Shown here in pieces: positions 1 through 64,000 of a stretch of 64,000 bases of DNA; within the stretch, counting starts at the first letter, position 1; each line of letters begins with the position of its first letter. The DNA is from Geminocystis herdmanii PCC 6308 (GTDB taxonomy: Bacteria > Cyanobacteriota > Cyanobacteriia > Cyanobacteriales > Cyanobacteriaceae): NCBI RefSeq assembly GCF_000332235.1, contig NZ_CM001775.1, positions 2,200,230-2,264,229 of the forward strand, given 5' to 3'. The position numbers and the translations under genes are program-made. Under the pieces are notes generated by a model. The model ran no database searches and was not told where the DNA came from. It saw only the letters and a program-made list of their open reading frames with translations.

Positions 1-47
1 TTAAAATCTTTAATGCCCTCTGAGTCATAAAAACTGTGGCTTGTTTT

Positions 48-84
48 GGGTTGAACAGTTTTTGGCTTGAACATTGTTCAACCC
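48..84. terminator. Palindromic 3' element after the sulfotransferase gene
   Basis: Arms GGGTTGAACA (48-57) and TGTTCAACCC (75-84) are inverted repeats. The element lies just downstream of the stop codon of the minus-strand gene that begins at 89. Near-identical palindromes follow glyS (13578) and rpmA (63824), so this is a repeated 3'-end element that may act as a terminator. Confidence 0.5.
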
Positions 85-88
85 CTAC

Positions 89-1516
89 TTAGCTTAGATT
101 CAAACCCCGTTTTACTTTAAACCATTTACTTCTAATACGCCAGAATTTACTGCTTTCCATGGCGGTAATTTTTTCTTCTAATTCTTGAGAGTACGATCGA
201 ATGTTGTGTAATTCGTCTTGGGTTTCTTTTAATTCCCGTTGAGATTTTTCAAAATACCCTCTTAATAGGGGTAATTCTTCTTCATAGGGTTGAAGACGGC
301 GTTTTGTTTCCTCTAATTCTTGTTGTAAGTGCGATCGAACTTGACTAAAATCTTCTTCTGATTTAATTAGATGTTGACGAGTTTCTTCTAATTCTTGTTG
401 TAAGTACGATCGAACTTGGTTAAAATCTTCTTCTGATTTAATTAGATGTTGACGAGTTTCGACTAATTCTTGTTGTAAATTAGATTCAGTTTCCTGAAAT
501 TCCCTCTCAAATTCCAGAAAGTGCGATCGGATATTTTCTAACTCTTGTGATTTGTGAGTGGATTCCTGTTGAGATTGTTGTAAATCCCATTCTAAAGCCC
601 CAACTTGATGGCGTAAATCACCTATTTCTTGATAGACTCGATCGAGATGTTCTGTGCTATCCTTTTTTTCATGGGCTAATTCCTTTTCAATACGTTTTAC
701 ATCCACCCAATCCTGCAATAACCAACCCTGACAAGATTCCTGACTTAAAGAAGATAAAATGTCATCCTGATAACCGCTAATAGCATTTAACTCCTCGTAT
801 AAAGCAAAAGCAGAAGGGAAAAACTGTTTAACCTCATAGGGACGTTGAGAATTATGGGATAATTGCTTTAATAACCTAGCTTCATAGAGATTTCGATCGC
901 ATTTTGATAACTCAACCTTCAATTTCTTAGCAATTGCCTCGATTAAGAAATCTGGATTTGCAGTTATTTGATTAAGATTTAACAATAAACAATTGTCTTG
1001 ATACTGGCGATAAAACTCTAAAATCTGTTGATTATAAGACATCCAAATTTGCAAAGCGAATTCAGGATGACGATGAAAAATATCATCTCCTCGTCGAAAA
1101 AGAGAATCTAATACTTCCCAAGGTGATCTATAAATAAAGAGAAATGGACTATCAGGGATCAAATTATACCAAAAGTTAAGAAAAAGAGACGTACGAGGAT
1201 CTTTCCAACCCCAGGGTTTATTTTGCGATAAACTCAACTCTATCAGATTTTTTGCTTCATCTTGATAGGCAGGAGGAGGAGATAAATCTTTTTCTAAAGT
1301 CCAACCAATTTGATTAATACCTAAAGAATATAATACTTTTTCATGAAAATCTACAAAATCTTTATTTTCAAAATGTCCTTTGATATTACCTTCATTACCA
1401 GCTACTAAATTTTTGCCAATATTTAAACCAGCACTTTGCAGTAGAGAAGAAACCAAAGATGTTCCAGAGCGGTGCATCCCAGTAATAATTAAAATTGGTT
1501 GTTGAATTTTAGCCAT
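89..1516 (-). CDS. Sulfotransferase-like protein with long C-terminal coiled coil
   Basis: Predicted to transfer a sulfuryl group from PAPS, probably onto a glycan or other surface acceptor; the substrate is unknown. The N-terminus carries the 5'-phosphosulfate loop pattern TGMHRSGTS (about residues 11-19), and WGWKDPRTSLFL about 90 residues later matches the second PAPS-binding region of sulfotransferase family 3. From about residue 255 the protein is a Glu/Gln/Arg-rich coiled coil with a 25-residue unit repeated about three times. It ends in a tail, ESSKFWRIRSKWFKVKRG, shared with two glycosyltransferases nearby. An in-frame TTG lies three codons upstream, but the ATG at 1516 gives the usual MAKIxxPILIITGMHRSG start. 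It faces away from the glycosyltransferase run and probably belongs to the same glycan locus. Confidence 0.82.
   Translation of the reverse strand: MAKIQQPILIITGMHRSGTSLVSSLLQSAGLNIGKNLVAGNEGNIKGHFENKDFVDFHEKVLYSLGINQIGWTLEKDLSPPPAYQDEAKNLIELSLSQNKPWGWKDPRTSLFLNFWYNLIPDSPFLFIYRSPWEVLDSLFRRGDDIFHRHPEFALQIWMSYNQQILEFYRQYQDNCLLLNLNQITANPDFLIEAIAKKLKVELSKCDRNLYEARLLKQLSHNSQRPYEVKQFFPSAFALYEELNAISGYQDDILSSLSQESCQGWLLQDWVDVKRIEKELAHEKKDSTEHLDRVYQEIGDLRHQVGALEWDLQQSQQESTHKSQELENIRSHFLEFEREFQETESNLQQELVETRQHLIKSEEDFNQVRSYLQQELEETRQHLIKSEEDFSQVRSHLQQELEETKRRLQPYEEELPLLRGYFEKSQRELKETQDELHNIRSYSQELEEKITAMESSKFWRIRSKWFKVKRGLNLS
262..486 (-). repeat. 75-bp tandem repeat encoding the coiled coil
   Basis: About three in-frame copies of a 75-bp unit (approximately 412-486, 337-411 and a diverged 262-336) encode 25-residue blocks beginning LQQEL. 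The first two copies are nearly identical in DNA and each carries a CGATCG site. This points to recent unit duplication within the coding region. Confidence 0.8.
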
Positions 1517-1737
1517 CTTGATCAAAAATTGCGAATTATCAATAAACCACTATAGCTTTTTTATTGTACATTCTTTATTAGCTCTATCCAAAAACTGATC
1601 AAGAAAGGGCTAAAATCTTTTTTGGAGAAGTCTATTGTTAATTGTTAATTCTGAGTCTTGCTTTTTGCTCACGGTGACTTGTAAACTTGTTTCAATCATG
1701 ATGATCTGATTTTATTGTAATAGGATATTGAGCAAGA

Positions 1738-2466
1738 GTGAATCCATTAGACCAAAATTATAGCATTAGCTTTCAATCTTCAGTGAAGGAATTATTTTCT
1801 TCTTCTGCTATCCCCCTTGAAAAAATTGCCGTTTTACCAACTACTGAATATGAAGGTATATTCCGTAATGGCGGTGTTGGTACTTATTATAAAAACTTAG
1901 CCAAAAGATTACATAGTCAAGGTTGGTGTGTGATTCTTCTCTCCTGTGATTTTGAATCGGAATATCAAGGAAAATCTCATTTACCAGAATTAAACTATAT
2001 TTTTACGACTAATCAAATTAAAAATGTTCTGAATCTTTCCAGTTATCATTTGCAAATCCTTCAATCCCTAGAAAGTCAATGGGTGGATTATATTGGTTAT
2101 AGTTGTCTTTTTTTCTTAAGTTCGATCGTATCCCAATTTCCAAAAAGTAAAATCTATGTAGAATTTCACGAAATGTTAGGCTTTGCTTACCATTCTTTAC
2201 AAGGAAAACAAACTAACATCTTAGGTGATAATATCACCATCGGGGTGACAATGCACAGTGGTCATGAATGGATTTATGAAGCTAACGACAAATACCATGT
2301 AGAATACCCTGAATGGTTTTGGCAAATTGCCCATTATGAACAATATTGCTGTGAAAATGCCTCCTTAACCTTCTTTCCATCTTGTTATCTCACTACTAGG
2401 GTTAAATCCTACGGTTGGAATATTGAAACAGGAAAAAATCACCCCAATTATATCCCCATTATTTAA
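1738..2466 (+). CDS. Glycosyltransferase N-terminal domain protein (half GT-B)
   Basis: A 242-residue protein resembling only the N-terminal Rossmann half of a GT-B (GT4-like) glycosyltransferase. It shows the acceptor-side pattern EYEGxxRNGGVGTYY (about residues 37-52) followed by LxxxGWCVILL. The nucleotide-sugar-binding C-terminal half is missing, and the protein stops where that half should begin. It starts with GTG at 1738; no in-frame ATG lies close by. The next gene (50 bp downstream) begins with a paralog of the same domain, and the gene at 4295 begins with a GT4 C-terminal half. It could be a separately encoded subunit of a split enzyme or a remnant left by duplication. It could not act alone as a normal GT-B enzyme. 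Confidence 0.7.
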   Translation: MNPLDQNYSISFQSSVKELFSSSAIPLEKIAVLPTTEYEGIFRNGGVGTYYKNLAKRLHSQGWCVILLSCDFESEYQGKSHLPELNYIFTTNQIKNVLNLSSYHLQILQSLESQWVDYIGYSCLFFLSSIVSQFPKSKIYVEFHEMLGFAYHSLQGKQTNILGDNITIGVTMHSGHEWIYEANDKYHVEYPEWFWQIAHYEQYCCENASLTFFPSCYLTTRVKSYGWNIETGKNHPNYIPII

Positions 2467-2515
2467 AGTTTTATTGTAATAATTTAGCTGGATAATAGCT
2501 ATTAACTTAATCTTC

Positions 2516-4147
2516 ATGAAAAATACTAATATAGACAAAAAATATCAAATTAGTTTTAAGCAAAAAATAGCTGAACAATTAGGTTCGATCGAAAGTGAAA
2601 ATATTGCCCTATTAATTACTAATGAGTATGAAGGTTTTTCTCGTAATGGTGGCATAGGCACTTATTATACTAGCCTAAGTCAGAAATTAGATCAAGCAGG
2701 ATGGTGTGTAATTTTAATACTCTGTCAAAGTGAAGACTTTTATGGTGGTAAATCTGATATTCCCGCCCTTGATTTTGTCTTTTCCACCGGAGAAGCAGAG
2801 GAACTTTTAAACCTCAATATAGAGCAACAATATATTCTACAAGAAAGTAAAAATGATTTTTATTTTAAATATCAAAGTATTGGTAGTTGGTTATTTACTC
2901 AGGCAATAGCTAATACCCTAAAAGATAAAAAAATCTATGTAGAATTTCCAGATGTGAATGGATTTGGTTACGATACTATTCAAGCAAAAAAAAGTAATTT
3001 GTTAGGAGAAAATTGCTTAGTTTCTGTGACAATTCATGGCTGTTTTGAATGGGTTTTTGAAGCAAATGATAGCATTAATAAAGATGATTGGTTTAATCAA
3101 AGTTGCTATCGAGAACAAACTACCTTTGAGAATGTTGATTTAGCTTTTTTCCCTTCCTATTTCCTCAAAAATAAAATTGAAACCTACGGTTGGCAGACTT
3201 CTCACGCTCACAATCGTCCTTATTTTGTTTTAATTCAACCAGTTTCTACTTTTAACAAAATAGATGAAGATTTACTCAAATTACCCTTGTTAGGAATGAC
3301 AAGTAATCAGGAGAGAAGTTATGTTAAATATTATACGGAAAATGAATATACAGGGCAAGGAGAAATAGTTGATTTAGGTAGTTGGTTAGGCTCATTTACT
3401 TTACCTTTAATTTTAGGTTTAAAGAAGAATAAACATTATGATCAATTAAGGGATAAAAAAATCCATGCTTATGAGCGATTTATCTGGAAATCATCTTGGA
3501 TGGAAAAAGAAGTAATAGGCACAAAATTAGAAGGAAAATATAAAGATGATGATAACTTTTTAGATGGTTTTTTAGAACAAATTTATCCCCATCAAGACAT
3601 GGTTAATATTAATCAGGGAGACTTGATGACAATGTCATGGAATAAAGAAAAGTCGATCGAGTTTTTATTAGTGGATGCCATGAAAAATTGGGATTTAGCT
3701 AACCATATTACTCAACAATTTTTTCCAGCTTTAATTCCGAATGTATCTTTAATTCAGCATCAAGATTTCTGTCATTATAATTGCAGTTGGATTCATTTAA
3801 TTATGTATAAATTAAGAGATTATTTTGAGCCTATTTTGTATGTACCTAATGGCTCAGTTATTTTTCTAAATATTAAACCGATTCCTGAAGAATATTCTCA
3901 GAAAACTTACTCTTTTGCGGATTTTTCGCCCTCAGAAATTAATCAGGCATTTGCTTATTCCTCTAGTATTGTACCCCATGAGGGGAAAGCCAATATTCAA
4001 GCATCTAAAATTATGTTATATATTCATCTAGGGGAGTTAAAAACTGCTAAAAAAGAGTTAGACATCATTGAAGATAAACAATTATATTCTTTTGACAGTG
4101 ATTTATCTATTGTTAAAAATATTCTCTATTCTTCCTTTAATAATTAA
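2516..4147 (+). CDS. Half GT-B domain fused to a methyltransferase-like domain
   Basis: Residues about 1-240 are paralogous to the preceding protein: both have EYEGFxRNGGIGTYY-type and GWCVIL motifs and KIYVEF near residue 142. Residues about 255-420 look like a class I SAM-dependent methyltransferase of the TylF/macrocin O-methyltransferase type, with GEIVDLGSWLGSFTLPL as the likely SAM-binding strand and glycine loop, FLLVDAMKNWD as the later acidic strand, and SLIQHQDFCHY. The C-terminal 100 residues are unassigned. Together this suggests a cytoplasmic protein that modifies a sugar or a glycan terminus. The methyltransferase call rests on fold-like motifs only. ATG start, with an AT-rich leader and no strong ribosome-binding site. 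Confidence 0.65.
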   Translation: MKNTNIDKKYQISFKQKIAEQLGSIESENIALLITNEYEGFSRNGGIGTYYTSLSQKLDQAGWCVILILCQSEDFYGGKSDIPALDFVFSTGEAEELLNLNIEQQYILQESKNDFYFKYQSIGSWLFTQAIANTLKDKKIYVEFPDVNGFGYDTIQAKKSNLLGENCLVSVTIHGCFEWVFEANDSINKDDWFNQSCYREQTTFENVDLAFFPSYFLKNKIETYGWQTSHAHNRPYFVLIQPVSTFNKIDEDLLKLPLLGMTSNQERSYVKYYTENEYTGQGEIVDLGSWLGSFTLPLILGLKKNKHYDQLRDKKIHAYERFIWKSSWMEKEVIGTKLEGKYKDDDNFLDGFLEQIYPHQDMVNINQGDLMTMSWNKEKSIEFLLVDAMKNWDLANHITQQFFPALIPNVSLIQHQDFCHYNCSWIHLIMYKLRDYFEPILYVPNGSVIFLNIKPIPEEYSQKTYSFADFSPSEINQAFAYSSSIVPHEGKANIQASKIMLYIHLGELKTAKKELDIIEDKQLYSFDSDLSIVKNILYSSFNN

Positions 4148-4294
4148 TCCTTAGTTTGTATTTAATGGGTTAGAAGTTGACTAATATTGTTACAAAGCAA
4201 TTTTATTCAAAAAAAATAGTATTTTAATTTAAGTAAAAAATATTATAATCATAAAATATTTATATAGTTTTTTAGACAATAAGCATCTAATATT

Positions 4295-5980
4295 ATGAGT
4301 TCAAAAGATCAATTTAGTGGGATTCAAAATCAAGTTTCTGGAGAAAATATAGAGAGTCAATCTATCCCTATAGTGTTTTTCGGCAGATTAGAGGAAAGAA
4401 AGGGTTTATGCACTTTTGTTCAAGCTATTCAAGGTTTACAAGATGAATTAAGAGCAAAAATTAAGGTTATTTTTATGGGTAAAGTTGTAGCTTTATACTC
4501 TGCCCAATTAAAGCATTTAAACAGTGAAGAATATTTAAAAAGGGAGTTGGAAGGAGTTGTTAGTTATGAGATTATCAGCAATTTTTATAGTCAACAGGCG
4601 ATTCAATATATTCGAGATTTGGATAGTGCCATTGTATGCTTAACTAGCCCTCAAGAAAATTTTCCGAATACTGCTTTAGAAATGGGGCAGTTGCCTGTTA
4701 CCTTAGTAGTATCTGATACGGGAGGTTTTAGGGAAACTTTACAGTTAGTGCAACGTCAAGATTGTTTATATTGGTTTCAACCGAAAGATGAGGAGTCTTT
4801 ACAAACACAATTAGAAAGTGCGATCGAATCTTATCCTCAATATCCCCAAGTAGCAGAAAAAAGCACCTTAGAAAATATTAACCGAAAACTGCTAGAAGAA
4901 AAAATAAATTATATAGAAACTGCTTTTCAACAAGCAAAACCTTTTGAGAAAACAACGGCAAAAGTCACCATTGGGGTAATTAGTCATCAACAAGGGGAAT
5001 ATTTAATTGACTGTTTAAGCAGTTTAGAAATGCAAACCTATCCTCATATAGAAATTATAGTTATCGATGATCATTCCAAAGATAAAAATTCTCAAGAATT
5101 ATTTAATCATGCTTCATCTCTTTATCCTAATTATCAATTTATTTCCCATTCCCATCGCAAAGGCATTGGCAAAACTTGCAACGAAATTTTAACTAAAGCC
5201 ACTGGGGATTACTTCCTCTTTTTCTCACCCCAAGTCACTTTCTATCCTCAAACCGTAGAAAAATTTATCGAAACTGCTGTTAATAATCAAGGGGATATAG
5301 TTACTAGCGCCCAAAAAGAAGTAGGCAAAGAGGAGAAAATTGTTAGTTATTCAGGAGGCACACTTCCGACTATGATGCAAAAAAATGTCTATGGTGGAGA
5401 ATGTTGCCTCTTTTCTCGGCAAATATTAGAAAAATTTGATCATACTGAAGATAAAGCTATCACCACTCAAAATTGGGAAATTCTCACTGCCGCCGTTGTC
5501 ACGGGTAAAAAAATTATTTATTATCCTTATCCTCTCTATGAATATCACGTTAACGAACATTCTACCTCCGAAATAGATGATCGAGCAAAATATTCCTTAC
5601 GACAATATTTAGGGAAAATTCCTCCTCAAGAGTGGACATCTCGACAAATATATATACTATTAACTGCTATACAACAATTGCAGGATTTACCATCTCAAGT
5701 GTATGATTTACAGTTTCAATTAGATCGATCGCAACAAAAATTAAACGAGTGTCAAAATTTTCTGCGTCAATTAGAGGAAAATAACACAGAGGAGGAATCA
5801 AGTGGAGAAGTAATTATTTATTATGATGATGAAAAACTTAAACAGGAAATAGAAAAGATAGAATACAGTCTCTATGAAGCAAAAGAAAGAATAGTTGCCA
5901 TGGAAAGCAGTAAATTTTGGCAATTAAGGGAAAAATGGTTCAAAATCAAGAAAAATATCGGCTTACCTGTTGATGAGTAG
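4295..5980 (+). CDS. GT4 C-terminal half fused to GT2 glycosyltransferase, with coiled-coil tail
   Basis: Three parts are visible. Residues about 20-210 are a GT4 C-terminal half: IVFFGRLEERKGL is the start of the nucleotide-sugar domain and ENFPNTALE fits the EX7E donor motif. Residues about 220-445 are a GT2 (GT-A) domain with VTIGVISHQQGEYLIDCL, an aspartate-rich IIVIDDHS and the GDYFLF region. A coiled coil follows, then the tail ESSKFWQLREKWFKIKK. The protein lacks any GT4 N-terminal half, and two orphan N-terminal halves lie just upstream. The simplest reading is an ancestral GT4-GT2 protein split by rearrangement. It probably takes part in surface polysaccharide assembly; donor and acceptor are unknown. 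Confidence 0.78.
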   Translation: MSSKDQFSGIQNQVSGENIESQSIPIVFFGRLEERKGLCTFVQAIQGLQDELRAKIKVIFMGKVVALYSAQLKHLNSEEYLKRELEGVVSYEIISNFYSQQAIQYIRDLDSAIVCLTSPQENFPNTALEMGQLPVTLVVSDTGGFRETLQLVQRQDCLYWFQPKDEESLQTQLESAIESYPQYPQVAEKSTLENINRKLLEEKINYIETAFQQAKPFEKTTAKVTIGVISHQQGEYLIDCLSSLEMQTYPHIEIIVIDDHSKDKNSQELFNHASSLYPNYQFISHSHRKGIGKTCNEILTKATGDYFLFFSPQVTFYPQTVEKFIETAVNNQGDIVTSAQKEVGKEEKIVSYSGGTLPTMMQKNVYGGECCLFSRQILEKFDHTEDKAITTQNWEILTAAVVTGKKIIYYPYPLYEYHVNEHSTSEIDDRAKYSLRQYLGKIPPQEWTSRQIYILLTAIQQLQDLPSQVYDLQFQLDRSQQKLNECQNFLRQLEENNTEEESSGEVIIYYDDEKLKQEIEKIEYSLYEAKERIVAMESSKFWQLREKWFKIKKNIGLPVDE

Positions 5981-6034
5981 GGAGTAGGGAGTAAAGAAGT
6001 TTGTTAATTATTAATTGTTAATTGTTAATTGTAC

Positions 6035-7630
6035 ATGAAAATAGTTCATCTTAGCACGTTTGAAATGCAAGGGGGTGCAGCAAGGGCAGCTTATCGTTTA
6101 CATCAAGGCTTATTAACTATAGCCAAGGATTCTCGAATACTATGCCTATATAAAGCCTCATCAGATTCTCTCGTGTCTCAATGGGATATTTATACAGGTC
6201 AAAATGAATCTCAATTCTATTGTGATTTAATCCAAAAAAACTATATTGACTATAATCGCACAAAAATTTCTAATACCCTTTTCTCCCTAGGTTATTCTGG
6301 ATATGAATTGAGACATTGTGATATAGTCAAAGATAGTGATATTATTAATTTACATTGGATAACCAGTGGTTTTCTCTCCCCCTTTACCATTCGACAACTT
6401 ATCGAGTTAAGGAAGCCTGTGGTTTGGACTTTTCATGATATGTGGGCATTTACCGGGGGATGTCACTACAGTGCTGGATGTGAAGGCTATCAAGAAGATT
6501 GTCATTCTTGCCCTCAATTACAGGAAGATTTTTATAAATTACCGTATCATCTTTTACAAGATAAAATAGACTTATTTTCTCCTCTTAATCTAGTTATTGT
6601 TACTCCTAGTCAATGGTTAACAGAATGTGTAAAAAAAAGTAAACTTTTTCGTCATCATCGAGTAGAAACAATCCCTTATTCCCTTGATGAAAATGTATTT
6701 TTTCCCACTGAAAAAAAAGAAGCAAAAAAGAAATTAAATATTAATTCAGAGATTTTTATTTTACTAATTGGAGCGATGACAGGCAAGGAAAAAAGAAAAG
6801 GTTTTTCTCAGTTATTTACATATCTTAAGTTGTTAAAAAAAGATGCTAATATTAATTATTTAATCACTAATGGTAAAATAAAAATTGCTTGTTTTGGTGA
6901 ACCTTCTGAGGCTTTAAAAGAATTAGAAATTGAGGTAATTAATTGGGGTAATATTGATGACGATCGAGATTTAAGTTTAATTTACTCTGCGGCGGATATA
7001 TTTATTTTACCGTCTTTAGAAGATAATTTTCCCAATACAATGTTAGAGGCGATGAGTTGTGCAACTCCGGTGATTAGTTTTGCCGTGGGAGGAATGATTG
7101 ATTTAATCAAAGATAATATTAATGGTATTTTAATACCTGCTTATAATTTAGATTTAATGGCAACAAAAATTATTGAATTAATTAATAATCCTGAAAAATG
7201 TCGCATGATGGGAATGAATGCTAGAAGAGAAATTGAAACTAATTACCGATTATCTATCCAAGCCGAAAAATACTCTAATTTATATAATGATTTACTAGCT
7301 AAAAATAAGAATAAGCAACAGGATTTAGGAAATAGACAACCAGAGATTTTGACAAAATCAATTGATGATGTTATTAACGATAATCAACAATATTTAAGAG
7401 GGAAATATTTTGAGAAAATTTATGGGGATATTGCTTTAGATAGTCTTAGTCGAGAATTAGAATTGACTCGTCTTTTATTGTCTTACAAAGAGGAACAGTT
7501 AAAGGAAACTCAAAGGATTTTAACTGAATCGGAAATTATGTTAGAGGCGATGAAAAGTAGTAAATTTTGGCGGTTAAGACAAAAATGGTTTAAGCTGAAG
7601 AAAATTCTCGGCTTATCTGTAAATGAATAA
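6035..7630 (+). CDS. Glycosyltransferase family 4 protein with shared C-terminal tail
   Basis: A complete GT-B enzyme. The N-terminal half begins MKIVHLSTFEMQGGAARAAYRL, and the C-terminal half carries ILLIGAM and DNFPNTMLEAM, in which the first Glu of the EX7E motif is replaced by Asp. AVGGMIDLI and a typical GT4 ending follow by about residue 420. The remaining ~110 residues are an acidic helical stretch ending in the ESSKFW-type tail (KSSKFWRLRQKWFKLKK). A TTG two codons earlier is possible, but the ATG at 6035 gives the canonical N-terminus. The leader consists of repeated TTAATTG units, so no ribosome-binding site is evident. Probably acts on surface polysaccharide. Confidence 0.88.
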   Translation: MKIVHLSTFEMQGGAARAAYRLHQGLLTIAKDSRILCLYKASSDSLVSQWDIYTGQNESQFYCDLIQKNYIDYNRTKISNTLFSLGYSGYELRHCDIVKDSDIINLHWITSGFLSPFTIRQLIELRKPVVWTFHDMWAFTGGCHYSAGCEGYQEDCHSCPQLQEDFYKLPYHLLQDKIDLFSPLNLVIVTPSQWLTECVKKSKLFRHHRVETIPYSLDENVFFPTEKKEAKKKLNINSEIFILLIGAMTGKEKRKGFSQLFTYLKLLKKDANINYLITNGKIKIACFGEPSEALKELEIEVINWGNIDDDRDLSLIYSAADIFILPSLEDNFPNTMLEAMSCATPVISFAVGGMIDLIKDNINGILIPAYNLDLMATKIIELINNPEKCRMMGMNARREIETNYRLSIQAEKYSNLYNDLLAKNKNKQQDLGNRQPEILTKSIDDVINDNQQYLRGKYFEKIYGDIALDSLSRELELTRLLLSYKEEQLKETQRILTESEIMLEAMKSSKFWRLRQKWFKLKKILGLSVNE

Positions 7631-7700
7631 AAAATGAAATATATACTTCTGATTTTAATAGCTTTCTGAAAATCAAATCCTAAATATGTCAGGTGTTCAC

Positions 7701-8810
7701 TTATCCCATATTTGTTATAATTTTTAGGGTTTCTTGGGCTGTTTTTTCCCAAGTAAATTTTTGGGCTTGTTTTAAGCCTAATTCCCTCAAGTTCGATCGA
7801 ACTCCCTCATCTTTTGCTATGGTGTTCATAGCGCAACTAATCTCATTAATATCATGGGGATTTACTAATAAACAAGCATCCCCTGCTACTTCGGGTAAGG
7901 AAGAAATATTAGATGTAATCACAGGAGTGCCACACGCCATCGCCTCCAATACGGGAAACCCAAAGCCTTCCCAAAGGGTAGGAAAAACAAGGGCTTGAGC
8001 TTGATTAATCATTATCGGTAAATCTTGAGAGCTAACGTAATCTAAAAATTTTACTTGAGTTTCTATGCCTAGTTCGATCGACTGTTGTTGTAATAATGGG
8101 GTATATCGATCGTCCCTTGGTCCTGCTAACCAAAGTTGATAATTTTGATGATCTTTAAACTTAGCAAAAGCCGAGATAATTCTATTAACATTTTTATGGG
8201 GATCATGTCTGCCTAAATAGAGAAAATAAGGTGTTTTATTCTCATTTTTTAAGTTATCAATTACTCGAAATTTTTGTTGATTATAACCTAGATAAATAGG
8301 CGTAATTTTCTGAGCTGAAATTTGAAAATAATTCATAATATCGTCTGCCGTTGCCTGAGAATTGCAAATAATATGTTCAGCTTGACGACAAACTTGAGGA
8401 ATATAGTAACGAAAATAAGGAGTTAGGGGAGAATTTTTTTTCGGAAACCGTAAAGGGATTAAATCATGAACCATGACAATAGCCTTACATTTGCTAAATA
8501 AAGGCATTTCTGGTACAGGAGAAAACAATAAATTTGACTCTAATTTATGATAGATATTTGGTAAATTAAATTGAGTCCATTTCAATCGGAAAAAATGCCC
8601 TTTACTGCCATAATCTGGGCTAAATTTTTCACTAATAAAATAAGGATTTTGATAGTTAGAATTATTATATTTTTCTGCTAATAAACTGGTATAGGGTAAA
8701 AAAGCAAAATAAGGTATAATATTATTTATATAATTGGTTATCCCCGTCGGTTTTTCCACCAACATCGATAAGTTTAACAGTAATGGGTTCGATCGAGTTA
8801 TATTAGTCAA
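7701..8810 (-). CDS. Glycosyltransferase family 4 (GT-B) protein
   Basis: A full-length GT4 enzyme of 369 residues. The N-terminal acceptor half includes KPTGITNYINN and MVHDLIPLRFP. The C-terminal donor half includes FLYLGRHDPHKN (about 200-212), LVFPTLWEGFGFPVLEAM with an intact EX7E motif, and CGTPVITSNISSLPEVAGDA. This resembles mannosyltransferases of the WbaZ/MtfB kind, but the donor cannot be read from sequence. It lacks the coiled-coil tail of its neighbours and converges on the 6035-7630 gene with about 70 bp between their stops. Confidence 0.88.
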   Translation of the reverse strand: MTNITRSNPLLLNLSMLVEKPTGITNYINNIIPYFAFLPYTSLLAEKYNNSNYQNPYFISEKFSPDYGSKGHFFRLKWTQFNLPNIYHKLESNLLFSPVPEMPLFSKCKAIVMVHDLIPLRFPKKNSPLTPYFRYYIPQVCRQAEHIICNSQATADDIMNYFQISAQKITPIYLGYNQQKFRVIDNLKNENKTPYFLYLGRHDPHKNVNRIISAFAKFKDHQNYQLWLAGPRDDRYTPLLQQQSIELGIETQVKFLDYVSSQDLPIMINQAQALVFPTLWEGFGFPVLEAMACGTPVITSNISSLPEVAGDACLLVNPHDINEISCAMNTIAKDEGVRSNLRELGLKQAQKFTWEKTAQETLKIITNMG

Positions 8811-8908
8811 TGAAATGAGAGATGAGGATTGCTATAAATAATAAAGGTGAATGACATTATTTTACCTAAAACCTAACACCTAAAACCTAACACCTATCCT
8901 CATTAAAA

Positions 8909-9514
8909 CTAGACTGTTGCTTGAGCAAAATTTTCTGCCACAAAATCCCAGTTAACTAACTTACCTAAGAAATCACCGATATAATCAGGGCGCTTATTTT
9001 GATAGTCTAAATAGTAAGCGTGTTCCCATACATCCATGGTTAATAAAGGAGTTTGCCCAGCAGTGAAAGGATTATCAGCGTTACCAGTTTTAGTTACTTT
9101 TAAAGTATCACCATCTAAAACTAACCATGCCCAACCGCTACCAAATTGAGTAGCACCTGCGGTTTTAAAAGCCTCTACAAATTTATCAAAACCACCAAAA
9201 TCGGCGTTGATTTTATCGGCTAATGCACCGCTAGGAGTGCCTCCCCCATTGGGTTTCATACATTGCCAATAAAAACTATGATTCCATGCTTGAGCGGCAT
9301 TATTAAAAATACCAGCTTGGCTAGGATTGGTAGCCGTAATTTTGATGACTTCTTCAATGGATTTAGAGTCTAATTCTGTACCTTGTACAGCGTTGTTAAA
9401 GTTGTTAACATAAGCTGCATGGTGTTTATCGTGATGAAATTCTAAGGTACTTTTAGAGATGCAAGGCTCTAAAGCTGTATATTCGTAAGGAAGTGTTGGT
9501 AATTGATAAGCCAT
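8909..9514 (-). CDS. sodB: Iron/manganese superoxide dismutase
   Basis: Dismutates superoxide in the cytoplasm using Fe (or Mn). The family features are all present: the start MAYQLPTLPYEYTALEP, metal ligands in HHDKHHAAYVNN (His) and QAWNHSFYW (His), and the C-terminal DVWEHAYYLDYQN (Asp and His). Length is about 201 residues, normal for FeSOD. The reading frame extends 12 codons upstream to an ATG at 9550, but an AAGGAG lies downstream of that ATG and the family start is at 9514. The spacing from AAGGAG to 9514 is long (about 25 nt), so the longer form is not excluded. It lies beside two bacterioferritins and a Zur-like regulator, which suggests an iron and oxidative-stress block. Confidence 0.95.
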   Translation of the reverse strand: MAYQLPTLPYEYTALEPCISKSTLEFHHDKHHAAYVNNFNNAVQGTELDSKSIEEVIKITATNPSQAGIFNNAAQAWNHSFYWQCMKPNGGGTPSGALADKINADFGGFDKFVEAFKTAGATQFGSGWAWLVLDGDTLKVTKTGNADNPFTAGQTPLLTMDVWEHAYYLDYQNKRPDYIGDFLGKLVNWDFVAENFAQATV

Positions 9515-9592
9515 ATTATTGATCTTACTATCGGTTACTCTCCTTATCATATCAAACTTTGTGTTTACTTTCTCCCTAAGGAAGATAATCCT

Positions 9593-10060
9593 CTACATTT
9601 GAGATTGTAAATAGTTTTGTAAACCGATTTTGTCAATTAAACCTAGTTGTTTTTCTAACCAGTAAGCATGATCTTCCTCGGTATCTGCTAGGATAACCAT
9701 TAAAATATCTCTAGTTTGGTAATCTTGTTCTTCTTCACAAATAGCGATAGCTTCCTTTAAGTCACTAACTACTTTATACTCTAAATCAAGATCACTTTTG
9801 AGCATTTCAGGTACATTTGAACCAATATTTAAGCCATCTTGTTCAGATAAATCGGGAGTTGTCTCTAAAAACAAGATACGCTTAATTAACATATCTGCGT
9901 GGTGGGTTTCATCCTGCATTTCATGATCAATACGATCGAACAACTTATTTAAACCCCAGTCTTGATACATTCGAGAATGGGTAAAATATTGATCTCTAGC
10001 GGCTAATTCACCCCGTAAAAGTTTTTGTAGCTGTTTAATAACTTTTATGTTTCCTTTCAT
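9593..10060 (-). CDS. bfr: Bacterioferritin, ferroxidase-type subunit lacking the heme methionine
   Basis: Iron-storage 24-mer subunit of 155 residues, aligned to E. coli Bfr from its MKG start. All di-iron ferroxidase ligands are present: E18, Y25, E51, H54, E94, and E128/H131 (shifted by one residue because of a single insertion). The heme-coordinating Met52 is Thr here. This subunit should oxidise Fe(II) but cannot bind the inter-subunit heme by itself. The stop of the upstream bacterioferritin is 10 bp away, so the two are almost certainly co-transcribed and may form hetero-oligomers. GAAGGA-type purine-rich sequence precedes the ATG. Confidence 0.93.
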
Positions 10061-10070
10061 GAAAAACTCC

Positions 10071-10535
10071 TTAAATCATTGATTGTAAATAATTTTCTAC
10101 CCCTGAATTAGACATCAACCATTGTTGAGATTCTAACCAGTCAATTTCTTCCTCTGTTTCTTCTAATAATTCTGTTAATAAATCTCGACTTACATAGTCT
10201 TGTGTTGACTCACAAAAATTAATAGAATTACGAAGACTATTAGCTATTTCCATGGTAAAGGTTAAATCATTAGCGATAATTTCTGGCACATTTTCACCGA
10301 TGAGTAACTTTCCTAAACTTTGTAAATTAGGCAAACCTTCGAGGAAAAAGATACGTTCGATAATTTTATCCGCTTGTTTCATTAACTTAATAGAATAACG
10401 ATATTCGTACTCATTGAGTTTATTTAATCCCCAACTTTTGCTCATTCTTGCATGAAGAAAAAATTGGTTAATAGCAGTTAATTTTAACTTTAATATATCA
10501 TTAAGTTGAACTTTTACTTCTTGATTTCCTTCCAT
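10071..10535 (-). CDS. bfr: Bacterioferritin-like subunit with heme methionine but no ferroxidase centre
   Basis: Paralogous to the next gene and aligned from MEGN. The ferroxidase positions are lost: position 18 is Lys, 25 is Phe, 51 is Leu, 54 is Gln, 94 is Thr and the last ligand His is Ile. The heme-ligand Met52 is kept (KLMKQAD). The subunit should therefore bind heme when paired but not oxidise iron. The reading frame opens with GTG at 10538 followed directly by ATG at 10535; the ATG matches the family start. First gene of a two-gene bfr operon reading away from a 350-bp regulatory spacer. The same division of labour is reported for the BfrA/BfrB pair of Synechocystis 6803. Confidence 0.9.
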
Positions 10536-10716
10536 CACATTATACGTTAATTTAGTTAATCTATTATAACTTAAATTTTCCTAATTATGGTATTATTTAT
10601 TTATCTTTAAAAAAATTGACAATTATTTAACAATACTGAAAACTATTTCTTCTTTCATTTATTCTTGTCTGTTCGATCGAATCAAAATTTATTTTATTAA
10701 ATCAAACTACTATATG

Positions 10717-10745
10717 GGATAATAATATTTGTATAGCAATTATCC
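10717..10745. promoter_or_regulatory. Inverted repeat GGATAAT/ATTATCC, possible metal-regulator site
   Basis: GGATAAT (10717-10723) and ATTATCC (10739-10745) form a 7-bp inverted repeat with a 15-bp spacer, in the divergent region between bfr and the Fur-family gene. The arms resemble half-sites bound by Fur-family regulators. The assignment is tentative. Confidence 0.4.
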
Positions 10746-10800
10746 TAGATTTCAAATAAGGATAATCCTAGATAAGTTGTTAACTTTTATAATTAATAAC

Positions 10801-10814
10801 TGATAAAATTATCA
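10801..10814. promoter_or_regulatory. Perfect palindrome TGATAAAATTATCA, probable Zur/Fur box
   Basis: A perfect 14-bp palindrome 69-82 bp upstream of the Zur-like gene. It closely matches the cyanobacterial Zur-box pattern TGATAAT-N-ATTATCA as I recall it, although the spacing is one base shorter. A natural reading is autoregulation of the regulator, possibly with control of the divergent bfr operon. Confidence 0.55.
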
Positions 10815-10882
10815 CTTTTTAAAAAATAGTTTATTTAGATCAATAAACAGTAAAACATAAGTATATAAATCCAGCTAATACA

Positions 10883-11299
10883 ATGTTTGTTAAATTTACA
10901 AAAAATCAACAAAATATTTTAGAATTTTTAAAACAATTAAAGGGAGAAATAACGGCTCAAGATTTACATATGAATTTAAAAGAAAAAGATTTTAAAATAG
11001 GTTTAGCCACGGTATATCGAACTCTTAAATATTTACATTTACAAGGAATTATTCAAGAAAGAATAACTCCTAATGGTGAGTCATTATATGAGTTGATAAA
11101 AGACTCCCATCATCATCATTTAAACTGTGTAAATTGTGGTCGATCGAGCCTTTTAAAAGAGGATTTTTGTCCGATAAATAAGCAGTTAACGAACTGGTGT
11201 GCATCTCAAAACTTTAAACTATACTATCACACTTTAGAGTTTTTTGGCTTATGTGAACATTGTCAAAATGAAGTAAATAAAGCTAATTTATCTAATTAA
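10883..11299 (+). CDS. Fur-family metalloregulator, probably Zur-type
   Basis: A 138-residue Fur-family repressor. It has an N-terminal winged helix with GLATVYRTLKYL (about residues 40-51, the recognition helix region), a His cluster at 76-79, and two structural zinc CxxC pairs at C82/C85 and C124/C127. LYYHTLEFFGLC near the C-terminus fits the zinc-responsive (Zur/FurB) branch of cyanobacteria better than Fur or PerR; that assignment rests on remembered family patterns. It is transcribed away from a bacterioferritin operon, with a near-perfect Zur-type palindrome upstream. Zur normally represses zinc uptake genes when zinc is replete. If it is Fur-like instead, it would respond to iron. Confidence 0.8.
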   Translation: MFVKFTKNQQNILEFLKQLKGEITAQDLHMNLKEKDFKIGLATVYRTLKYLHLQGIIQERITPNGESLYELIKDSHHHHLNCVNCGRSSLLKEDFCPINKQLTNWCASQNFKLYYHTLEFFGLCEHCQNEVNKANLSN

Positions 11300-11405
11300 T
11301 TATCTGGATTATTCATTATCAATTATCTCTGATCTTGAAACATTGATTATTGAGAGACAATAGTTGATAATTAAAGGAAAAGTGATTATAGAAAAATTTT
11401 AAAAT

Positions 11406-13541
11406 ATGCCGAATTTTCTCTTAGAAATTGGTACAGAAGAACTACCAGCAGATTTTATCGATAGTGCCATTAAGCAATGGCAAAGTAAAATTAGACAAAA
11501 TTTGAGCGATGAATTTTTGTCCCCAAAAGATGTTAAGATTTATGGTACTCCTAGAAGATTAGCTGTATTTATTGAAGGATTAGAAATTAAACAGCTCGAT
11601 CGAGAAGAAGAAATAAAAGGTCCTCCTGTAAACAGTGCCTTTAAAGATGGTAAACCCACCCCTGCCGCCGAAGGTTTTGCCCGAAAACAAGGGGTTTCGG
11701 TGACGGATTTTCACATCAAAACCACCGATAAAGGAGAATTTATCTTTGTAAACAAAAAAACTGAAGGAAAAAAAACCACAAAAATTTTAACGGATTTAAT
11801 ACCCCAATGGATTACCAAGTTAGAAGGTAGAAGGTTTATGCGTTGGAGTGATGGCGACTTGCGTTTTCCCCGTCCCATTCGTAGTATTATTGCCCTTTGG
11901 GATGAAGAAATTTTGCCCATTGAATTAGTCAGTGGTTCAACTACTTTAAACAGCGATCGAGTGACAACAGGACATCGTGTTTTAAATCCTTCTCCCGTCA
12001 CCATTGCCTCCCCAAACAAATATGTAGAATCCTTAGAAAATGCTTATGTGTTAGCGGATGTAAATAAGAGAAAAACCAAGATTGAAGGAGAAATAAAAAT
12101 ATTAGCGGATACTGTAGGAGGAAAAGCGGAAATTTACCCCGATTTGTTGACAGAAGTTACTAATTTAGTAGAATATCCCACCGCAGTATTAGGAAAATTT
12201 GAGCCAGAATTTTTAGCATTACCTGCAGAAGTCATTAGTACTGTCATGGTGACACATCAACGTTATTTTCCCATTAAAGACGAAAATGGGGAATTATTAC
12301 CTTATTTTATCACTATTTCTAACGGAGACCCCAAAAAATCTGACATTATCGCCACAGGAAACGCTAAAGTTATTCGAGCGCGGTTGGCGGATGCTCAATT
12401 TTTCTACCAAGCTGATTGCGATGATCATTTAGAGACTTATTTACCCGAATTGGAAACGGTAACTTTTCAAGAAGATTTAGGCTCAATGCACGATAAAGTT
12501 AATCGTATCATCGCCATTAGTCAACAAATTTCTGAACAATTAAACCTCAATGAAACACAACGTACAGAAATTGAAAGTACTGCTTCTTTGTGTAAAGCTG
12601 ACTTGGTAACGCAAATGGTGTATGAATTTCCTGAATTGCAAGGGATTATGGGGGAAAAATACGCCCTCGTTAGCGGTGAATCTTCTACGGTGGCTAAGGG
12701 AATTTTTGAGCATTATTTACCGAGAAATGCAGGGGATACGATGCCTCAAACTTTGAATGGGCAAGTAGTGGGTATTAGCGATCGCATTGATACTATTGTG
12801 AGTATAATCGGTTTAGGTATGATTCCTACGGGTTCGAGTGATCCTTTTGCCTTGAGACGATCGGCAAATGCTATCATTAACATTACATGGTATGGTAATC
12901 TTCATCTCAATTTGCAGACATTATTAACTCAAGCCTGTGAGGAATTTGTGACTGCCCATGAAGAAAAAAAATCCCCTTTAAATACTATTAAAGAGTTTTT
13001 TGTGCAAAGAATTAAGACTCTTTTACAAGACGAGTTAAACATTGATTATGACTTAGTAAATGCTGTATTAGGTGACAATGATTCGGAATATATAGAAAGG
13101 GCTTTAAATAATTTATTAGACATAAGAGATAGGGCTTTATTTTTACAACAAATTCGTAATAATGGTACTCTAGCTCAAATTTATGAAACAGTAAATCGAT
13201 CGACTAAATTAGCATCTAAAGGTAGTTTAAATAGTCAAGAATTAAATCCTGATAAAGTAATTAATGCAGATTTATTTGAGTCTATTTCTGAGAAAGAATT
13301 ATATCAAGGTTTAGTGACATTATCTCCTATTAGTCAACAAGCTAAAAATGAAAGTAACTATCAATTATTAACGGATGCTTTACTAGAAATTAATCCTAAA
13401 ATTAGTAACTTTTTTGATGGGGAAAATAGCGTTTTAGTCATGGCTGAAAATGAGAGTGTGAAAAATAATCGTCTCAATTTGCTAGGGTTATTGCGCAATT
13501 ATAGTCGTATCTTAGCTGATTTTGGCTCGATCGTTAAATAA
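11406..13541 (+). CDS. glyS: Glycyl-tRNA synthetase beta subunit
   Basis: Beta chain of the alpha2-beta2 bacterial glycyl-tRNA synthetase, which binds tRNA-Gly and is essential for charging. The start [18 protein letters not shown] is the family signature. The frame is intact over 711 residues, the usual length, with VTHQRYFPI (about 290) and the [10 protein letters not shown] motif (about 475-485). The C-terminus contains the anticodon-binding ALBD-like region. No glyQ is adjacent, so the alpha subunit is encoded elsewhere. The spacer from the regulator is about 106 bp, so linkage in one operon is unlikely. Confidence 0.97.
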
Positions 13542-13577
13542 ATAAGACATAGATAATAAATATATTTGTTGCTGTCG

Positions 13578-13598
13578 GGGTTGAATAATATTCAACCC
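13578..13598. terminator. Palindromic element after glyS
   Basis: GGGTTGAAT and ATTCAACCC form a 9-bp stem 36 bp past the glyS stop. It belongs to the same repeat family as the palindromes at 48-84 and 63824-63846. No strong T-run follows, so terminator function is uncertain. Confidence 0.45.
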
Positions 13599-13666
13599 TA
13601 ACTTATCTAAATTGTTAATGATGAACTTAGGCGATTTACGAGAAAGAATTTACCCATCTTCTGTAT

Positions 13667-13702
13667 AATTCCCCCTTTGTTAAGGGGGGTTAGGGGGGAT
13701 CA
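13667..13702. repeat. C-run/G-run hairpin repeat
   Basis: CCCCCTTTGTTAAGGGGG followed by GTTAGGGGGGAT: a strong hairpin of C-run and G-run arms. I have seen this kind of sequence as a dispersed intergenic repeat in cyanobacteria; only one copy was noticed in this window. Confidence 0.55.
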
Positions 13703-13798
13703 TGGAGGTATATTTATTATTAGAAATCACCTTAAAAAAGTTTAAATTAGTTCAGTAATTTTTTTTTAATTTTGAGGTAAACTAAAAGGATAAAATAA

Positions 13799-13817
13799 TG
13801 TACGGAATAACTGTACA
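13799..13817. promoter_or_regulatory. TGTACA-type operator of the toxin-antitoxin operon
   Basis: TGTAC (13799-13803) and GTACA (13813-13817) form an inverted repeat with a 9-bp spacer, and the right half is a full TGTACA (13812-13817). It ends 11 bp before the antitoxin ATG. TGTACA cores are the known operator motif of yefM-yoeB operons, so autorepression is likely. Confidence 0.6.
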
Positions 13818-13828
13818 GGTTGTTTAAA

Positions 13829-14125
13829 ATGTTCTCCATAGAAACAAGTTATACTCAAGCACGGGAAAATTTAGCGAATCTGCTTAATGAAGTCGAAAAT
13901 AATAATAGTATCGCCGTTATTAAGCGTCGTAATCATAAAGATATTGCTTTGATAGGTGCTGATGATTTATCTAGTCTTTTAGAAACTGTGTATTTATTGC
14001 GATCGCCAACCAATGCCCAAAGATTATTAGAAGCCTTAGAAGATTCGAAACAATGGGATAAACAACAATCTCCTTCTCCCCATACTGTAAAAGATTTATG
14101 TGAGGAGTTAGGGATTGAAAGGTAA
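13829..14125 (+). CDS. Phd/YefM family antitoxin
   Basis: A 98-residue antitoxin. The N-terminal DNA-binding fold typical of Phd/YefM is visible as YTQARENLANLLNEVENN, followed by a short hydrophobic patch and a helical C-terminus (TNAQRLLEALEDS) that should wrap the toxin. It would neutralise the YoeB-like toxin encoded directly after it and repress the operon. The frame opens at a TTG (13820), but the ATG at 13829 gives the usual family start. Its last codons overlap the start of the toxin gene by 11 bp, implying translational coupling. Confidence 0.88.
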   Translation: MFSIETSYTQARENLANLLNEVENNNSIAVIKRRNHKDIALIGADDLSSLLETVYLLRSPTNAQRLLEALEDSKQWDKQQSPSPHTVKDLCEELGIER

Positions 14126-14450
14126 AAAGAAAAAAGGTGAAAACCAAAAAGAAAAAATTATCGAAATTCAATCTATTCAAGTTAAAGTAAGGTTTCCAGT
14201 TTTTCATCCTCGTTTTCGGGAAGATTTGAATTGGTGGTATCGTACAGATAAAACAAAAGCGAATAAGATTCTTGATTTGATTGAGGCTATTATGAAATCA
14301 CCCTTAGAAGGCATTGGAAAACCAGAAGTACTTAAATTTTTAGATTCTGACACATGGTCTCGTAGAATTGATTTAGAACATCGATTAGTCTATCGTATTA
14401 GACAAGAATATATTGACTTTTTACAAGCACGTTATCATTATGAAAAATAA
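14115..14450 (+). CDS. YoeB/Txe family toxin, mRNA interferase
   Basis: Ribosome-dependent endoribonuclease of the RelE fold. The conserved core is clear: FREDLNWWYRTD, PLEGIGKPEVLKF (catalytic Glu), WSRRIDLEHRLVYRI (Arg) and the C-terminal ARYHYEK (catalytic His and Tyr). All are intact, so the toxin looks active. The only start codon in the frame before the core is a TTG at 14115, which adds a Lys-rich ~25-residue extension not seen in E. coli YoeB; the 11-bp overlap with the antitoxin supports this start. Weak TTG initiation would keep toxin below antitoxin. Confidence 0.87.
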   Translation: MKGKKKKGENQKEKIIEIQSIQVKVRFPVFHPRFREDLNWWYRTDKTKANKILDLIEAIMKSPLEGIGKPEVLKFLDSDTWSRRIDLEHRLVYRIRQEYIDFLQARYHYEK

Positions 14451-14493
14451 TGAATTAGTTTAGATAATTCAAACGATCAAATACAAAAAATTT

Positions 14494-15579
14494 TTAATCA
14501 TGATCAATAATTAACTCTTCATTATTAATTAATTCTTCACTGTTAATAAACTCTTGGGGCGATCGAAAATCATCGATAATTTTTTTAATTACACTAGCTA
14601 AAGGTACGGCTAAAAATACCCCTAATAAGCCTCCTATTTTTGCACCAATAACAAGAGAAATAATTAACCAAACAGGATTTAAACCAATTAATTCTCCCAT
14701 AATACGAGGAGCAAAAACATTGTCAGTGAGTTGGTCAATAATAGTAGCACAAATAAAAAATAATAGGGCTAATTGACCACTTTTAAAAATTAATAATAAA
14801 GTACCTAAAAGAGTAACAATGCCCCCCAATAAAGGTACTAAACTAGCAATACCAATGCCAAAGGCGAACAGTATAGCATAGGGTACACCCAGTAAAACGA
14901 AAATAAAACCTCGCACAATACTAGCAATACCAACTAAAATTAAACGACTGAAAAAATAATCTTTGAAAGTTTCGCTTAAATAATTAGGGATTTTTTCGTG
15001 CCAAGGTTCGGGAAACCAACTAAAAATTCCTAGCCAAAATTTCTCTCCTCCTATTAATAAAAATACAGTTAAAATTAGAATAAATAAAACATTAAACACA
15101 CTGTTAATCGTGGTGAATAAAATATTAACAGTTTGCCCTCCTACGGTTTTAATAATAGTAGAAATTTTGCTAGTTATTTGTTGTATAATCGAGTCCACAT
15201 TAATAGAAAGTTTATCAAAAATAGGTAATTCTGATAAAAGATATTTATTAGCTTGATCAACCCATTTAGGCGCACTAATTAAAAGTTCTTGTAATTGTTG
15301 ACTCAAAATCGGTAGTAAGATAAAAGTAGTGATAATTAAAACAAATAAAGCAGATAAGAGAACGATCGTAATCGCTAAAGCTCTTTTAACACCTTTTTGA
15401 ATTAATAATTTGATCAATAATTCTAGTAAAAAAGCGAGAATACTAGCAATTATTAAAAAACTAAAAATAGGTTGAAAATAATTGATTAAAAGAGTTAATA
15501 AAAACCCATTTAAACAAAGTAAAGGAAAAATTAAACTTAGACGTAACCAACGGGGAATTTCTCCCAATTTCTCTAACAT
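14494..15579 (-). CDS. AI-2E family (PerM/UPF0118) membrane permease
   Basis: A 361-residue inner-membrane protein with about seven to eight hydrophobic helices: two pairs near the N-terminus, one after a soluble 90-residue loop, and several in the C-terminal half (GVPYAILFAFGIGIASLVPLLGG). The motif LVPLLGG and the closing GLLGVFLAVPLASVIKKI are characteristic of the family. Members have been linked to AI-2 export or to Na+/H+ exchange, so the substrate here cannot be stated. It converges on the toxin gene with 43 bp between stops. Confidence 0.88.
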   Translation of the reverse strand: MLEKLGEIPRWLRLSLIFPLLCLNGFLLTLLINYFQPIFSFLIIASILAFLLELLIKLLIQKGVKRALAITIVLLSALFVLIITTFILLPILSQQLQELLISAPKWVDQANKYLLSELPIFDKLSINVDSIIQQITSKISTIIKTVGGQTVNILFTTINSVFNVLFILILTVFLLIGGEKFWLGIFSWFPEPWHEKIPNYLSETFKDYFFSRLILVGIASIVRGFIFVLLGVPYAILFAFGIGIASLVPLLGGIVTLLGTLLLIFKSGQLALLFFICATIIDQLTDNVFAPRIMGELIGLNPVWLIISLVIGAKIGGLLGVFLAVPLASVIKKIIDDFRSPQEFINSEELINNEELIIDHD

Positions 15580-15635
15580 TCTTTAAATCGATAATTTTTT
15601 TAATTCCTAATTCTTAATTCCTAATTCCTAATTTA

Positions 15636-15947
15636 TTATCTTCCTTGTCTTGCTCTTAAACCTTCATTAAAACCTCTGGAATAATCGGAGGAATTGCGAG
15701 GATTATCATATCTTAAGCCATTAAAACCGTCTTGACGACCTCTGAAATATTCTTCTTGAGGAGTTGAAGGTCCGTATCGTTCTTGAGTTGCTCTTTGATT
15801 ACTCCGAATAATGGCGCCTACTCCTGTTGCTGCCCCAACTCCTAACATGAAATCTCCGAAACTAGCTTGAGCGGGTTTAACGGAAAATGTTATCCCTGTA
15901 ATTACAGTTGTTGCGATCGTGCCTATAGTAAAAATTTTTGATTTCAT
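15636..15947 (-). CDS. Small exported protein of unknown function
   Basis: A 103-residue protein with a clear signal peptide: KSK, a hydrophobic Ile/Thr stretch, then a likely signal peptidase I site after PAQA (about residue 28). The mature part has a Gly-rich segment (FMLGVGAATGVGAII) and a polar Arg/Tyr/Asn-rich C-terminus with a loose repeat (YFRGRQDGFNG, YSRGFNEGLRA). No domain recognised. Probably periplasmic. It lies 34 bp upstream-to-downstream of another exported protein on the same strand, so the two may be expressed together. Confidence 0.7.
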   Translation of the reverse strand: MKSKIFTIGTIATTVITGITFSVKPAQASFGDFMLGVGAATGVGAIIRSNQRATQERYGPSTPQEEYFRGRQDGFNGLRYDNPRNSSDYSRGFNEGLRARQGR

Positions 15948-15981
15948 CGATTTATTTGTATATATAGTTAATAATAGAGAA

Positions 15982-16539
15982 TTAAGGTAGTTGTTCTAAC
16001 CACCCTTTTATTTCAAGATTGATAATTTTAGGTTCGTTATCAATTAAAGCAAAACGAATTTTATCGGTACTAACAGACAGATATTTTTGTCCTTCTTCTG
16101 TGGTTAAATTTGTGCCTCTAATTCTTGTCACTACAGCCATTTGTCCATCTTCGGTGATTTTTGTAGTGGTGTAAGAATTGATAACTTCTCTGTCTTTTAC
16201 CCTGTCAAAACTATTTTTAAGATAAAATTCATGTTCTTTTTTACCTTGTAAAGAAGTGATAACGGTTGTATTATCTGAGTCCATAGTCACCGTAGAAAGA
16301 ATATAAGGACTAAAAAAATTGACAATTTCTGCTAAATTTTCCTCTTTTTCCGCTTTTTCGATCGAACTTAGGATTTCCGTCATTTTTTCTTGAGTTAATC
16401 CTGTGCTATTTTGTGCCATTAAGACTTCTTTATCTTCCGTTGCATTAGCTGGGGAAGTATTAACAAGATGAGGAATAGCCACCATTTGACTGGTAATTAA
16501 CCCCGTGAGAAATAGATTGATTAAATGATTTTTTTTCAC
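15982..16539 (-). CDS. Exported protein, possible NTF2/SnoaL-like fold
   Basis: 185 residues with an N-terminal signal peptide (KKNHLINLF followed by a hydrophobic run) and likely cleavage near ANA, about residue 34. The mature part has a helix with EKMTEILSSIEKAEKEEN and alternating strands (MAVVTRIRGTNL; FALIDNEPKIINLEIKGW), a pattern compatible with an NTF2-like cone fold. That is a guess from pattern, with no catalytic residues apparent. It begins with GTG at 16539 in an A-rich context without a ribosome-binding site. Confidence 0.65.
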   Translation of the reverse strand: MKKNHLINLFLTGLITSQMVAIPHLVNTSPANATEDKEVLMAQNSTGLTQEKMTEILSSIEKAEKEENLAEIVNFFSPYILSTVTMDSDNTTVITSLQGKKEHEFYLKNSFDRVKDREVINSYTTTKITEDGQMAVVTRIRGTNLTTEEGQKYLSVSTDKIRFALIDNEPKIINLEIKGWLEQLP

Positions 16540-16626
16540 TGGTTGAATAGAATAATTTGATATAGTTTCACCAAAAATTATATAACAATCGACAAAAAAT
16601 AAGATATTAATGTTGATTATCCTAGT

Positions 16627-17637
16627 TTATTCTTTAGCGGACAAAGTACCTAAAATTCTATATTCCCAACAAAAGATTGAAAATCCGTAACCCAAACTTT
16701 GACTAATATCTATTTGCTTCTGTATTTCTGAAGATGTCTTAAAATTACCAAAGTTACCCGCATAAATTCCAATGGCTACGGGCATTGATTTTGGTAATCG
16801 ATGAATTTCAGAAGTAAGGATTGATCGTTCAAATTCTTCCGCATTCGATCGATATATTTGAATCACAACCTCATCAATATATCCTCGTTTCGCCCACTTT
16901 AACCAGTCTTGATTATATTTTTCTTTAGAAAAACCGTAAGGATTAGGAGATAAACTAAAAACAAAATCAGGATTAATTTTCTCCAGACGTTGTTTAACCT
17001 TAGCTGTAAGTTCATTCATCGCCGTAGTATAATTACCGAATTGACGAGGTACAGACCAATGATCATCAAACTGTATTCCTGCTAAACCTTTATAACTAGC
17101 AACTTCTTCAATCATGGCTAAAATATATTGTTGTACGTCTGGATGTTCAGGATTAAGCCAGACAAATCCATCAACAACGGTTTCTCCTGAAGCAGTTTTT
17201 AATAACCAGTCTGGATTATTTATGGCAATAGAATCATTAGACATCAACATTAAACCATACTCTAACCAAGCATATAATTTTAAGCCTTGACGTTGGGCTT
17301 CTTTTTCTGAGGCTTTTAAAACATCTGTAAATGGTGGCACAACTAACGGGTTACTTTTGATGTGTTGAGAGGGATAAAGTGTGCCTCCAAAGCCATAAGC
17401 ACTAACATAAACATGGGTATAACCAGACTTAGCTAAATGAGCAAAAACATTATCTAATAACGTTGTATGATGAAAAAAAGAGGTTGCAATATTTGTTACC
17501 CAAACACCTCTAATACTATCTGATTTTTCAATGTGAGATTTAAAAGAAGGTGCAGGGCGTAATAGGAAATAACCTAATAAAATTAAGGGCAATAAAATTA
17601 GATTTCTTTTCTTTGACAAATATTTGCTGATATTCAT
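16627..17637 (-). CDS. GHL10/DUF187-like glycoside hydrolase family protein
   Basis: A membrane-anchored or exported protein of 336 residues. The N-terminus has a single hydrophobic segment (NLILLPLILLGYFLL). The rest is a TIM-barrel of the GHL10 type: IRGVWVTNIATSFF, THVYVSAYGFGG, LKLYAWLEYG, GIQFDDHWSVP with paired acidic residues typical of the active site, and FVFSLSPNPYGFS. Members are thought to act on envelope or exported polysaccharide; substrate unknown. The divergent gene argC starts 222 bp away. Confidence 0.82.
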   Translation of the reverse strand: MNISKYLSKKRNLILLPLILLGYFLLRPAPSFKSHIEKSDSIRGVWVTNIATSFFHHTTLLDNVFAHLAKSGYTHVYVSAYGFGGTLYPSQHIKSNPLVVPPFTDVLKASEKEAQRQGLKLYAWLEYGLMLMSNDSIAINNPDWLLKTASGETVVDGFVWLNPEHPDVQQYILAMIEEVASYKGLAGIQFDDHWSVPRQFGNYTTAMNELTAKVKQRLEKINPDFVFSLSPNPYGFSKEKYNQDWLKWAKRGYIDEVVIQIYRSNAEEFERSILTSEIHRLPKSMPVAIGIYAGNFGNFKTSSEIQKQIDISQSLGYGFSIFCWEYRILGTLSAKE

Positions 17638-17650
17638 GTTTTATTAAAAT

Positions 17651-17693
17651 TGAGAATGGAAAATGGAGAATGGAGAATGGAGAATGGAGAATT
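17651..17693. repeat. Heptameric tandem repeat (GAGAATG)
   Basis: Five to six copies of a 7-bp unit GAGAATG with small variations, just upstream of the GHL10-like gene. It is of the cyanobacterial STRR type. A second short repeat (TCTTCTTATCTTCTTATC) follows around 17701-17725. Confidence 0.8.
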
Positions 17694-17859
17694 AAGAAAA
17701 TATCTTCTTATCTTCTTATCTTCCTGTATTCCTGTCTTTGTGTTTCCCCAACTCCCCAACTTCTCATCAAAATAATATGGGGCAAAATTAAGAATAATTC
17801 GATCGAACTGGTTAATTTCGTACTAAAATTCAGCAAAAGTTGAAATTATCGGGAAAATC

Positions 17860-18918
17860 ATGAGCGAATCAAAAAAAATATCCGTCGGTATCGTGGGCGC
17901 TTCGGGCTATGGTGGTGTACAGTTAGTAAAAATTTTATTAGAACATCCTCAAGTAGAAATCGTTTATCTTGGGGGAGATAGTAGTGCAGGAAAAGAATAC
18001 GGGGATTTGTATCCCCATTTACAACATCGAGTTAAAACCAAAATCGAACCCATTGACATCGACTCGATCGCCTCCCGTTGTGATGTGGTATTCTTAGGAT
18101 TACCCAATGGCTTGGCTTGTGACATTGCGCCTCCTCTCATCGAAAAAGGATGTAAAGTTTTAGACTTATCCGCCGATTATCGTTTTAAAAATTTAGATAC
18201 CTACACCGCATGGTATAAAACCGAAAGAAAAGATAATTCGATCGCATCTCAAGCTGTTTATGGTTTACCCGAATTATATCGAGAAGACATCAAAAAAAGT
18301 AGCTTAATCGGTTGTGCAGGATGCTATCCTACCGCCAGTTTATTAGCCCTTGCACCTCTGTTAAAACAAGGTTTAGTACTCCCAGAAACCATCATCATCG
18401 ATGCTAAATCTGGCACGTCTGGAGGAGGCAGACAAGGCAAAATTAATTTACTCCTAGCGGAAGCGGATAGCTCATTGGGAGCGTATGGAGTCGCAAAACA
18501 TCGTCATACCCCAGAAATTGAAGAAATTTGCTCAGATTTAGCCCGAAATGAAGTAAAAGTGCAATTTACCCCCCATTTAATCCCCATGCCTAGGGGGATT
18601 TTGTCCACCGTTTACGGCACATTAAGAGATCCGGGGTTAGTTACAGAAGACTTACTCACTATTTACACGGCGTTTTATCGTAATTCCAGTTTCGTTAAGG
18701 TATTAGGCAATGGTATCTATCCTCAAACAAAATGGGCTTGTGGTACAAATTTGGCTTATCTGGGCATTGAAGTTGATACTCGTACAGGGCGCGTAATTGT
18801 TATGTCTGCCATCGATAATTTAATTAAAGGACAAGCAGGACAAGCGGTACAATGTTTAAACTTAATGATGGGATGGGCTGAAGATTTAGGTTTACCCACC
18901 TTAACATTTTATCCATAA
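17860..18918 (+). CDS. argC: N-acetyl-gamma-glutamyl-phosphate reductase
   Basis: Third step of arginine biosynthesis: NADPH-dependent reduction of N-acetylglutamyl phosphate to the semialdehyde. The Rossmann start is [18 protein letters not shown], and the active-site cysteine is in [15 protein letters not shown] (about residues 148-162). KSGTSGGGR and HRHTPEIEE are also family motifs. 352 residues is the full normal length. A CGATCG site lies 40 bp upstream. Monocistronic as far as can be seen. Confidence 0.97.
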
Positions 18919-18934
18919 AGTTCGACAGCGTAAA

Positions 18935-18951
18935 ACGGGCTTCTAGCCCGT
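18935..18951 (+). terminator. Hairpin after argC
   Basis: ACGGGCT-TCT-AGCCCGT forms a 7-bp GC-rich stem 17 bp past the argC stop. It is followed by a mixed sequence rather than a T-run, so intrinsic termination is only possible. Confidence 0.45.
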
Positions 18952-19006
18952 ATCCAAAAGGAGATAGAAAAAAGTTTAAAATTAAAGATGAATTGAGGTA
19001 TAAAAA

Positions 19007-19390
19007 ATGAATCCAACCATCGAAGTTAGTATCGTAGATGTATTATCAAGGTTAGAAAGCAAAATTGATTATTTAACTAATGATGTTAACCAAATCAAAG
19101 TAAACCTAGCAAAAATCGATGAAAAGGTTAATAGTCTTGATCAAAAAGTTAATAATCTTGATCAAAAAGTTAATAATTTAGAAACAAGTTTTAATGATAA
19201 ATTATCAAGTTTAGAAACTAATTTTAATGATAAATTATCAAGTTTAGAAACTAATCTTAATGTTAAATACTCAAGTTTAGATAAACGATTGGGCAATATA
19301 GAATTTGTAGTTTGATCGATTGCGGGAGGAATAATTATCGCTTTATTATTAGTTTTTACCCGTTATCTTTTTCCCAACGTCACTTTGTAA
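19007..19390 (+). pseudogene. Coiled-coil membrane protein interrupted by an in-frame TGA
   Basis: The frame opens with ATG at 19007 and encodes a heptad-rich coiled coil (LDQKVNNLDQKVNNLE, then two copies of an 11-residue unit around FNDKLSSLETN) and KRLGNIEFVV before TGA at 19313-19315. The same frame continues for 24 more codons without a stop and encodes a hydrophobic helix (SIAGGIIIALLLVF) and TRYLFPNVTL, ending at TAA 19388. Such a C-terminal membrane anchor after a coiled coil is typical of small cyanobacterial proteins. The gene therefore looks recently truncated by a nonsense change (for example CGA to TGA), giving a soluble 102-residue product. A sequencing error or readthrough is the alternative. 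Confidence 0.72.
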
Positions 19391-19489
19391 TTTTTATTAA
19401 TTCTTGAAAATCACTAAAATTTTAGCCGTTGCCTGTTACTTTATAAGGTTATTTTGTTATTGTGAGGTATATCAATAATCTCCAAAAAT

Positions 19490-20371
19490 ATGATCATTAA
19501 ACATAAGATTATTAAAACTTTTTTGACTGTTAGTATTTGCACATTGGGCTTGTTTCCTATGGTTGATGTTAAAGGGGAAACAATTTTAGAAGAAATTAAT
19601 CGCACAGGTTTATTAAAAGTAGGAGTCAGAAACGATGCCATTCCCTTCGGTTATCGTGTTAATGGAGAATTACGGGGAATTTGCGTTGATGTTATTCGCA
19701 TCATCAGAGAAGAATTGAGAAATAAGCTCGATCGAGATATTATTAGTATTAATTTAGTGGTTTCTAGTTTAGATAATCGTTTTAGTATCGTCGAAAATAA
19801 CGTTGTTCATTTTGAATGTGGACCTAATACTATTAGAAAATTAGAAGATTATCAAGTAAGTTTTTCTGAACCTTTTTTTCTCTCTGGAATTAAGTTTATC
19901 GTAGCCAAAGATAAACAACAAAATTTAATCAATTCTGACGGGAAAGATTTTACAATTGGTTTACTAAAAAACACCACCACAGAAATATTTATTAAGGAAA
20001 AATATCCCCAAGCAAACTTTGAGTTATTTCAAGGTTTAAGAGGCAGTGAAAGAGGTTTACAGGCGTTAAAACAAGGAAGAATAGATGCTTTTGCTGATGA
20101 TGGTATTTTATTACTTGGTCAATCGATCGCCCAAAGATTACCCTTAGGAGAAAATCATAATTTTATTTTAGCACCCGACCCTCCTTTTACTTGTGAAAAA
20201 TATGGTTTAATTATTCCGCAAAATGATCCAGATTGGGAAAATTTTGTTAATAATTCTGTTAATCTTGAGCAAAAAATGGGCATTATTAATAATTGGTTTA
20301 AAGATTTTTTACCCTCTATTAGTACTAAAAATACGATCGAAAAATGTCAATTAAACATCTCAAAAAAATAG
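19490..20371 (+). CDS. Family 3 extracellular solute-binding protein
   Basis: Periplasmic binding protein of 293 residues with a signal peptide (IIKHKIIKTFLTVSICTLGLFP, cleavage near residue 30). The mature fold shows the family pattern LLKVGVRNDAIPFGYRVNGELRGICVDV, then VSFSEPFFLSG and GRIDAFADDGILL. These proteins bind polar amino acids or related small molecules for an ABC importer; no permease or ATPase is adjacent, so it is an orphan. A small palindromic repeat begins at the last base of its TAG stop. Confidence 0.85.
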   Translation: MIIKHKIIKTFLTVSICTLGLFPMVDVKGETILEEINRTGLLKVGVRNDAIPFGYRVNGELRGICVDVIRIIREELRNKLDRDIISINLVVSSLDNRFSIVENNVVHFECGPNTIRKLEDYQVSFSEPFFLSGIKFIVAKDKQQNLINSDGKDFTIGLLKNTTTEIFIKEKYPQANFELFQGLRGSERGLQALKQGRIDAFADDGILLLGQSIAQRLPLGENHNFILAPDPPFTCEKYGLIIPQNDPDWENFVNNSVNLEQKMGIINNWFKDFLPSISTKNTIEKCQLNISKK

Positions 20372-20441
20372 TTTGTAGTGAGGGTTTTAACCCTTACTCT
20401 AACAATTATGAAAAATCAGGGCTGAAGCCCTTACTACAAAC
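20371..20441. repeat. MITE-like palindromic repeat, family A, copy 1
   Basis: 71 bp bounded by GTTTGTAGT and ACTACAAAC inverted ends. Inside are AGGGTTTTAACCCT and a second small palindrome GGGCTGAAGCCC. The left end coincides with the final base of the preceding stop codon. Related copies lie at 22254, 25851, 58254 and 63909. Confidence 0.85.
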
Positions 20442-20644
20442 AAGTAAAATTTTTTTGGGAAGAAGTCAAATGTATTATTTAGAATCAAAAACAAAAATTA
20501 ACATAAAAAATTGTTAGATTCTGAAAAAATCTTGCTAGATTGTTGATATAGGCTCATTATCTAACTATTGAGACAAGTCTATAACTAATTTAAAAACCAT
20601 AGACTAGATAACTAATAAGCATTTATACAGCAACTTACTTACAA

Positions 20645-22222
20645 ATGGATTTAACAAATTTTCCTTGGCTAACAACCATTATTCTGTTTCCTATCATTGC
20701 CTCTTTATTCGTCTTCATTATTCCTGATAAAGATGGTAAAACCGTTAGATGGTATGCCTTAACCGTTGCCTTAATCGATTTCGTTTTAATTGTCTATGCC
20801 TTTTATCAAGGCTATGACTTCAATAACCCCGACTTACAATTAGTCGAAAGTTATACATGGGTTGCCGATCTTGACCTAAAATGGTCAGTAGGTGCTGATG
20901 GTTTATCCATGCCTCTAATTTTGCTCACAGGCTTCATCACTACCTTAGCTATTCTAGCGGCTTGGCCTGTCAGTTTAAAGCCTAAATTCTTTTATTTCCT
21001 CATGTTGGCAATGTATGGCGGACAAATTGCCGTGTTTGCTGTCCAAGATATGTTACTTTTCTTCCTCGTGTGGGAATTGGAATTAGTGCCAGTGTATCTT
21101 ATCCTCTCCATTTGGGGTGGTAAACGGCGCTTGTATGCGGCCACCAAATTTATCCTTTATACCGCCGGAGGCTCGTTATTCATCCTTGTAGCGGCCTTAA
21201 CCATGGCTTTTTATGGCGATACCGTCACCTTTGATATGGTTTCGATCGCACACAAAGATATAGGATTTAACCTTCAGTTATTGTTATATGCAGGGTTATT
21301 AATCGCCTACGGTGTCAAACTACCTATTTTTCCCCTCCATACATGGCTACCCGATGCCCACGGAGAAGCTACCGCCCCTGCCCATATGTTACTAGCAGGG
21401 ATTTTGTTAAAAATGGGAGGTTATGCCTTCTTAATTCGCATGAACGCAGGAATGTTACCCGATGCCCATGCCACTTTTGCCCCAATTTTAATTATTTTGG
21501 GGGTAGTAAACATTATCTACGCCGCCTTTACTTCCTTTGCCCAACGTAACCTGAAACGTAAAATTGCTTATTCCTCCATCTCTCACATGGGATTTGTGTT
21601 GATTGGTATTGCCTCTTTTACCGATATTGGTATGAGCGGAGCAATGTTACAGATGATTTCTCACGGCTTAATCGGTGCTAGTCTATTCTTTATGGTAGGT
21701 GCAACGTACGATCGAACCCATACCCTAATGTTAGACGAAATGGGGGGAATTGGGCAACAGATGAAGAAAATATTTGCCATGTGGACAACTTGCTCTATGG
21801 CTTCTCTTGCACTACCCGGTATGAGTGGATTTGTAGCAGAATTGATGGTATTTATCGGCTTTGCCACCAGTGACGCTTATAGCCTCACCTTCAAAGTAAT
21901 TATGGTATCCCTTGCCGCCGTTGGTGTCATCTTAACTCCCATTTACCTGCTATCGATGTTAAGAGAAATCTTATACGGAGAAGAAAACAAAGAATTAGTA
22001 TCTCATACTAAATTAGTCGATGCCGAGCCTAGGGAAGTATTTATTATTGCTTGTCTTCTCATTCCCATCATCGGTATTGGATTATACCCGAAAATCGTCA
22101 CCCAAATTTATGATGCTAGTACTCAAAAATTGACAGCATTACTACGTCATTCCGTACCCAGTTTACAAGTTGCCGAAAACAAATCTCAATTTGTTGCTTT
22201 AAAAGCACCCGATATTAATTAA
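20645..22222 (+). CDS. ndhD: NAD(P)H-quinone oxidoreductase subunit 4 (NdhD)
   Basis: Antiporter-like membrane subunit of the cyanobacterial NDH-1 complex in the thylakoid membrane, used in respiration and cyclic electron flow. The Mrp/NuoM family motifs are present: [12 protein letters not shown] (membrane Glu), the Lys region ATKFILYT, and [24 protein letters not shown] (here HGEATAPAH). About 14 hydrophobic helices are predicted over 525 residues. The chain resembles the D1/D2 forms of the constitutive NDH-1 complexes rather than the CO2-uptake D3/D4 forms, but I cannot separate these firmly without alignment. No other ndh genes are adjacent. Confidence 0.94.
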
Positions 22223-22253
22223 CAATTCACAATTAACAATTCACAATTAAAAA

Positions 22254-22310
22254 GTTCGTAGTGAGGGTTTTAACCCTTATTTATCAATGGCTAAAGCCAT
22301 CACTACAAAC
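22254..22310. repeat. MITE-like palindromic repeat, family A, copy 2
   Basis: 57 bp from GTTCGTAGTG to CACTACAAAC with the internal palindromes AGGGTTTTAACCCT and TGGCTAAAGCCA. It lies 31 bp after the ndhD stop. Confidence 0.85.
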
Positions 22311-22358
22311 TTATTTGATAAATAACACCATTTTCCATTCTCAATTCTCCATTTTCCA

Positions 22359-22910
22359 TTAATTATTGACTTCTGCCATTTCAAAAACTCGGTTATCGTA
22401 ATCTTTCACTAAAAAATTGAGGGGGGTTTCCTGACGAATTTTGTACTTTAAACGGCGAGATTGTACCCTTAATAATAATGCGTCTAGGCACTCTCGATCG
22501 AAACAAACATGACGTTGACAATCCTTATATCCCAAACCAGCGCCGCCGATAATATGGAGTTGGGTATTTTTTTTCAGTTGATACCATAATCCATCACTAG
22601 GCTTCGGCATAGTATTATTAAAAGTTGATCCCATATAAATAGGATCAAAGGTACTAGCACTTAAACTTTGCTCATAGTTATAGTAATAATGAAGGGGAAT
22701 ATCAGCAATAGGTAAATCTAGTAATTCCTCGTAAAATTGTTTGGCAATATTCACATCAGACACCATCACAGTATAAACCTTGGGCGCACTGGTTAAAAAC
22801 ATCCACATCGCACCACCATAGGCTATTAACAACATTACCATGATGCCCTGAGTGGAAAACAAACTATCGGTTAACTCTGGGAAAAACAACGAAAAATAAA
22901 TATTAACCAT
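22359..22910 (-). CDS. Membrane-anchored glyoxalase/VOC superfamily protein
   Basis: 183 residues. The first ~40 residues include a hydrophobic helix (GIMVMLLIAYGGAMWMFL), and the rest shows the VOC pattern VYTVMVSDVNIAKQFYEELLDLP. A strand with LHIIGGAG and a closing LVKDYDNRVFEMAEV follow. A metal-binding His/Glu set of a true glyoxalase I is not obvious, so enzymatic function is doubtful. Conserved-protein status is inferred from the intact fold. It converges with ndhD. Confidence 0.72.
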   Translation of the reverse strand: MVNIYFSLFFPELTDSLFSTQGIMVMLLIAYGGAMWMFLTSAPKVYTVMVSDVNIAKQFYEELLDLPIADIPLHYYYNYEQSLSASTFDPIYMGSTFNNTMPKPSDGLWYQLKKNTQLHIIGGAGLGYKDCQRHVCFDRECLDALLLRVQSRRLKYKIRQETPLNFLVKDYDNRVFEMAEVNN

Positions 22911-23202
22911 CGTTAAACTGCCATTTATAATCTATTTCTTTTAAAATATTAACCTATCTTGTCTATTATTAACTTAGGGTGAACCATTAAATTATAGATG
23001 ACGGTAGGAGATAGGAGTCAGGAGACAGGAGATAGGAGATTCGATACATACTGAAACATCAAGGTTTTGATGTTATTTATACACAAAGAAAGTATAATTA
23101 TAATTTACGAAAATAAAGTCAAATTTATTTTATTATTACTCTTAAACCTTTAAGAATAAAGGTTTTTTATAGTTAACTCAGGTAAATTTAGATGATTAAA
23201 AA

Positions 23203-24330
23203 ATGATAAGAATTATTAAAAACTTAAGTATTATTTTCTGTTGTTTCCTTCTTATTTTTAGTATTAATAACTTAAAAATTTTAGCAGAAAATAGGGTATT
23301 TTTAGACTTAAAAATGGAGTTTTTAGGAGAATATGACTTAAAAGATTCTACTTATCAAGATACTGTTATTGGCGGTTTATCTGGCATAACTTATAATCCT
23401 CAAAAAAATCTTTTTTATGCTATTTCTGATGACAGAGCTAATTTTTCTCCTGCCCGTTTTTATACCCTAAATATTGATCTCAATAACGATAAAATTAACA
23501 AGATAAATATTGAAAATGTCACTTTTTTAAAGAATGAAAAAGGGGAGTTATATCCAAAAAATACTACTGATACAGAATCCATCGCATTTAGCCCTAGAAA
23601 TAGTTTATTTATTAGTAGTGAAGGAGTAAAAAATACTAATACTCCTCCTTTTATTAAAGAATATGATTTAAAAGGAAACTTTAAAAGTAGTGTGAGAATA
23701 CCAGAAAGATATATCCCCATCGAAGGAGAAAAAAAAGGCATCGAAAATAACTTAGGTTTTGAATCTTTAACCATCAAAGCTAATGGTATCATGCCCCAAG
23801 ACCCCTTTAGACTTTTTACTGCGACAGAATCCGCCTTAGTGCAAGATGTCGATCGAAATAACCCTGAAACCGTGCTACGATCGAGATTAATGCACTATGT
23901 CATTAACCCCTTTGGTGATCCTGTGTTAGTAGGAGAACATTTATACTTAATAGATAACCCCTCCTTAGGAGTATTTTATAACGGGCTTTCAGAATTGTTA
24001 GCACTACCCGAAGAAGGCTATTTATTAAGTTTAGAAAGGACTTTAGGATTAAGAGGATATGGAGTAAAAATTTTTCAATTATCTATGGCAAATGCTACAG
24101 ATATTTCTAATCAAAAAAGTTTAGGAAATAATCTTAATAATATAACTCCTATTCGCAAAAAATTAGTTTTTGATTTGCAAAAATTACCCATAAAATTAGA
24201 TAATATAGAAGGCTTCACTTTTGGACCTCGTTTAGCAGATGGTAGTCAAAGTTTAATCATGGTTAGTGATAACAATTTCTCTAAAAATGACAAACAAAAA
24301 AATCAATTTTTACTATTCAAACTAAATTAA
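23203..24330 (+). CDS. Esterase-like/phytase-like beta-propeller protein, exported
   Basis: A 375-residue protein with an N-terminal signal peptide (IIKNLSIIFCCFLLIFSI). The mature part matches the esterase-like activity of phytase family: FLGEYDLKD, IGGLSGITYNPQKNLFYAISDD, DTESIAFSPRNSLFISSEG, GFESLTIKANG and NIEGFTFGPRLADGSQSLIMVSDNN. It is probably periplasmic and acts on a phosphorylated or ester substrate, which the sequence does not reveal. A tandem heptamer array fills the spacer between it and cinA. Confidence 0.8.
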   Translation: MIRIIKNLSIIFCCFLLIFSINNLKILAENRVFLDLKMEFLGEYDLKDSTYQDTVIGGLSGITYNPQKNLFYAISDDRANFSPARFYTLNIDLNNDKINKINIENVTFLKNEKGELYPKNTTDTESIAFSPRNSLFISSEGVKNTNTPPFIKEYDLKGNFKSSVRIPERYIPIEGEKKGIENNLGFESLTIKANGIMPQDPFRLFTATESALVQDVDRNNPETVLRSRLMHYVINPFGDPVLVGEHLYLIDNPSLGVFYNGLSELLALPEEGYLLSLERTLGLRGYGVKIFQLSMANATDISNQKSLGNNLNNITPIRKKLVFDLQKLPIKLDNIEGFTFGPRLADGSQSLIMVSDNNFSKNDKQKNQFLLFKLN

Positions 24331-24385
24331 CAATTAACAATTAACAATTAAAAGTCTCCCTTATTCATTATCCCTTATTCATTAT

Positions 24386-24476
24386 CCATTCTCCATTCTC
24401 CATTCTCCATTCTCCATTATCCATTCTCCATTCTCCATTATCCATTATCCATTCTCCATTCTCCATTCTCCATTAT
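24386..24476. repeat. Heptameric tandem repeat (CCATTCT/CCATTAT)
   Basis: Thirteen consecutive 7-bp units, nine reading CCATTCT and four CCATTAT. The array ends 6 bp before the cinA ATG, so it replaces the normal leader. STRR-type repeat; it probably varies in copy number between strains. Confidence 0.92.
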
Positions 24477-24482
24477 TTAACT

Positions 24483-25742
24483 ATGACAGCAGAAATTATT
24501 TGTATTGGCACAGAAATATTATTAGGGGATATTCTTAATAGTAACTCTCAATTTATCGCCCAAGAATTGGCTAATTTAGGTATTCCCCATTACTATCAAA
24601 ATGTGGTAGGGGATAATCTCGATCGAGTTCATGAAGTGATCAAAATTGCTTCTGAGCGCTCTCAAATCCTGATTTTTACAGGCGGTTTAGGACCAACTCC
24701 TGACGACTTAACTACAGAAGCGATCGCCTCTTTTTTTCAAGCACCCTTAGAAGAAAAACCAGAGATAATTGAGGATATAACCAAGAAATTTGCCGAAAGA
24801 GGGCGAGAAATGACGGCTAATAACCGAAAACAAGCCCTAATTCCTCAAGGAGCGCAAATATTACCTAATTTAGCAGGAACTGCCCCCGGTATGATTTGGC
24901 AACCTATGGCTAACCTAACCATTCTCACCTTTCCGGGAGTGCCTTCGGAAATGATGCAAATGTGGCGTGATACTGCTGTACCCTATCTAAAAAGTCAAGG
25001 ATGGGGACAAGATATTATTTATAGTCGCATGATGCGTTTTCGAGGTATCGGTGAATCGGCTTTAGCAGAAAAAGTACATCACTTATTTTCTTTAAATAAC
25101 CCTACCGTTGCCCCCTATGCCTCCCTCGGAGAAGTTAAGTTGAGGGTTTGCGCCAAAGCCAAGAATAAGGAAACCGCCGAAAATTTGATTTTACCCGTAG
25201 CGAAAGAAATTGAGTCGATCGCAGGAGAAGACTATTTCGGTTATGATGACGATAGTCTTGCTTCTGTGGTAGGTAAACTATTACAACAAAAAGGGCAAAC
25301 CCTCAGCGTGGCAGAATCTTGCACAGGGGGAGGATTAGGCGCCATGTTAACAGAAATAGCAGGAAGTTCGAGCTATTTTATGGGGGGAGTCATTGCCTAT
25401 AGTAATCAGGTAAAAATAGAACAATTAGGGGTTTCCCAGACGTTTTTAAATGAATACGGAGCAGTCTCGGCGATCGTAGCTCGTCAAATGGCTAAAGGAG
25501 TTCAAGAAAAATTTAAGACAGATTGGAGTATTTCTATTACAGGTATCGCAGGACCGGGAGGAGGCACAGACACCAAACCTGTAGGTTTAGTATATATTGC
25601 CATTGCCGATTTCGATCGACAAGTAGAAAGTTATGAACTGCGACTAGGGGAAAAACGAGGACGAGAAGCCATCAGATACCTAAGCAGTTGCTACGCCTTA
25701 GACAAATTGCGTCGAGAATTATTACAGCATTATAAAAGATAA
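24483..25742 (+). CDS. cinA: CinA family protein (nicotinamide-nucleotide amidase / competence-damage inducible)
   Basis: 419 residues in two domains. The N-terminal MoCF-like domain starts AEIICIGTEILLGDILNSN and contains TGGLGPTPDDLT. The C-terminal CinA amidase domain (about 255-415) has SVAESCTGGGLGAML, and SITGIAGPGGGT. Members have NMN deamidase and/or ADP-ribose pyrophosphatase activity and function in NAD salvage; in cyanobacteria cinA is also tied to competence. No Shine-Dalgarno sequence is present because heptamer repeats run up to the start. The neighbouring convergent gene is a DprA-like Rossmann protein. Confidence 0.95.
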   Translation: MTAEIICIGTEILLGDILNSNSQFIAQELANLGIPHYYQNVVGDNLDRVHEVIKIASERSQILIFTGGLGPTPDDLTTEAIASFFQAPLEEKPEIIEDITKKFAERGREMTANNRKQALIPQGAQILPNLAGTAPGMIWQPMANLTILTFPGVPSEMMQMWRDTAVPYLKSQGWGQDIIYSRMMRFRGIGESALAEKVHHLFSLNNPTVAPYASLGEVKLRVCAKAKNKETAENLILPVAKEIESIAGEDYFGYDDDSLASVVGKLLQQKGQTLSVAESCTGGGLGAMLTEIAGSSSYFMGGVIAYSNQVKIEQLGVSQTFLNEYGAVSAIVARQMAKGVQEKFKTDWSISITGIAGPGGGTDTKPVGLVYIAIADFDRQVESYELRLGEKRGREAIRYLSSCYALDKLRRELLQHYKR

Positions 25743-25821
25743 TAAATCTGAGTTCGAGACAAAAATCTTTGATGTGGGTGGGTTTTAGATTTTAAGTTAA
25801 TGCTACTTCGACTTTCATCAA

Positions 25822-25881
25822 TAGACTTTTTCAGAAAAGATTTTGAATAAGTTTGTAGTAGGGGTTTTAACCCTCATTTTC
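25822..25881. repeat. MITE-like palindromic repeat, family A, left-half copy with long flank
   Basis: TAGACTTTTTCAGAAAAGATTTT followed by GTTTGTAGTAGGGGTTTTAACCCT-like sequence, without a right inverted end. The same extended arrangement recurs in opposite orientation at 63909-63968, showing that the repeated unit is longer than the palindromes alone. Confidence 0.7.
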
Positions 25882-25960
25882 TTAATTATGGTCGATGTTT
25901 AATTAATTAATATCTCCTATCTCCCTAATCGATTAATTTGGTATCGAACTCAAAAATTCA

Positions 25961-26464
25961 TTAATCAAAATAAAATCGAGTTACTAATTTTCGTTGCTCG
26001 TCAGCCTCCTCGCAAGTTTGCATCAAGGTTTGACTATCATGAAAAGCGAAACAAATTAACTGTTGACAGCGAGAAATAATATCTCGATTGCAAATAGCAC
26101 TAGCTTCCCCTAGAGAAAGATGATCATGATCGGGATTTTCTACCAAATGAATAACCTGATTTAATTGATCTTGAGATTCTCTCGGTTGACGGCTAAGACT
26201 TTGGGGGAGAATTACCGTCAACAGATTCGGATCGGCTCTCATTGCACCTCTAATGGCGGCGGAATTAGTCCCTGTCGCCCCAGAAGTAATGATTCGATTG
26301 CCATCTAACACAAGGGCATAGCTCATCATTTCGATTAAATGCTGATGAGTTATGGGAACATGACGAGAACCTAGCAAAGCTATTTTTTTCGAGCTAGTTT
26401 GCTGAATAGCGGCTAATTCTTGCGCCAAAGTATCTAGTTTAGGAATTTCTAGTGATTGACTCAA
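25961..26464 (-). CDS. DprA/SLOG-like Rossmann-fold protein
   Basis: 167 residues with a DprA-type nucleotide-binding core: KIALLGSRHVPITHQHLIEMMSYALVLDGN, then ITSGATGTNSAAIRGA as the glycine-rich signature, and LLTVILPQSLSRQP. It is half the length of DprA and lacks the usual SAM/WH extensions. Cyanobacterial annotation often calls such proteins 'DNA recombination-mediator protein A'. A function in natural transformation is not established for this form. The start is TTG at 26464, since an in-frame TAG lies two codons upstream; AAGGAT lies about 10 bp further up. Convergent with cinA. Confidence 0.78.
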   Translation of the reverse strand: MSQSLEIPKLDTLAQELAAIQQTSSKKIALLGSRHVPITHQHLIEMMSYALVLDGNRIITSGATGTNSAAIRGAMRADPNLLTVILPQSLSRQPRESQDQLNQVIHLVENPDHDHLSLGEASAICNRDIISRCQQLICFAFHDSQTLMQTCEEADEQRKLVTRFYFD

Positions 26465-26796
26465 AGACTATTTATCCTTCAATATTAAAGTTAACTTCTG
26501 TAATCAGATAGGTTTCGATCGAACAATTTTATAGAATTTTCTATAAACATCGTCTCTTAGGTATTATTTTCCTATCTTTTCCCATAAAAAAATCAAGATA
26601 ATTATGAGATTAGTGGTAAAACCACTGTGATTAAAAATCATTATATATCTAAACTTGATATATTGAAACTTGTAATTTTAAATATTTGGTTGAGACTAGG
26701 AGATTTAGCTTAACCATAATTAATTGTGATTAAATTGATTCACTCGATCGAATTTTGACATATAATTAGTATGCCAACCCCATTGGACTAAATTTC
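26465..26796. other. Divergent spacer upstream of the WD40 gene
   Basis: About 330 bp of AT-rich DNA. It has two tCGATCGa sites (near 26517 and 26745) and a TATAAT at 26761-26766, 30 bp before the WD40 ATG, with a TTGATT 20 bp upstream as a loose -35. No other structure was seen. Confidence 0.5.
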
Positions 26797-28959
26797 ATGG
26801 ATGCCGAGAAGTTAAAGAAACTAGAAGAAAAACTATATAATGAAACTCCTTTAATTGGCGATCGCATTAGGCTACAGGCAGCGAAGGAGTTAGCTCAAGA
26901 TAGAAGCCTTCAAGCCATAGAATCTTTAACTAAAGCCTTAATGTTTAATAAAGATAAAAATTTTCAAAATATCGTATTGGGTGTACTGCGTCAAATCAAG
27001 ATGCAGGAAAAAGATTTAATTGATACCGTGTCTCGAGTGTGGGCGCAAAGTAGGGATATTGAACTAGGTAAAATTTTAAAGTTAAAAGCATGGGTAGCCT
27101 CAAAACCTTTATCTTTAAGACTCTTAACTGCTCTAAATTTGGGTTGGCAAGGTATTATTGAAGAACAAGGAAAAAAAATTGTTGCTCCTTTAATCTCTTT
27201 TTTCGATGATCAAGATAGCTTTATTCAACAAACCGCTAAACAATGGTGTAGTAATTTAACTAATCCTGAATTACAAGAAGAAGTTTGTCGTCTTGCCAGT
27301 GAAGAAGATAATTCATTAGCCTTAGAAGTAGCTATCCGTTGCAGTTATACCCCTAATGAACCATCTCAAGCCGCTTTATTCTGCTATTTTACTCAATTAT
27401 GGGATAAATATCAGGAAGTTGACCCAGAATATAAATTGTTAGAAGATATTTACTATAATGCTCCCGAAGAATTAAAGCATCGCATCGATGAACACGGAAA
27501 AATTTATAAGCGTTTAGAGTGGGTATGGATGCGTTTAGGAGGAAAAGAAGGACGCAGAATTACAGAGATTAACCTAGAGCAATGGGATAAACTTATTGAT
27601 GTTTTAGCTAATGGAAAACATTGGCAAACAATTTGGTTATTAATTCCTCAAACTCCCATAATCTTAGCAAAACCGATTCTCCAACGCCTAGAAAATAACC
27701 GCTGGTTGCCCAAAGAACCAGATCAGAAAATTAAGTTCGCCCAGTTTAGTAAAATAGTTAAAAGTGTCAAAACCAAAACTCCCCCTCAAGGTAAGTTAAT
27801 TCGTTGTATTCACACCCTAACAGGACATACTCAAGGGATAAACTCCATCGAAATTACCCCCAATAGTCAAATGTTAATCAGTGCTGGGGATGATATTATT
27901 CGTCTTTGGGATATTAAAACAGGACAATTATTAAACACCTTAAAGGGACATTTAAAAGGGGTTACAAGCCTTTGTTTAAGCGGTGATGGGGCAACTTTAG
28001 CTAGTGGTAGTCGAGACAAAACCATTTCTATGTGGCGTTTGCCTGATGGTAATTTGTTGGCTAATTTATCAGCAAATGTGGCTTCCGTGTGGTCATTAAG
28101 TATGACGGAATCTGCTCATACGATCGCCAGTGCTAGTTATCAAGAAATTCGTCTTTGGCAATATCCTCCGGGTAAATTATTTAAACCCTTAAAAGGACAT
28201 CAACGGGAAGTTGAGAAAGTATTGATTAGTAGAGATGGTAATTTGTTAGTTTCTGCTGGTGGGAAAAATGATAATACAGTGAGAGTATGGTCATTACCTA
28301 ACGGGGATCATCAATGTACTTTGACTGGACATCATGACGGTATTTGGGATATGGCTATCACCCCTGATAATTATACTTTAGCTACGGCTAGTCAAGATCA
28401 CACCGTGAAATTATGGTCTTTAGCTGATAATGTAGAAATAGCGACACTAGAAGCCCATGAGGGGAAAGTTTGGTGTTTGGGTATTACTCCAGATGGTAAG
28501 AGTTTAGTTACTGGTAGTGACGATCGAACGGCAAAAATTTGGTCTATTTCCACCCATAAACTACTTCACACTTTAACAGGTCATGAGGATAGCATCTTTT
28601 GTTTAACCATCAGCGAAAATGGAGAATTGTTAGCCACCGGTAGTAAAGATCATACTGTCAGATTGTGGGATATTAAAAAAGGCGAAAATATCGGTGTTTT
28701 AACAGGACATACCAATAGTATTACCACTCTCAAAATCACTCCCGATGGTGAAACTTTAATTACAGGTAGTCTCGATCGAACTCTCAAATTATGGCGTTGG
28801 GATTTAACTCGTTTATGTCACCTTTCCCCCGTTAGTTTTACCTCCGAAGATAAACAATGGCTCAAAAACGCCCTTGAAAGTCCAGATATTGCGATCGAAG
28901 AAAGAAACTGGTTAACCCTTATCAATGAAGTCATTGGCAGTGAGGAGACAGGTGGATAG
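26797..28959 (+). CDS. HEAT-like and WD40-repeat protein
   Basis: A 720-residue scaffold protein. Residues 1 to ~330 are all-helical with HEAT-like character (LIGDRIRLQAAKELAQDRSLQAIESLTKAL). Residues ~340-690 hold eight WD40 repeats, each with the GH...D...W pattern: GHTQGINSIEIT...RLWD, GHLKGVTSL...MWR, a diverged third, then GHQREVEKV, GHHDGIWDM, AHEGKVWCL, GHEDSIFCL and GHTNSITTL. Eight repeats would form an eight-bladed or seven-plus-one propeller. No enzymatic domain is visible. Such proteins are frequent in cyanobacteria and act in protein-protein contacts; partner unknown. Confidence 0.88.
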   Translation: MDAEKLKKLEEKLYNETPLIGDRIRLQAAKELAQDRSLQAIESLTKALMFNKDKNFQNIVLGVLRQIKMQEKDLIDTVSRVWAQSRDIELGKILKLKAWVASKPLSLRLLTALNLGWQGIIEEQGKKIVAPLISFFDDQDSFIQQTAKQWCSNLTNPELQEEVCRLASEEDNSLALEVAIRCSYTPNEPSQAALFCYFTQLWDKYQEVDPEYKLLEDIYYNAPEELKHRIDEHGKIYKRLEWVWMRLGGKEGRRITEINLEQWDKLIDVLANGKHWQTIWLLIPQTPIILAKPILQRLENNRWLPKEPDQKIKFAQFSKIVKSVKTKTPPQGKLIRCIHTLTGHTQGINSIEITPNSQMLISAGDDIIRLWDIKTGQLLNTLKGHLKGVTSLCLSGDGATLASGSRDKTISMWRLPDGNLLANLSANVASVWSLSMTESAHTIASASYQEIRLWQYPPGKLFKPLKGHQREVEKVLISRDGNLLVSAGGKNDNTVRVWSLPNGDHQCTLTGHHDGIWDMAITPDNYTLATASQDHTVKLWSLADNVEIATLEAHEGKVWCLGITPDGKSLVTGSDDRTAKIWSISTHKLLHTLTGHEDSIFCLTISENGELLATGSKDHTVRLWDIKKGENIGVLTGHTNSITTLKITPDGETLITGSLDRTLKLWRWDLTRLCHLSPVSFTSEDKQWLKNALESPDIAIEERNWLTLINEVIGSEETGG

Positions 28960-29359
28960 AAACCTCAGTGAACTATAAAATTATCGGTTAAGATAAGGTG
29001 TTAGGTATCAGGTAAAGATAACCTCAGTTCGACATAAAGAAAATGATGAAAACTAGACAGGTAGACAAGTGGACAAGTGGACAGGTAGAAAAATTCCCAA
29101 TATTTGTGGGTTTTAAAAATAATTTTATTGACTCAAAAAAAACACAATCCTCCTGTCTGCCTGTCTGCCTGTCTTCCAAGTCAGTCCTCACCTATTTTTA
29201 TATCGAACTCAGGTAAAGATAAGGTAAAAAAGTTGAACAAAAATTGATTTTATCCAAATTAAATTAAGTAATTAATTGATCTAAACAAAGAAATTGTTAA
29301 CCCGCAACCTGCAACCTGTCACCCTAAACTTATTAACCTCAAGAATTCTTTTATCGAAC
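28960..29359. repeat. Repeat-filled spacer (family C ends plus 8-bp tandem arrays)
   Basis: 400 bp between convergent genes. ACCTCAGTTCGACATA (29021-29036) and its inverted counterpart TATCGAACTCAGGT (29201-29214) bracket about 190 bp. Inside are GACAGGTAGACAAGTGG-type 8-bp repeats (29052-29091) and CTGCCTGT repeats (29149-29176), which are roughly complementary to each other. A further TATCGAACTCAGG copy at 29352-29364 overlaps the stop codon of the following minus-strand gene, and AACCTCAGTGAAC lies at 28961. No coding potential seen. Confidence 0.7.
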
Positions 29360-31069
29360 TCAGGTTGAAATAGAAGATAATTGCCAAGATTTATCTTCGG
29401 ATATTCTTAGTAATAATTGATGATAACTTTTTAAACTATCTCGATGTCCCACACTAATAAAAGTTGTCTTTGTTTCTAGTAAATGTTTATATAAATTAGC
29501 TTCATTATTTGCATCTAAAGCACTAGTGGCTTCATCAAGAATTGCGTACTCAGGTTGATTGATTAAAATACGAGCAAATGCCACCCTTTGTTGCTCTCCT
29601 AAAGATAGTACTTCTCCCCAGTCTTTTTCGACTTCAAAACCGCCAAATTTTTCCGCTAAATGGGGTAAATTAACTAAGTCTAAGATGTCTTGTAATTCTG
29701 TTTCTGAGATATTTTTCTCCACCGTAGGATAAATTAATTGTTCTCTTAATGTACCAATAATCATATAAGGACGTTGGGGTAAAAACAACATTTTATTTAA
29801 TTCTGGACGATAAATTGCACCAGTACCAGCATCCCATAAACCTGCGATCGATCTTAGTAGTGAACTTTTACCACAACCACTTGTACCCATAATTAATAAA
29901 CCTTTTCCTTGGGGTAAATTTACACTCACATCCTCCATTAAAGTATTTTGATAATTAGGGGTTTGTAAAGTTAAATGTTCGATGGATAATTGTTCACCTA
30001 CGATAGTGTCAATAGTGCGATTTTCTGAAGTATTTTTAGTGAGTAAATCCTTCGTTTTTTCAGGAGATAAGAAATTATAAAAAGTAGAAAGTCGATCGAT
30101 TCCTGCCGCAAAACTGGTTAAAGATTGGAAACGACTAACAATAATATTTAGAGAGAAAAACACCCTTAAAAATGCTCCCGTAGCTTCACTCACTTTCCCT
30201 ACTTCTAAATCTCCTGATAACACACTAGGGGCAACCACAACGGCAGGGATAACATAGGGTAAAAACTCAAAAGTATTAGTAAATAAACCTAAATATAATT
30301 CTTGCCAGACTAACAAAGAATTAAAGTTGTTAAAAGCATCGATAAATAAGTTATTTAAATTACTTTTTTCTTGACTTTCTCCCTGATAGAATGCGATCGA
30401 TTCCGAATTTTCCCTAACCCTAACTAAACCAAAACGAAAATTAGCTTCTTTTTGTAATTGATTAAAATTTAAACTAACTAATTTTTTCCCAAAAACTCCC
30501 GTAGTGATCAAAGTACCAGCTAAGGCATAAACCAATAAAAATATCACTAATTGTTGAGAAATTGACCACAAAACTATACTAAAAGCAATAACTTGTAAAA
30601 TTGATTGAATAATTACTAAGAAAAAGAGTAAAGAATCTTGAGTAAAACTTCTAATATCTTCAGAAATTCGTTGATCTGGATTATCAATTTCAATATTTTT
30701 TACCGCTAATTGATAAAAAGAACGATTCAAAAAATAGTTATTTAAAAAGTGTTCTGTTAACCATTTTCGCCAATATAAACCTAACTTTCCTTGGGTAAAA
30801 GAAAATCCTGCAAATAAAGGCACATATAACACTAAAACCCATAAAAATTTAAACACAGTTTCCCAAAACTTAGTTTCATCTTTGTTGGATAAAGTGGAAA
30901 TTAAACCCCCTTGAGCTTCATTTAATAAAACACTTAATTGAGTATAACCAACTAATAAAAGCCCTAAAATTACTAATAAAGTCAATGCCCCTTTTTTTTC
31001 TTTTCCTAACCAATATAATTGTGCGATCGACCAAAATTGACGAAAAACATTAAGATTAAAACCTTTCAT
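29360..31069 (-). CDS. ABC transporter, fused permease-ATPase (YddA/BacA-related)
   Basis: A 569-residue half-transporter. The N-terminal membrane domain has about six helices and belongs to the ABC_membrane_2 type (SbmA/BacA, YddA, ABCD), with the motif NIEIDNPDQRISEDIR. The ATPase domain (about 355-565) has Walker A GTSGCGKSS, the signature LSLGEQQRVAFAR and Walker B YAILDEATSALD, then the switch His in ISVGHR. It should work as a homodimer in the inner membrane; related proteins move peptides, vitamin B12 or acyl-CoA, so the substrate is open. Its stop codon falls inside a family C repeat end. Confidence 0.9.
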   Translation of the reverse strand: MKGFNLNVFRQFWSIAQLYWLGKEKKGALTLLVILGLLLVGYTQLSVLLNEAQGGLISTLSNKDETKFWETVFKFLWVLVLYVPLFAGFSFTQGKLGLYWRKWLTEHFLNNYFLNRSFYQLAVKNIEIDNPDQRISEDIRSFTQDSLLFFLVIIQSILQVIAFSIVLWSISQQLVIFLLVYALAGTLITTGVFGKKLVSLNFNQLQKEANFRFGLVRVRENSESIAFYQGESQEKSNLNNLFIDAFNNFNSLLVWQELYLGLFTNTFEFLPYVIPAVVVAPSVLSGDLEVGKVSEATGAFLRVFFSLNIIVSRFQSLTSFAAGIDRLSTFYNFLSPEKTKDLLTKNTSENRTIDTIVGEQLSIEHLTLQTPNYQNTLMEDVSVNLPQGKGLLIMGTSGCGKSSLLRSIAGLWDAGTGAIYRPELNKMLFLPQRPYMIIGTLREQLIYPTVEKNISETELQDILDLVNLPHLAEKFGGFEVEKDWGEVLSLGEQQRVAFARILINQPEYAILDEATSALDANNEANLYKHLLETKTTFISVGHRDSLKSYHQLLLRISEDKSWQLSSIST

Positions 31070-31330
31070 ATAGTCAACAAAAAATACTAAAAATTCTATT
31101 TAATAAGTATAGCATAATTACTATTTATTTGTAGATATTTAAACTTTAATTAATACTAAATATACAACAAAAAAATTATATTTTTCATAAAAAATAGTTA
31201 AATAATATAGCAATCAGGAATCAATCATGAGAATACAATCTCCCCTAACGCTTTTAAATAAAGGGAAACTTAGTTTAAATTTCTCACAAATGATTTAGTA
31301 CTGCTATATAACAGCTTTAATTTTCCATTC

Positions 31331-31807
31331 TCAATTTTCCATTTTCCATTCTCCATAGGGTTTTTTCGCTAAATTAGAATTATAATAACGACTATCTTGA
31401 GTAACTTCTTCTGTTATCCAATTAGGTAAAATAATCTCTTGATTTTCACTACTTAATTCAACTTCCGCCAAAAGTAAACCCTGATTATCTCCTAAAAATT
31501 CGTCTATTTCCCAAGTTAAATGATCTATTTTTATCCTATATCTTATCTTCTCAATTAAAGGTCGATCGCACAAAGTATCCAACATTTCTCCCGCATCCTC
31601 TAAGGGTATCTCATATTCAAATTCCGATCGAGCCATACCCTTAGTTTTTCCCTTAAAAGTAACAAAACCCTTATCCCCAGCAATTCTTATTCTTACAGTA
31701 TTGCCATTATGAGTATAAATATAACCTTGACGATATAAAATACCATTGTCGGGAGGTTGCCAAAGACGATGATTTACTAAAAATTTCCGTTCAATTTCCA
31801 AACCCAT
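31331..31807 (-). CDS. CYTH domain protein (triphosphate tunnel metalloenzyme)
   Basis: 158 residues. The N-terminal ExExK signature is MGLEIERKFLV; the rest shows the alternating charged strands of the beta-barrel tunnel (VRIRIAGDKGFVTFKGK, FEYEIPLEDA, YRIKIDHLTWEIDEF, LLLAEVEL). Bacterial stand-alone CYTH proteins of this size are mostly inorganic triphosphatases; adenylate cyclase or thiamine-triphosphatase activity is less likely. The upstream neighbour is tRNA-Cys on the other strand. Confidence 0.9.
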   Translation of the reverse strand: MGLEIERKFLVNHRLWQPPDNGILYRQGYIYTHNGNTVRIRIAGDKGFVTFKGKTKGMARSEFEYEIPLEDAGEMLDTLCDRPLIEKIRYRIKIDHLTWEIDEFLGDNQGLLLAEVELSSENQEIILPNWITEEVTQDSRYYNSNLAKKPYGEWKMEN

Positions 31808-31865
31808 AATTTTACCCTTGCCAAAATGTCTAATTATAGGTTAACATTATATAGTGTCGGAAAAT

Positions 31866-31937
<72 letters not shown>

Positions 31938-32088
31938 TTCAGGATAAAATCTTACCATAAGCTATGGTTATAGTTTCATGAGTATTTGTTTTTAGGATGT
32001 AAACCGTAATCGTTCTTTTTAATTCTGGGGTATCATAAAACAGGATCGGTAAATGTTTTTCTTGTTTAAATTATCTTAGTTACATTCT

Positions 32089-32385
32089 ATGAAAATTAAT
32101 CTTCAGTCTCTCTACAGTTTTTATCGCAATGCTATTCGCAACCCTAAATATAGAAATTGGATCATTTTAGGTACATTAGTTTATGTATTAAGTCCTTTTG
32201 ATATTTCTCCCGATTTTTTCCCTTTAGCTGGACAAATTGACGATTTTTTCCTCTTATCAATTATGTTAACAGAAGTTTCTCAAATGGTGTTAACTGGGCT
32301 CAAAAATAAAAAGGAAAAGAATAATCAAAGTACGGAAAACTTTACCTCTAAAACTGTAGATGTGGACGCTGTTTCTTTAGATTAA
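32089..32385 (+). CDS. YkvA family DUF1232 protein
   Basis: A 98-residue membrane protein. The DUF1232 core is YVLSPFDISPDFFPLAGQIDDFFLL, preceded by a short amphipathic helix and followed by a second hydrophobic stretch and a polar, probably disordered C-terminus. Function unknown. The YrdC-family gene follows 48 bp later on the same strand and may be co-transcribed. Confidence 0.85.
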   Translation: MKINLQSLYSFYRNAIRNPKYRNWIILGTLVYVLSPFDISPDFFPLAGQIDDFFLLSIMLTEVSQMVLTGLKNKKEKNNQSTENFTSKTVDVDAVSLD

Positions 32386-32433
32386 TTAACAATTTAAAAT
32401 TGAGAATGACGATAATAATTATTCCCTAACATC

Positions 32434-33084
32434 ATGGCAACAATATACGAATTAAATCCAGATAATCCCCAAAGGCGTGACATTGAACAAATTACTCAGG
32501 CATTAAAAAAAGGCGCAATTATGCTTTATCCTACGGATACAGTTTATGCCATTGGTTGCGATATGAATGTCAAGTCGGCAGTGGAAAAAGTCAGAATGTT
32601 AAAACAACTTTCTAATGATAAACCATTGACTTTTCTTTGTTCTTCTTTATCAAAAATATCAGAATATGCCACTGTCAATGATGAAGCCTATCGTATCATG
32701 AAACGCTTGATACCCGGTCCTTATACTTTTTTGTTACCTACTACAAAGTTAGTACCAAAATTAGTTATGTCACCGAAAAGGAAGACAACAGGAATACGAG
32801 TTCCTGATCAAAATGTCTGTCAGGCTTTGCTACAATCCCTTGACAATCCCATTATTTCCACATCGGCTCATATTATTGATGAAGATGGTGATTCTCCTTC
32901 TTTTGAGTGGGAAAAAGCAAGGTTATTTGATGAATTTGATAAACAGGTGGACATTATCATTGATGATTATACCGAACCGGGGTATCAAGTTTCGACTATT
33001 CTCGATTTTTCTACCCATACACCTTCTGTTGTTAGACAGGGTTTAGGATGGGAAGAATTAGAAAATTTATTTAATTTTGAGTAA
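32434..33084 (+). CDS. Sua5/YciO/YrdC family protein, probable threonylcarbamoyl-AMP synthase
   Basis: 216 residues with the family core MLYPTDTVYAIGCD (about 30-43), KQLSNDKPLTFLC, PGPYTFLLP, TTGIRVPD and IISTSAHI. It is closest in length and motifs to the YciO subgroup, which shares the TC-AMP synthase fold used for the t6A modification of tRNA. TsaE, another t6A enzyme, is at 50621. Whether this copy is the active TsaC or a YciO paralog of uncertain function cannot be settled here. Confidence 0.88.
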   Translation: MATIYELNPDNPQRRDIEQITQALKKGAIMLYPTDTVYAIGCDMNVKSAVEKVRMLKQLSNDKPLTFLCSSLSKISEYATVNDEAYRIMKRLIPGPYTFLLPTTKLVPKLVMSPKRKTTGIRVPDQNVCQALLQSLDNPIISTSAHIIDEDGDSPSFEWEKARLFDEFDKQVDIIIDDYTEPGYQVSTILDFSTHTPSVVRQGLGWEELENLFNFE

Positions 33085-33373
33085 ATATTTTCTCACTAAT
33101 TTAAGTTAAATAAAAATAACTTTGAACATAAATAAGGATTGCTAAATTTATATAAAAACACTATTTTTTCTATATATACATATATTTAGTAAAGTCTGAA
33201 AACCTTTATTTTTTTTGATTATTTAACCTAATACCTAATACTTAACACCTATTTTCTTTAAAATACTTTTTGAGTAATAAATATTGAAGATTGTTAATTT
33301 TTGCTTCACGTTGTCGTAATTAGTCCCTGAGAATGTTAAAGTAAATACCATTAGAATTTGAGATGGAAAAAGG

Positions 33374-33763
33374 GTGAAACAAAATTTTCAAAACAAAATC
33401 CTTAGTATTAATAACTCTGGTTTCGGTTGTTTATTAACTTTTGTAATTGGTAGTCTCATCTTAGGTTCGATCGGGCTACAATGGGTAGTAAATGGATTTT
33501 TAATCTTTATTGCCTTACTTATTCTCACTCCCATTATTGCTATTTGGGGTTTTAGTTGGTGGATAAAAAGAAACTTAATTCAAGATGAATGCCCCGTTTG
33601 TAATTATCGTTTTACGGGATTGAAAACGGCTCAATTTAACTGTCCTAATTGTGGAGAATTGTTAAGGGTTGATCATAATAAATTTATTAGAGAAACCCCA
33701 GACGGTACGATCGAAGTAGATGCGATCGAAATCTCTAGTAGTAATATTTTAGAAGAAGAGTAG
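33374..33763 (+). CDS. Membrane protein with C-terminal zinc ribbon
   Basis: 129 residues. A hydrophobic region of two helices (FGCLLTFVIGSLILGSIGLQWV and FLIFIALLILTPIIAIWGF) precedes a zinc-ribbon with two CxxC pairs: CPVCNYRF and CPNCGELL. The C-terminus is acidic. The start is GTG at 33374, after a purine-rich AAAAAGG. The pattern suggests a small membrane-tethered metal-binding protein seen in many cyanobacteria; function unknown. Confidence 0.75.
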   Translation: MKQNFQNKILSINNSGFGCLLTFVIGSLILGSIGLQWVVNGFLIFIALLILTPIIAIWGFSWWIKRNLIQDECPVCNYRFTGLKTAQFNCPNCGELLRVDHNKFIRETPDGTIEVDAIEISSSNILEEE

Positions 33764-33813
33764 ATTAACTAATACTTTACTTAATTCTCATCACTCATAC
33801 TATGAAGGAATTC

Positions 33814-34815
33814 CTACATAGTTATCGCTATTTTACCTGTTACCGATCCTGTTTCGATAATTTTATGGGCGATCGAAACCTCTTGTAAAGGAAAAGTTTG
33901 ATGAAGATGTACTGTCAATTTACCTTCATCAATCCATGAGGCACATTGAGCTAAAATATGAGTCTGATGCTTTAAAGCCTCAGTTAAATTCATCAAAGCC
34001 GGTGTTAACATCAACTCTAAACTAATTCTCAAGTTACGGTTACGAGCTGATTTCAACTTTTCGATCGAGCAATCAGGTTCAAGAATAGTTACAATATCAC
34101 CATAGACTTTTACGGCGTGACAGGTATCAAAAAAAGTTTTACCGCCAATGGTATCAAAAGCCACATCAACACCCTTCCCATTAGTCCAATCTAGGGTAGT
34201 TTGAATAAAATCCTGTTGAGAATACAAAATAGGCAAATCTGCACCTAATTTACGCACTAATCGCTCTTTATCAGGGTTACTCACCGTTGTAGCTACTTTT
34301 GCACCCTTAATCTTAGCTAATTGTATCGCTACATGACCAACACCACCAGCACCACCATGAATTAATACTTTTTGATCTTCAGTTAAGTTTACTCGATCGA
34401 ACAGAGATTCCCAAGCAGTAATTAAAACCAAAGGTAAACAAGCTGATTCCGCAAAAGATAAAGATTGAGGCTTAAAAGTCACATAATCTTCCTCAATCAC
34501 GGCATATTCAGCATAATTCCCCGTATTAGGTTTACCTAAACCACCACTGCAATAATAAACTTCGTCACCCACTTGAAACTTAGTCACCTGTGAACCGACA
34601 CTTTCCACTATTCCAGCCCCATCACAACCTAAAATAGCGGAAGAATATTCTGGGTAAAAAGTACCCCGACTGCGAATTTTTGTATCAATGGGATTAATTC
34701 CTGCGGCTTTAATTTTTACTAAAATTTCTGTAGGTTTTGTTATTTGAAGGGAAGCAACGTCTTGTAATTTAAGAACATCAACATCTCCTGTACCTGTCAT
34801 TACGATCGCTTTCAT
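33814..34815 (-). CDS. Zinc-independent quinone-oxidoreductase-like medium-chain dehydrogenase
   Basis: Medium-chain dehydrogenase/reductase of 333 residues starting MKAIVMTGTGDVDVLKLQD. The NADPH-binding motif is VLIHGGAGGVGHVAIQLAKIKGAKV (AxxGGVG type, quinone oxidoreductase family), with AAGINPIDTKIRSR near the start. The zinc-binding residues of alcohol dehydrogenases are not evident. An upstream ATG at 34875 adds 20 hydrophobic residues, but the family start and fold begin at 34815. It probably reduces quinones or enals with NADPH; substrate unknown. Confidence 0.85.
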   Translation of the reverse strand: MKAIVMTGTGDVDVLKLQDVASLQITKPTEILVKIKAAGINPIDTKIRSRGTFYPEYSSAILGCDGAGIVESVGSQVTKFQVGDEVYYCSGGLGKPNTGNYAEYAVIEEDYVTFKPQSLSFAESACLPLVLITAWESLFDRVNLTEDQKVLIHGGAGGVGHVAIQLAKIKGAKVATTVSNPDKERLVRKLGADLPILYSQQDFIQTTLDWTNGKGVDVAFDTIGGKTFFDTCHAVKVYGDIVTILEPDCSIEKLKSARNRNLRISLELMLTPALMNLTEALKHQTHILAQCASWIDEGKLTVHLHQTFPLQEVSIAHKIIETGSVTGKIAITM

Positions 34816-34895
34816 AGATAAAAAAAATGCTATCATTATTTTAACCAATGCTACCTCAGTTTGAGCTAAAATCATTAAAAAATGAGTGTTTTAGC

Positions 34896-35192
34896 TTATT
34901 TTTCTTGAGAAAGCAATATTTGACACATATCTTTGATTTTCATTCTTTCAATATAAGGCCAACCTCCCACTTCTTCTAAATGTTTTAAAAGTAGATAAAG
35001 ACGATGACGAGTATCAGGCAAAGCTGGTTCAAACATTTCTCGCCGAATGTGGCTATGTAAAGATTCTAATTCTCGAAGAATCAACAGTAGATCAAAAATA
35101 TTCTCTTGGGAATTATCTGCTATAACCTTTATTTCTGTAACTAATTTTTTGACTTCATTTTCGATCGAACTGGAATTATTACTGGTATTCAT
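34896..35192 (-). CDS. Conserved hypothetical protein
   Basis: 98 residues, helical and charged, with two likely helices (NEVKKLVTEIKVIADNS; FDLLLILRELESLHSHIRREMF) and a basic segment LPDTRHRLYLLLKHLEEVGGWPYIERM. I do not recognise a family. There is no signal peptide or membrane segment. It lies 80 bp upstream of the dehydrogenase on the same strand and diverges from the acetolactate synthase-like gene. Confidence 0.65.
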   Translation of the reverse strand: MNTSNNSSSIENEVKKLVTEIKVIADNSQENIFDLLLILRELESLHSHIRREMFEPALPDTRHRLYLLLKHLEEVGGWPYIERMKIKDMCQILLSQEK

Positions 35193-35343
35193 GAATCCTA
35201 AAAATACTGATCAAAAATAAATGATAGTGGATAATTCTTTTTTTTGCTACATGAATAGTTATTTATTCCTCATTCCGAATCGATCGCAGTAAAATAGAGA
35301 TATATATAAGTGAACTTTGAGATAAAATTTTTAGGAAAAAATC

Positions 35344-36996
35344 ATGGGGCAATTAAATACGGCTGAATTACTAATTCAATGTTTAGAAAATGAAGGAGTT
35401 GAATATATTTTCGGCTTACCCGGAGAAGAAAATTTACACCTTCTTGAGGCTTTAAAAAACTCCTCCATTAAATTTATTACCACCCGTCACGAACAAGGGG
35501 CGGCATTTATGGCAGATGTTTACGGGCGTTTAACAGGAAAAGCAGGAGTTTGTCTTTCTACTTTAGGACCGGGTGCTACTAATTTGATGACAGGAGTTGC
35601 CGATGCTAATTTAGATGGTGCGCCCCTAGTGGCAATTACAGGGCAGGTTGGCACCGATCGAATGCACATTGAATCACATCAGTATCTTGATTTAGTTGCT
35701 ATGTTTGCCCCTGTCACCAAGTGGAATAAACAAATTGTGCGTCCGGGTATCACTCCCGAAGTCATCAGAAAAGCCTTTAAAGTAGCCGAAAAAGAAAAAC
35801 CGGGGGCAGTACATATTGATTTACCCGAAAATATTGCCGCCATGCCCGTAGAAGGCAAACCTTTAAAAATTGATAGTCGAGAAAAAATTTACGCTTCCTA
35901 TCGTAGTGTTAATGCTGCCGCTGTTGCCATCGCCAAAGCTAAAAACCCCTTAATTTTGGCAGGAAATGGAGCAATTCGCGCCCACGCCACCGATGCCTTA
36001 ACAGAATTTGCTACCCGTTTAAATATTCCTGTTGCTAATACTTTTATGGGGAAAGGGGCAATTCCCTATATTCATCCTCTCTCCCTGTGGACTGTTGGCT
36101 TACAACAACGAGATTTTATTACCTGTGGTTTTGAGCAAAGTGATTTAATTATTGCAGTGGGATATGACTTGATTGAATTTTCTCCCAAACGGTGGAATCC
36201 AGAGGGTACAATTCCCATTATTCATATCGGTACTAATTCCGCAGAGATTGATAGTAGTTATATCCCTACGGTGGAAGTTATTGGGGATATTGCCGATTCT
36301 TTAGACGAAATTCTCAAAAGGTGCGATCGAACTGGTAAACCTGTACCCTTTGCGGCTTCTTTACGCAACGAAATTAGAGAAGATTATGAACAATACGCCC
36401 ATGACGAAGGCTTCCCCATTAAACCGCAAAAAATTGTCTATGATTTACGGCAGGTAATGGGTTCAGAAGATATTGTCATATCGGATGTGGGCGCTCATAA
36501 AATGTGGATGGCGAGACATTATCATTGCGAATCCCCGAATACTTGCCTTATTTCCAACGGTTTTGCCGCTATGGGTATTGCTATTCCGGGCGCTGTCGCC
36601 GCTAAATTAGTTCACCCTGATAAAAAAGTGGTAGCAGTAACAGGAGACGGAGGATTTATGATGAATTGTCAAGAATTAGAAACCGCCTTGAGAGTGAAAA
36701 CTCCTTTTGTCACCCTCATTTTTAACGATAACGGCTATGGCTTAATCGCATGGAAACAGATCAATCAATTTGGCTCTAAAAGCTACGTTGACTTTAGTAA
36801 CCCCGATTTTGTCAAATTTGCCGAAAGCATGGGCTTAAAAGGCTATAGAGTCACCTCTGCTGAAGATTTAATCCCTACCCTGAAGACTGCTTTAGAGCAA
36901 GATGTTCCCGCCGTCATCGACTGCCCTGTGGATTATGCTGAAAATATCCGCTTTTCCCGCAAATCAGGGGATTTAAGTTGCCCTATTTGGGAGTAA
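35344..36996 (+). CDS. Acetolactate synthase large subunit-like, TPP-dependent enzyme (AlsS/IlvG type)
   Basis: A 550-residue ThDP enzyme that probably condenses two pyruvates to 2-acetolactate. The catalytic Glu is in TTRHEQGAAFMADVYGRLTGK (about residue 50), and the ThDP/Mg motif is VTGDGGFMMNCQELETALR...IFNDNGYG (about 433-465). The chain matches the catabolic or IlvG-like acetolactate synthase group known in cyanobacteria (Synechocystis slr2088 family) rather than IlvB, and it needs no adjacent small subunit; none is present. Other members of this superfamily cannot be excluded without alignment. Confidence 0.87.
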   Translation: MGQLNTAELLIQCLENEGVEYIFGLPGEENLHLLEALKNSSIKFITTRHEQGAAFMADVYGRLTGKAGVCLSTLGPGATNLMTGVADANLDGAPLVAITGQVGTDRMHIESHQYLDLVAMFAPVTKWNKQIVRPGITPEVIRKAFKVAEKEKPGAVHIDLPENIAAMPVEGKPLKIDSREKIYASYRSVNAAAVAIAKAKNPLILAGNGAIRAHATDALTEFATRLNIPVANTFMGKGAIPYIHPLSLWTVGLQQRDFITCGFEQSDLIIAVGYDLIEFSPKRWNPEGTIPIIHIGTNSAEIDSSYIPTVEVIGDIADSLDEILKRCDRTGKPVPFAASLRNEIREDYEQYAHDEGFPIKPQKIVYDLRQVMGSEDIVISDVGAHKMWMARHYHCESPNTCLISNGFAAMGIAIPGAVAAKLVHPDKKVVAVTGDGGFMMNCQELETALRVKTPFVTLIFNDNGYGLIAWKQINQFGSKSYVDFSNPDFVKFAESMGLKGYRVTSAEDLIPTLKTALEQDVPAVIDCPVDYAENIRFSRKSGDLSCPIWE

Positions 36997-37156
36997 TATT
37001 TTTGTGACAGGAAGACTGGAAGACAAAAACTATTCACTAAGTGAGTAGGCAAAATTAATTGTATGTTTACTTTATGAAAGGCAAAAGGCAAGAGGCAACA
37101 AAGATGTAGGTTATTTTAATTAATTTTAAAATTCACAATCTATTTTGCATGAGTAC

Positions 37157-40100
37157 TTATCCATTATTGACGATTTGTATTAAAATATCATTGAAATCGT
37201 TGTCACCGCCTCCGAAGGTATCTTCAAAACCATAAATGTTGTTACCAAGGGAGGTAAAGTGTTGGCGGTTATCTGGGTTAGCACTACCATAGGAAAAGAA
37301 ACTGTGAATCGATGATTCTTCACTTTGGCTTAAGTATTCTTCCACGTTGCTATTGACGAGAAGGAAAAAACCGAAAATACTAGCACTAGGTAAGGCTAAG
37401 GTATAATTGTCGATCGACATATTCTCAGGAGTTTCAAAGATTAACCCTGAAGATTGAGCTTTTTCTACCGCTACTTTATCATAATCTGGATCGTTAGGCA
37501 TGATGGTTCGATCGTCCATAATAATTGCACCAGTTAAGTCATCAACTTGATAGATACCGATCGTATTTTCATTGGCGGTGCTTCGAGCAATGGTAAGATT
37601 AACGGTAGTATTCTCACTAGCATCAAATCCTTGAGTCAGAAAGACGGGGGTATTGAGGGCAAATTCAGCAACAGTGTTATTATCATCTTTAAAAGTTAAG
37701 GCGAAACCCTGACTACCCTTAGAGATGATTTCCAGTTGTGCAGGATTTTGTGAACTATAAGTCTCACCATTGATGGTAAGATACAATTCTAAACCATTGT
37801 CAGTAAAAGCACTTAACCCCTCTGGTGCGTTGATTAATGAGCCAAAAAACTTAGTTTCACTACCCATTAAGGTATCTATGGTAATCTCATCGAGGGTATT
37901 AGTTAAAGAAGAATCATCGCTACCGGGGAGGTTTTCCAAAAGAATTATTGATTTACCGTCGGGGGTTTTGATACCTAACTCATAGTTATTAGATACATTT
38001 ACGGCAGAAATTTGAAACTTAGTATCAATCACTTGGGGAGTGTAAAGGGTTTCGGCTTCATTTTGATTGACGACTAAGGGTAAAGGATAGTGATAGGGGG
38101 AGGGATATTCTAAAACACTATCAAGAATTTGTTGTTGTTGATTCGCTACTTCCTCATAATTGTTACTTCCTTGATTAATTATCTCAAGGGTGGTGTTAAC
38201 GGAGGTAATTCGATCGAGCTTACTTTCTCTGATAGAATCTTTTACGGTAAGGGTAGAAAATGAGATAGCAGAATCAATAATTTGATTGATAGTTTGGGAG
38301 TCAGTTAAATCGATGTCAGAATTATGGTAAATATATTCAGCAGTGGCACGACTAATTAACCATTGCGCCTCATGGGAGTCGGTGATACCTGCACTTTGTA
38401 AAACTTGCCCCCCTAATTGATAAAGTAAAGTCAGTTGATTTTCTAAAATTAAGAGTTGTTGACTGAGAATTGGATCATCAGTAGGGGATAATGGTGTTTT
38501 AGTCAGATCAAAATCTTGAGGAAGCTCAAAAGTCGTTAATACTCTTTCTGTGGCTATGTCTTGGGGTATTTTCTCTGTTTGTAAGGCTAACACTAAAGCC
38601 AATAAGTTTGGCACGTTAGCAGACTCTTGCATTCTTCCTTGCCAGTTATTAAGTAATTCATCGACGGTGGCAGGAGTAATTAAACCTGCGCCTAACTGCC
38701 CTAAGATATTACCTAAGTCAAATTGTAGGGCGATTTTGAGGGAGTTAAGATTGGTGACGACATCATCTACTGTAGAATTTTCTCCTGTTATGGCAATTAA
38801 TTGAGTGCCAATGGTTAAAATGCGAGTTAAAACGTCATTAATGTCTGTTAATTCACTGTCGCTAAATTCCCCTCCCACATCATTAATTAAACTGGTAATC
38901 AGATTATCAAGAAAAGAGAGATTATAAAAATTACCATCATCCTCATTATACAGACTAAGCGCGATCGAACCGATAACTCCATCGGCAACTTGGGCAGGAG
39001 TTTGGTTAGTGATACCAGAGATAAACTGGCTTAAAACCGCAATTACCCCTTGAGTAATAACATGAGTGGTATAGACTTTTTTGCCGTTAATATCCCCGTT
39101 GTTAATAGCAGACATGGGATCAAAATTAGACAAATCAAGGGTTTCGGGTAAGGCGAATACCTCTTTAATTTTTGCTTCGGCTAATTCTATATCAATGCCC
39201 GATTGATGTAATTTTTGCACCAGACTGGTAAGAGGGGTAATCATATTAGAGTCAACGGTGGCAAAAAGAGGTGTGCTGATAGGTAATCCCGTTGCTGTAT
39301 CAATACCATTTATAATTACTAAACGCCCATCTTGATCATCTATGATACCATTACGGTTTCGATCGAAAGGAACTAAATCCACAGGCAAATTAAAACTACC
39401 GTCATTGTTAGTGATAGTCGAAATTTCCCCTTGATCTAGTTGACCATTAAAGTTAACATCAAAAAATACTGTACCCCCTTGTAAGTAACTTTGACTAGCA
39501 AAACCACTGATACCCAATTTTTTTAGTACATTTTCTACATCCCAGATTTTGTAAGTGAAAATATTAATATCAAGGATGGTTTCCATTATCTCGAATAAAC
39601 CAACATCGATACCGACTTGCACTTTAGTATTTAAAAAAGCCTCGATGGCGCCGCTAATTTCGAGTACACTAAGATCACCACTGAATAAAGGTGACAATTC
39701 AGAATAGCGAATGATACCATCGCCTAACCCTTGATATTCACCACCATCAACAAAATCGAGTTTAACATCATTCTTACTTTGCACTCCCCCAGTCATGCGA
39801 TACTTTGCGACAACTGCATTGGCTTCCATACCAATATCAACACCAAAAGAAGCGCCTAACTCATTAACATCTTTACCATTTTCATCTACATCTCGAATAT
39901 AAAGCCCTTCTAATAGTAAGTTTGATTTACTTTCATCAAAACCTGTTTTCTGCCACTCATTCAAACCATAGGCATCATAAGCTAAATAAAGGTTAGAATT
40001 AAGCCCTAATGATATTTGTAAAACGGCATCTAAACCATACCCGGGTAAAATAGCATCTAAACCAATATCAGACAAGTCAACACTAATATCAAAATCTAAA

Positions 40101-43100
40101 TCAGGCACATCATAGATTAAAAAGTCAACATTTTCTTCCCCAAGCAATAAACCTGCTACCGAGAAAAAGTCAGTTAACAAAGGTATCTCTAAACCATCTA
40201 AGGAGAGAATACCATCAATTAGTTTTCCTAAATCATCCGTAGCAAAAGGATTATTAGCAATTCGATCGAGAATGTTACCATCTGGTATAGTTAAATCATC
40301 ACGACTAAAATTAACCTCTCCATTCTGAACTTTTGCACTAACTGAGCCTATATCAATTAAAACCTTGCTATCATCGGCAATATAATCATCAACTAATCTT
40401 ACCACTTCAACTAACTCATTAATAGCATCGATAAATTCGTATAAATCTAAGGAGTCTCCATCATCAAAACCATTAAAGCCTAAATTTTGTAAAGCATCGT
40501 TATCACCACTATTATCATTAACATTGAGAAGGGTTAACATCATTTCCAATACGGATACCTTTCCATCGTTATTCTTATCAAAAAGAAAGTCTAATTCTAA
40601 AGCAGATAGGAATTTAGTATCGGCGTTAAGGGTGTCAATAATAGGATAAATAGGTTGTAAAATTTCATCGATTAAATTAACATATTTTTTTGCATAACCT
40701 TGCACTAAAGATTGTACATCTAAAGCCACATTTTGCAGAGTAACAACAAAATCATTAAGTTCAATTTTTGCTTTATCAGCATAGTTATAAAGGGGTAATT
40801 CTTCCACTGCTAAATCAAAAGTTATACCCGGAAACAGATTAATAATTCTTTCATCAGGGGTAGCAGAAAGTAATAATTTAGCAAAACTTCCCACTTTAAA
40901 ATCATAATCAAAATTAGAAAATAACTCTTGAATAGGACGATTTTTAAGTATGTTTAAAGCATCGGTATCTAGGTTATTACCTAACAATTTAATGTCATAG
41001 TCTAAATCTAAATCAATACCTCTATCAGCAAAATCAACACTTAAACCGTTAATACTATCGATACCTGTTAAAGTCACATTGTCAAATTTGATGTCTGGAT
41101 TTAAAACAGTTTGCGAAGTATTGAGATAATAACCACCAGTTTTATTAATGCCACAACCTAAAGTAAAATCATAAATAATATCTGCTTGGGCTTCCCCATT
41201 AACAGTTAAATCAAGGGAAGGAATAGCTAAGTCTTTGCTTAGGGGAATTATTTGATCATTATAAGTAACAGTAAAGGAAATAGTAAAGGGAGTATCGTTA
41301 TTATTAGGAGTATAATTTATTTGCAAATTAGAAAGGTTATTCCCTAGAGTTTCGGGTAACAAATTTCTGAAGATTTGCTCTAGTTTCCATGCAGTTAAAT
41401 TATTAGTTGTGTAAATTTCACTAACAATTTTATCGGTGATTTCGTCAAAGAAAATAGGCAAATTTGAGCCACTACCAATTAAGGGTAAACTGGATTCGGT
41501 AAACGCCCTTTCTATACTATTTAAACTATATTGTAAACCTAACGCCGTATTGACACTATTGAAAGTTCGATCGATAATATTAACTTCAAGGTTAACAGGT
41601 TCATCTAAATTTTCATACTCTGGCGCACCATCAAAAATAAATGCTAGTTGAGTTGTATGGTTTTCTCCTATTTCTGCTATATTCTCGTCGATCGCACTTA
41701 TGGTAACAGTCTGTGGTATATACCAATTTTCAGAAGTAAAAGTGATAGGGTTAACGTTATTTAATTCATTAGGATTATCAGAGAAATTAATTGTAGTTGC
41801 CTGAGTAGGTTCACTTAACAAAGACACATAGAAACTATAGCTTTCTCCTTCCTTGACGACAGGCACAATACCACTTTGAATAATTTGCACTCCAGCCCTA
41901 TCATTATTTATAATCACGAGGGTGTTAGTGGTAGTGTCTCCTAAGCTATAACCTTCCCCTGCTAACAATTCGATAATAACTTGCTTATCACCATCATCAA
42001 TAAAGTTATCAATAGCGAAAATAGTTAAAATCGTGCTAGTTTTGCCGGGGGGGATTCTCACGCTTCCTGTTTCCAATACGGTTTGATAGTCAAAACCATT
42101 AGTTGCGCTACTACTTCCTAAGACTCGATAGGCAACATTTAAACCAGTCGCGCCAAAAGCGGAATCAACGGCTTCACTTACCGAGATAGTAAAGTAACCC
42201 GGCATGGCTTCTTCTGTGGCATTTTGTGTCACCGCCAAAGTAGCTAAGGGGAAGTCGTTATCGGTGATGTTAACTTCTATGGGTTGAGGAGGAGTTAGAT
42301 TACTATAGGCATTATCCTCAGATTCAATACTAAAATCAATATTAGTGCTATGGTTATATTCAATTTTGCTGTCATCAACGGCAAAGACAGTGACAGTTTG
42401 AGGAATATTCCAGTTGTCTTCATTAAAGGTGAGGGTAAGAGGTTGAGAGAAACCTTGATTAGAAAACTTGATTTCCTCGTTACTGGGTGTCATGGTGATA
42501 TTGACAGGGGAAAGGGGTTGAGTTTTTAAGGAAATTTGATAAGAATTACTGCTTCCCTCTGTAGAATTATCACTTATTTGGACAACATTAACACCAGCGT
42601 TATCATTATCTTGATTATTAAGAGAAATGTCACTAACTTCTAAATTATGGTAAAAATCATCACCACTTTTCACGGTAGAAATTATTTTATAGGCAACAGT
42701 ATCATCATCTATTAAATCATCTTGAGGATTGACATTAAAACTTTGTTCAATATTCCAATTATCAGGGGTAAAGTAAAAAGAAATTACCTCTTGATTTTCT
42801 TGAAATTCTGCCGATAAAATACCCTCATTTTTATTATTTGTGCCTAAATAAACGATGACATTATCAGTGGGTTGGCTAGTAAGTTTTACTTTAAAAGTTT
42901 GAGGTGAATTATCAGCTTCGCTAGTGGTATAAGTTTTACCAGTAATATCATTTCCTGCATTATCAGTAATAGAAACTCCTGCTATATCATCATCTTTGAT
43001 AGTAAAAGTAACAGTGGTATTTTCTGAGTCAATATAATAGCCTTGATTAGTATTTAAAACAACGGTAACATTTTCATCTCCTTCGGCAATGTCATCAGCA

Positions 43101-46100
43101 AAAGGAATTAAATCAATATCTGCAAATTGCCCCGGAATAATCGTTATTTCTCCACTAGATAAATTCTCATAATAGTCGATAATCCCATCAATATTACCAA
43201 ATAATAAATCTTGATCTAAATCTCCGTTAATATCTCCAAAAATGGGACGCACATTGTCTGGTATGGTAAAATCACTGCGTTCAAATAGGCTATTGTCTCG
43301 GATAAAATTAGGTTGAGAAGGAGTGCCTATATTTAACCAATATTGCATAACTCCATCAGATTTAGTCGCGCCGTTGATGTCTCCTGTTAAAACAGCGTCT
43401 AAGTCTCCATCTTCATCTAAGTCTGCAAAGATTATACTAGCTCGATCGAACAAGTCCACATTTTGAAAAGGATTTCCTGCGGTATCTTCCACAAAAACGG
43501 GATTAGTCTCACTGCCAACATTGCGATAAAACTTGATTAAACCATCACCGCTACCGATAAATAAATCTAAATCACCGTCAGAGTCAATATCGACAACAAA
43601 AGGGGCACTATAATCTCCTACGTCAATATTGTTAAAGGGATTATTTGAGCCTGTTACTTCGCTAAAGGTAAGGTTATTATTACGATAAAAACGAATCTTA
43701 CCATCACTACTACCTAAGATTAAATCTTGATCACCATCGCCGTCAATATCACCGAAAGCAGGAGTTGAGTAACCGGGGGAAGTTGCACCATTTAAGTCAA
43801 TGGCACTAAAAGGATTGTTACTGGTATTTTTAGTAAAGATAGGTTGATTCTTTGTACCAGTATTTTCATAATAGTCGATCGAACCTTCATAATTACCGAT
43901 AACAAGGTCTAAATCTCCATCTTGATCTAAATCTATCAGAAAAGGAGCACTATAGCTACCAATATCGATACTATTAAAGGGGTTTTCAACACCTCTTTTT
44001 TCTTCAAACATACTAAAGGATTGATAATCAACTCCTTCTGTGGCATCATTATTACGAGGATTAGTTAAGATAGAATAACGTACTCTAACAGGCTCACTTG
44101 AACTACCTTCCCCTACAGTAATTCTAAATTTACCCCCCGTAGTGTCACTTTCTCCGATTTCACTACTGCCTACTATACTAATGGTAACTAAAGGATCAGT
44201 TTCTAGGTTATCATCTTTTTCAGGCTCATTATTAACCACATCACTATCAATATCTGTATTAGTGATAGGCAATAGTTGATAAAGTCCGTTATAGTTATTA
44301 TCACTGCTAGTTGTCGTCACCTTAACATTATAGGTTATATCTCCATCGGCTCGATCGTCCGTCAATCCACTAACATTGATACTTTGATAACTATTCCAAT
44401 TATCGGGGGTAAAGGTAAGAGTATTAGTAGAGAAACTATTTTCCGTAGCGTCAATTTCACTAAAACTAACGGTGACATTACCATTAGGTTGGCTAGTGAG
44501 TTTCACTTGCAAAATGTTGTCTTCCCCTTCCGTTGTTAAAAGACTGGTTATCACCGTATTTAAAGTATTGGTGACAATAGGAAAGTTAAGGGTTTTGTTT
44601 TGATAGTTACTATCTTGACTTTCGGTAACGGCAGTAATTTGATAGTTAAAATCATCACTGTTATTAGCAATTAAATTAGTAAGAGTAAGATTTTGTGCAG
44701 ATTGCCAATTATCAGGGGTAAAGGTTAAACTTCCTCCACTGGCATTATTATTTAAACCATCTCTTAGGGTAACGATGACATTTTGGGAAGGTTGTTGATT
44801 TAATCTAACAGTAAAAGTGCCACTATTATCATTAAAACTAACCACCCCTACGGTTAATAAATCATTGCTACTGGTAATGGATGCAGTGGTTTGAGGAGTA
44901 GCAAATTCAATACTAGATTCATCATCATCGAAAATAGTTAAGGTGGCGCTGGAGGTAGCATTATTAAGGGTATAACCTTCCCCTGCTTGTAAAGTAACAA
45001 TGACGGTTTCTGCATTTTCTTTCACCTTATCATCAATAACGGGGACATTTAAGAAAACACTGGTTTCGCCTTCTGGAATTTCTACTATACCTGAAAGCGT
45101 ACTATAGTCAACATTAGGAGTAGCTGTGCCTGTCACCATATAGTTAATAACTAAACCACCCCTAGGCGCAGGATTACTCAATAATAATTTAAACACCCCT
45201 GCTAATTGACTTCCTTCATTGGTATCACTTATCTTAACGATACTCACACTTGGGATAATTATAGGAAGGGGGTTTTCTCCTTCCGTGACATCTAAATTGG
45301 GGATACCATCATCGGGATTAATGGTAATATTGCTAGTGCGGTTATTATAGTTACTGTCGTTACTGGTGCTAGTGACTGCTAAATTTCGAGAGGAAGTGAT
45401 ACCATTTAAGGTGATGTTTTGGGGTGTATCCCAGTTAGCGGAAGTAAAGGTAAGGGTAAATGTATCAACTCTGACGGTGACGTTTTGGGTTGGTTGGCTT
45501 GTTAATTTAACACTAAAGTTAACTTCCCCTTCGCTATTGGCTTCTAAGGGATTAGTATTCGTAACCGCATTTTTATTTCGATCGAGGATGGCAATATTAG
45601 GGCTATAATGTCCACTATCAGTGATATTAACCGTTGCAGTGATGACACTTCCTAAAGCATAATTATTTCCTACGGCATAGTCTGGAGTAGTGTTAGGATT
45701 TCGATCGTTAATTAATGAGATGGTAATAGTTTCGGTGGCTTCTGCGATGGCATCGGGTAAGGCACTTAAATATAATCTAGCAGAGGTTGCACCATTAGGA
45801 ATAAAAACCACATTTTGAGCATTACTACCACTGGTTAACCTTCCCTGAGAGTTAAAGTAGTCAGTGAATTGAGTGGCACTTCCTCCCGTTATGTTATAAT
45901 ATACTGACAATCCGGGTTGCTTGGTGACGACTTCACTAAGAATAATATCCACATAACCGATAAAGTCTCCTGTATCGCTACCCTCCTGCATATTTTTAAC
46001 GCCACTAACTGTTACAATAGGCTCATTGTCGATAATATTTAAGGTAACAGCATTTTTACTTAAGTCTATTCGATACCCCTCACCCAAGGCAATATTGTTA

Positions 46101-47803
46101 ACCACAGGAGTTGTGGGTGATAAGGTAAAAGTGAAACTCTCATTGCCTTCGTAGGTAAAGTCATCTTTAGCAAAAACATAAATCGTCTTACTGCTTTCTC
46201 CTATACCAATGGGAATAGTTGAGCCTAAACTACCATTATTGGGGTTAGTATCGTTATCAAGGATAATGTCATTACTCGCCCCTGATAAGGTATAGGGAAT
46301 ACTAAAATTGCTGGTAGCTGTGGTATTTAAAGAAATAGTAAATTGCCCAATGATGCCCGATTCGGAAGGATTTACCACCCCAGATGAGCTAATACTGACA
46401 ACGGGATTCGGATCGGTTATAGTTAAAGTAGCACTTCCTCGACTAGAATCCACCGCATAACCGTTATTAATAGCATTACCTGTGAGAGTTATAATTACAG
46501 TCTCATTGGGATCATAATTCAGATCATTGATAGGATTAATAGTGAGAGTAGCAGAAGAAGCTCCCGCCGGGATAGTTGTATTTCCTGAGATGGTATAATC
46601 GATATTATTGGTTGCTGTACCACTTATAGCATAGGTGACGGTAGTAGATACGATCGCACTTTCATCTAAAGTAATAGTAAATGTGCCACTGTTACCCCCC
46701 TCCATAGGAGTGCCATTAGCAGTGATACTCGCCCTTCTTAACTCATTACGATACCAATATATATCATCCTCTCCGTCAGTGCCGATGGCAATATCGATAA
46801 ACCCATCATTATTTGCATCTCCCACTCCCACGGCGGTGATAGTATTTAACCCACTACTATCAATAGTAAAAGGAGTAAAAGTGGGACCAAAATCTAAATT
46901 AGGGATACCATTACCGTTATTGGAATACCAGAAAAGACTGGCATTACTGGCATTATTACCAAAAATTAAATCATTATCTCCATCTCGATCGAGATCAGCA
47001 ACAGCAATTTGTGCTACCTTAAAGTTAACAACTTGAGTAGCTCCAGTAAAAGAACCATTACCTTTATTTATCCAATAATAAACCCCATTATCGGCGGCGA
47101 TAATCACATCTAAATCACCATCATTGTCAATATCAGCTAATTTTATATCTTGGGGTTGATGACTATTACTAATAGTGGATTTTGTCCAACTGTTGCCACT
47201 ACCATTATTACGATACCAGTACAAACCACCACTACCACCGGCTACCACGTCTAACATATTATCACCGTTTAAATCTCCACCATAAACGGCACTAGCATTA
47301 CTAAGACTACCATCAATGTCTAGTTTGCTAAAACTCCCCCCCGAAGTTTGTCGCCAAATAGCCAAATCATTAGCATCTCTTGCTACTGCTACAATATCTG
47401 GAAAACCATCAGTAGCAAAATCTGCAATAAATACTTTTGTCGCTCCTCCGAAGCTATCGGCTATTTTATTGCCACTCCAAGAAGTACCTTGCCCATTGTT
47501 ATACCAGATGGTAATATTATTATCTCCTGTTTCTGCGCTAACTAAATCTATATCTCCATCTCTATCAATATCCGCACCATAGAAAGCATTGCGCCCTCCG
47601 CCTAACCCTCCACGAATTAAAGTGGGAGAGGTGCTTACTGTGCCATCACTATTACTTCGATGCCAAATTAAATCATCCCCTCCAAAACCAGAGGAAACGG
47701 CAACTATATCTTGTAAATTATCATTGTTTAAATCGAGAAACATAATACCAGTGGGAGTTGCAACATTGGTATTAACGGTAGCTTTGTTAAATCTAATGCT
47801 CAT
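37157..47803 (-). CDS. Giant FG-GAP/VCBS and Calx-beta repeat protein with DUF4114
   Basis: 3548 residues, probably secreted or surface-attached with adhesive or calcium-binding functions. Approximate layout: 1-355, a seven-bladed FG-GAP/VCBS propeller (D-x-D-x-D-G-D loops such as DIDRDGDID and DLDRDGDND); 357-730, three Calx-beta modules; 730-1190, repeated 'TFTxxNWxxPQ' modules and another Calx-beta (about 850-960); 1205-1606, a Calx-beta interrupted by a second propeller (about 1265-1550); 1610-2090, more Calx-beta and NWxxPQ modules; 2090-2950, an extended region with few repeats, including EF-hand-like loops (DKNNDGKVSVLEM; DVNFNGQLDQGEI; DRNRNGIIDD); about 3450-3548, DUF4114 ending EDTFGGGDNDFNDILIQIV. 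There is no N-terminal signal peptide, which fits type I secretion, but no RTX nonapeptide array was seen. Confidence 0.93.
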   Translation of the reverse strand: MSIRFNKATVNTNVATPTGIMFLDLNNDNLQDIVAVSSGFGGDDLIWHRSNSDGTVSTSPTLIRGGLGGGRNAFYGADIDRDGDIDLVSAETGDNNITIWYNNGQGTSWSGNKIADSFGGATKVFIADFATDGFPDIVAVARDANDLAIWRQTSGGSFSKLDIDGSLSNASAVYGGDLNGDNMLDVVAGGSGGLYWYRNNGSGNSWTKSTISNSHQPQDIKLADIDNDGDLDVIIAADNGVYYWINKGNGSFTGATQVVNFKVAQIAVADLDRDGDNDLIFGNNASNASLFWYSNNGNGIPNLDFGPTFTPFTIDSSGLNTITAVGVGDANNDGFIDIAIGTDGEDDIYWYRNELRRASITANGTPMEGGNSGTFTITLDESAIVSTTVTYAISGTATNNIDYTISGNTTIPAGASSATLTINPINDLNYDPNETVIITLTGNAINNGYAVDSSRGSATLTITDPNPVVSISSSGVVNPSESGIIGQFTISLNTTATSNFSIPYTLSGASNDIILDNDTNPNNGSLGSTIPIGIGESSKTIYVFAKDDFTYEGNESFTFTLSPTTPVVNNIALGEGYRIDLSKNAVTLNIIDNEPIVTVSGVKNMQEGSDTGDFIGYVDIILSEVVTKQPGLSVYYNITGGSATQFTDYFNSQGRLTSGSNAQNVVFIPNGATSARLYLSALPDAIAEATETITISLINDRNPNTTPDYAVGNNYALGSVITATVNITDSGHYSPNIAILDRNKNAVTNTNPLEANSEGEVNFSVKLTSQPTQNVTVRVDTFTLTFTSANWDTPQNITLNGITSSRNLAVTSTSNDSNYNNRTSNITINPDDGIPNLDVTEGENPLPIIIPSVSIVKISDTNEGSQLAGVFKLLLSNPAPRGGLVINYMVTGTATPNVDYSTLSGIVEIPEGETSVFLNVPVIDDKVKENAETVIVTLQAGEGYTLNNATSSATLTIFDDDESSIEFATPQTTASITSSNDLLTVGVVSFNDNSGTFTVRLNQQPSQNVIVTLRDGLNNNASGGSLTFTPDNWQSAQNLTLTNLIANNSDDFNYQITAVTESQDSNYQNKTLNFPIVTNTLNTVITSLLTTEGEDNILQVKLTSQPNGNVTVSFSEIDATENSFSTNTLTFTPDNWNSYQSINVSGLTDDRADGDITYNVKVTTTSSDNNYNGLYQLLPITNTDIDSDVVNNEPEKDDNLETDPLVTISIVGSSEIGESDTTGGKFRITVGEGSSSEPVRVRYSILTNPRNNDATEGVDYQSFSMFEEKRGVENPFNSIDIGSYSAPFLIDLDQDGDLDLVIGNYEGSIDYYENTGTKNQPIFTKNTSNNPFSAIDLNGATSPGYSTPAFGDIDGDGDQDLILGSSDGKIRFYRNNNLTFSEVTGSNNPFNNIDVGDYSAPFVVDIDSDGDLDLFIGSGDGLIKFYRNVGSETNPVFVEDTAGNPFQNVDLFDRASIIFADLDEDGDLDAVLTGDINGATKSDGVMQYWLNIGTPSQPNFIRDNSLFERSDFTIPDNVRPIFGDINGDLDQDLLFGNIDGIIDYYENLSSGEITIIPGQFADIDLIPFADDIAEGDENVTVVLNTNQGYYIDSENTTVTFTIKDDDIAGVSITDNAGNDITGKTYTTSEADNSPQTFKVKLTSQPTDNVIVYLGTNNKNEGILSAEFQENQEVISFYFTPDNWNIEQSFNVNPQDDLIDDDTVAYKIISTVKSGDDFYHNLEVSDISLNNQDNDNAGVNVVQISDNSTEGSSNSYQISLKTQPLSPVNITMTPSNEEIKFSNQGFSQPLTLTFNEDNWNIPQTVTVFAVDDSKIEYNHSTNIDFSIESEDNAYSNLTPPQPIEVNITDNDFPLATLAVTQNATEEAMPGYFTISVSEAVDSAFGATGLNVAYRVLGSSSATNGFDYQTVLETGSVRIPPGKTSTILTIFAIDNFIDDGDKQVIIELLAGEGYSLGDTTTNTLVIINNDRAGVQIIQSGIVPVVKEGESYSFYVSLLSEPTQATTINFSDNPNELNNVNPITFTSENWYIPQTVTISAIDENIAEIGENHTTQLAFIFDGAPEYENLDEPVNLEVNIIDRTFNSVNTALGLQYSLNSIERAFTESSLPLIGSGSNLPIFFDEITDKIVSEIYTTNNLTAWKLEQIFRNLLPETLGNNLSNLQINYTPNNNDTPFTISFTVTYNDQIIPLSKDLAIPSLDLTVNGEAQADIIYDFTLGCGINKTGGYYLNTSQTVLNPDIKFDNVTLTGIDSINGLSVDFADRGIDLDLDYDIKLLGNNLDTDALNILKNRPIQELFSNFDYDFKVGSFAKLLLSATPDERIINLFPGITFDLAVEELPLYNYADKAKIELNDFVVTLQNVALDVQSLVQGYAKKYVNLIDEILQPIYPIIDTLNADTKFLSALELDFLFDKNNDGKVSVLEMMLTLLNVNDNSGDNDALQNLGFNGFDDGDSLDLYEFIDAINELVEVVRLVDDYIADDSKVLIDIGSVSAKVQNGEVNFSRDDLTIPDGNILDRIANNPFATDDLGKLIDGILSLDGLEIPLLTDFFSVAGLLLGEENVDFLIYDVPDLDFDISVDLSDIGLDAILPGYGLDAVLQISLGLNSNLYLAYDAYGLNEWQKTGFDESKSNLLLEGLYIRDVDENGKDVNELGASFGVDIGMEANAVVAKYRMTGGVQSKNDVKLDFVDGGEYQGLGDGIIRYSELSPLFSGDLSVLEISGAIEAFLNTKVQVGIDVGLFEIMETILDINIFTYKIWDVENVLKKLGISGFASQSYLQGGTVFFDVNFNGQLDQGEISTITNNDGSFNLPVDLVPFDRNRNGIIDDQDGRLVIINGIDTATGLPISTPLFATVDSNMITPLTSLVQKLHQSGIDIELAEAKIKEVFALPETLDLSNFDPMSAINNGDINGKKVYTTHVITQGVIAVLSQFISGITNQTPAQVADGVIGSIALSLYNEDDGNFYNLSFLDNLITSLINDVGGEFSDSELTDINDVLTRILTIGTQLIAITGENSTVDDVVTNLNSLKIALQFDLGNILGQLGAGLITPATVDELLNNWQGRMQESANVPNLLALVLALQTEKIPQDIATERVLTTFELPQDFDLTKTPLSPTDDPILSQQLLILENQLTLLYQLGGQVLQSAGITDSHEAQWLISRATAEYIYHNSDIDLTDSQTINQIIDSAISFSTLTVKDSIRESKLDRITSVNTTLEIINQGSNNYEEVANQQQQILDSVLEYPSPYHYPLPLVVNQNEAETLYTPQVIDTKFQISAVNVSNNYELGIKTPDGKSIILLENLPGSDDSSLTNTLDEITIDTLMGSETKFFGSLINAPEGLSAFTDNGLELYLTINGETYSSQNPAQLEIISKGSQGFALTFKDDNNTVAEFALNTPVFLTQGFDASENTTVNLTIARSTANENTIGIYQVDDLTGAIIMDDRTIMPNDPDYDKVAVEKAQSSGLIFETPENMSIDNYTLALPSASIFGFFLLVNSNVEEYLSQSEESSIHSFFSYGSANPDNRQHFTSLGNNIYGFEDTFGGGDNDFNDILIQIVNNG
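43156..44011 (-). other. Second VCBS propeller inserted in a Calx-beta module
   Basis: Residues about 1265-1550 of the giant protein are VCBS/FG-GAP blades, several starting NPFxxID and containing D-x-D-x-D-x-D-L calcium loops. Before them a Calx-beta domain runs up to GVDYQSF; after them it resumes with SGEITIIPGQ and DDIAEGDENVTV. In ordinary Calx-beta sequences those two segments are joined directly, so the propeller lies between two strands. Confidence 0.7.
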
Positions 47804-47935
47804 AGCTAATCAATTTTAGGCTTAATAGAAAGTTCAAATTCTGTTTTCTCGCTTGTAGTTTTTTAGCTTTATTTTTTTTAACTAATTATGACTACCTAGT
47901 CACATTTTAAGAGAATTTTATGGATTCGTCAAGAG

Positions 47936-48001
47936 GAATGAAGAATGAAGAATGAAGAATGAAGAATTGAGAATTGAGAATTGAGAATTGAGAATTGAGA
48001 A
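47936..48001. repeat. Heptameric tandem repeats (GAATGAA and TTGAGAA)
   Basis: A run of about four GAATGAA-type units followed by about five TTGAGAA units. It lies between the giant gene's start and the C-rich minisatellite. Confidence 0.85.
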
Positions 48002-48010
48002 TTTAAAAAA

Positions 48011-48254
48011 CCACCCTATCCCCTTATCACCCTATCCCCTCATCACCCCCTCACCCCTCACCTCATCACCCCTCCCCTCATCACCCCCTCACCTCATCAC
48101 CCCCTCACCTCATCACCTCCTTACCTCATCACCTCCTTACCTCATCACCCCCTCACCTCATCACCCCTCACCTTATCACCCCCTCCCCTCATCACCCCTT
48201 CACCTCATCACCCCCTCCTCTCATCACCCCCTCCTCTCATCACCCCCTTCCCTC
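48011..48254. repeat. C-rich minisatellite, about 16-bp unit
   Basis: Roughly fifteen imperfect copies of CATCACCCCCTCACCT cover about 240 bp. The plus strand is almost purine-free apart from single A residues. The array ends at the stop codon (48253) of the TetR gene. An open frame crosses it, but its product would be an artefactual Ser/Pro/His repeat. Confidence 0.93.
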
Positions 48255-48906
48255 AATCTTTTCCGATACCTTTTTCTAAAGTAGTGACGAAATCATCAAG
48301 GGTTTGATTAATGGCGGTAATATTTAGTGGGGTATCTTCTTTGACTAATTTTTGTACTTTGATACCTAAATATCTGGGAATAAATTGTCTTAATTCGTTT
48401 CCCATGGTGACAATCATAAAAGCCACTATATCGGGATTAATATATTTTGGTAGTTGTCCGATTTCGATCGAATACTCGATTTTTTCTTTAATAAAAGCAA
48501 TAGAAACGGCTTTAGTACGGCGAAAAACTTCGTCACGAAAAGGAATATCGCCATAATGAGGGTTTCTAAACAAAATTTGTGTAAAATAAGGATGATTTAA
48601 CTGAAAATCAAGGGCTGTTTTCAGTAAAGCCCGTAAGTAGGGAAAAAAACCGTCTTCAATGGCGGGTAAATCGGCATTTTCCATAAATGATTTTTGCTTG
48701 GCAATGCCTATATCAACTAGATATAAATATAAATCTTCTTTTCCTTCAAAATATTGATAAAAACTACCTTTGGCAATTTTGGCTTCCAGCACAATGCGAG
48801 ATATAGAGACAACTTCATAGCTATGATTAGCAAATTGTTGGAGGGATTTTTCAATAATTATTTGTTGTTTTGCCTCCGATAAATTAAAAAAAGTTTGAGT
48901 GGGCAT
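48253..48906 (-). CDS. TetR/AcrR family transcriptional regulator
   Basis: 217 residues. The N-terminal helix-turn-helix matches TetR: AKQQIIIEKSLQQFANHSYEVVSI, then IAKGSFYQYFEGKEDLYLYLV (about residues 44-64). The C-terminal ligand-binding domain is helical and diverse, so the ligand is unknown. It is transcribed toward the minisatellite and the giant gene, whose start lies about 450 bp further. A repressive link to that gene is only suggested by position. Confidence 0.9.
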   Translation of the reverse strand: MPTQTFFNLSEAKQQIIIEKSLQQFANHSYEVVSISRIVLEAKIAKGSFYQYFEGKEDLYLYLVDIGIAKQKSFMENADLPAIEDGFFPYLRALLKTALDFQLNHPYFTQILFRNPHYGDIPFRDEVFRRTKAVSIAFIKEKIEYSIEIGQLPKYINPDIVAFMIVTMGNELRQFIPRYLGIKVQKLVKEDTPLNITAINQTLDDFVTTLEKGIGKD

Positions 48907-49186
48907 ATTTTTCGTGAAATTGAATATTTAAAACATTGAAATGAAAATTAGATATAGTATATTGATTACTCAAACTATTGCCTACTGACACTGGATACTG
49001 TTGAATCATAACTGCGTTGTCGAAGTGTTGTCTCTTGCTTATTTTCTCTCATCAACTTAGATACTTCCTAGCTTATAATTATTGGTATTTAACTTAATCA
49101 GGGGGACTGAAGATGGTAGCATCTATCATAAGTGTCAAAACTAAAGTACAGTTATAATGATTGATTATTAATTGTTCACGCTTCTC

Positions 49187-50455
49187 ATGTTTTTCTCTCA
49201 ATTATTAGCCTTTTTGTTTCTTCCCTCTCAAGCGCCTTCTTTACCGGTGATTCCTTGGCATGAAGCCTCTATTTTTCAGATACCGATCGATCGAGACCCT
49301 CAAGTTCAGGTTATAGTAGATCAATATCTCCAAACTCTTGCTCGTCAAGGTTTAGATACCAAAAGACAAGGGATTTGGATACAGTCCGATTGGGCAATTC
49401 TAGCAGATAATCAAGGAAAAATACCTGTACCAGCGGCATCTTTAACTAAAATCGCTACTACTATCACTTCGATCGATACATGGGGTTTAGATCATCGTTT
49501 CTTAACAAAAGTTTACACCACTGGCGCAATTAATAACAACATATTACAAGGTAATTTAATCATAGAATACGGCGGTGATCCTTTATTTGTCTGGGAAGAA
49601 GCCATTGTATTAGGAAATAAGTTACAACAATTAGGTATTAATCAGGTAAAAGGTGATTTGATTGTAGTAGGTAATTGGCAAATGAATTATGAGGAGAGTC
49701 CCCTCAAATCAGGAGAAATGTTAAAACAGAGTCTTAATAGTAAAAACTGGTCAAGAATCATCGAAAAACAGTATCAGGAGATGAAAAATAAACCCGATCG
49801 AGCAAACATTGAAATACAGGGTTTAGTTAAAAAAGTTGAGACACTACCTGATAACACACAATTATTATTAACTCATCAATCCTTAACTTTAAGGGAAATA
49901 TTGCGATCGATGAACGTTTATAGTAATAATAAAATAGCCGAATCTCTAGCGCAACAAATGGGAGGAGGAGCAAAAGTTGCGCAATTATCAGCTAAAATTG
50001 CCAATGTACCACCCGAAGAAATTTTACTCATCAATGGCTCAGGTTTGGGTGTGGATAATCGTATTTCTCCTCGTGCTTCTTGTCGAATGTTGATGGCTTT
50101 AGAAAGACAGTTAGAAGGTAGTAATATTAACCTCAGTGACTTATTTCCTGTGGCTGGAGTTGACAAAAAAGGTACGGTAGAATATCGTAATATTCCCTAT
50201 GGTATTCCCACTAAAACAGGTACTTTATCGGTAGTTAGCGCCCTTGCGGGGGTAATTCCTACCCAAGAGAGAGAGAATATCTATTTTGCTGTCATCAATT
50301 ATGGTAGTGACGTGGAAGGCTTGAGACGCAAACAAGATGTTTTACTCCGTAATTTAGAGCAACATTGGACATTTCAACCTTTATTACCTAAAAATTCGAT
50401 CGATATTTCTTTTGGCGATATGGAAAGGAATGGAGAATTGAAAATTGAGAATTGA
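49187..50455 (+). CDS. D-alanyl-D-alanine carboxypeptidase, PBP4 type (peptidase S13)
   Basis: Trims peptidoglycan stem peptides in the periplasm. The active-site triad motifs are PAASLTKIATT (SxxK, about residue 85), VYSNNKIAE (SxN) and TKTGTLS (KTG). The protein is about 422 residues, shorter than E. coli DacB, and lacks most of its inserted domain III. An N-terminal hydrophobic segment (FFSQLLAFLFLPSQA) serves as signal or anchor. The frame opens at TTG 49172, but the ATG at 49187 is preferred. The C-terminus runs into TTGAGAA repeats. Confidence 0.9.
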   Translation: MFFSQLLAFLFLPSQAPSLPVIPWHEASIFQIPIDRDPQVQVIVDQYLQTLARQGLDTKRQGIWIQSDWAILADNQGKIPVPAASLTKIATTITSIDTWGLDHRFLTKVYTTGAINNNILQGNLIIEYGGDPLFVWEEAIVLGNKLQQLGINQVKGDLIVVGNWQMNYEESPLKSGEMLKQSLNSKNWSRIIEKQYQEMKNKPDRANIEIQGLVKKVETLPDNTQLLLTHQSLTLREILRSMNVYSNNKIAESLAQQMGGGAKVAQLSAKIANVPPEEILLINGSGLGVDNRISPRASCRMLMALERQLEGSNINLSDLFPVAGVDKKGTVEYRNIPYGIPTKTGTLSVVSALAGVIPTQERENIYFAVINYGSDVEGLRRKQDVLLRNLEQHWTFQPLLPKNSIDISFGDMERNGELKIEN

Positions 50456-50514
50456 GAATTATTTATTCTATTTTTGTCATTGCTAGGCACGAAACAATCT
50501 CAGAGTATTGTAGG

Positions 50515-50538
50515 TTGGGTTGAGGATACGAAACCCAA
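50515..50538. repeat. TTGGGTT/AACCCAA inverted repeat
   Basis: TTGGGTT (50515-50521) and AACCCAA (50532-50538) flank GAGGATACGA. This 'GTAGGTTGGGTTGAG...AAACCCAA' sequence is a common intergenic repeat in cyanobacteria. A single copy was noticed here. Confidence 0.5.
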
Positions 50539-50620
50539 AAATAATCGATTATTTTTAATGTATAACTGATTAAGTGAACGTGATATTATAATATTTTTTT
50601 ACGGCTAATTTATTAACTAT

Positions 50621-51070
50621 ATGAATGAAAAAATAAGAGAAATTATTTTACTTGCTGATGAAGAAGCGACTAAAAAATTAGGGCAATATTTAGCCGAACA
50701 ATTAAGCCCTAATAGTGTCTTATTATTAAGAGGAAATTTAGGAGCTGGAAAAACTACTTTAATTCAAGGATTAGGCGAAGGATTAGGTATTCAAGATTCG
50801 ATCGTCTCCCCCACTTTTACTTTAATTAATGAATATTCTGAAGGGAAAATACCTCTTTATCACATCGATTTATACCGTTTAAATGCAGAACAAATCAAAG
50901 AATTACATCTTGAAAATTATTGGTTAGGGATTGAATATGAAGCAGGAATAACTGCGATCGAATGGTCAGAATTATTACCTTATTTACCTCCTAAATATAT
51001 TAAAATAAATTTAGAAATAGACGATCGATTAGGTAGAAAAGCAACCATCGAAAGAAGTAATTATAACTAA
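50621..51070 (+). CDS. tsaE: tRNA threonylcarbamoyladenosine biosynthesis ATPase TsaE
   Basis: P-loop ATPase of the t6A37 tRNA modification complex with TsaB and TsaD. Walker A is LLRGNLGAGKTTLIQGL (about residues 35-51), followed by VSPTFTLINEYSEGK, LYHIDLYRL and the ITAIEWSELLP motif. 149 residues is normal for the family. An AT-rich leader with no clear ribosome-binding site precedes the ATG. Confidence 0.95.
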   Translation: MNEKIREIILLADEEATKKLGQYLAEQLSPNSVLLLRGNLGAGKTTLIQGLGEGLGIQDSIVSPTFTLINEYSEGKIPLYHIDLYRLNAEQIKELHLENYWLGIEYEAGITAIEWSELLPYLPPKYIKINLEIDDRLGRKATIERSNYN

Positions 51071-51411
51071 AATAGCGAATGGAAATCCCTAGTATATTTT
51101 TCTGTTAGACACATCTTACTTAACAAAAATATTGGCTCTCTTACTTCTCGTCGTGATAAATTATGTCTAAAAAAAGGTGTTAGGTATTAGGTGAAATGCA
51201 AACTGTCAATTTATAACAATTGCATTTTTAAAATTCTGTAAATATTATAAAATTTTGATAAGTTTGATTTAAAATACTCTCAATGACATAGAGTGGATAT
51301 TTTTTCCATAAAACATGAAATAATAATAGAGACGAATGATTAAATCAAAATCTTATTATCTGTTAACATAAATGACTTTATGATTTTTCCGATATTTTTT
51401 GAGGAATATTA
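51071..51411. other. Spacer between tsaE and the CNNM/HlyC gene
   Basis: About 340 bp of AT-rich DNA. It contains a short GTTAGGTATTAGGTG repeat-like stretch near 51180. No gene, hairpin or promoter was clearly seen. Confidence 0.5.
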
Positions 51412-52761
51412 ATGAATTGGCAGACTATATTGTTTAGAGTATCAGCAATTTTTCTTTTAATCGCTATCAATGCTTTTTTTGTCACCGCAGAATTTGCGAT
51501 CGTTTCCGTGAGAAAATCGAGAATTGATCATCTAGTCATTGATGGAGATATACCTGCTCAAAGTGTACAATCATTACAAAAAAGTTTAGATCGTCTTCTA
51601 TCTAGTACCCAATTAGGTATTACTCTTTCTAGTTTAGCATTAGGTTGGATCGGGGAATATACTATGGCAATGTCCATACAATATTTAATTTCTTTATTGC
51701 CATTTCCGCCACAATTTATTATTCCCCTCAGTCACTCCCTTTCTATTCCCATTGCTTTTTTTTCGTTGGTATATTTACAGATAGTTTTTGGGGAATTGTT
51801 TCCTAAATCCTTAGCTTTATTGTATCCTGAACAGTTAGCTCGTTTTTTAGCACCTCCTATCAGTGTTATTGGTAAAATCTTTAAGCCTTTTATTGATATT
51901 CTTAATCAATCCACCCGTTTTTTATTGAAGTTATTTGGCGTAGAATATACTGGACAAGGTTGGTATAAACAAGTTACTCCTGAAGAATTACAGTTAATCA
52001 TCAAAACGGAAAGGGATTCATCGGGATTGGAAGCGGAGGAAAGAGAATTATTAAGTAATGTTTTTGAGTTTGGAGATGTGGAGGCGTTGGAGGTGATGAC
52101 TCCTCGTGTGGATATTAAAGCCTTAAATTTATCCGCAACTTATCAAGATTTATGGTTAGAAATTTCGGATACGAAACATTCTTGTTACCCCGTGATGGGT
52201 GATTCTTTGGATGATATTCGGGGTATTGTGGATTTTAAGGATTGTTTAAATATTTTAGGGGATAATCCTCTTGATTTGCAAAGTTCGATCACAAAGTGGC
52301 ATTGCTCGATCGAACCTTTAGTTAAACCCGTGCGTTTTTTACCCGAATCCACTTATTTAAGTGAATTGTTGACTATAATGCAACAATATCGATTGAAAAT
52401 GGTCATTATTGTGGATGAATATGGAGGCACATCTGGATTAGTCACCATGCAGGATTTAATCAACGAAATTTTAGGAGATGATGAAAGCCAATCAGAGGAT
52501 GATAATTTTAATATTACGGTTATTGACGAGCAAAATTTTTTAATTCCTGCGCAAATAAATTTAGAGGAATTAAACGATTTATTAGATTTTAATTTACCTT
52601 TAATTGACGACTATCAAACTTTAGGGGGTTTTTTAGTTTATCATTGGCAAAAAATACCGAAACCCTACGAGGTGTTTAATTTTGACTCCTATCAATTTAC
52701 CGTAACAGACATGGATGGTCCTCGTATCATTAGAATTAAAATCACCCTCAAAGACAATTAA
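51412..52761 (+). CDS. CNNM/HlyC-CorC family membrane protein with CBS pair
   Basis: 449 residues. The N-terminal DUF21 domain has about four hydrophobic helices (FLLIAINAFFVTAEFAIVSVRKSRI to SLVYLQIVFGELFPKS). A CBS pair follows (about 210-340; TPRVDIKAL, YPVMGDSLDDIRGIVDFKD), and the C-terminus is a CorC_HlyC domain (DEYGGTSGLVTMQDLINEILG; LGGFLVYHWQKIP). The architecture is that of Mg2+/divalent cation transport or regulation proteins, often annotated as hemolysins. ATG start after GAGGAATATTA. Confidence 0.92.
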   Translation: MNWQTILFRVSAIFLLIAINAFFVTAEFAIVSVRKSRIDHLVIDGDIPAQSVQSLQKSLDRLLSSTQLGITLSSLALGWIGEYTMAMSIQYLISLLPFPPQFIIPLSHSLSIPIAFFSLVYLQIVFGELFPKSLALLYPEQLARFLAPPISVIGKIFKPFIDILNQSTRFLLKLFGVEYTGQGWYKQVTPEELQLIIKTERDSSGLEAEERELLSNVFEFGDVEALEVMTPRVDIKALNLSATYQDLWLEISDTKHSCYPVMGDSLDDIRGIVDFKDCLNILGDNPLDLQSSITKWHCSIEPLVKPVRFLPESTYLSELLTIMQQYRLKMVIIVDEYGGTSGLVTMQDLINEILGDDESQSEDDNFNITVIDEQNFLIPAQINLEELNDLLDFNLPLIDDYQTLGGFLVYHWQKIPKPYEVFNFDSYQFTVTDMDGPRIIRIKITLKDN

Positions 52762-52764
52762 TTG

Positions 52765-53454
52765 TTAATTGTACATTGTCAGAGACTTCGCTAAATCGGC
52801 AGTTAACAAAAAACTACTTTCCCTAGAGGATTTACCCGGATAATTTTTCACCGTTAAACACTCTCCAATTTTCACGGAAACACTGCAACCTCTTTCGGGA
52901 ATTGGTTGACTATATTTAATGGTGACAGGCAAAATTTTCACTTCTACTTCAGGCTTGGCGGTTTCCACTTCTAAGGCGATTTTGGCAACTCCCCTTTTTA
53001 AAGGTTGTACATCATCGGTACGATATATATTACCTTCGGGAAAAATTACCACCATCTCCCCCTGAGATAATAAGTCGAAACTATGGCGTAAACTGTCCAT
53101 ACCGGGTCGATCGGTATTAACCTCGAAGCCCCCCATGCGTTTAATAACCCAGCCTTGTATGCCCTTCATTTCGTTGGCTGACACCATAAAGTGAGGGTTT
53201 CTCCCACTGACTAATTTTCCCGTAGCATAAGGAACTATTAACGCATCCCAACGAGAACGATGAGTGGGTGCAATAATTACCGCACCTGTTTTGGGTACAT
53301 TTTCTTTGCCGATAATTTCAATCTTTTTGAAGAAAATAGGGAAGATTAATCTGGTGGTGAGGGGATACACTAATTTGATTAACCAAGGTGAGATATGAGA
53401 AGTTATCTGACTTTCATGGTGATATATTTGAGGTTGTATTGATGTTTTATTCAT
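52765..53454 (-). CDS. 1-acyl-sn-glycerol-3-phosphate acyltransferase (PlsC-like)
   Basis: Glycerolipid acyltransferase of 229 residues with the HX4D catalytic motif THRSRWD (about residue 65) and the glycerol-phosphate-binding FPEGNIYRTDD region (about residue 140). A hydrophobic segment near LVYPLTTRLIFPIFF may associate it with the membrane. Its stop lies 4 bp from that of the CNNM-type gene on the opposite strand. It converts lysophosphatidate to phosphatidate, although other acyl acceptors are possible. Confidence 0.9.
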   Translation of the reverse strand: MNKTSIQPQIYHHESQITSHISPWLIKLVYPLTTRLIFPIFFKKIEIIGKENVPKTGAVIIAPTHRSRWDALIVPYATGKLVSGRNPHFMVSANEMKGIQGWVIKRMGGFEVNTDRPGMDSLRHSFDLLSQGEMVVIFPEGNIYRTDDVQPLKRGVAKIALEVETAKPEVEVKILPVTIKYSQPIPERGCSVSVKIGECLTVKNYPGKSSRESSFLLTADLAKSLTMYN

Positions 53455-53619
53455 AATAACGATAACTCTATAAATATTTACTATATCTCTAGGTTAGAAC
53501 TATTGTGCCATTAAGGGGAGTTCGATCGTGCCACTTTGCAATCTTTCACAATCTTTAAACTACTACTTAACAGACGAAAATTTTTCTGTCATCAAGACCA
53601 TTAATTTGACACTGTACGA

Positions 53620-53693
53620 TCGGGATGACAGGATTTGAACCTGCGACATCCTGCTCCCAAAGCAGGCGCGCTACCAAGCTGCGCTACATCCCG
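53620..53693 (-). tRNA. tRNA-Pro (TGG)
   Basis: A 74-nt cloverleaf on the minus strand. Acceptor CGGGATG/CATCCCG with discriminator A, D-arm GCGC-AGCTTGGTA-GCGC, anticodon stem CCTGC/GCAGG with loop TTTGGGA (anticodon TGG), and T-arm with GTTCAAATC. CCA is not encoded. Confidence 0.97.
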
Positions 53694-54250
53694 TTTTAAA
53701 CCTTATCCATCATAACCTAATTATGGTTATTTGTGCAAGTTCACTTATTCTTTCATAGACAATTAATTCACTCCAATTCCTGATGAGGCGTTGCCTTATA
53801 GTATTCTACCTCAGTTCGATGCAAGAATGTTTGATAAGGGCAGGTTTCAGGTGTAATTTTCAGTAGATTATATAATTCGATCAAAGAATTGAAGATAAAA
53901 AAATCAATTAGGATATATTTTTTGTCAATTCTTTAACCCTTTCCGATACCTGACACCTGACACCTTTACAGCACCAAAAATTTTATGGTTCACTCAGGTT
54001 ATTTTGATAAGTTTAAGAGTTAGAAGATAGGAGAAATACTTAAAAATCAAAGTTTTGATACTTCTTCTATACAAAATTAAACAAGTTCATTTTATCAAAA
54101 ATGATCCAATATGTACAATAATTTAACTATCAATGATAATTTAATGTAGATTTTTTGGGATTTTATCATTAACCACCTTACAATAAATTCTATTTCGATC
54201 GAGACTATTCTTTTCCTCGGTCAATTATTAACTATTAATTATTCACTATA
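53694..54250. repeat. Long spacer with a family C MITE-like element
   Basis: About 560 bp between tRNA-Pro and trpA, without coding potential. ACCTCAGTTCGAT (53808-53820) and GGTTCACTCAGGTT (53987-54000) are inverted ends bracketing about 190 bp. Inside are TGACACC tandem units (53949-53965). TCGATCGA lies near 54196. Confidence 0.65.
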
Positions 54251-55042
54251 ATGATTTCAGTTTCTCAACGTTTTAACCAGCTTAAACAAAAATCTCAATG
54301 TGCCTTAATTCCCTTTATTACCGCCGGTGATCCAAACTTAGACACTACAGTAAGAGCTATCGAACTTTTAGCCCAAAATGGCGCAGATATGATTGAATTA
54401 GGTGTACCTTATTCTGATCCTTTAGCAGATGGTCCTGTAATTCAAGCGGCGGCAACTCGTGCTTTAAAACAAGGGGTTTGTTTAAATGATGTCCTCAATA
54501 TCGTCAAGAATGTTAAGGTTGATATTCCCATTATATTATTTACTTACTATAATCCTATTTTTTATCGAGGAGTAGAAAACTTCATATCTACCATTGCGGA
54601 TGCTGGAGTTAAGGGTTTAGTTGTACCTGATTTACCCCTTGAGGAAGCCGAAAGTTTCTTGGAAATCGCTCAAAATTATGGTATCGAAGTAACTTTATTA
54701 GTAGCACCCACTTCCCCCCTAGAGAGAATTGAACAAATTGCCTTAAAATCTCAAGGTTTTATTTATCTCGTCAGTGTCACGGGTGTAACAGGAGTTCGAT
54801 CGAACATAGAGGCAAGAGTGGAAGATTTAATCAGTAAATTAAAAACCGTTACTGATAAACCCATCGGTGTCGGCTTCGGTATTTCTGAACCTGCCCAAGC
54901 ATTACAAATGAAACAATGGGGAGCGGATGGTGTAATTGTAGGTAGTGCTTTTGTGAAAAAACTGGCAAATCTCGATGGAGAAAAGGGTTTACAAGAATTA
55001 GCAACTCTGTGTCACCATCTTAAACAAGCAATTAACAATTAA
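54251..55042 (+). CDS. trpA: Tryptophan synthase alpha subunit
   Basis: Cleaves indole-3-glycerol phosphate and passes indole to TrpB. The TIM barrel is complete in 263 residues. The catalytic Glu and Asp lie in [22 protein letters not shown] (about 45-66), and the phosphate-binding loops are VTGVTGVR and [11 protein letters not shown]. No trpB is adjacent, as is common in cyanobacteria. The last codons and the stop are formed from AACAATT heptamer repeats that continue downstream. Confidence 0.97.
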
Positions 55043-55120
55043 CAACTAACAATTAACAATTAACAAAGTATCTCCCTGTCCACTTGCCTGTCCACTTGTC
55101 CACCTGTCCACCTGTCCACC
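55028..55120. repeat. Heptamer AACAATT and octamer TGTCCACY tandem repeats
   Basis: About five copies of AACAATT-type units from within the trpA stop region to 55066, then six or so 8-bp units of the TGTCCACC/TGTCCACT kind (55076-55120). The arrays fill the trpA-purC spacer. Confidence 0.8.
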
Positions 55121-55177
55121 TTGTCTTCTAATGGTATAATATTCGGGCTTGAGATTTTTTATTTATAAACGGTGATT

Positions 55178-55921
55178 ATGTCCACACAGACAAAACTATA
55201 CGAGGGTAAAGCCAAAATAGTATATACAACGGCGAACGATCGAGAATACTTAACCTATTTTAAAGATGACGCTACGGCTTTTAATGCCCAGAAAAAAGGC
55301 ACGATCGAAGGTAAAGGAAGTATTAACTGTACAATATCATCAGCATTACTGGAATTATTGGGCAAAAAAGGCATTGAAACCCATTTTTTGACTCAAAAGT
55401 CAGAAAGGGAAATGTTAGTCAAGGCGGTGGAAATTATCCCCTTAGAAGTGGTAGTGAGAAATATAACGGCTGGAAGTTTATGTAAACAAACGGGTTTACC
55501 TGAAGGGCAAACATTACCTTTCCCTTTAGTGGAATTTTACTTGAAAAATGACGACTTGGGCGATCCCCTCTTGACAATCGATCGACTTACACTGTTAAAT
55601 ATAGCCACCCCAGAACAAATATCGGAATTGAAAGAAAATGCCCTGAAAATTAATCAATATCTCAGGGAATTTTTTGCTAGTTGTGATATAACTTTGGTGG
55701 ATTTTAAATTAGAATTTGGTTTAGACAAGGAAGGAAATATCATTTTAGCGGATGAAATTAGCCCTGATACTTGTCGTTTATGGGATTGTTTGGAACAAGA
55801 TATAGAAAAAAGAGTCTTGGATAAAGATCGTTTTCGTCGAGATTTAGGTAAAGTAGAATCAGCATATCAGCAAGTACAAAAAAGAGTGTTAACTCAAATT
55901 GAAAAACTGAAAAATAGTTAG
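55178..55921 (+). CDS. purC: Phosphoribosylaminoimidazole-succinocarboxamide synthase
   Basis: SAICAR synthase of purine biosynthesis, which joins CAIR and aspartate with ATP. It starts MSTQTKLYEGKAKIVYTT; a GTG six bases upstream is possible but less likely. The ATP/substrate motifs are EVVVRNITAGSLCK (about 88-101), LVDFKLEFG and the closing ILADEISPDTCRLWD. 247 residues matches the bacterial single-domain form. Confidence 0.97.
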   Translation: MSTQTKLYEGKAKIVYTTANDREYLTYFKDDATAFNAQKKGTIEGKGSINCTISSALLELLGKKGIETHFLTQKSEREMLVKAVEIIPLEVVVRNITAGSLCKQTGLPEGQTLPFPLVEFYLKNDDLGDPLLTIDRLTLLNIATPEQISELKENALKINQYLREFFASCDITLVDFKLEFGLDKEGNIILADEISPDTCRLWDCLEQDIEKRVLDKDRFRRDLGKVESAYQQVQKRVLTQIEKLKNS

Positions 55922-55957
55922 TATATTTAAAAACAATATTGCAATTAAATTTGGTGT

Positions 55958-58234
55958 GTGGCAGTGAAAAACAACAACAAAAAATCTAGTTATTTAACCG
56001 ATAATCAGGGTAAATGCTCTGTTAAGTTACCTTTTAAGAGATTAACAGGAAAGGACCTTGGTTCAAACCCTGATAGTCAGTTATTTTGGCGAAAAACCCT
56101 AATTTTGACCTTATTATCGAGTTTAGGGTTAACTAATCCCATGAAAGCTATGACAGAATCGGAAACTCTTACCGCCTCCATTCCCATACCTGTTTCCCCT
56201 GCGGAAGAATCAGCACCCGAAGCCATTGCTTTGTCACCCCAACCGAATCCCCTATATTCTTCTACTCCTATTCCCGTCTTATTTCCCGATGTGTCAGGGG
56301 CAGATACAACTAAAAATTTAATTGCTCAAACAGAAACAAATCCCCCTCAAACAACCCCTCAAGTAACTCCAACTCCCCCTCAAACAACCCCTCAAGTAAC
56401 TCCAACTTCCCCTCAAACAACTCCTCAACCCACCTCAGAAGAAGCTAGAGTATTAGTTTCCGAAGTCGATATTGCTGGAGTAGATGGGGAATTAAAAGAC
56501 TTAGTTTATAACACTATTAGAACAAATCCGGGACGTACCACCACTCGATCGAGATTACAAGAAGACATTAACGCTATTTACGCTACAGGTTATTTTAGTA
56601 ACGTCAGAGTTACCCCCGAAGATACTCAATATGGTGTAAAAATTACTTTTGAATTGCAACCAAACCCAGTGTTAAATCGCCTAGAGATTGATACTCTTCC
56701 TGCTAAAAGTGATGGACAAAGTTCCTTACTACCCAAAGAAGTCATAGACAAAGCCTTTGAAGATCAGTATGGAAGAATCTTGAATTTAAGAGACTTACAA
56801 GAAGGCATCGCCGAGTTAAACAAATGGTACACTGATAATGGTTATGACTTAGCACAAGTAGTCGGAGCGCCTCAAATTAGCCCTGATGGAGTCGTTACCC
56901 TCATAATTGCAGAAGGACAACTAGAGAATATTCAAGTAAGATTCTTTAACGAAGAAGAAGAAGAAGTCAACGGCAAAACTAGAGATTTCATTGTCACCAG
57001 AGAAATGAAACTAAAACCGGGGGATGTTTTTAACCGCCGTACCGCTCAACAAGACTTACAAAGGGTATTTGGCTTAGGCATTTTTGAAGATGTAAAACTC
57101 TCCTTTAGCCCCGGAGAAGACCCTTCTGAAGTTGTCATGAATGTTGACATAGTAGAAGGCAAAAGTGGTTCTTTAGGAGCAGGTGCGGGTATAAGTTCCT
57201 CCAGTGGTTTATTTGGAACGGTGAGCTATCAAGAACGAAATTTTGGCGGTAACAATCAAACCCTTGGTACAGAATTTCAGTTAGGAGAGAGAGAGTTATT
57301 ATTTGACTTGAATTTTCAAGACCCTTGGATTGCAGGTGATCCTTATCGTACTTCTTATAGTGCGAACCTTTTCCGTCGTCGATCGATCTCGTTGGTATAT
57401 GATGGTACAGATACAGAAACTATCCGTACAGAGGTTAATAACGATAGTCCTAGGGTTGTGCGCACAGGTGCTGGTATTTCTTTTTCTCGCCCTTTGAGTG
57501 AAGATGTTTTTACCCCCGCACAATGGGTAATTAGTACAGGGATTCAATATCAAAACATCGAAGTACAAGATGCTGACGGCGATCGATCTCCCCGTTCAGG
57601 TGAAGCCTTTGGGAATCAAAAATTAGCCTTTAATAACAGTGGTGTTGATGATTTGATTACGGTAAGATTAAACGCTGCGCAAGATACTAGAAATAATAGT
57701 TTAAACCCTACCAGTGGTAGTTTATTGCTCTTAGGTATGGAACAAACTGTACCTCTTACTTCTATTTTATACAATCGTATCCGTGCCAATTATAGTTATT
57801 ATTTACCAGTGAAATTGCTCAATTTTGATTTTATGGAAGGTCCTCAAGCCTTCGCTTTTAACTTTCAAGCAGGAACGGTTTTAGGAGATTTACCCCCCTA
57901 TGAAGCCTTTGTTCTCGGTGGTAGTAACTCCGTTCGAGGCTACGGAGAAGGAGATTTAGGGAACGGTCGATCGTACTTTCAAGCTACGGCAGAATATCGT
58001 TTTCCCATCGTTTCTTTCTTAGGTGGTACGGTATTCTTTGACTATGGTACAAATGTTGGTTCTCAGGGTGCAGTCATCGGTAAACCTGCAGAAGTAAGAG
58101 GTTTAAGCGGTGATGGTTTTGGTTATGGTTTAGGGGTAAGGGTACAGTCTCCCGTTGGTCCGATTCGTATTGATTATGCTATCAATGATGAAGGGGATAG
58201 TCGTGTTCATTTTGGCATTGGCGAAAAATTCTAA
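55958..58234 (+). CDS. Omp85/BamA family outer membrane assembly protein
   Basis: 758 residues. An N-terminal extension is followed by a signal-like hydrophobic segment (LILTLLSSLGL, about residues 48-60), a proline/threonine-rich linker with PQTTPQVTPT repeats (about 125-160), three POTRA domains (about 165-400), and a beta-barrel (about 410-758) with NFGGNNQTLG and the Omp85 signature SNSVRGYGEG near residue 655. It ends with Phe as expected. Cyanobacterial homologs insert outer membrane proteins and are related to chloroplast Toc75. It starts with GTG at 55958, or GTG two codons later. Confidence 0.95.
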   Translation: MAVKNNNKKSSYLTDNQGKCSVKLPFKRLTGKDLGSNPDSQLFWRKTLILTLLSSLGLTNPMKAMTESETLTASIPIPVSPAEESAPEAIALSPQPNPLYSSTPIPVLFPDVSGADTTKNLIAQTETNPPQTTPQVTPTPPQTTPQVTPTSPQTTPQPTSEEARVLVSEVDIAGVDGELKDLVYNTIRTNPGRTTTRSRLQEDINAIYATGYFSNVRVTPEDTQYGVKITFELQPNPVLNRLEIDTLPAKSDGQSSLLPKEVIDKAFEDQYGRILNLRDLQEGIAELNKWYTDNGYDLAQVVGAPQISPDGVVTLIIAEGQLENIQVRFFNEEEEEVNGKTRDFIVTREMKLKPGDVFNRRTAQQDLQRVFGLGIFEDVKLSFSPGEDPSEVVMNVDIVEGKSGSLGAGAGISSSSGLFGTVSYQERNFGGNNQTLGTEFQLGERELLFDLNFQDPWIAGDPYRTSYSANLFRRRSISLVYDGTDTETIRTEVNNDSPRVVRTGAGISFSRPLSEDVFTPAQWVISTGIQYQNIEVQDADGDRSPRSGEAFGNQKLAFNNSGVDDLITVRLNAAQDTRNNSLNPTSGSLLLLGMEQTVPLTSILYNRIRANYSYYLPVKLLNFDFMEGPQAFAFNFQAGTVLGDLPPYEAFVLGGSNSVRGYGEGDLGNGRSYFQATAEYRFPIVSFLGGTVFFDYGTNVGSQGAVIGKPAEVRGLSGDGFGYGLGVRVQSPVGPIRIDYAINDEGDSRVHFGIGEKF

Positions 58235-58253
58235 TTCATAAAGCAATATTAAT

Positions 58254-58328
58254 GTTCGTAGTAAGGGTTTTAACCCTTTTTTTCCCAATTTTTGAAGATG
58301 CCGAATGGCTAAAGCCATCACTACAAAC
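58254..58328. repeat. MITE-like palindromic repeat, family A, copy 4
   Basis: 75 bp from GTTCGTAGTA to CACTACAAAC with AAGGGTTTTAACCCTT and TGGCTAAAGCCA inside. It lies 20 bp after the Omp85 stop and 18 bp before the futB-like ATG, so it occupies nearly the whole spacer. Confidence 0.88.
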
Positions 58329-58345
58329 TTGTTTGATAATTTTCT

Positions 58346-60025
58346 ATGAAAACATCCTCTGTTTCACAATCTTGGTTAAATCAACTACCGAATTATCTTT
58401 GGTATCTATCCTTGGGATCGATCGCATTCTTAATTTCTTTACCAATTCTCACCGTTGCTAGTAGTATTTTTGCTGATCATCAGGAAATTTGGCAACATTT
58501 ACGAGATACTGTACTCAAGGATTATATTGTTAACTCTCTGATTTTAATGATGGGAGTTAGTATTGGTGTCCTGATTATTGGGGTTAGTTGTGCATGGTTA
58601 GTCACCATGTGTGAGTTTGTGGGAGCGAGTACCTTTGAATGGTTACTTTTAATGCCTCTAGCCGCTCCTGCTTATATTCTGGCTTATAGTTATACCAGTA
58701 TGTTAGAGTATTTTGGACCTGTGCAAATATGGTTAAGAAGTTTTTTTGGATGGGAAAGTATTGATGACTATTGGTTTCCCTCTATTCGCAATATCGGAGG
58801 GGCGATCGTACTGTTGGTATTAGTGTTATATCCCTATGTTTATCTTTTAGCTAGGGTTGCCTTTTTAGAACAGTCCACCTGTACTGTAGAAGCAAGTCGA
58901 TCGCTCGGTTATAATCCTTGGCAGAGTTTTCTTAAAGTAGCGTTACCCTTAGCTCGTCCTTCCATTGTGGCAGGTTTAGCCTTGGCTTTGATGGAAACTT
59001 TGAATGATTTTGGTACAGTACAATATTTTGGGGTGAGTACTTTTACCACAGGTATTTATCGCACATGGTTTGGCATGGGTGAAAGAGTCGCCGCCGCGCA
59101 GTTGGCTTCTTTTTTGATGGTATTTGTACTTATTTTAATCTTTTTAGAGCGTCGATCGAGAGCTAATGCCCGTTACTATCAAACTAATAGCGTCAATCAG
59201 CAAATACCCCGTTTTGAGTTGAATTGGTGGCGCAGTATTCTGGCTTTTGCTAGTTGCTCGATTCCCGTTTTGCTAGGTTTTATTATCCCTACTATCTACC
59301 TCTTAGATTTAACGATTCGTAATCGAGAAGAAACTCTTAATGATAGTTTTTGGACTTTAACCCAAAATAGCCTTCTCCTAGCGATAATTAGTGCCATCAT
59401 CGCTATTATTATCGGTTTATTCATGGCTTATGGGCAAAGGTTAATACCCCATACCATTCTTAATATTTCTGTGCGTATTTCCTCTATGGGTTACGCCATA
59501 CCCGGTTCAGTTATTGCCGTTGGCATCATGATTCCTCTAGGTATCTTCGATAATAGTCTCGATGAATGGATGTTCAATAATTTTAACATCTCCACAGGGT
59601 TGTTACTCAGTGGCACGATCATTGCCTTAGTTTATGCCTACCTTGTGAGATTTTTAGCGGTATCTTTCAATACCATCGAATCTAGCCTAGGAAAAATTAA
59701 ACCTAACCTTGACGATGCTTCTCGTAGCCTTGGTTATGGAGCATTTTCTACTCTCTTTAAAATTCATTTACCCCTCCTTGGGGGCGGACTTTTAACCGCT
59801 TTAATGTTGGTTTTTGTGGATGTGATGAAAGAATTACCTGCCACCTTAGTGATGCGTCCTTTCAACTTTGATACTTTAGCGGTGAGGGTATATCAATACG
59901 CTTCCGATGAGCGACTCATTGAAGCATCAGCACCTGCTTTAGCTATCATGTTAGTAGGTATTATTCCTGTTATCTTCCTCAGTTATCGTATTGCTCAATC
60001 TCGATCGATCGTCAGTAGAGATTAA
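58346..60025 (+). CDS. futB: Iron(III) ABC transporter permease, FutB-type
   Basis: 559-residue inner membrane permease with two fused BPD-type halves, about 12 helices. Two EAA-like loops contact the ATPase: EASRSLGYNPWQSFLKVALPLARP (about 190) and DASRSLGYGAFSTLFKIHLPLLGGG (about 455). This fused arrangement is that of cyanobacterial FutB and the SfuB/HitB group that import ferric iron; a thiamine-type permease is less likely because of the length. The ATPase and binding protein are not adjacent. A repeat element sits in its 5' leader. Confidence 0.88.
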   Translation: MKTSSVSQSWLNQLPNYLWYLSLGSIAFLISLPILTVASSIFADHQEIWQHLRDTVLKDYIVNSLILMMGVSIGVLIIGVSCAWLVTMCEFVGASTFEWLLLMPLAAPAYILAYSYTSMLEYFGPVQIWLRSFFGWESIDDYWFPSIRNIGGAIVLLVLVLYPYVYLLARVAFLEQSTCTVEASRSLGYNPWQSFLKVALPLARPSIVAGLALALMETLNDFGTVQYFGVSTFTTGIYRTWFGMGERVAAAQLASFLMVFVLILIFLERRSRANARYYQTNSVNQQIPRFELNWWRSILAFASCSIPVLLGFIIPTIYLLDLTIRNREETLNDSFWTLTQNSLLLAIISAIIAIIIGLFMAYGQRLIPHTILNISVRISSMGYAIPGSVIAVGIMIPLGIFDNSLDEWMFNNFNISTGLLLSGTIIALVYAYLVRFLAVSFNTIESSLGKIKPNLDDASRSLGYGAFSTLFKIHLPLLGGGLLTALMLVFVDVMKELPATLVMRPFNFDTLAVRVYQYASDERLIEASAPALAIMLVGIIPVIFLSYRIAQSRSIVSRD

Positions 60026-60064
60026 AATATTAATTTATTGCTTTGATTCATTTTGAGGTTTTTC

Positions 60065-60088
60065 TTTGGTGTTAATCGATACACCAAA
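60065..60088. terminator. Inverted repeat downstream of futB
   Basis: TTTGGTGT (60065-60072) and ACACCAAA (60081-60088) form an 8-bp stem with loop TAATCGAT, 40 bp past the futB stop and 17 bp before the TATAAT of the next unit. It could be the futB terminator or an operator of the riboswitch promoter. Confidence 0.45.
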
Positions 60089-60104
60089 ATTTCGATCGTT
60101 GCGT

Positions 60105-60110
60105 TATAAT
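60105..60110 (+). promoter_or_regulatory. -10 element of the riboswitch transcript
   Basis: A consensus TATAAT about 9 bp upstream of the riboswitch core. No good -35 is visible at the usual spacing (CACCAA at 60082-60087). Confidence 0.5.
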
Positions 60111-60118
60111 TAATTTTA

Positions 60119-60256
60119 CCCAGAGTCAGTCAGCCTAGTTCCAATAAAATGGAAGCGGGGGAACCAATTTAGGGGCTTATTTCTAAGATTTTACTAGAAA
60201 AGAACATCTCTCAGTTCTAGCCCGTCAGCTAACCTCGTAGGCATTGAGAGGAGACT
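60119..60256 (+). ncRNA. c-di-AMP riboswitch (ydaO-yuaA leader)
   Basis: Two conserved blocks of the ydaO-type aptamer are present in order: GCGGGGGAACCAAUUU-AGGGGCUU (60155-60178) and CCCGUCAGCUAACCUCGUAGGC with GAGAGGAG (60221-60252). The variable middle forms a hairpin region (TTACTAGAAAAGAACATCTC). The family normally switches transcription off when c-di-AMP is high and usually controls osmolyte or potassium transport, or cell-wall genes. Here it lies upstream of exoD and an ArsB/SLC13-type transporter. The distance to the exoD ATG is about 270 nt, longer than usual, and no clear terminator was picked out after the aptamer. Confidence 0.9.
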
Positions 60257-60527
60257 AAAGAATTAACATTTTCAATGTTACAAATTCATTTAGGTATTCC
60301 TATTGACCAAACTCTTCATTGATCATCCTTTTTGAATTTGAGGTTTATTTATTTAATGATTTATTTCTAACCATTATTTTTCATAAAAATTACTCATTTA
60401 TTTCTATTGTTTAGCTTGTCTAAAAATAGTTAAATTTTTAGGTATTTAAAATTATTTTAGCTTTTAATTATTTGTATTTAAAGGCTAGTTTTTAGTAGTC
60501 AATTATTAAACAAATAACCAATATTAA

Positions 60528-61136
60528 ATGAATTTAAGATTTTCTCAAGATTTAGAAGTTTTACTGAAACGTTTATTAGACAAACCTTTAAGTCTATCTG
60601 AAATTGTGAGTGAAACCTCAGAAAGAGGATTTAGTTTAGTACTTAGTATTTTAGCATTACCTTTTTTATTTCCTTTAATTCCCCCCGGTGTTTCTACTAT
60701 TTTAGGCAGTGGATGTTTATTTTTAGGTTTACAAATGGCTTTAGGAAGGACATCTCCTTGGCTACCTTCAAAAATAGCACATTTTCAATTTCCCCGAAAT
60801 TTTACCCGTCAAATTCTAAGTAATTTTAAAAGGATTAGCCGTAGATTAGAAAAAATGATTTCCCCCCGTTGGTTAAGTGTTTCAGAGAATAAATTTTTTT
60901 GGAAAATCAATGGATTTTGTATCGCTTGGTTAGCTTTTTTGTTGATGTTACCGATTCCTTTTACTAACCCTTTACCCGCAGGAATTATCTTACTTTTAGC
61001 TATCGCTACTTTAGAAGCTGATGGTTTATTAATTTGTATCGCTTATGTTTTAACTATTTTTGCTACTTTATTTTTTGCGTTTTTAGGCTACGCAATTTGG
61101 AAAACCCCAGAAATATTACCTTCTATTTTTCAATAA
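60528..61136 (+). CDS. Exopolysaccharide biosynthesis protein ExoD
   Basis: 202 residues, ExoD family. The conserved start is EVLLKRLLDKPLSLSEIVSETSERGFSLVLSILALPFLFPLIPPG (about 12-55), followed by a loop with SPWLPSKIA and two further hydrophobic stretches. It is an inner membrane protein of uncertain biochemical function, linked in rhizobia to exopolysaccharide and alkaline stress tolerance. It follows a c-di-AMP riboswitch and lies 37 bp upstream of an ion transporter gene, suggesting an osmotic or ionic stress operon. Confidence 0.9.
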   Translation: MNLRFSQDLEVLLKRLLDKPLSLSEIVSETSERGFSLVLSILALPFLFPLIPPGVSTILGSGCLFLGLQMALGRTSPWLPSKIAHFQFPRNFTRQILSNFKRISRRLEKMISPRWLSVSENKFFWKINGFCIAWLAFLLMLPIPFTNPLPAGIILLLAIATLEADGLLICIAYVLTIFATLFFAFLGYAIWKTPEILPSIFQ

Positions 61137-61173
61137 CTAAATTATTCATTTTTATTTATCACCACTTATCACT

Positions 61174-62511
61174 ATGACTGATTTATCTAGCATCATCGCC
61201 GCCTCTGTTTTTATTGTCGTTATCGGATTAATTATGTCCGAAAAATTACATTTGACGATCGCCGCTTTATTGGGTGCATTAATTCTAGTTTTTACCCATA
61301 CTTTAACTTTAACAGAAGCCATCGCCTATATTAGCAGAAGTCACGCTACTTTAGTTTTGTTTTTTGGCGTGATGGTATTAGTGAGAGCATTTGAACCTAC
61401 AAAAATATTTGAGTATTTAGCGACTCAAATGGTCTTAATTGCTAAAGGTAGAGGTAAAGTACTATTATTAGGTATAATTGGCATTACTACTCCTATTTGT
61501 GCAGTTCTACCAAACGCTACAACGGTAATGTTATTAGCTCCCTTAATTCCGCCCCTAGCGGAAGAAATTGGGGTTAATTTTGTGCCATTGCTGATATTAA
61601 TGGTTTTTGTGGCAAATAGTTCAGGGTTGATTACTTTGGTCGGTGATCCCGCTACTTTTATTGTGGGAGATGCGATTAACATGAGTTTTATTGACTATAT
61701 ACAAAGATTAAGTATCGGTGGAGTTATAGCGGTAATTAGCGTTGCTATTGCGACTCCTTTTCTATTTCGGGATGTTTGGAAAACAAAATTTACGCACCTT
61801 GAAGATTTACCTCACCCCAAGGTTAATCATCCTAGAATGTTAGCATTAGGGGCATTAATTATGGCTTTTGTGTTGATATTTTTCGTCATCGGGGATTCTT
61901 TGTCAACTCCGATTTCTCCTGCGGCGGTAGCTTTATTAGGGGCGGCATTGGCTTTATTGTTAGCTCATCATAGTAAAATTGATACGGTTCACAATATCCT
62001 CAAAGATGTAGATTGGAGTACTCTGATTTTTTTCATGTCTATTTTTGTTTTAATTGGAGGCTTAGAAAAAACAGGAGTTGTCAGCAGTTTATCGGGATTA
62101 TTGGCACTTGTTTTAGGTACAAATATTTTTTTAGGCTCGATCGTGCTAATTTTTGTAGTAGGACTATTATCTAGTGTTGTGCCTAATATTCCTTTAGTGG
62201 TGGCAATGGTACCCTTATTAAAAGAATATTTAGTTAATGTGGGGTTAGTTGGTACTGAAGTACTTGATCCTAATTTCGCAGGACAATTTCCTCCTGAAGT
62301 TTTACCCCTATTTTACGCTATGATGTTTGGTGCAACCTTGGGGGGAAATGGTACTTTAGTGGGGGCATCTTCTAATATTGTCGCCGCAGGTATTGCAGAA
62401 CAACACGGTAAAGAAATTTCTTTTCATACTTTCTTGAAATACGGATTGCCGATGATGGGAATACAATTAGTTGTTTCTGCTATTTATCTAGGACTATTTT
62501 TTGTATTTTAA
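61174..62511 (+). CDS. SLC13/ArsB/NhaD-like ion transporter
   Basis: 445 residues with about 11 to 12 hydrophobic helices. The family pattern is ALLGALILVFTHTLTLTEA near the start, then PNATTVMLLAPLIPPLAEEIGV (about 112-133), ANSSGLITLVGDPATFIVG, and the C-terminal PLFYAMMFGATLGGNGTLVGASSN. This is the ion transporter superfamily with ArsB and P-protein members; the ion could be arsenite, Na+ or a carboxylate. The riboswitch upstream of the operon favours an osmotic or ionic role. ATG start. Confidence 0.9.
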   Translation: MTDLSSIIAASVFIVVIGLIMSEKLHLTIAALLGALILVFTHTLTLTEAIAYISRSHATLVLFFGVMVLVRAFEPTKIFEYLATQMVLIAKGRGKVLLLGIIGITTPICAVLPNATTVMLLAPLIPPLAEEIGVNFVPLLILMVFVANSSGLITLVGDPATFIVGDAINMSFIDYIQRLSIGGVIAVISVAIATPFLFRDVWKTKFTHLEDLPHPKVNHPRMLALGALIMAFVLIFFVIGDSLSTPISPAAVALLGAALALLLAHHSKIDTVHNILKDVDWSTLIFFMSIFVLIGGLEKTGVVSSLSGLLALVLGTNIFLGSIVLIFVVGLLSSVVPNIPLVVAMVPLLKEYLVNVGLVGTEVLDPNFAGQFPPEVLPLFYAMMFGATLGGNGTLVGASSNIVAAGIAEQHGKEISFHTFLKYGLPMMGIQLVVSAIYLGLFFVF

Positions 62512-62591
62512 ATATCTTCTCTCCAATTTTCCTGAGTTACTTATAATGGTTAGTCAATAAGAGTAAAATCAGAAATATGAGAGGAGGAAAC

Positions 62592-62849
62592 ATGAATTTT
62601 AGTGTCAAAAATGGTGCTACTAAAAAGGGTACAAAAGGAGTTCCAGATTTGTTAGATCCAAATATACTTAAATCAGCTAGAGATATTTACCTAACCTATT
62701 GTTATTTTCATGTGAAATTAGTTAAACCTCCTATTGGAGTAGCTATCGATAGAACTACCCATAGAGGACAATTATTATTTACCAAAAAACCGATTTTATT
62801 ACCTTGGGAAAATTTTATCCCCATTAATCAAATTGAATCAGAAGTTTAA
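62592..62849 (+). CDS. Conserved small hypothetical protein
   Basis: 85 residues from the ATG at 62592. This start is chosen because a strong Shine-Dalgarno AGGAGG (62582-62587) sits just upstream; the earlier ATG at 62577 overlaps it. The protein has no signal or membrane segment. A mixed alpha/beta sequence (LLDPNILKSARDIYLTYCYFHVKLVKPPIGVAIDRTTHRGQLLFTKKPI) gives no known motif to me. Confidence 0.55.
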   Translation: MNFSVKNGATKKGTKGVPDLLDPNILKSARDIYLTYCYFHVKLVKPPIGVAIDRTTHRGQLLFTKKPILLPWENFIPINQIESEV

Positions 62850-63042
62850 GCATTTGCATTTATTTATAAAAAAATTAAGACTAAACTCACAATCATTTTT
62901 TCCCAATCCCCCAATCCCCCAATACTTCACCAAGAAATTGATGGTTCACTGAGGTTGACAGGGGTAACTCGATCGAGATATAATGAACGATTGTGTGTTA
63001 AATCATGTTCGGATCAGGTAAAAGAAGCAGGAAAAGAAAATC

Positions 63043-63062
63043 ACTGCTACCTGTACGGCAGT
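63043..63062 (+). promoter_or_regulatory. Possible ribosomal-protein leader hairpin
   Basis: ACTGC (63043-63047) and GCAGT (63058-63062) can pair with a 10-nt loop, in the rplU leader just before AAAAAGGAAATTAG and the ATG. Leaders of rplU are autoregulated in some bacteria, but this structure is short and only a candidate. Confidence 0.3.
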
Positions 63063-63081
63063 ATATAAAAAGGAAATTAGT

Positions 63082-63459
63082 ATGACTTACGCAGTAATCG
63101 AAATCTGTGGCAAACAACTAAAAGTTGAAGCCGGTAGATTTTATGATCTCGATCGCATTGATGTAGAATTAGACGGTGAATTAACCATTGACAAAGTGTT
63201 ATTAATTCATCATGAAGACGAAATTCATGTAGGGCAACCTTACATTGAAAGTGGTAGCGTTGGCGGTACAATTATCGGACATCGTCGGGGGAAAAAAGTG
63301 ATTGTATATAAAATGCAACCCAAAAAGAAAACCCGTAAAAAAAGAGGACACAGACAAGAATTAAGTCGCTTATTGATTAACTCTATTAGTTTAGGGGATA
63401 ATGTGTTAGCACAGGAATCGATGGAAACTGTAGAAACAGAAGTTGCCGTTGAGGCATAA
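63082..63459 (+). CDS. rplU: 50S ribosomal protein L21
   Basis: 125 residues, bL21 family, binding 23S rRNA near L20. The start MTYAVIEICGKQLKVEAGRFYDLDRI and the basic VIVYKMQPKKKTRKKRGHRQ core are characteristic. An acidic C-terminal tail (MetValGlu-rich, ending VAVEA) is longer than in E. coli and is common in cyanobacteria. AAGGA lies about 10 bp before the ATG. rpmA follows 56 bp later. Confidence 0.97.
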   Translation: MTYAVIEICGKQLKVEAGRFYDLDRIDVELDGELTIDKVLLIHHEDEIHVGQPYIESGSVGGTIIGHRRGKKVIVYKMQPKKKTRKKRGHRQELSRLLINSISLGDNVLAQESMETVETEVAVEA

Positions 63460-63515
63460 GATTAAGCATAATATCTTATAAATATAAAGAATAAATTTAC
63501 TAGGAGTAAAAATTA

Positions 63516-63788
63516 ATGGCACATAAGAAAGGTACGGGTAGTACTAGAAACGGGAGAGATTCTAATTCTAAGCGCTTAGGCGTAAAACGTTACGGCGGTG
63601 AATTAGTTAAAGCTGGTAATATTTTAGTTCGTCAACGTGGCACTAAAATCTATCCCGGTAATAATGTTGGTATCGGTAAAGATGATACTCTTTTCGCTTT
63701 AATCGAAGGTATTGTGACTTTTGAACATAAAACCGCTAGTCGTAAAAAAGTTAGTGTTTATGCTGTAGAAGTAGCACCAGCAGCCTAA
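63516..63788 (+). CDS. rpmA: 50S ribosomal protein L27
   Basis: 90 residues, bL27 family, near the peptidyl transferase centre. It begins [28 protein letters not shown] with no N-terminal leader to be cleaved. The internal motif [28 protein letters not shown] is intact. It follows rplU as usual, with GGAG about 10 bp upstream of the ATG. A palindromic hairpin lies 36 bp after the stop. Confidence 0.97.
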
Positions 63789-63823
63789 AGTTAACTAGGT
63801 TTAGGTTTTCAAAAAACAATGTA

Positions 63824-63850
63824 GGGGTTGAACAATGTTCAACCCTTTCT
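63824..63850 (+). terminator. Palindromic terminator after rpmA
   Basis: GGGTTGAACA and TGTTCAACCC form a 10-bp stem with a 1-nt centre (63825-63845), followed by TTTCTTTTT. This is the best terminator-like member of the three-copy palindrome family seen at 48-84 and 13578-13598. Confidence 0.7.
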
Positions 63851-63908
63851 TTTTATAGCTTTCTGATTTATCAGGCAAATAAATATTAGACTTGTCCAAT
63901 ATTTAACA

Positions 63909-63968
63909 GAATAAGGGTTAAAACCCTTACTACAAACAAATTAAAAATCTTTTCTGAAGAAGTCTATT
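63909..63968. repeat. MITE-like palindromic repeat, family A, inverted copy
   Basis: AATAAGGGTTAAAACCCTTACTACAAAC followed by the flank AAAAATCTTTTCTGAAGAAGTCTATT. This is the reverse complement of the arrangement at 25822-25881. The other inverted end is absent, so this is a half copy. Confidence 0.75.
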
Positions 63969-64000
63969 ATATAAAAATTTGATTTAAGCGGGTGGGGGGA

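Follow-up and report, generated by a model that had tools for sequence, protein, structure and literature searches.

A c-di-AMP riboswitch ahead of exoD and a transporter gene in Geminocystis herdmanii PCC 6308: a probable ion-homeostasis operon with exoD as a recurrent partner

In the cyanobacterium Geminocystis herdmanii PCC 6308, what looks like a c-di-AMP riboswitch precedes exoD, a gene whose name evokes exopolysaccharide, and a transporter gene on the same strand. The arrangement lies in a 64,000-nt stretch of contig NZ_CM001775.1 (positions 2,200,230 to 2,264,229; this whole stretch is referred to as the window, and coordinates below are counted from its first nucleotide). It raises the questions of whether the RNA is a true member of its class, which of the two genes it serves, and what exoD might contribute to a c-di-AMP regulon.

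A cmscan search of the window against 4227 families placed a match to RF00379 (c-di-AMP riboswitch, ydaO/yuaA leader) at 60122-60258 on the + strand, with 80 bits against a gathering score of 38 (E 5.8e-17) and an alignment covering model positions 1-134 of 134. The preliminary description had assigned the RNA to this class on two aptamer blocks and had proposed such a covariance search; both blocks are exact, GGGGGAACC from 60157 and CCCGTCAGCTAACCTCGTAGGC from 60221, and the assignment was confirmed. This match is the sole copy found in the genome. Among 47 cyanobacterial copies (43 distinct) the aptamer hairpin and pseudoknot covary, with 97.9% of cells paired as against 26-53% when the pairing partners were slid as a control, and with both-side changes in nine of 11 pairs, a level reached in none of 500 shuffles. 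For the pseudoknot alone, formed by CUCUCA (60208-60213, +) and UGAGAG (60245-60250, +), 97.3% of cells are paired and five of six pairs show both-side changes in the 43 distinct copies. The aptamer occupies the 5' leader position of a same-strand gene, the exoD ATG being 269 nt downstream, and a diadenylate cyclase is encoded in the same genome (one PF02457 (DAC) match, E 1.2e-38). Judged by its sequence, the element is a genuine riboswitch rather than a chance resemblance, and falls within the known c-di-AMP class as an ordinary representative. It shares with that class the full-length match, the core motifs, the pseudoknot and a location 5' of a transport-related operon on the same strand, and differs in having exoD as the first gene, an 87-nt element of a local family after the aptamer, and no detected intrinsic terminator.

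The two genes named in the preliminary description, exoD and an ArsB/SLC13-type transporter, were both recovered by Pfam. The first (60528-61136, +) encodes a 202-aa, all-helical, probably polytopic membrane protein that matches PF06055 at 194.6 bits (cut-off 23.8). Its AlphaFold model has a mean pLDDT of 88.3; no solved structure resembled it by Foldseek at E <= 0.001 (best E 0.81), and a profile search against solved structures returned one chain at E 0.31, taken as chance. The second gene (61174-62511, +) encodes a 445-aa transporter of the CitMHS/ArsB fold, with 198 bits to PF03600 (CitMHS, cut-off 31.9) and 61.5 bits to PF02040 (ArsB, cut-off 22.2), and is 69-88% identical to the transporters in the riboswitch loci of relatives. 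It was not classed as an arsenite pump or an NhaD antiporter, as it missed all of the NCBIfam cut-offs for ArsB (94.7 of 760, 93.9 of 457 and 85.6 of 415), NhaD (57.4 of 577) and DASS (84.1 of 198.6). Since 37 nt separate exoD from the transporter gene and both lie on the same strand, a single transcript is likely, and the operon likely extends beyond 61136, the end of exoD at which the preliminary description had stopped, to at least 62511. A 90-aa open reading frame without a Pfam match follows at 62577-62849, and its relatives are found behind the transporter in three genomes of the same genus (G001, G003, G004).

The c-di-AMP riboswitches usually act as OFF switches. We consider it probable that a ydaO-class riboswitch heads an exoD-transporter operon here and that this operon forms an ion/osmotic-homeostasis module, likely under an OFF switch. 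Transcription would probably start just 5' of the aptamer from a possible -10 element, TATAAT (60105-60110, +); TATAAT, TACAAT or TAAAAT stands 5' of the aptamer in 11 of 17 riboswitch loci, the window's included, which is a raw count in AT-rich DNA. c-di-AMP supplied by the cell's diadenylate cyclase would bind the aptamer and stabilise the pseudoknot, and the 87-nt element would relay the state of the aptamer, so that exoD and the transporter are expressed or not, binding most likely turning them off. Within the resulting module, the transporter would be the usual target and exoD a recurrent partner that has been gained, lost and shuffled.

Evidence for the transporter as the usual target came from 56 loci (L001-L056), which are the best-scoring cyanobacterial places and not a random draw. 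The first gene behind the riboswitch encodes a CitMHS/ArsB transporter in 25 of them, an ABC permease in 21 and Usp in three, and rarer first genes are exoD (one, the window), a P-type ATPase (one) and a glycosyltransferase (one); first genes were picked mechanically, and the choice is surely wrong in some loci, for example in L053, where it lies more than 1 kb away. The last of these genes, in L052, belongs to glycosyltransferase family 4 and possibly acts in osmolyte synthesis. Among other arrangements, L012 and G021:C1:2137082-2141715 show a riboswitch followed by a P-type ATPase and then, judging by position, a transporter, and a 6-kb stretch, G033:C17:32931-38872, carries three c-di-AMP riboswitches, all on the same strand. 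The link between this kind of transporter and the c-di-AMP riboswitch is already known. In Synechocystis, such a riboswitch is said to control slr0753 (PMC10117731), whose product is described as a putative chloride exporter or a probable transport protein (PMC10117731, PMC5386190). The evidence given for chloride is genetic and consists of three suppressor mutations in slr0753 (PMC9896922), and one salt-stress proteome did not detect any of three candidate chloride exporters, including Slr0753 (PMC8670252). By these descriptions, the leader of slr0753 in Synechocystis sp. PCC 6803 resembles that of the window in being a cyanobacterial c-di-AMP riboswitch before a transporter gene (PMC10117731, PMC5386190), and the window differs in having exoD between the two. 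A more distant parallel is the riboswitch of kdpFABC in Bacillus thuringiensis, which likewise controls ion transport but belongs to a Firmicute and to a potassium uptake system (PMC6488665). Transport and osmotic genes had already been linked to the class as a whole (PMC3766115; Nelson 2013 as cited in PMC5986932). The view of the preliminary description that the target genes are atypical holds for exoD, first in one of 56 loci, and not for the transporter, the commonest first gene with slr0753 as a precedent.

These counts also suit the best-surviving rival reading, in which exoD is a passenger, inserted or retained between aptamer and transporter in this species, and the riboswitch serves the transporter only. 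We regard this as a real possibility that falls short of being probable. The close relatives speak for it. exoD is absent between aptamer and transporter in two genomes of the same genus (G001, G004), and riboswitch and transporter likewise stand together without exoD in six further genomes of the family (G006, G008, G011, G012, G013, G014). G003, also of the same genus, retains a remnant of exoD, 48 residues long and with an in-frame stop, immediately 5' of the transporter; a search of the 6 kb around that transporter gave no riboswitch at E <= 0.05. With a broken exoD beside an intact transporter and no riboswitch detected in the vicinity, this locus (L078, G003:C1:1492500-1498500) resembles a case of loss in nature. 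A fourth congeneric genome (G002) yielded no riboswitch and only fragments of the transporter. An intact close exoD occurs in one of 15 family genomes, that of the window itself; the search of the others returned distant paralogues or, in G003, the remnant, and G004 and G014 yielded nothing. This patchy presence indicates that exoD comes and goes.

Against the passenger reading stands the recurrence of exoD in riboswitch-led operons elsewhere. In 388 Cyanobacteriia genomes, 109 close-clade exoD matches with E values up to 6.9e-33 were counted, that of the window among them, and 108 were examined; a separate scan of 32 loci, five of them with a riboswitch, met two genomes already covered (L210 being G108 and L220 being G246) and added three further genomes. 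Combined, the 108 neighbourhoods and the separate scan place exoD inside riboswitch-led operons in ten genomes and four layouts. Outside the window, exoD comes first after the riboswitch in two other genomes, G325 (L083) and Cyanothece sp. BG0011 (L212), both with the order riboswitch-exoD-P-type ATPase-SLC13 type-transporter. These two resemble the window in the distance of about 275-350 nt between riboswitch and exoD and in the same kind of transporter within the run (split over two open reading frames in L212), and differ from it by the P-type ATPase and SLC13-type gene between exoD and transporter. A second layout, riboswitch-ABC permease, substrate-binding protein, ATPase-exoD, was found in G130, G324, G333 (with untidy gene calls), G108 and G169. 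The order is riboswitch-transporter-exoD in Cyanobacteria bacterium UBA8803 and riboswitch-transporter-exoD-lipid kinase-P-type ATPase in UBA11370. The riboswitch-led ABC importer operons that end in exoD are the loci L086, L087, L147, L160 and L162.

The preliminary description had suggested a survey of exoD leaders in other cyanobacteria. Riboswitch-led exoD operons do recur, and in 97 of the 108 close exoD neighbourhoods, some of which are cut short by contig ends, the 5 kb around exoD gave no riboswitch. The remaining 11 (L083, L084, L086, L087, L091, L093, L094, L147, L160, L162 and the window) compare with 0 of 40 distant paralogues (taken from 41 distant exoD matches listed; Fisher p 0.036, window included). 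A riboswitch-led same-strand run holds exoD in seven of the 108. In the other four of the 11, exoD lies outside the operon of the riboswitch, with the gene upstream on the same strand in L084 and on the opposite strand in L091, L093 and L094; larger stretches have a riboswitch 6-12 kb from exoD in L085, L088, L089, L090 and L095. Thirteen of the 108 neighbourhoods had been preselected for a noticed proximity, and they belong to the full list. The riboswitch enrichment near close-clade exoD is modest. A tree was built from 74 ExoD proteins, 69 of them selected out of 104 loci in which the gene caller had clustered exoD and five taken from the separate scan. On it, the riboswitch-led label needs eight changes, of which at least four are forced by well-supported branches, which argues against a single origin, and 34 of 500 shuffles scored as low. 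The tree thus suggests several gains or losses of the riboswitch-led state with weak clustering, the latter being more in keeping with a passenger. Ten genomes with four sets of partners, several independent changes and the lack of a riboswitch at any of the 40 distant paralogues count the other way, and exoD as a recurrent member of the regulon remains the preferred reading.

A different objection concerns the leader. The gap between the end of the aptamer and exoD measures 269 nt, in agreement with the long leader of about 270 nt noted earlier. Its first part, 60257-60343 (+), is the 87-nt element, a possible expression platform with a mean pairwise identity of 0.79 in five family members, where the aptamer has 0.81; the 150 nt after it fall to 0.51 in the same five. 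The rest, up to the exoD start codon (60344-60527, +), is AT-rich and poorly conserved. The exoD promoter might lie within these 184 nt, in which case the aptamer would govern just a short leader RNA, or hardly anything. We judge this unlikely. The length and AT-richness of the leader would allow for it, as would Ncr1680, a small RNA that in Synechocystis builds up 5' of slr0753 (PMC5386190). However, a crude two-hexamer scan of 60026-60560 gave no promoter-like site on the + strand, and 60344-60527 contains neither a terminator-like nor a + strand promoter-like site. By the definition of an 'actuaton' in PMC5386190, moreover, the gene behind such a small RNA has no start site of its own and is made by read-through. 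From its position, Ncr1680 may be the riboswitch leader of slr0753, and together with read-through this would fit attenuation.

The post-aptamer element can be aligned in twelve family copies, of which L008 and L009 precede an ABC-permease-like first gene, and its outline is common to two exoD-first leaders of another family. RNAalifold predicted a helix at 60286-60294/60327-60336, which was extended by hand to 60282/60339; in the proposed outer helix (60282-60288/60333-60339 and 60292-60294/60327-60329, +), 86.7% of cells are paired and both-side changes affect one of ten pairs, in two of 12 sequences, so that covariation supports the putative helix weakly. No intrinsic terminator was found behind the aptamer of the window, and its leader is not unusually stable (z 0.15 and -0.48). 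Of 34 cyanobacterial leaders, 12 carry terminator-like sites, where mononucleotide shuffling gives 3.7 on average; the 34 are a hand-picked part of the 56 and include the window's own, which has no such site. For a candidate switch pairing between GAGGAG of the aptamer and a downstream CUCUUC, inspection by eye showed nearly invariant columns, the pair being broken by one change in three of 12 relatives. The idea that the 87-nt element encodes a leader peptide was also considered and rejected, as the reading frame, inspected by eye, is not preserved in relatives.

The label of exoD as an exopolysaccharide gene, on which the preliminary description had relied, rests on the name. That c-di-AMP controls exopolysaccharide synthesis through exoD is improbable, slightly more so than a separate exoD promoter. 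The family name and the reduced EPS I of Sinorhizobium meliloti exoD mutants (PMC3233446) fit this idea, but the same mutants are alkali-sensitive, and the role of ExoD has been termed unknown or hard to explain (PMC3233446, PMC1403797). The genes around cyanobacterial exoD, named by Pfam and NCBIfam from one or two representatives each, encode transport proteins in seven of nine cases scanned. Among the 104 clustered loci, the same-strand gene just 5' of exoD is a P-type ATPase in 22, a lipid kinase (PF00781/PF19279) in 18, an ABC ATPase in five, an SLC13-type gene in three and something else in 34. The second commonest of these, the lipid kinase, does not speak for ion transport, and as a frequent close-clade neighbour that is no transporter it can be counted on the side of exopolysaccharide. 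In L098-L191, this DAGK/YegS-type kinase stands just upstream in 18 of 104, and no riboswitch was found in those stretches. The same neighbour would also allow for a membrane-lipid role of exoD.

In 94 neighbourhoods, that is, the 108 less the preselected loci and the window, compared with 40 controls, the P-type ATPase occurs in 22 (against 0), the lipid kinase in 20 (0), an AAA-like gene below the Pfam cut-off in 16 (0) and an ABC binding protein in 13 (0); the ABC permease (five), CorA (two), the transporter (one) and SLC13 (one) show no significant enrichment. The link between exoD and the P-type ATPase is therefore robust, and the association of the transporter with exoD hinges on the loci that were preselected. 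The ATPase of G325 passes the NCBIfam cut-off for PMCA-type calcium ATPases (522.1 against 507.05) and fails those of the PMR1 and SERCA types, and the ABC permease and ATPase of G130 (L086) pass the nitrate-type cut-offs. Because cation pumps and transporters adjoin exoD, the evidence favours ion or pH homeostasis over exopolysaccharide as the better guess for its function. More tentatively, it can be proposed that, in this cyanobacterial clade, ExoD belongs to the membrane machinery of ion/pH homeostasis under c-di-AMP control and is no exopolysaccharide protein; that its partners are an SLC13/TrkA_C transporter, an slr0753-like transporter and a P-type cation ATPase; that it was drawn into riboswitch-led operons several times; and that the conserved post-aptamer element is an expression platform which is specific to the lineage and lacks an intrinsic terminator.

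The remaining alternative, an aptamer that has decayed or senses something else and is deaf to c-di-AMP, is very improbable given the full-length 80-bit match, the intact core motifs and pseudoknot, and the diadenylate cyclase encoded in the genome.

A ydaO-class riboswitch at the head of an exoD-transporter operon thus remains the reading that we prefer, and its new element is a modest regulon link between exoD and the c-di-AMP riboswitch. In the literature searched, no co-mention of ydaO and exoD was found, none of the listed matches to c-di-AMP and exoD bore a title on cyanobacteria or ExoD, and the cyanobacterial c-di-AMP literature covered by the term search does not mention exoD; the gene table of Nelson 2013 lies outside that search, and priority for the link is uncertain. 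The recurrence of exoD under a riboswitch with an osmotic and ion-linked ligand provides a concrete, testable hypothesis for ExoD, namely a part in ion homeostasis, which matches the alkali sensitivity of the rhizobial mutants. If it is true, the c-di-AMP regulon of cyanobacteria would be wider than the transporter discussed in PMC10117731, and the return of exoD in several lineages hints that this gene may serve the control of salt and ions and not the making of slime.
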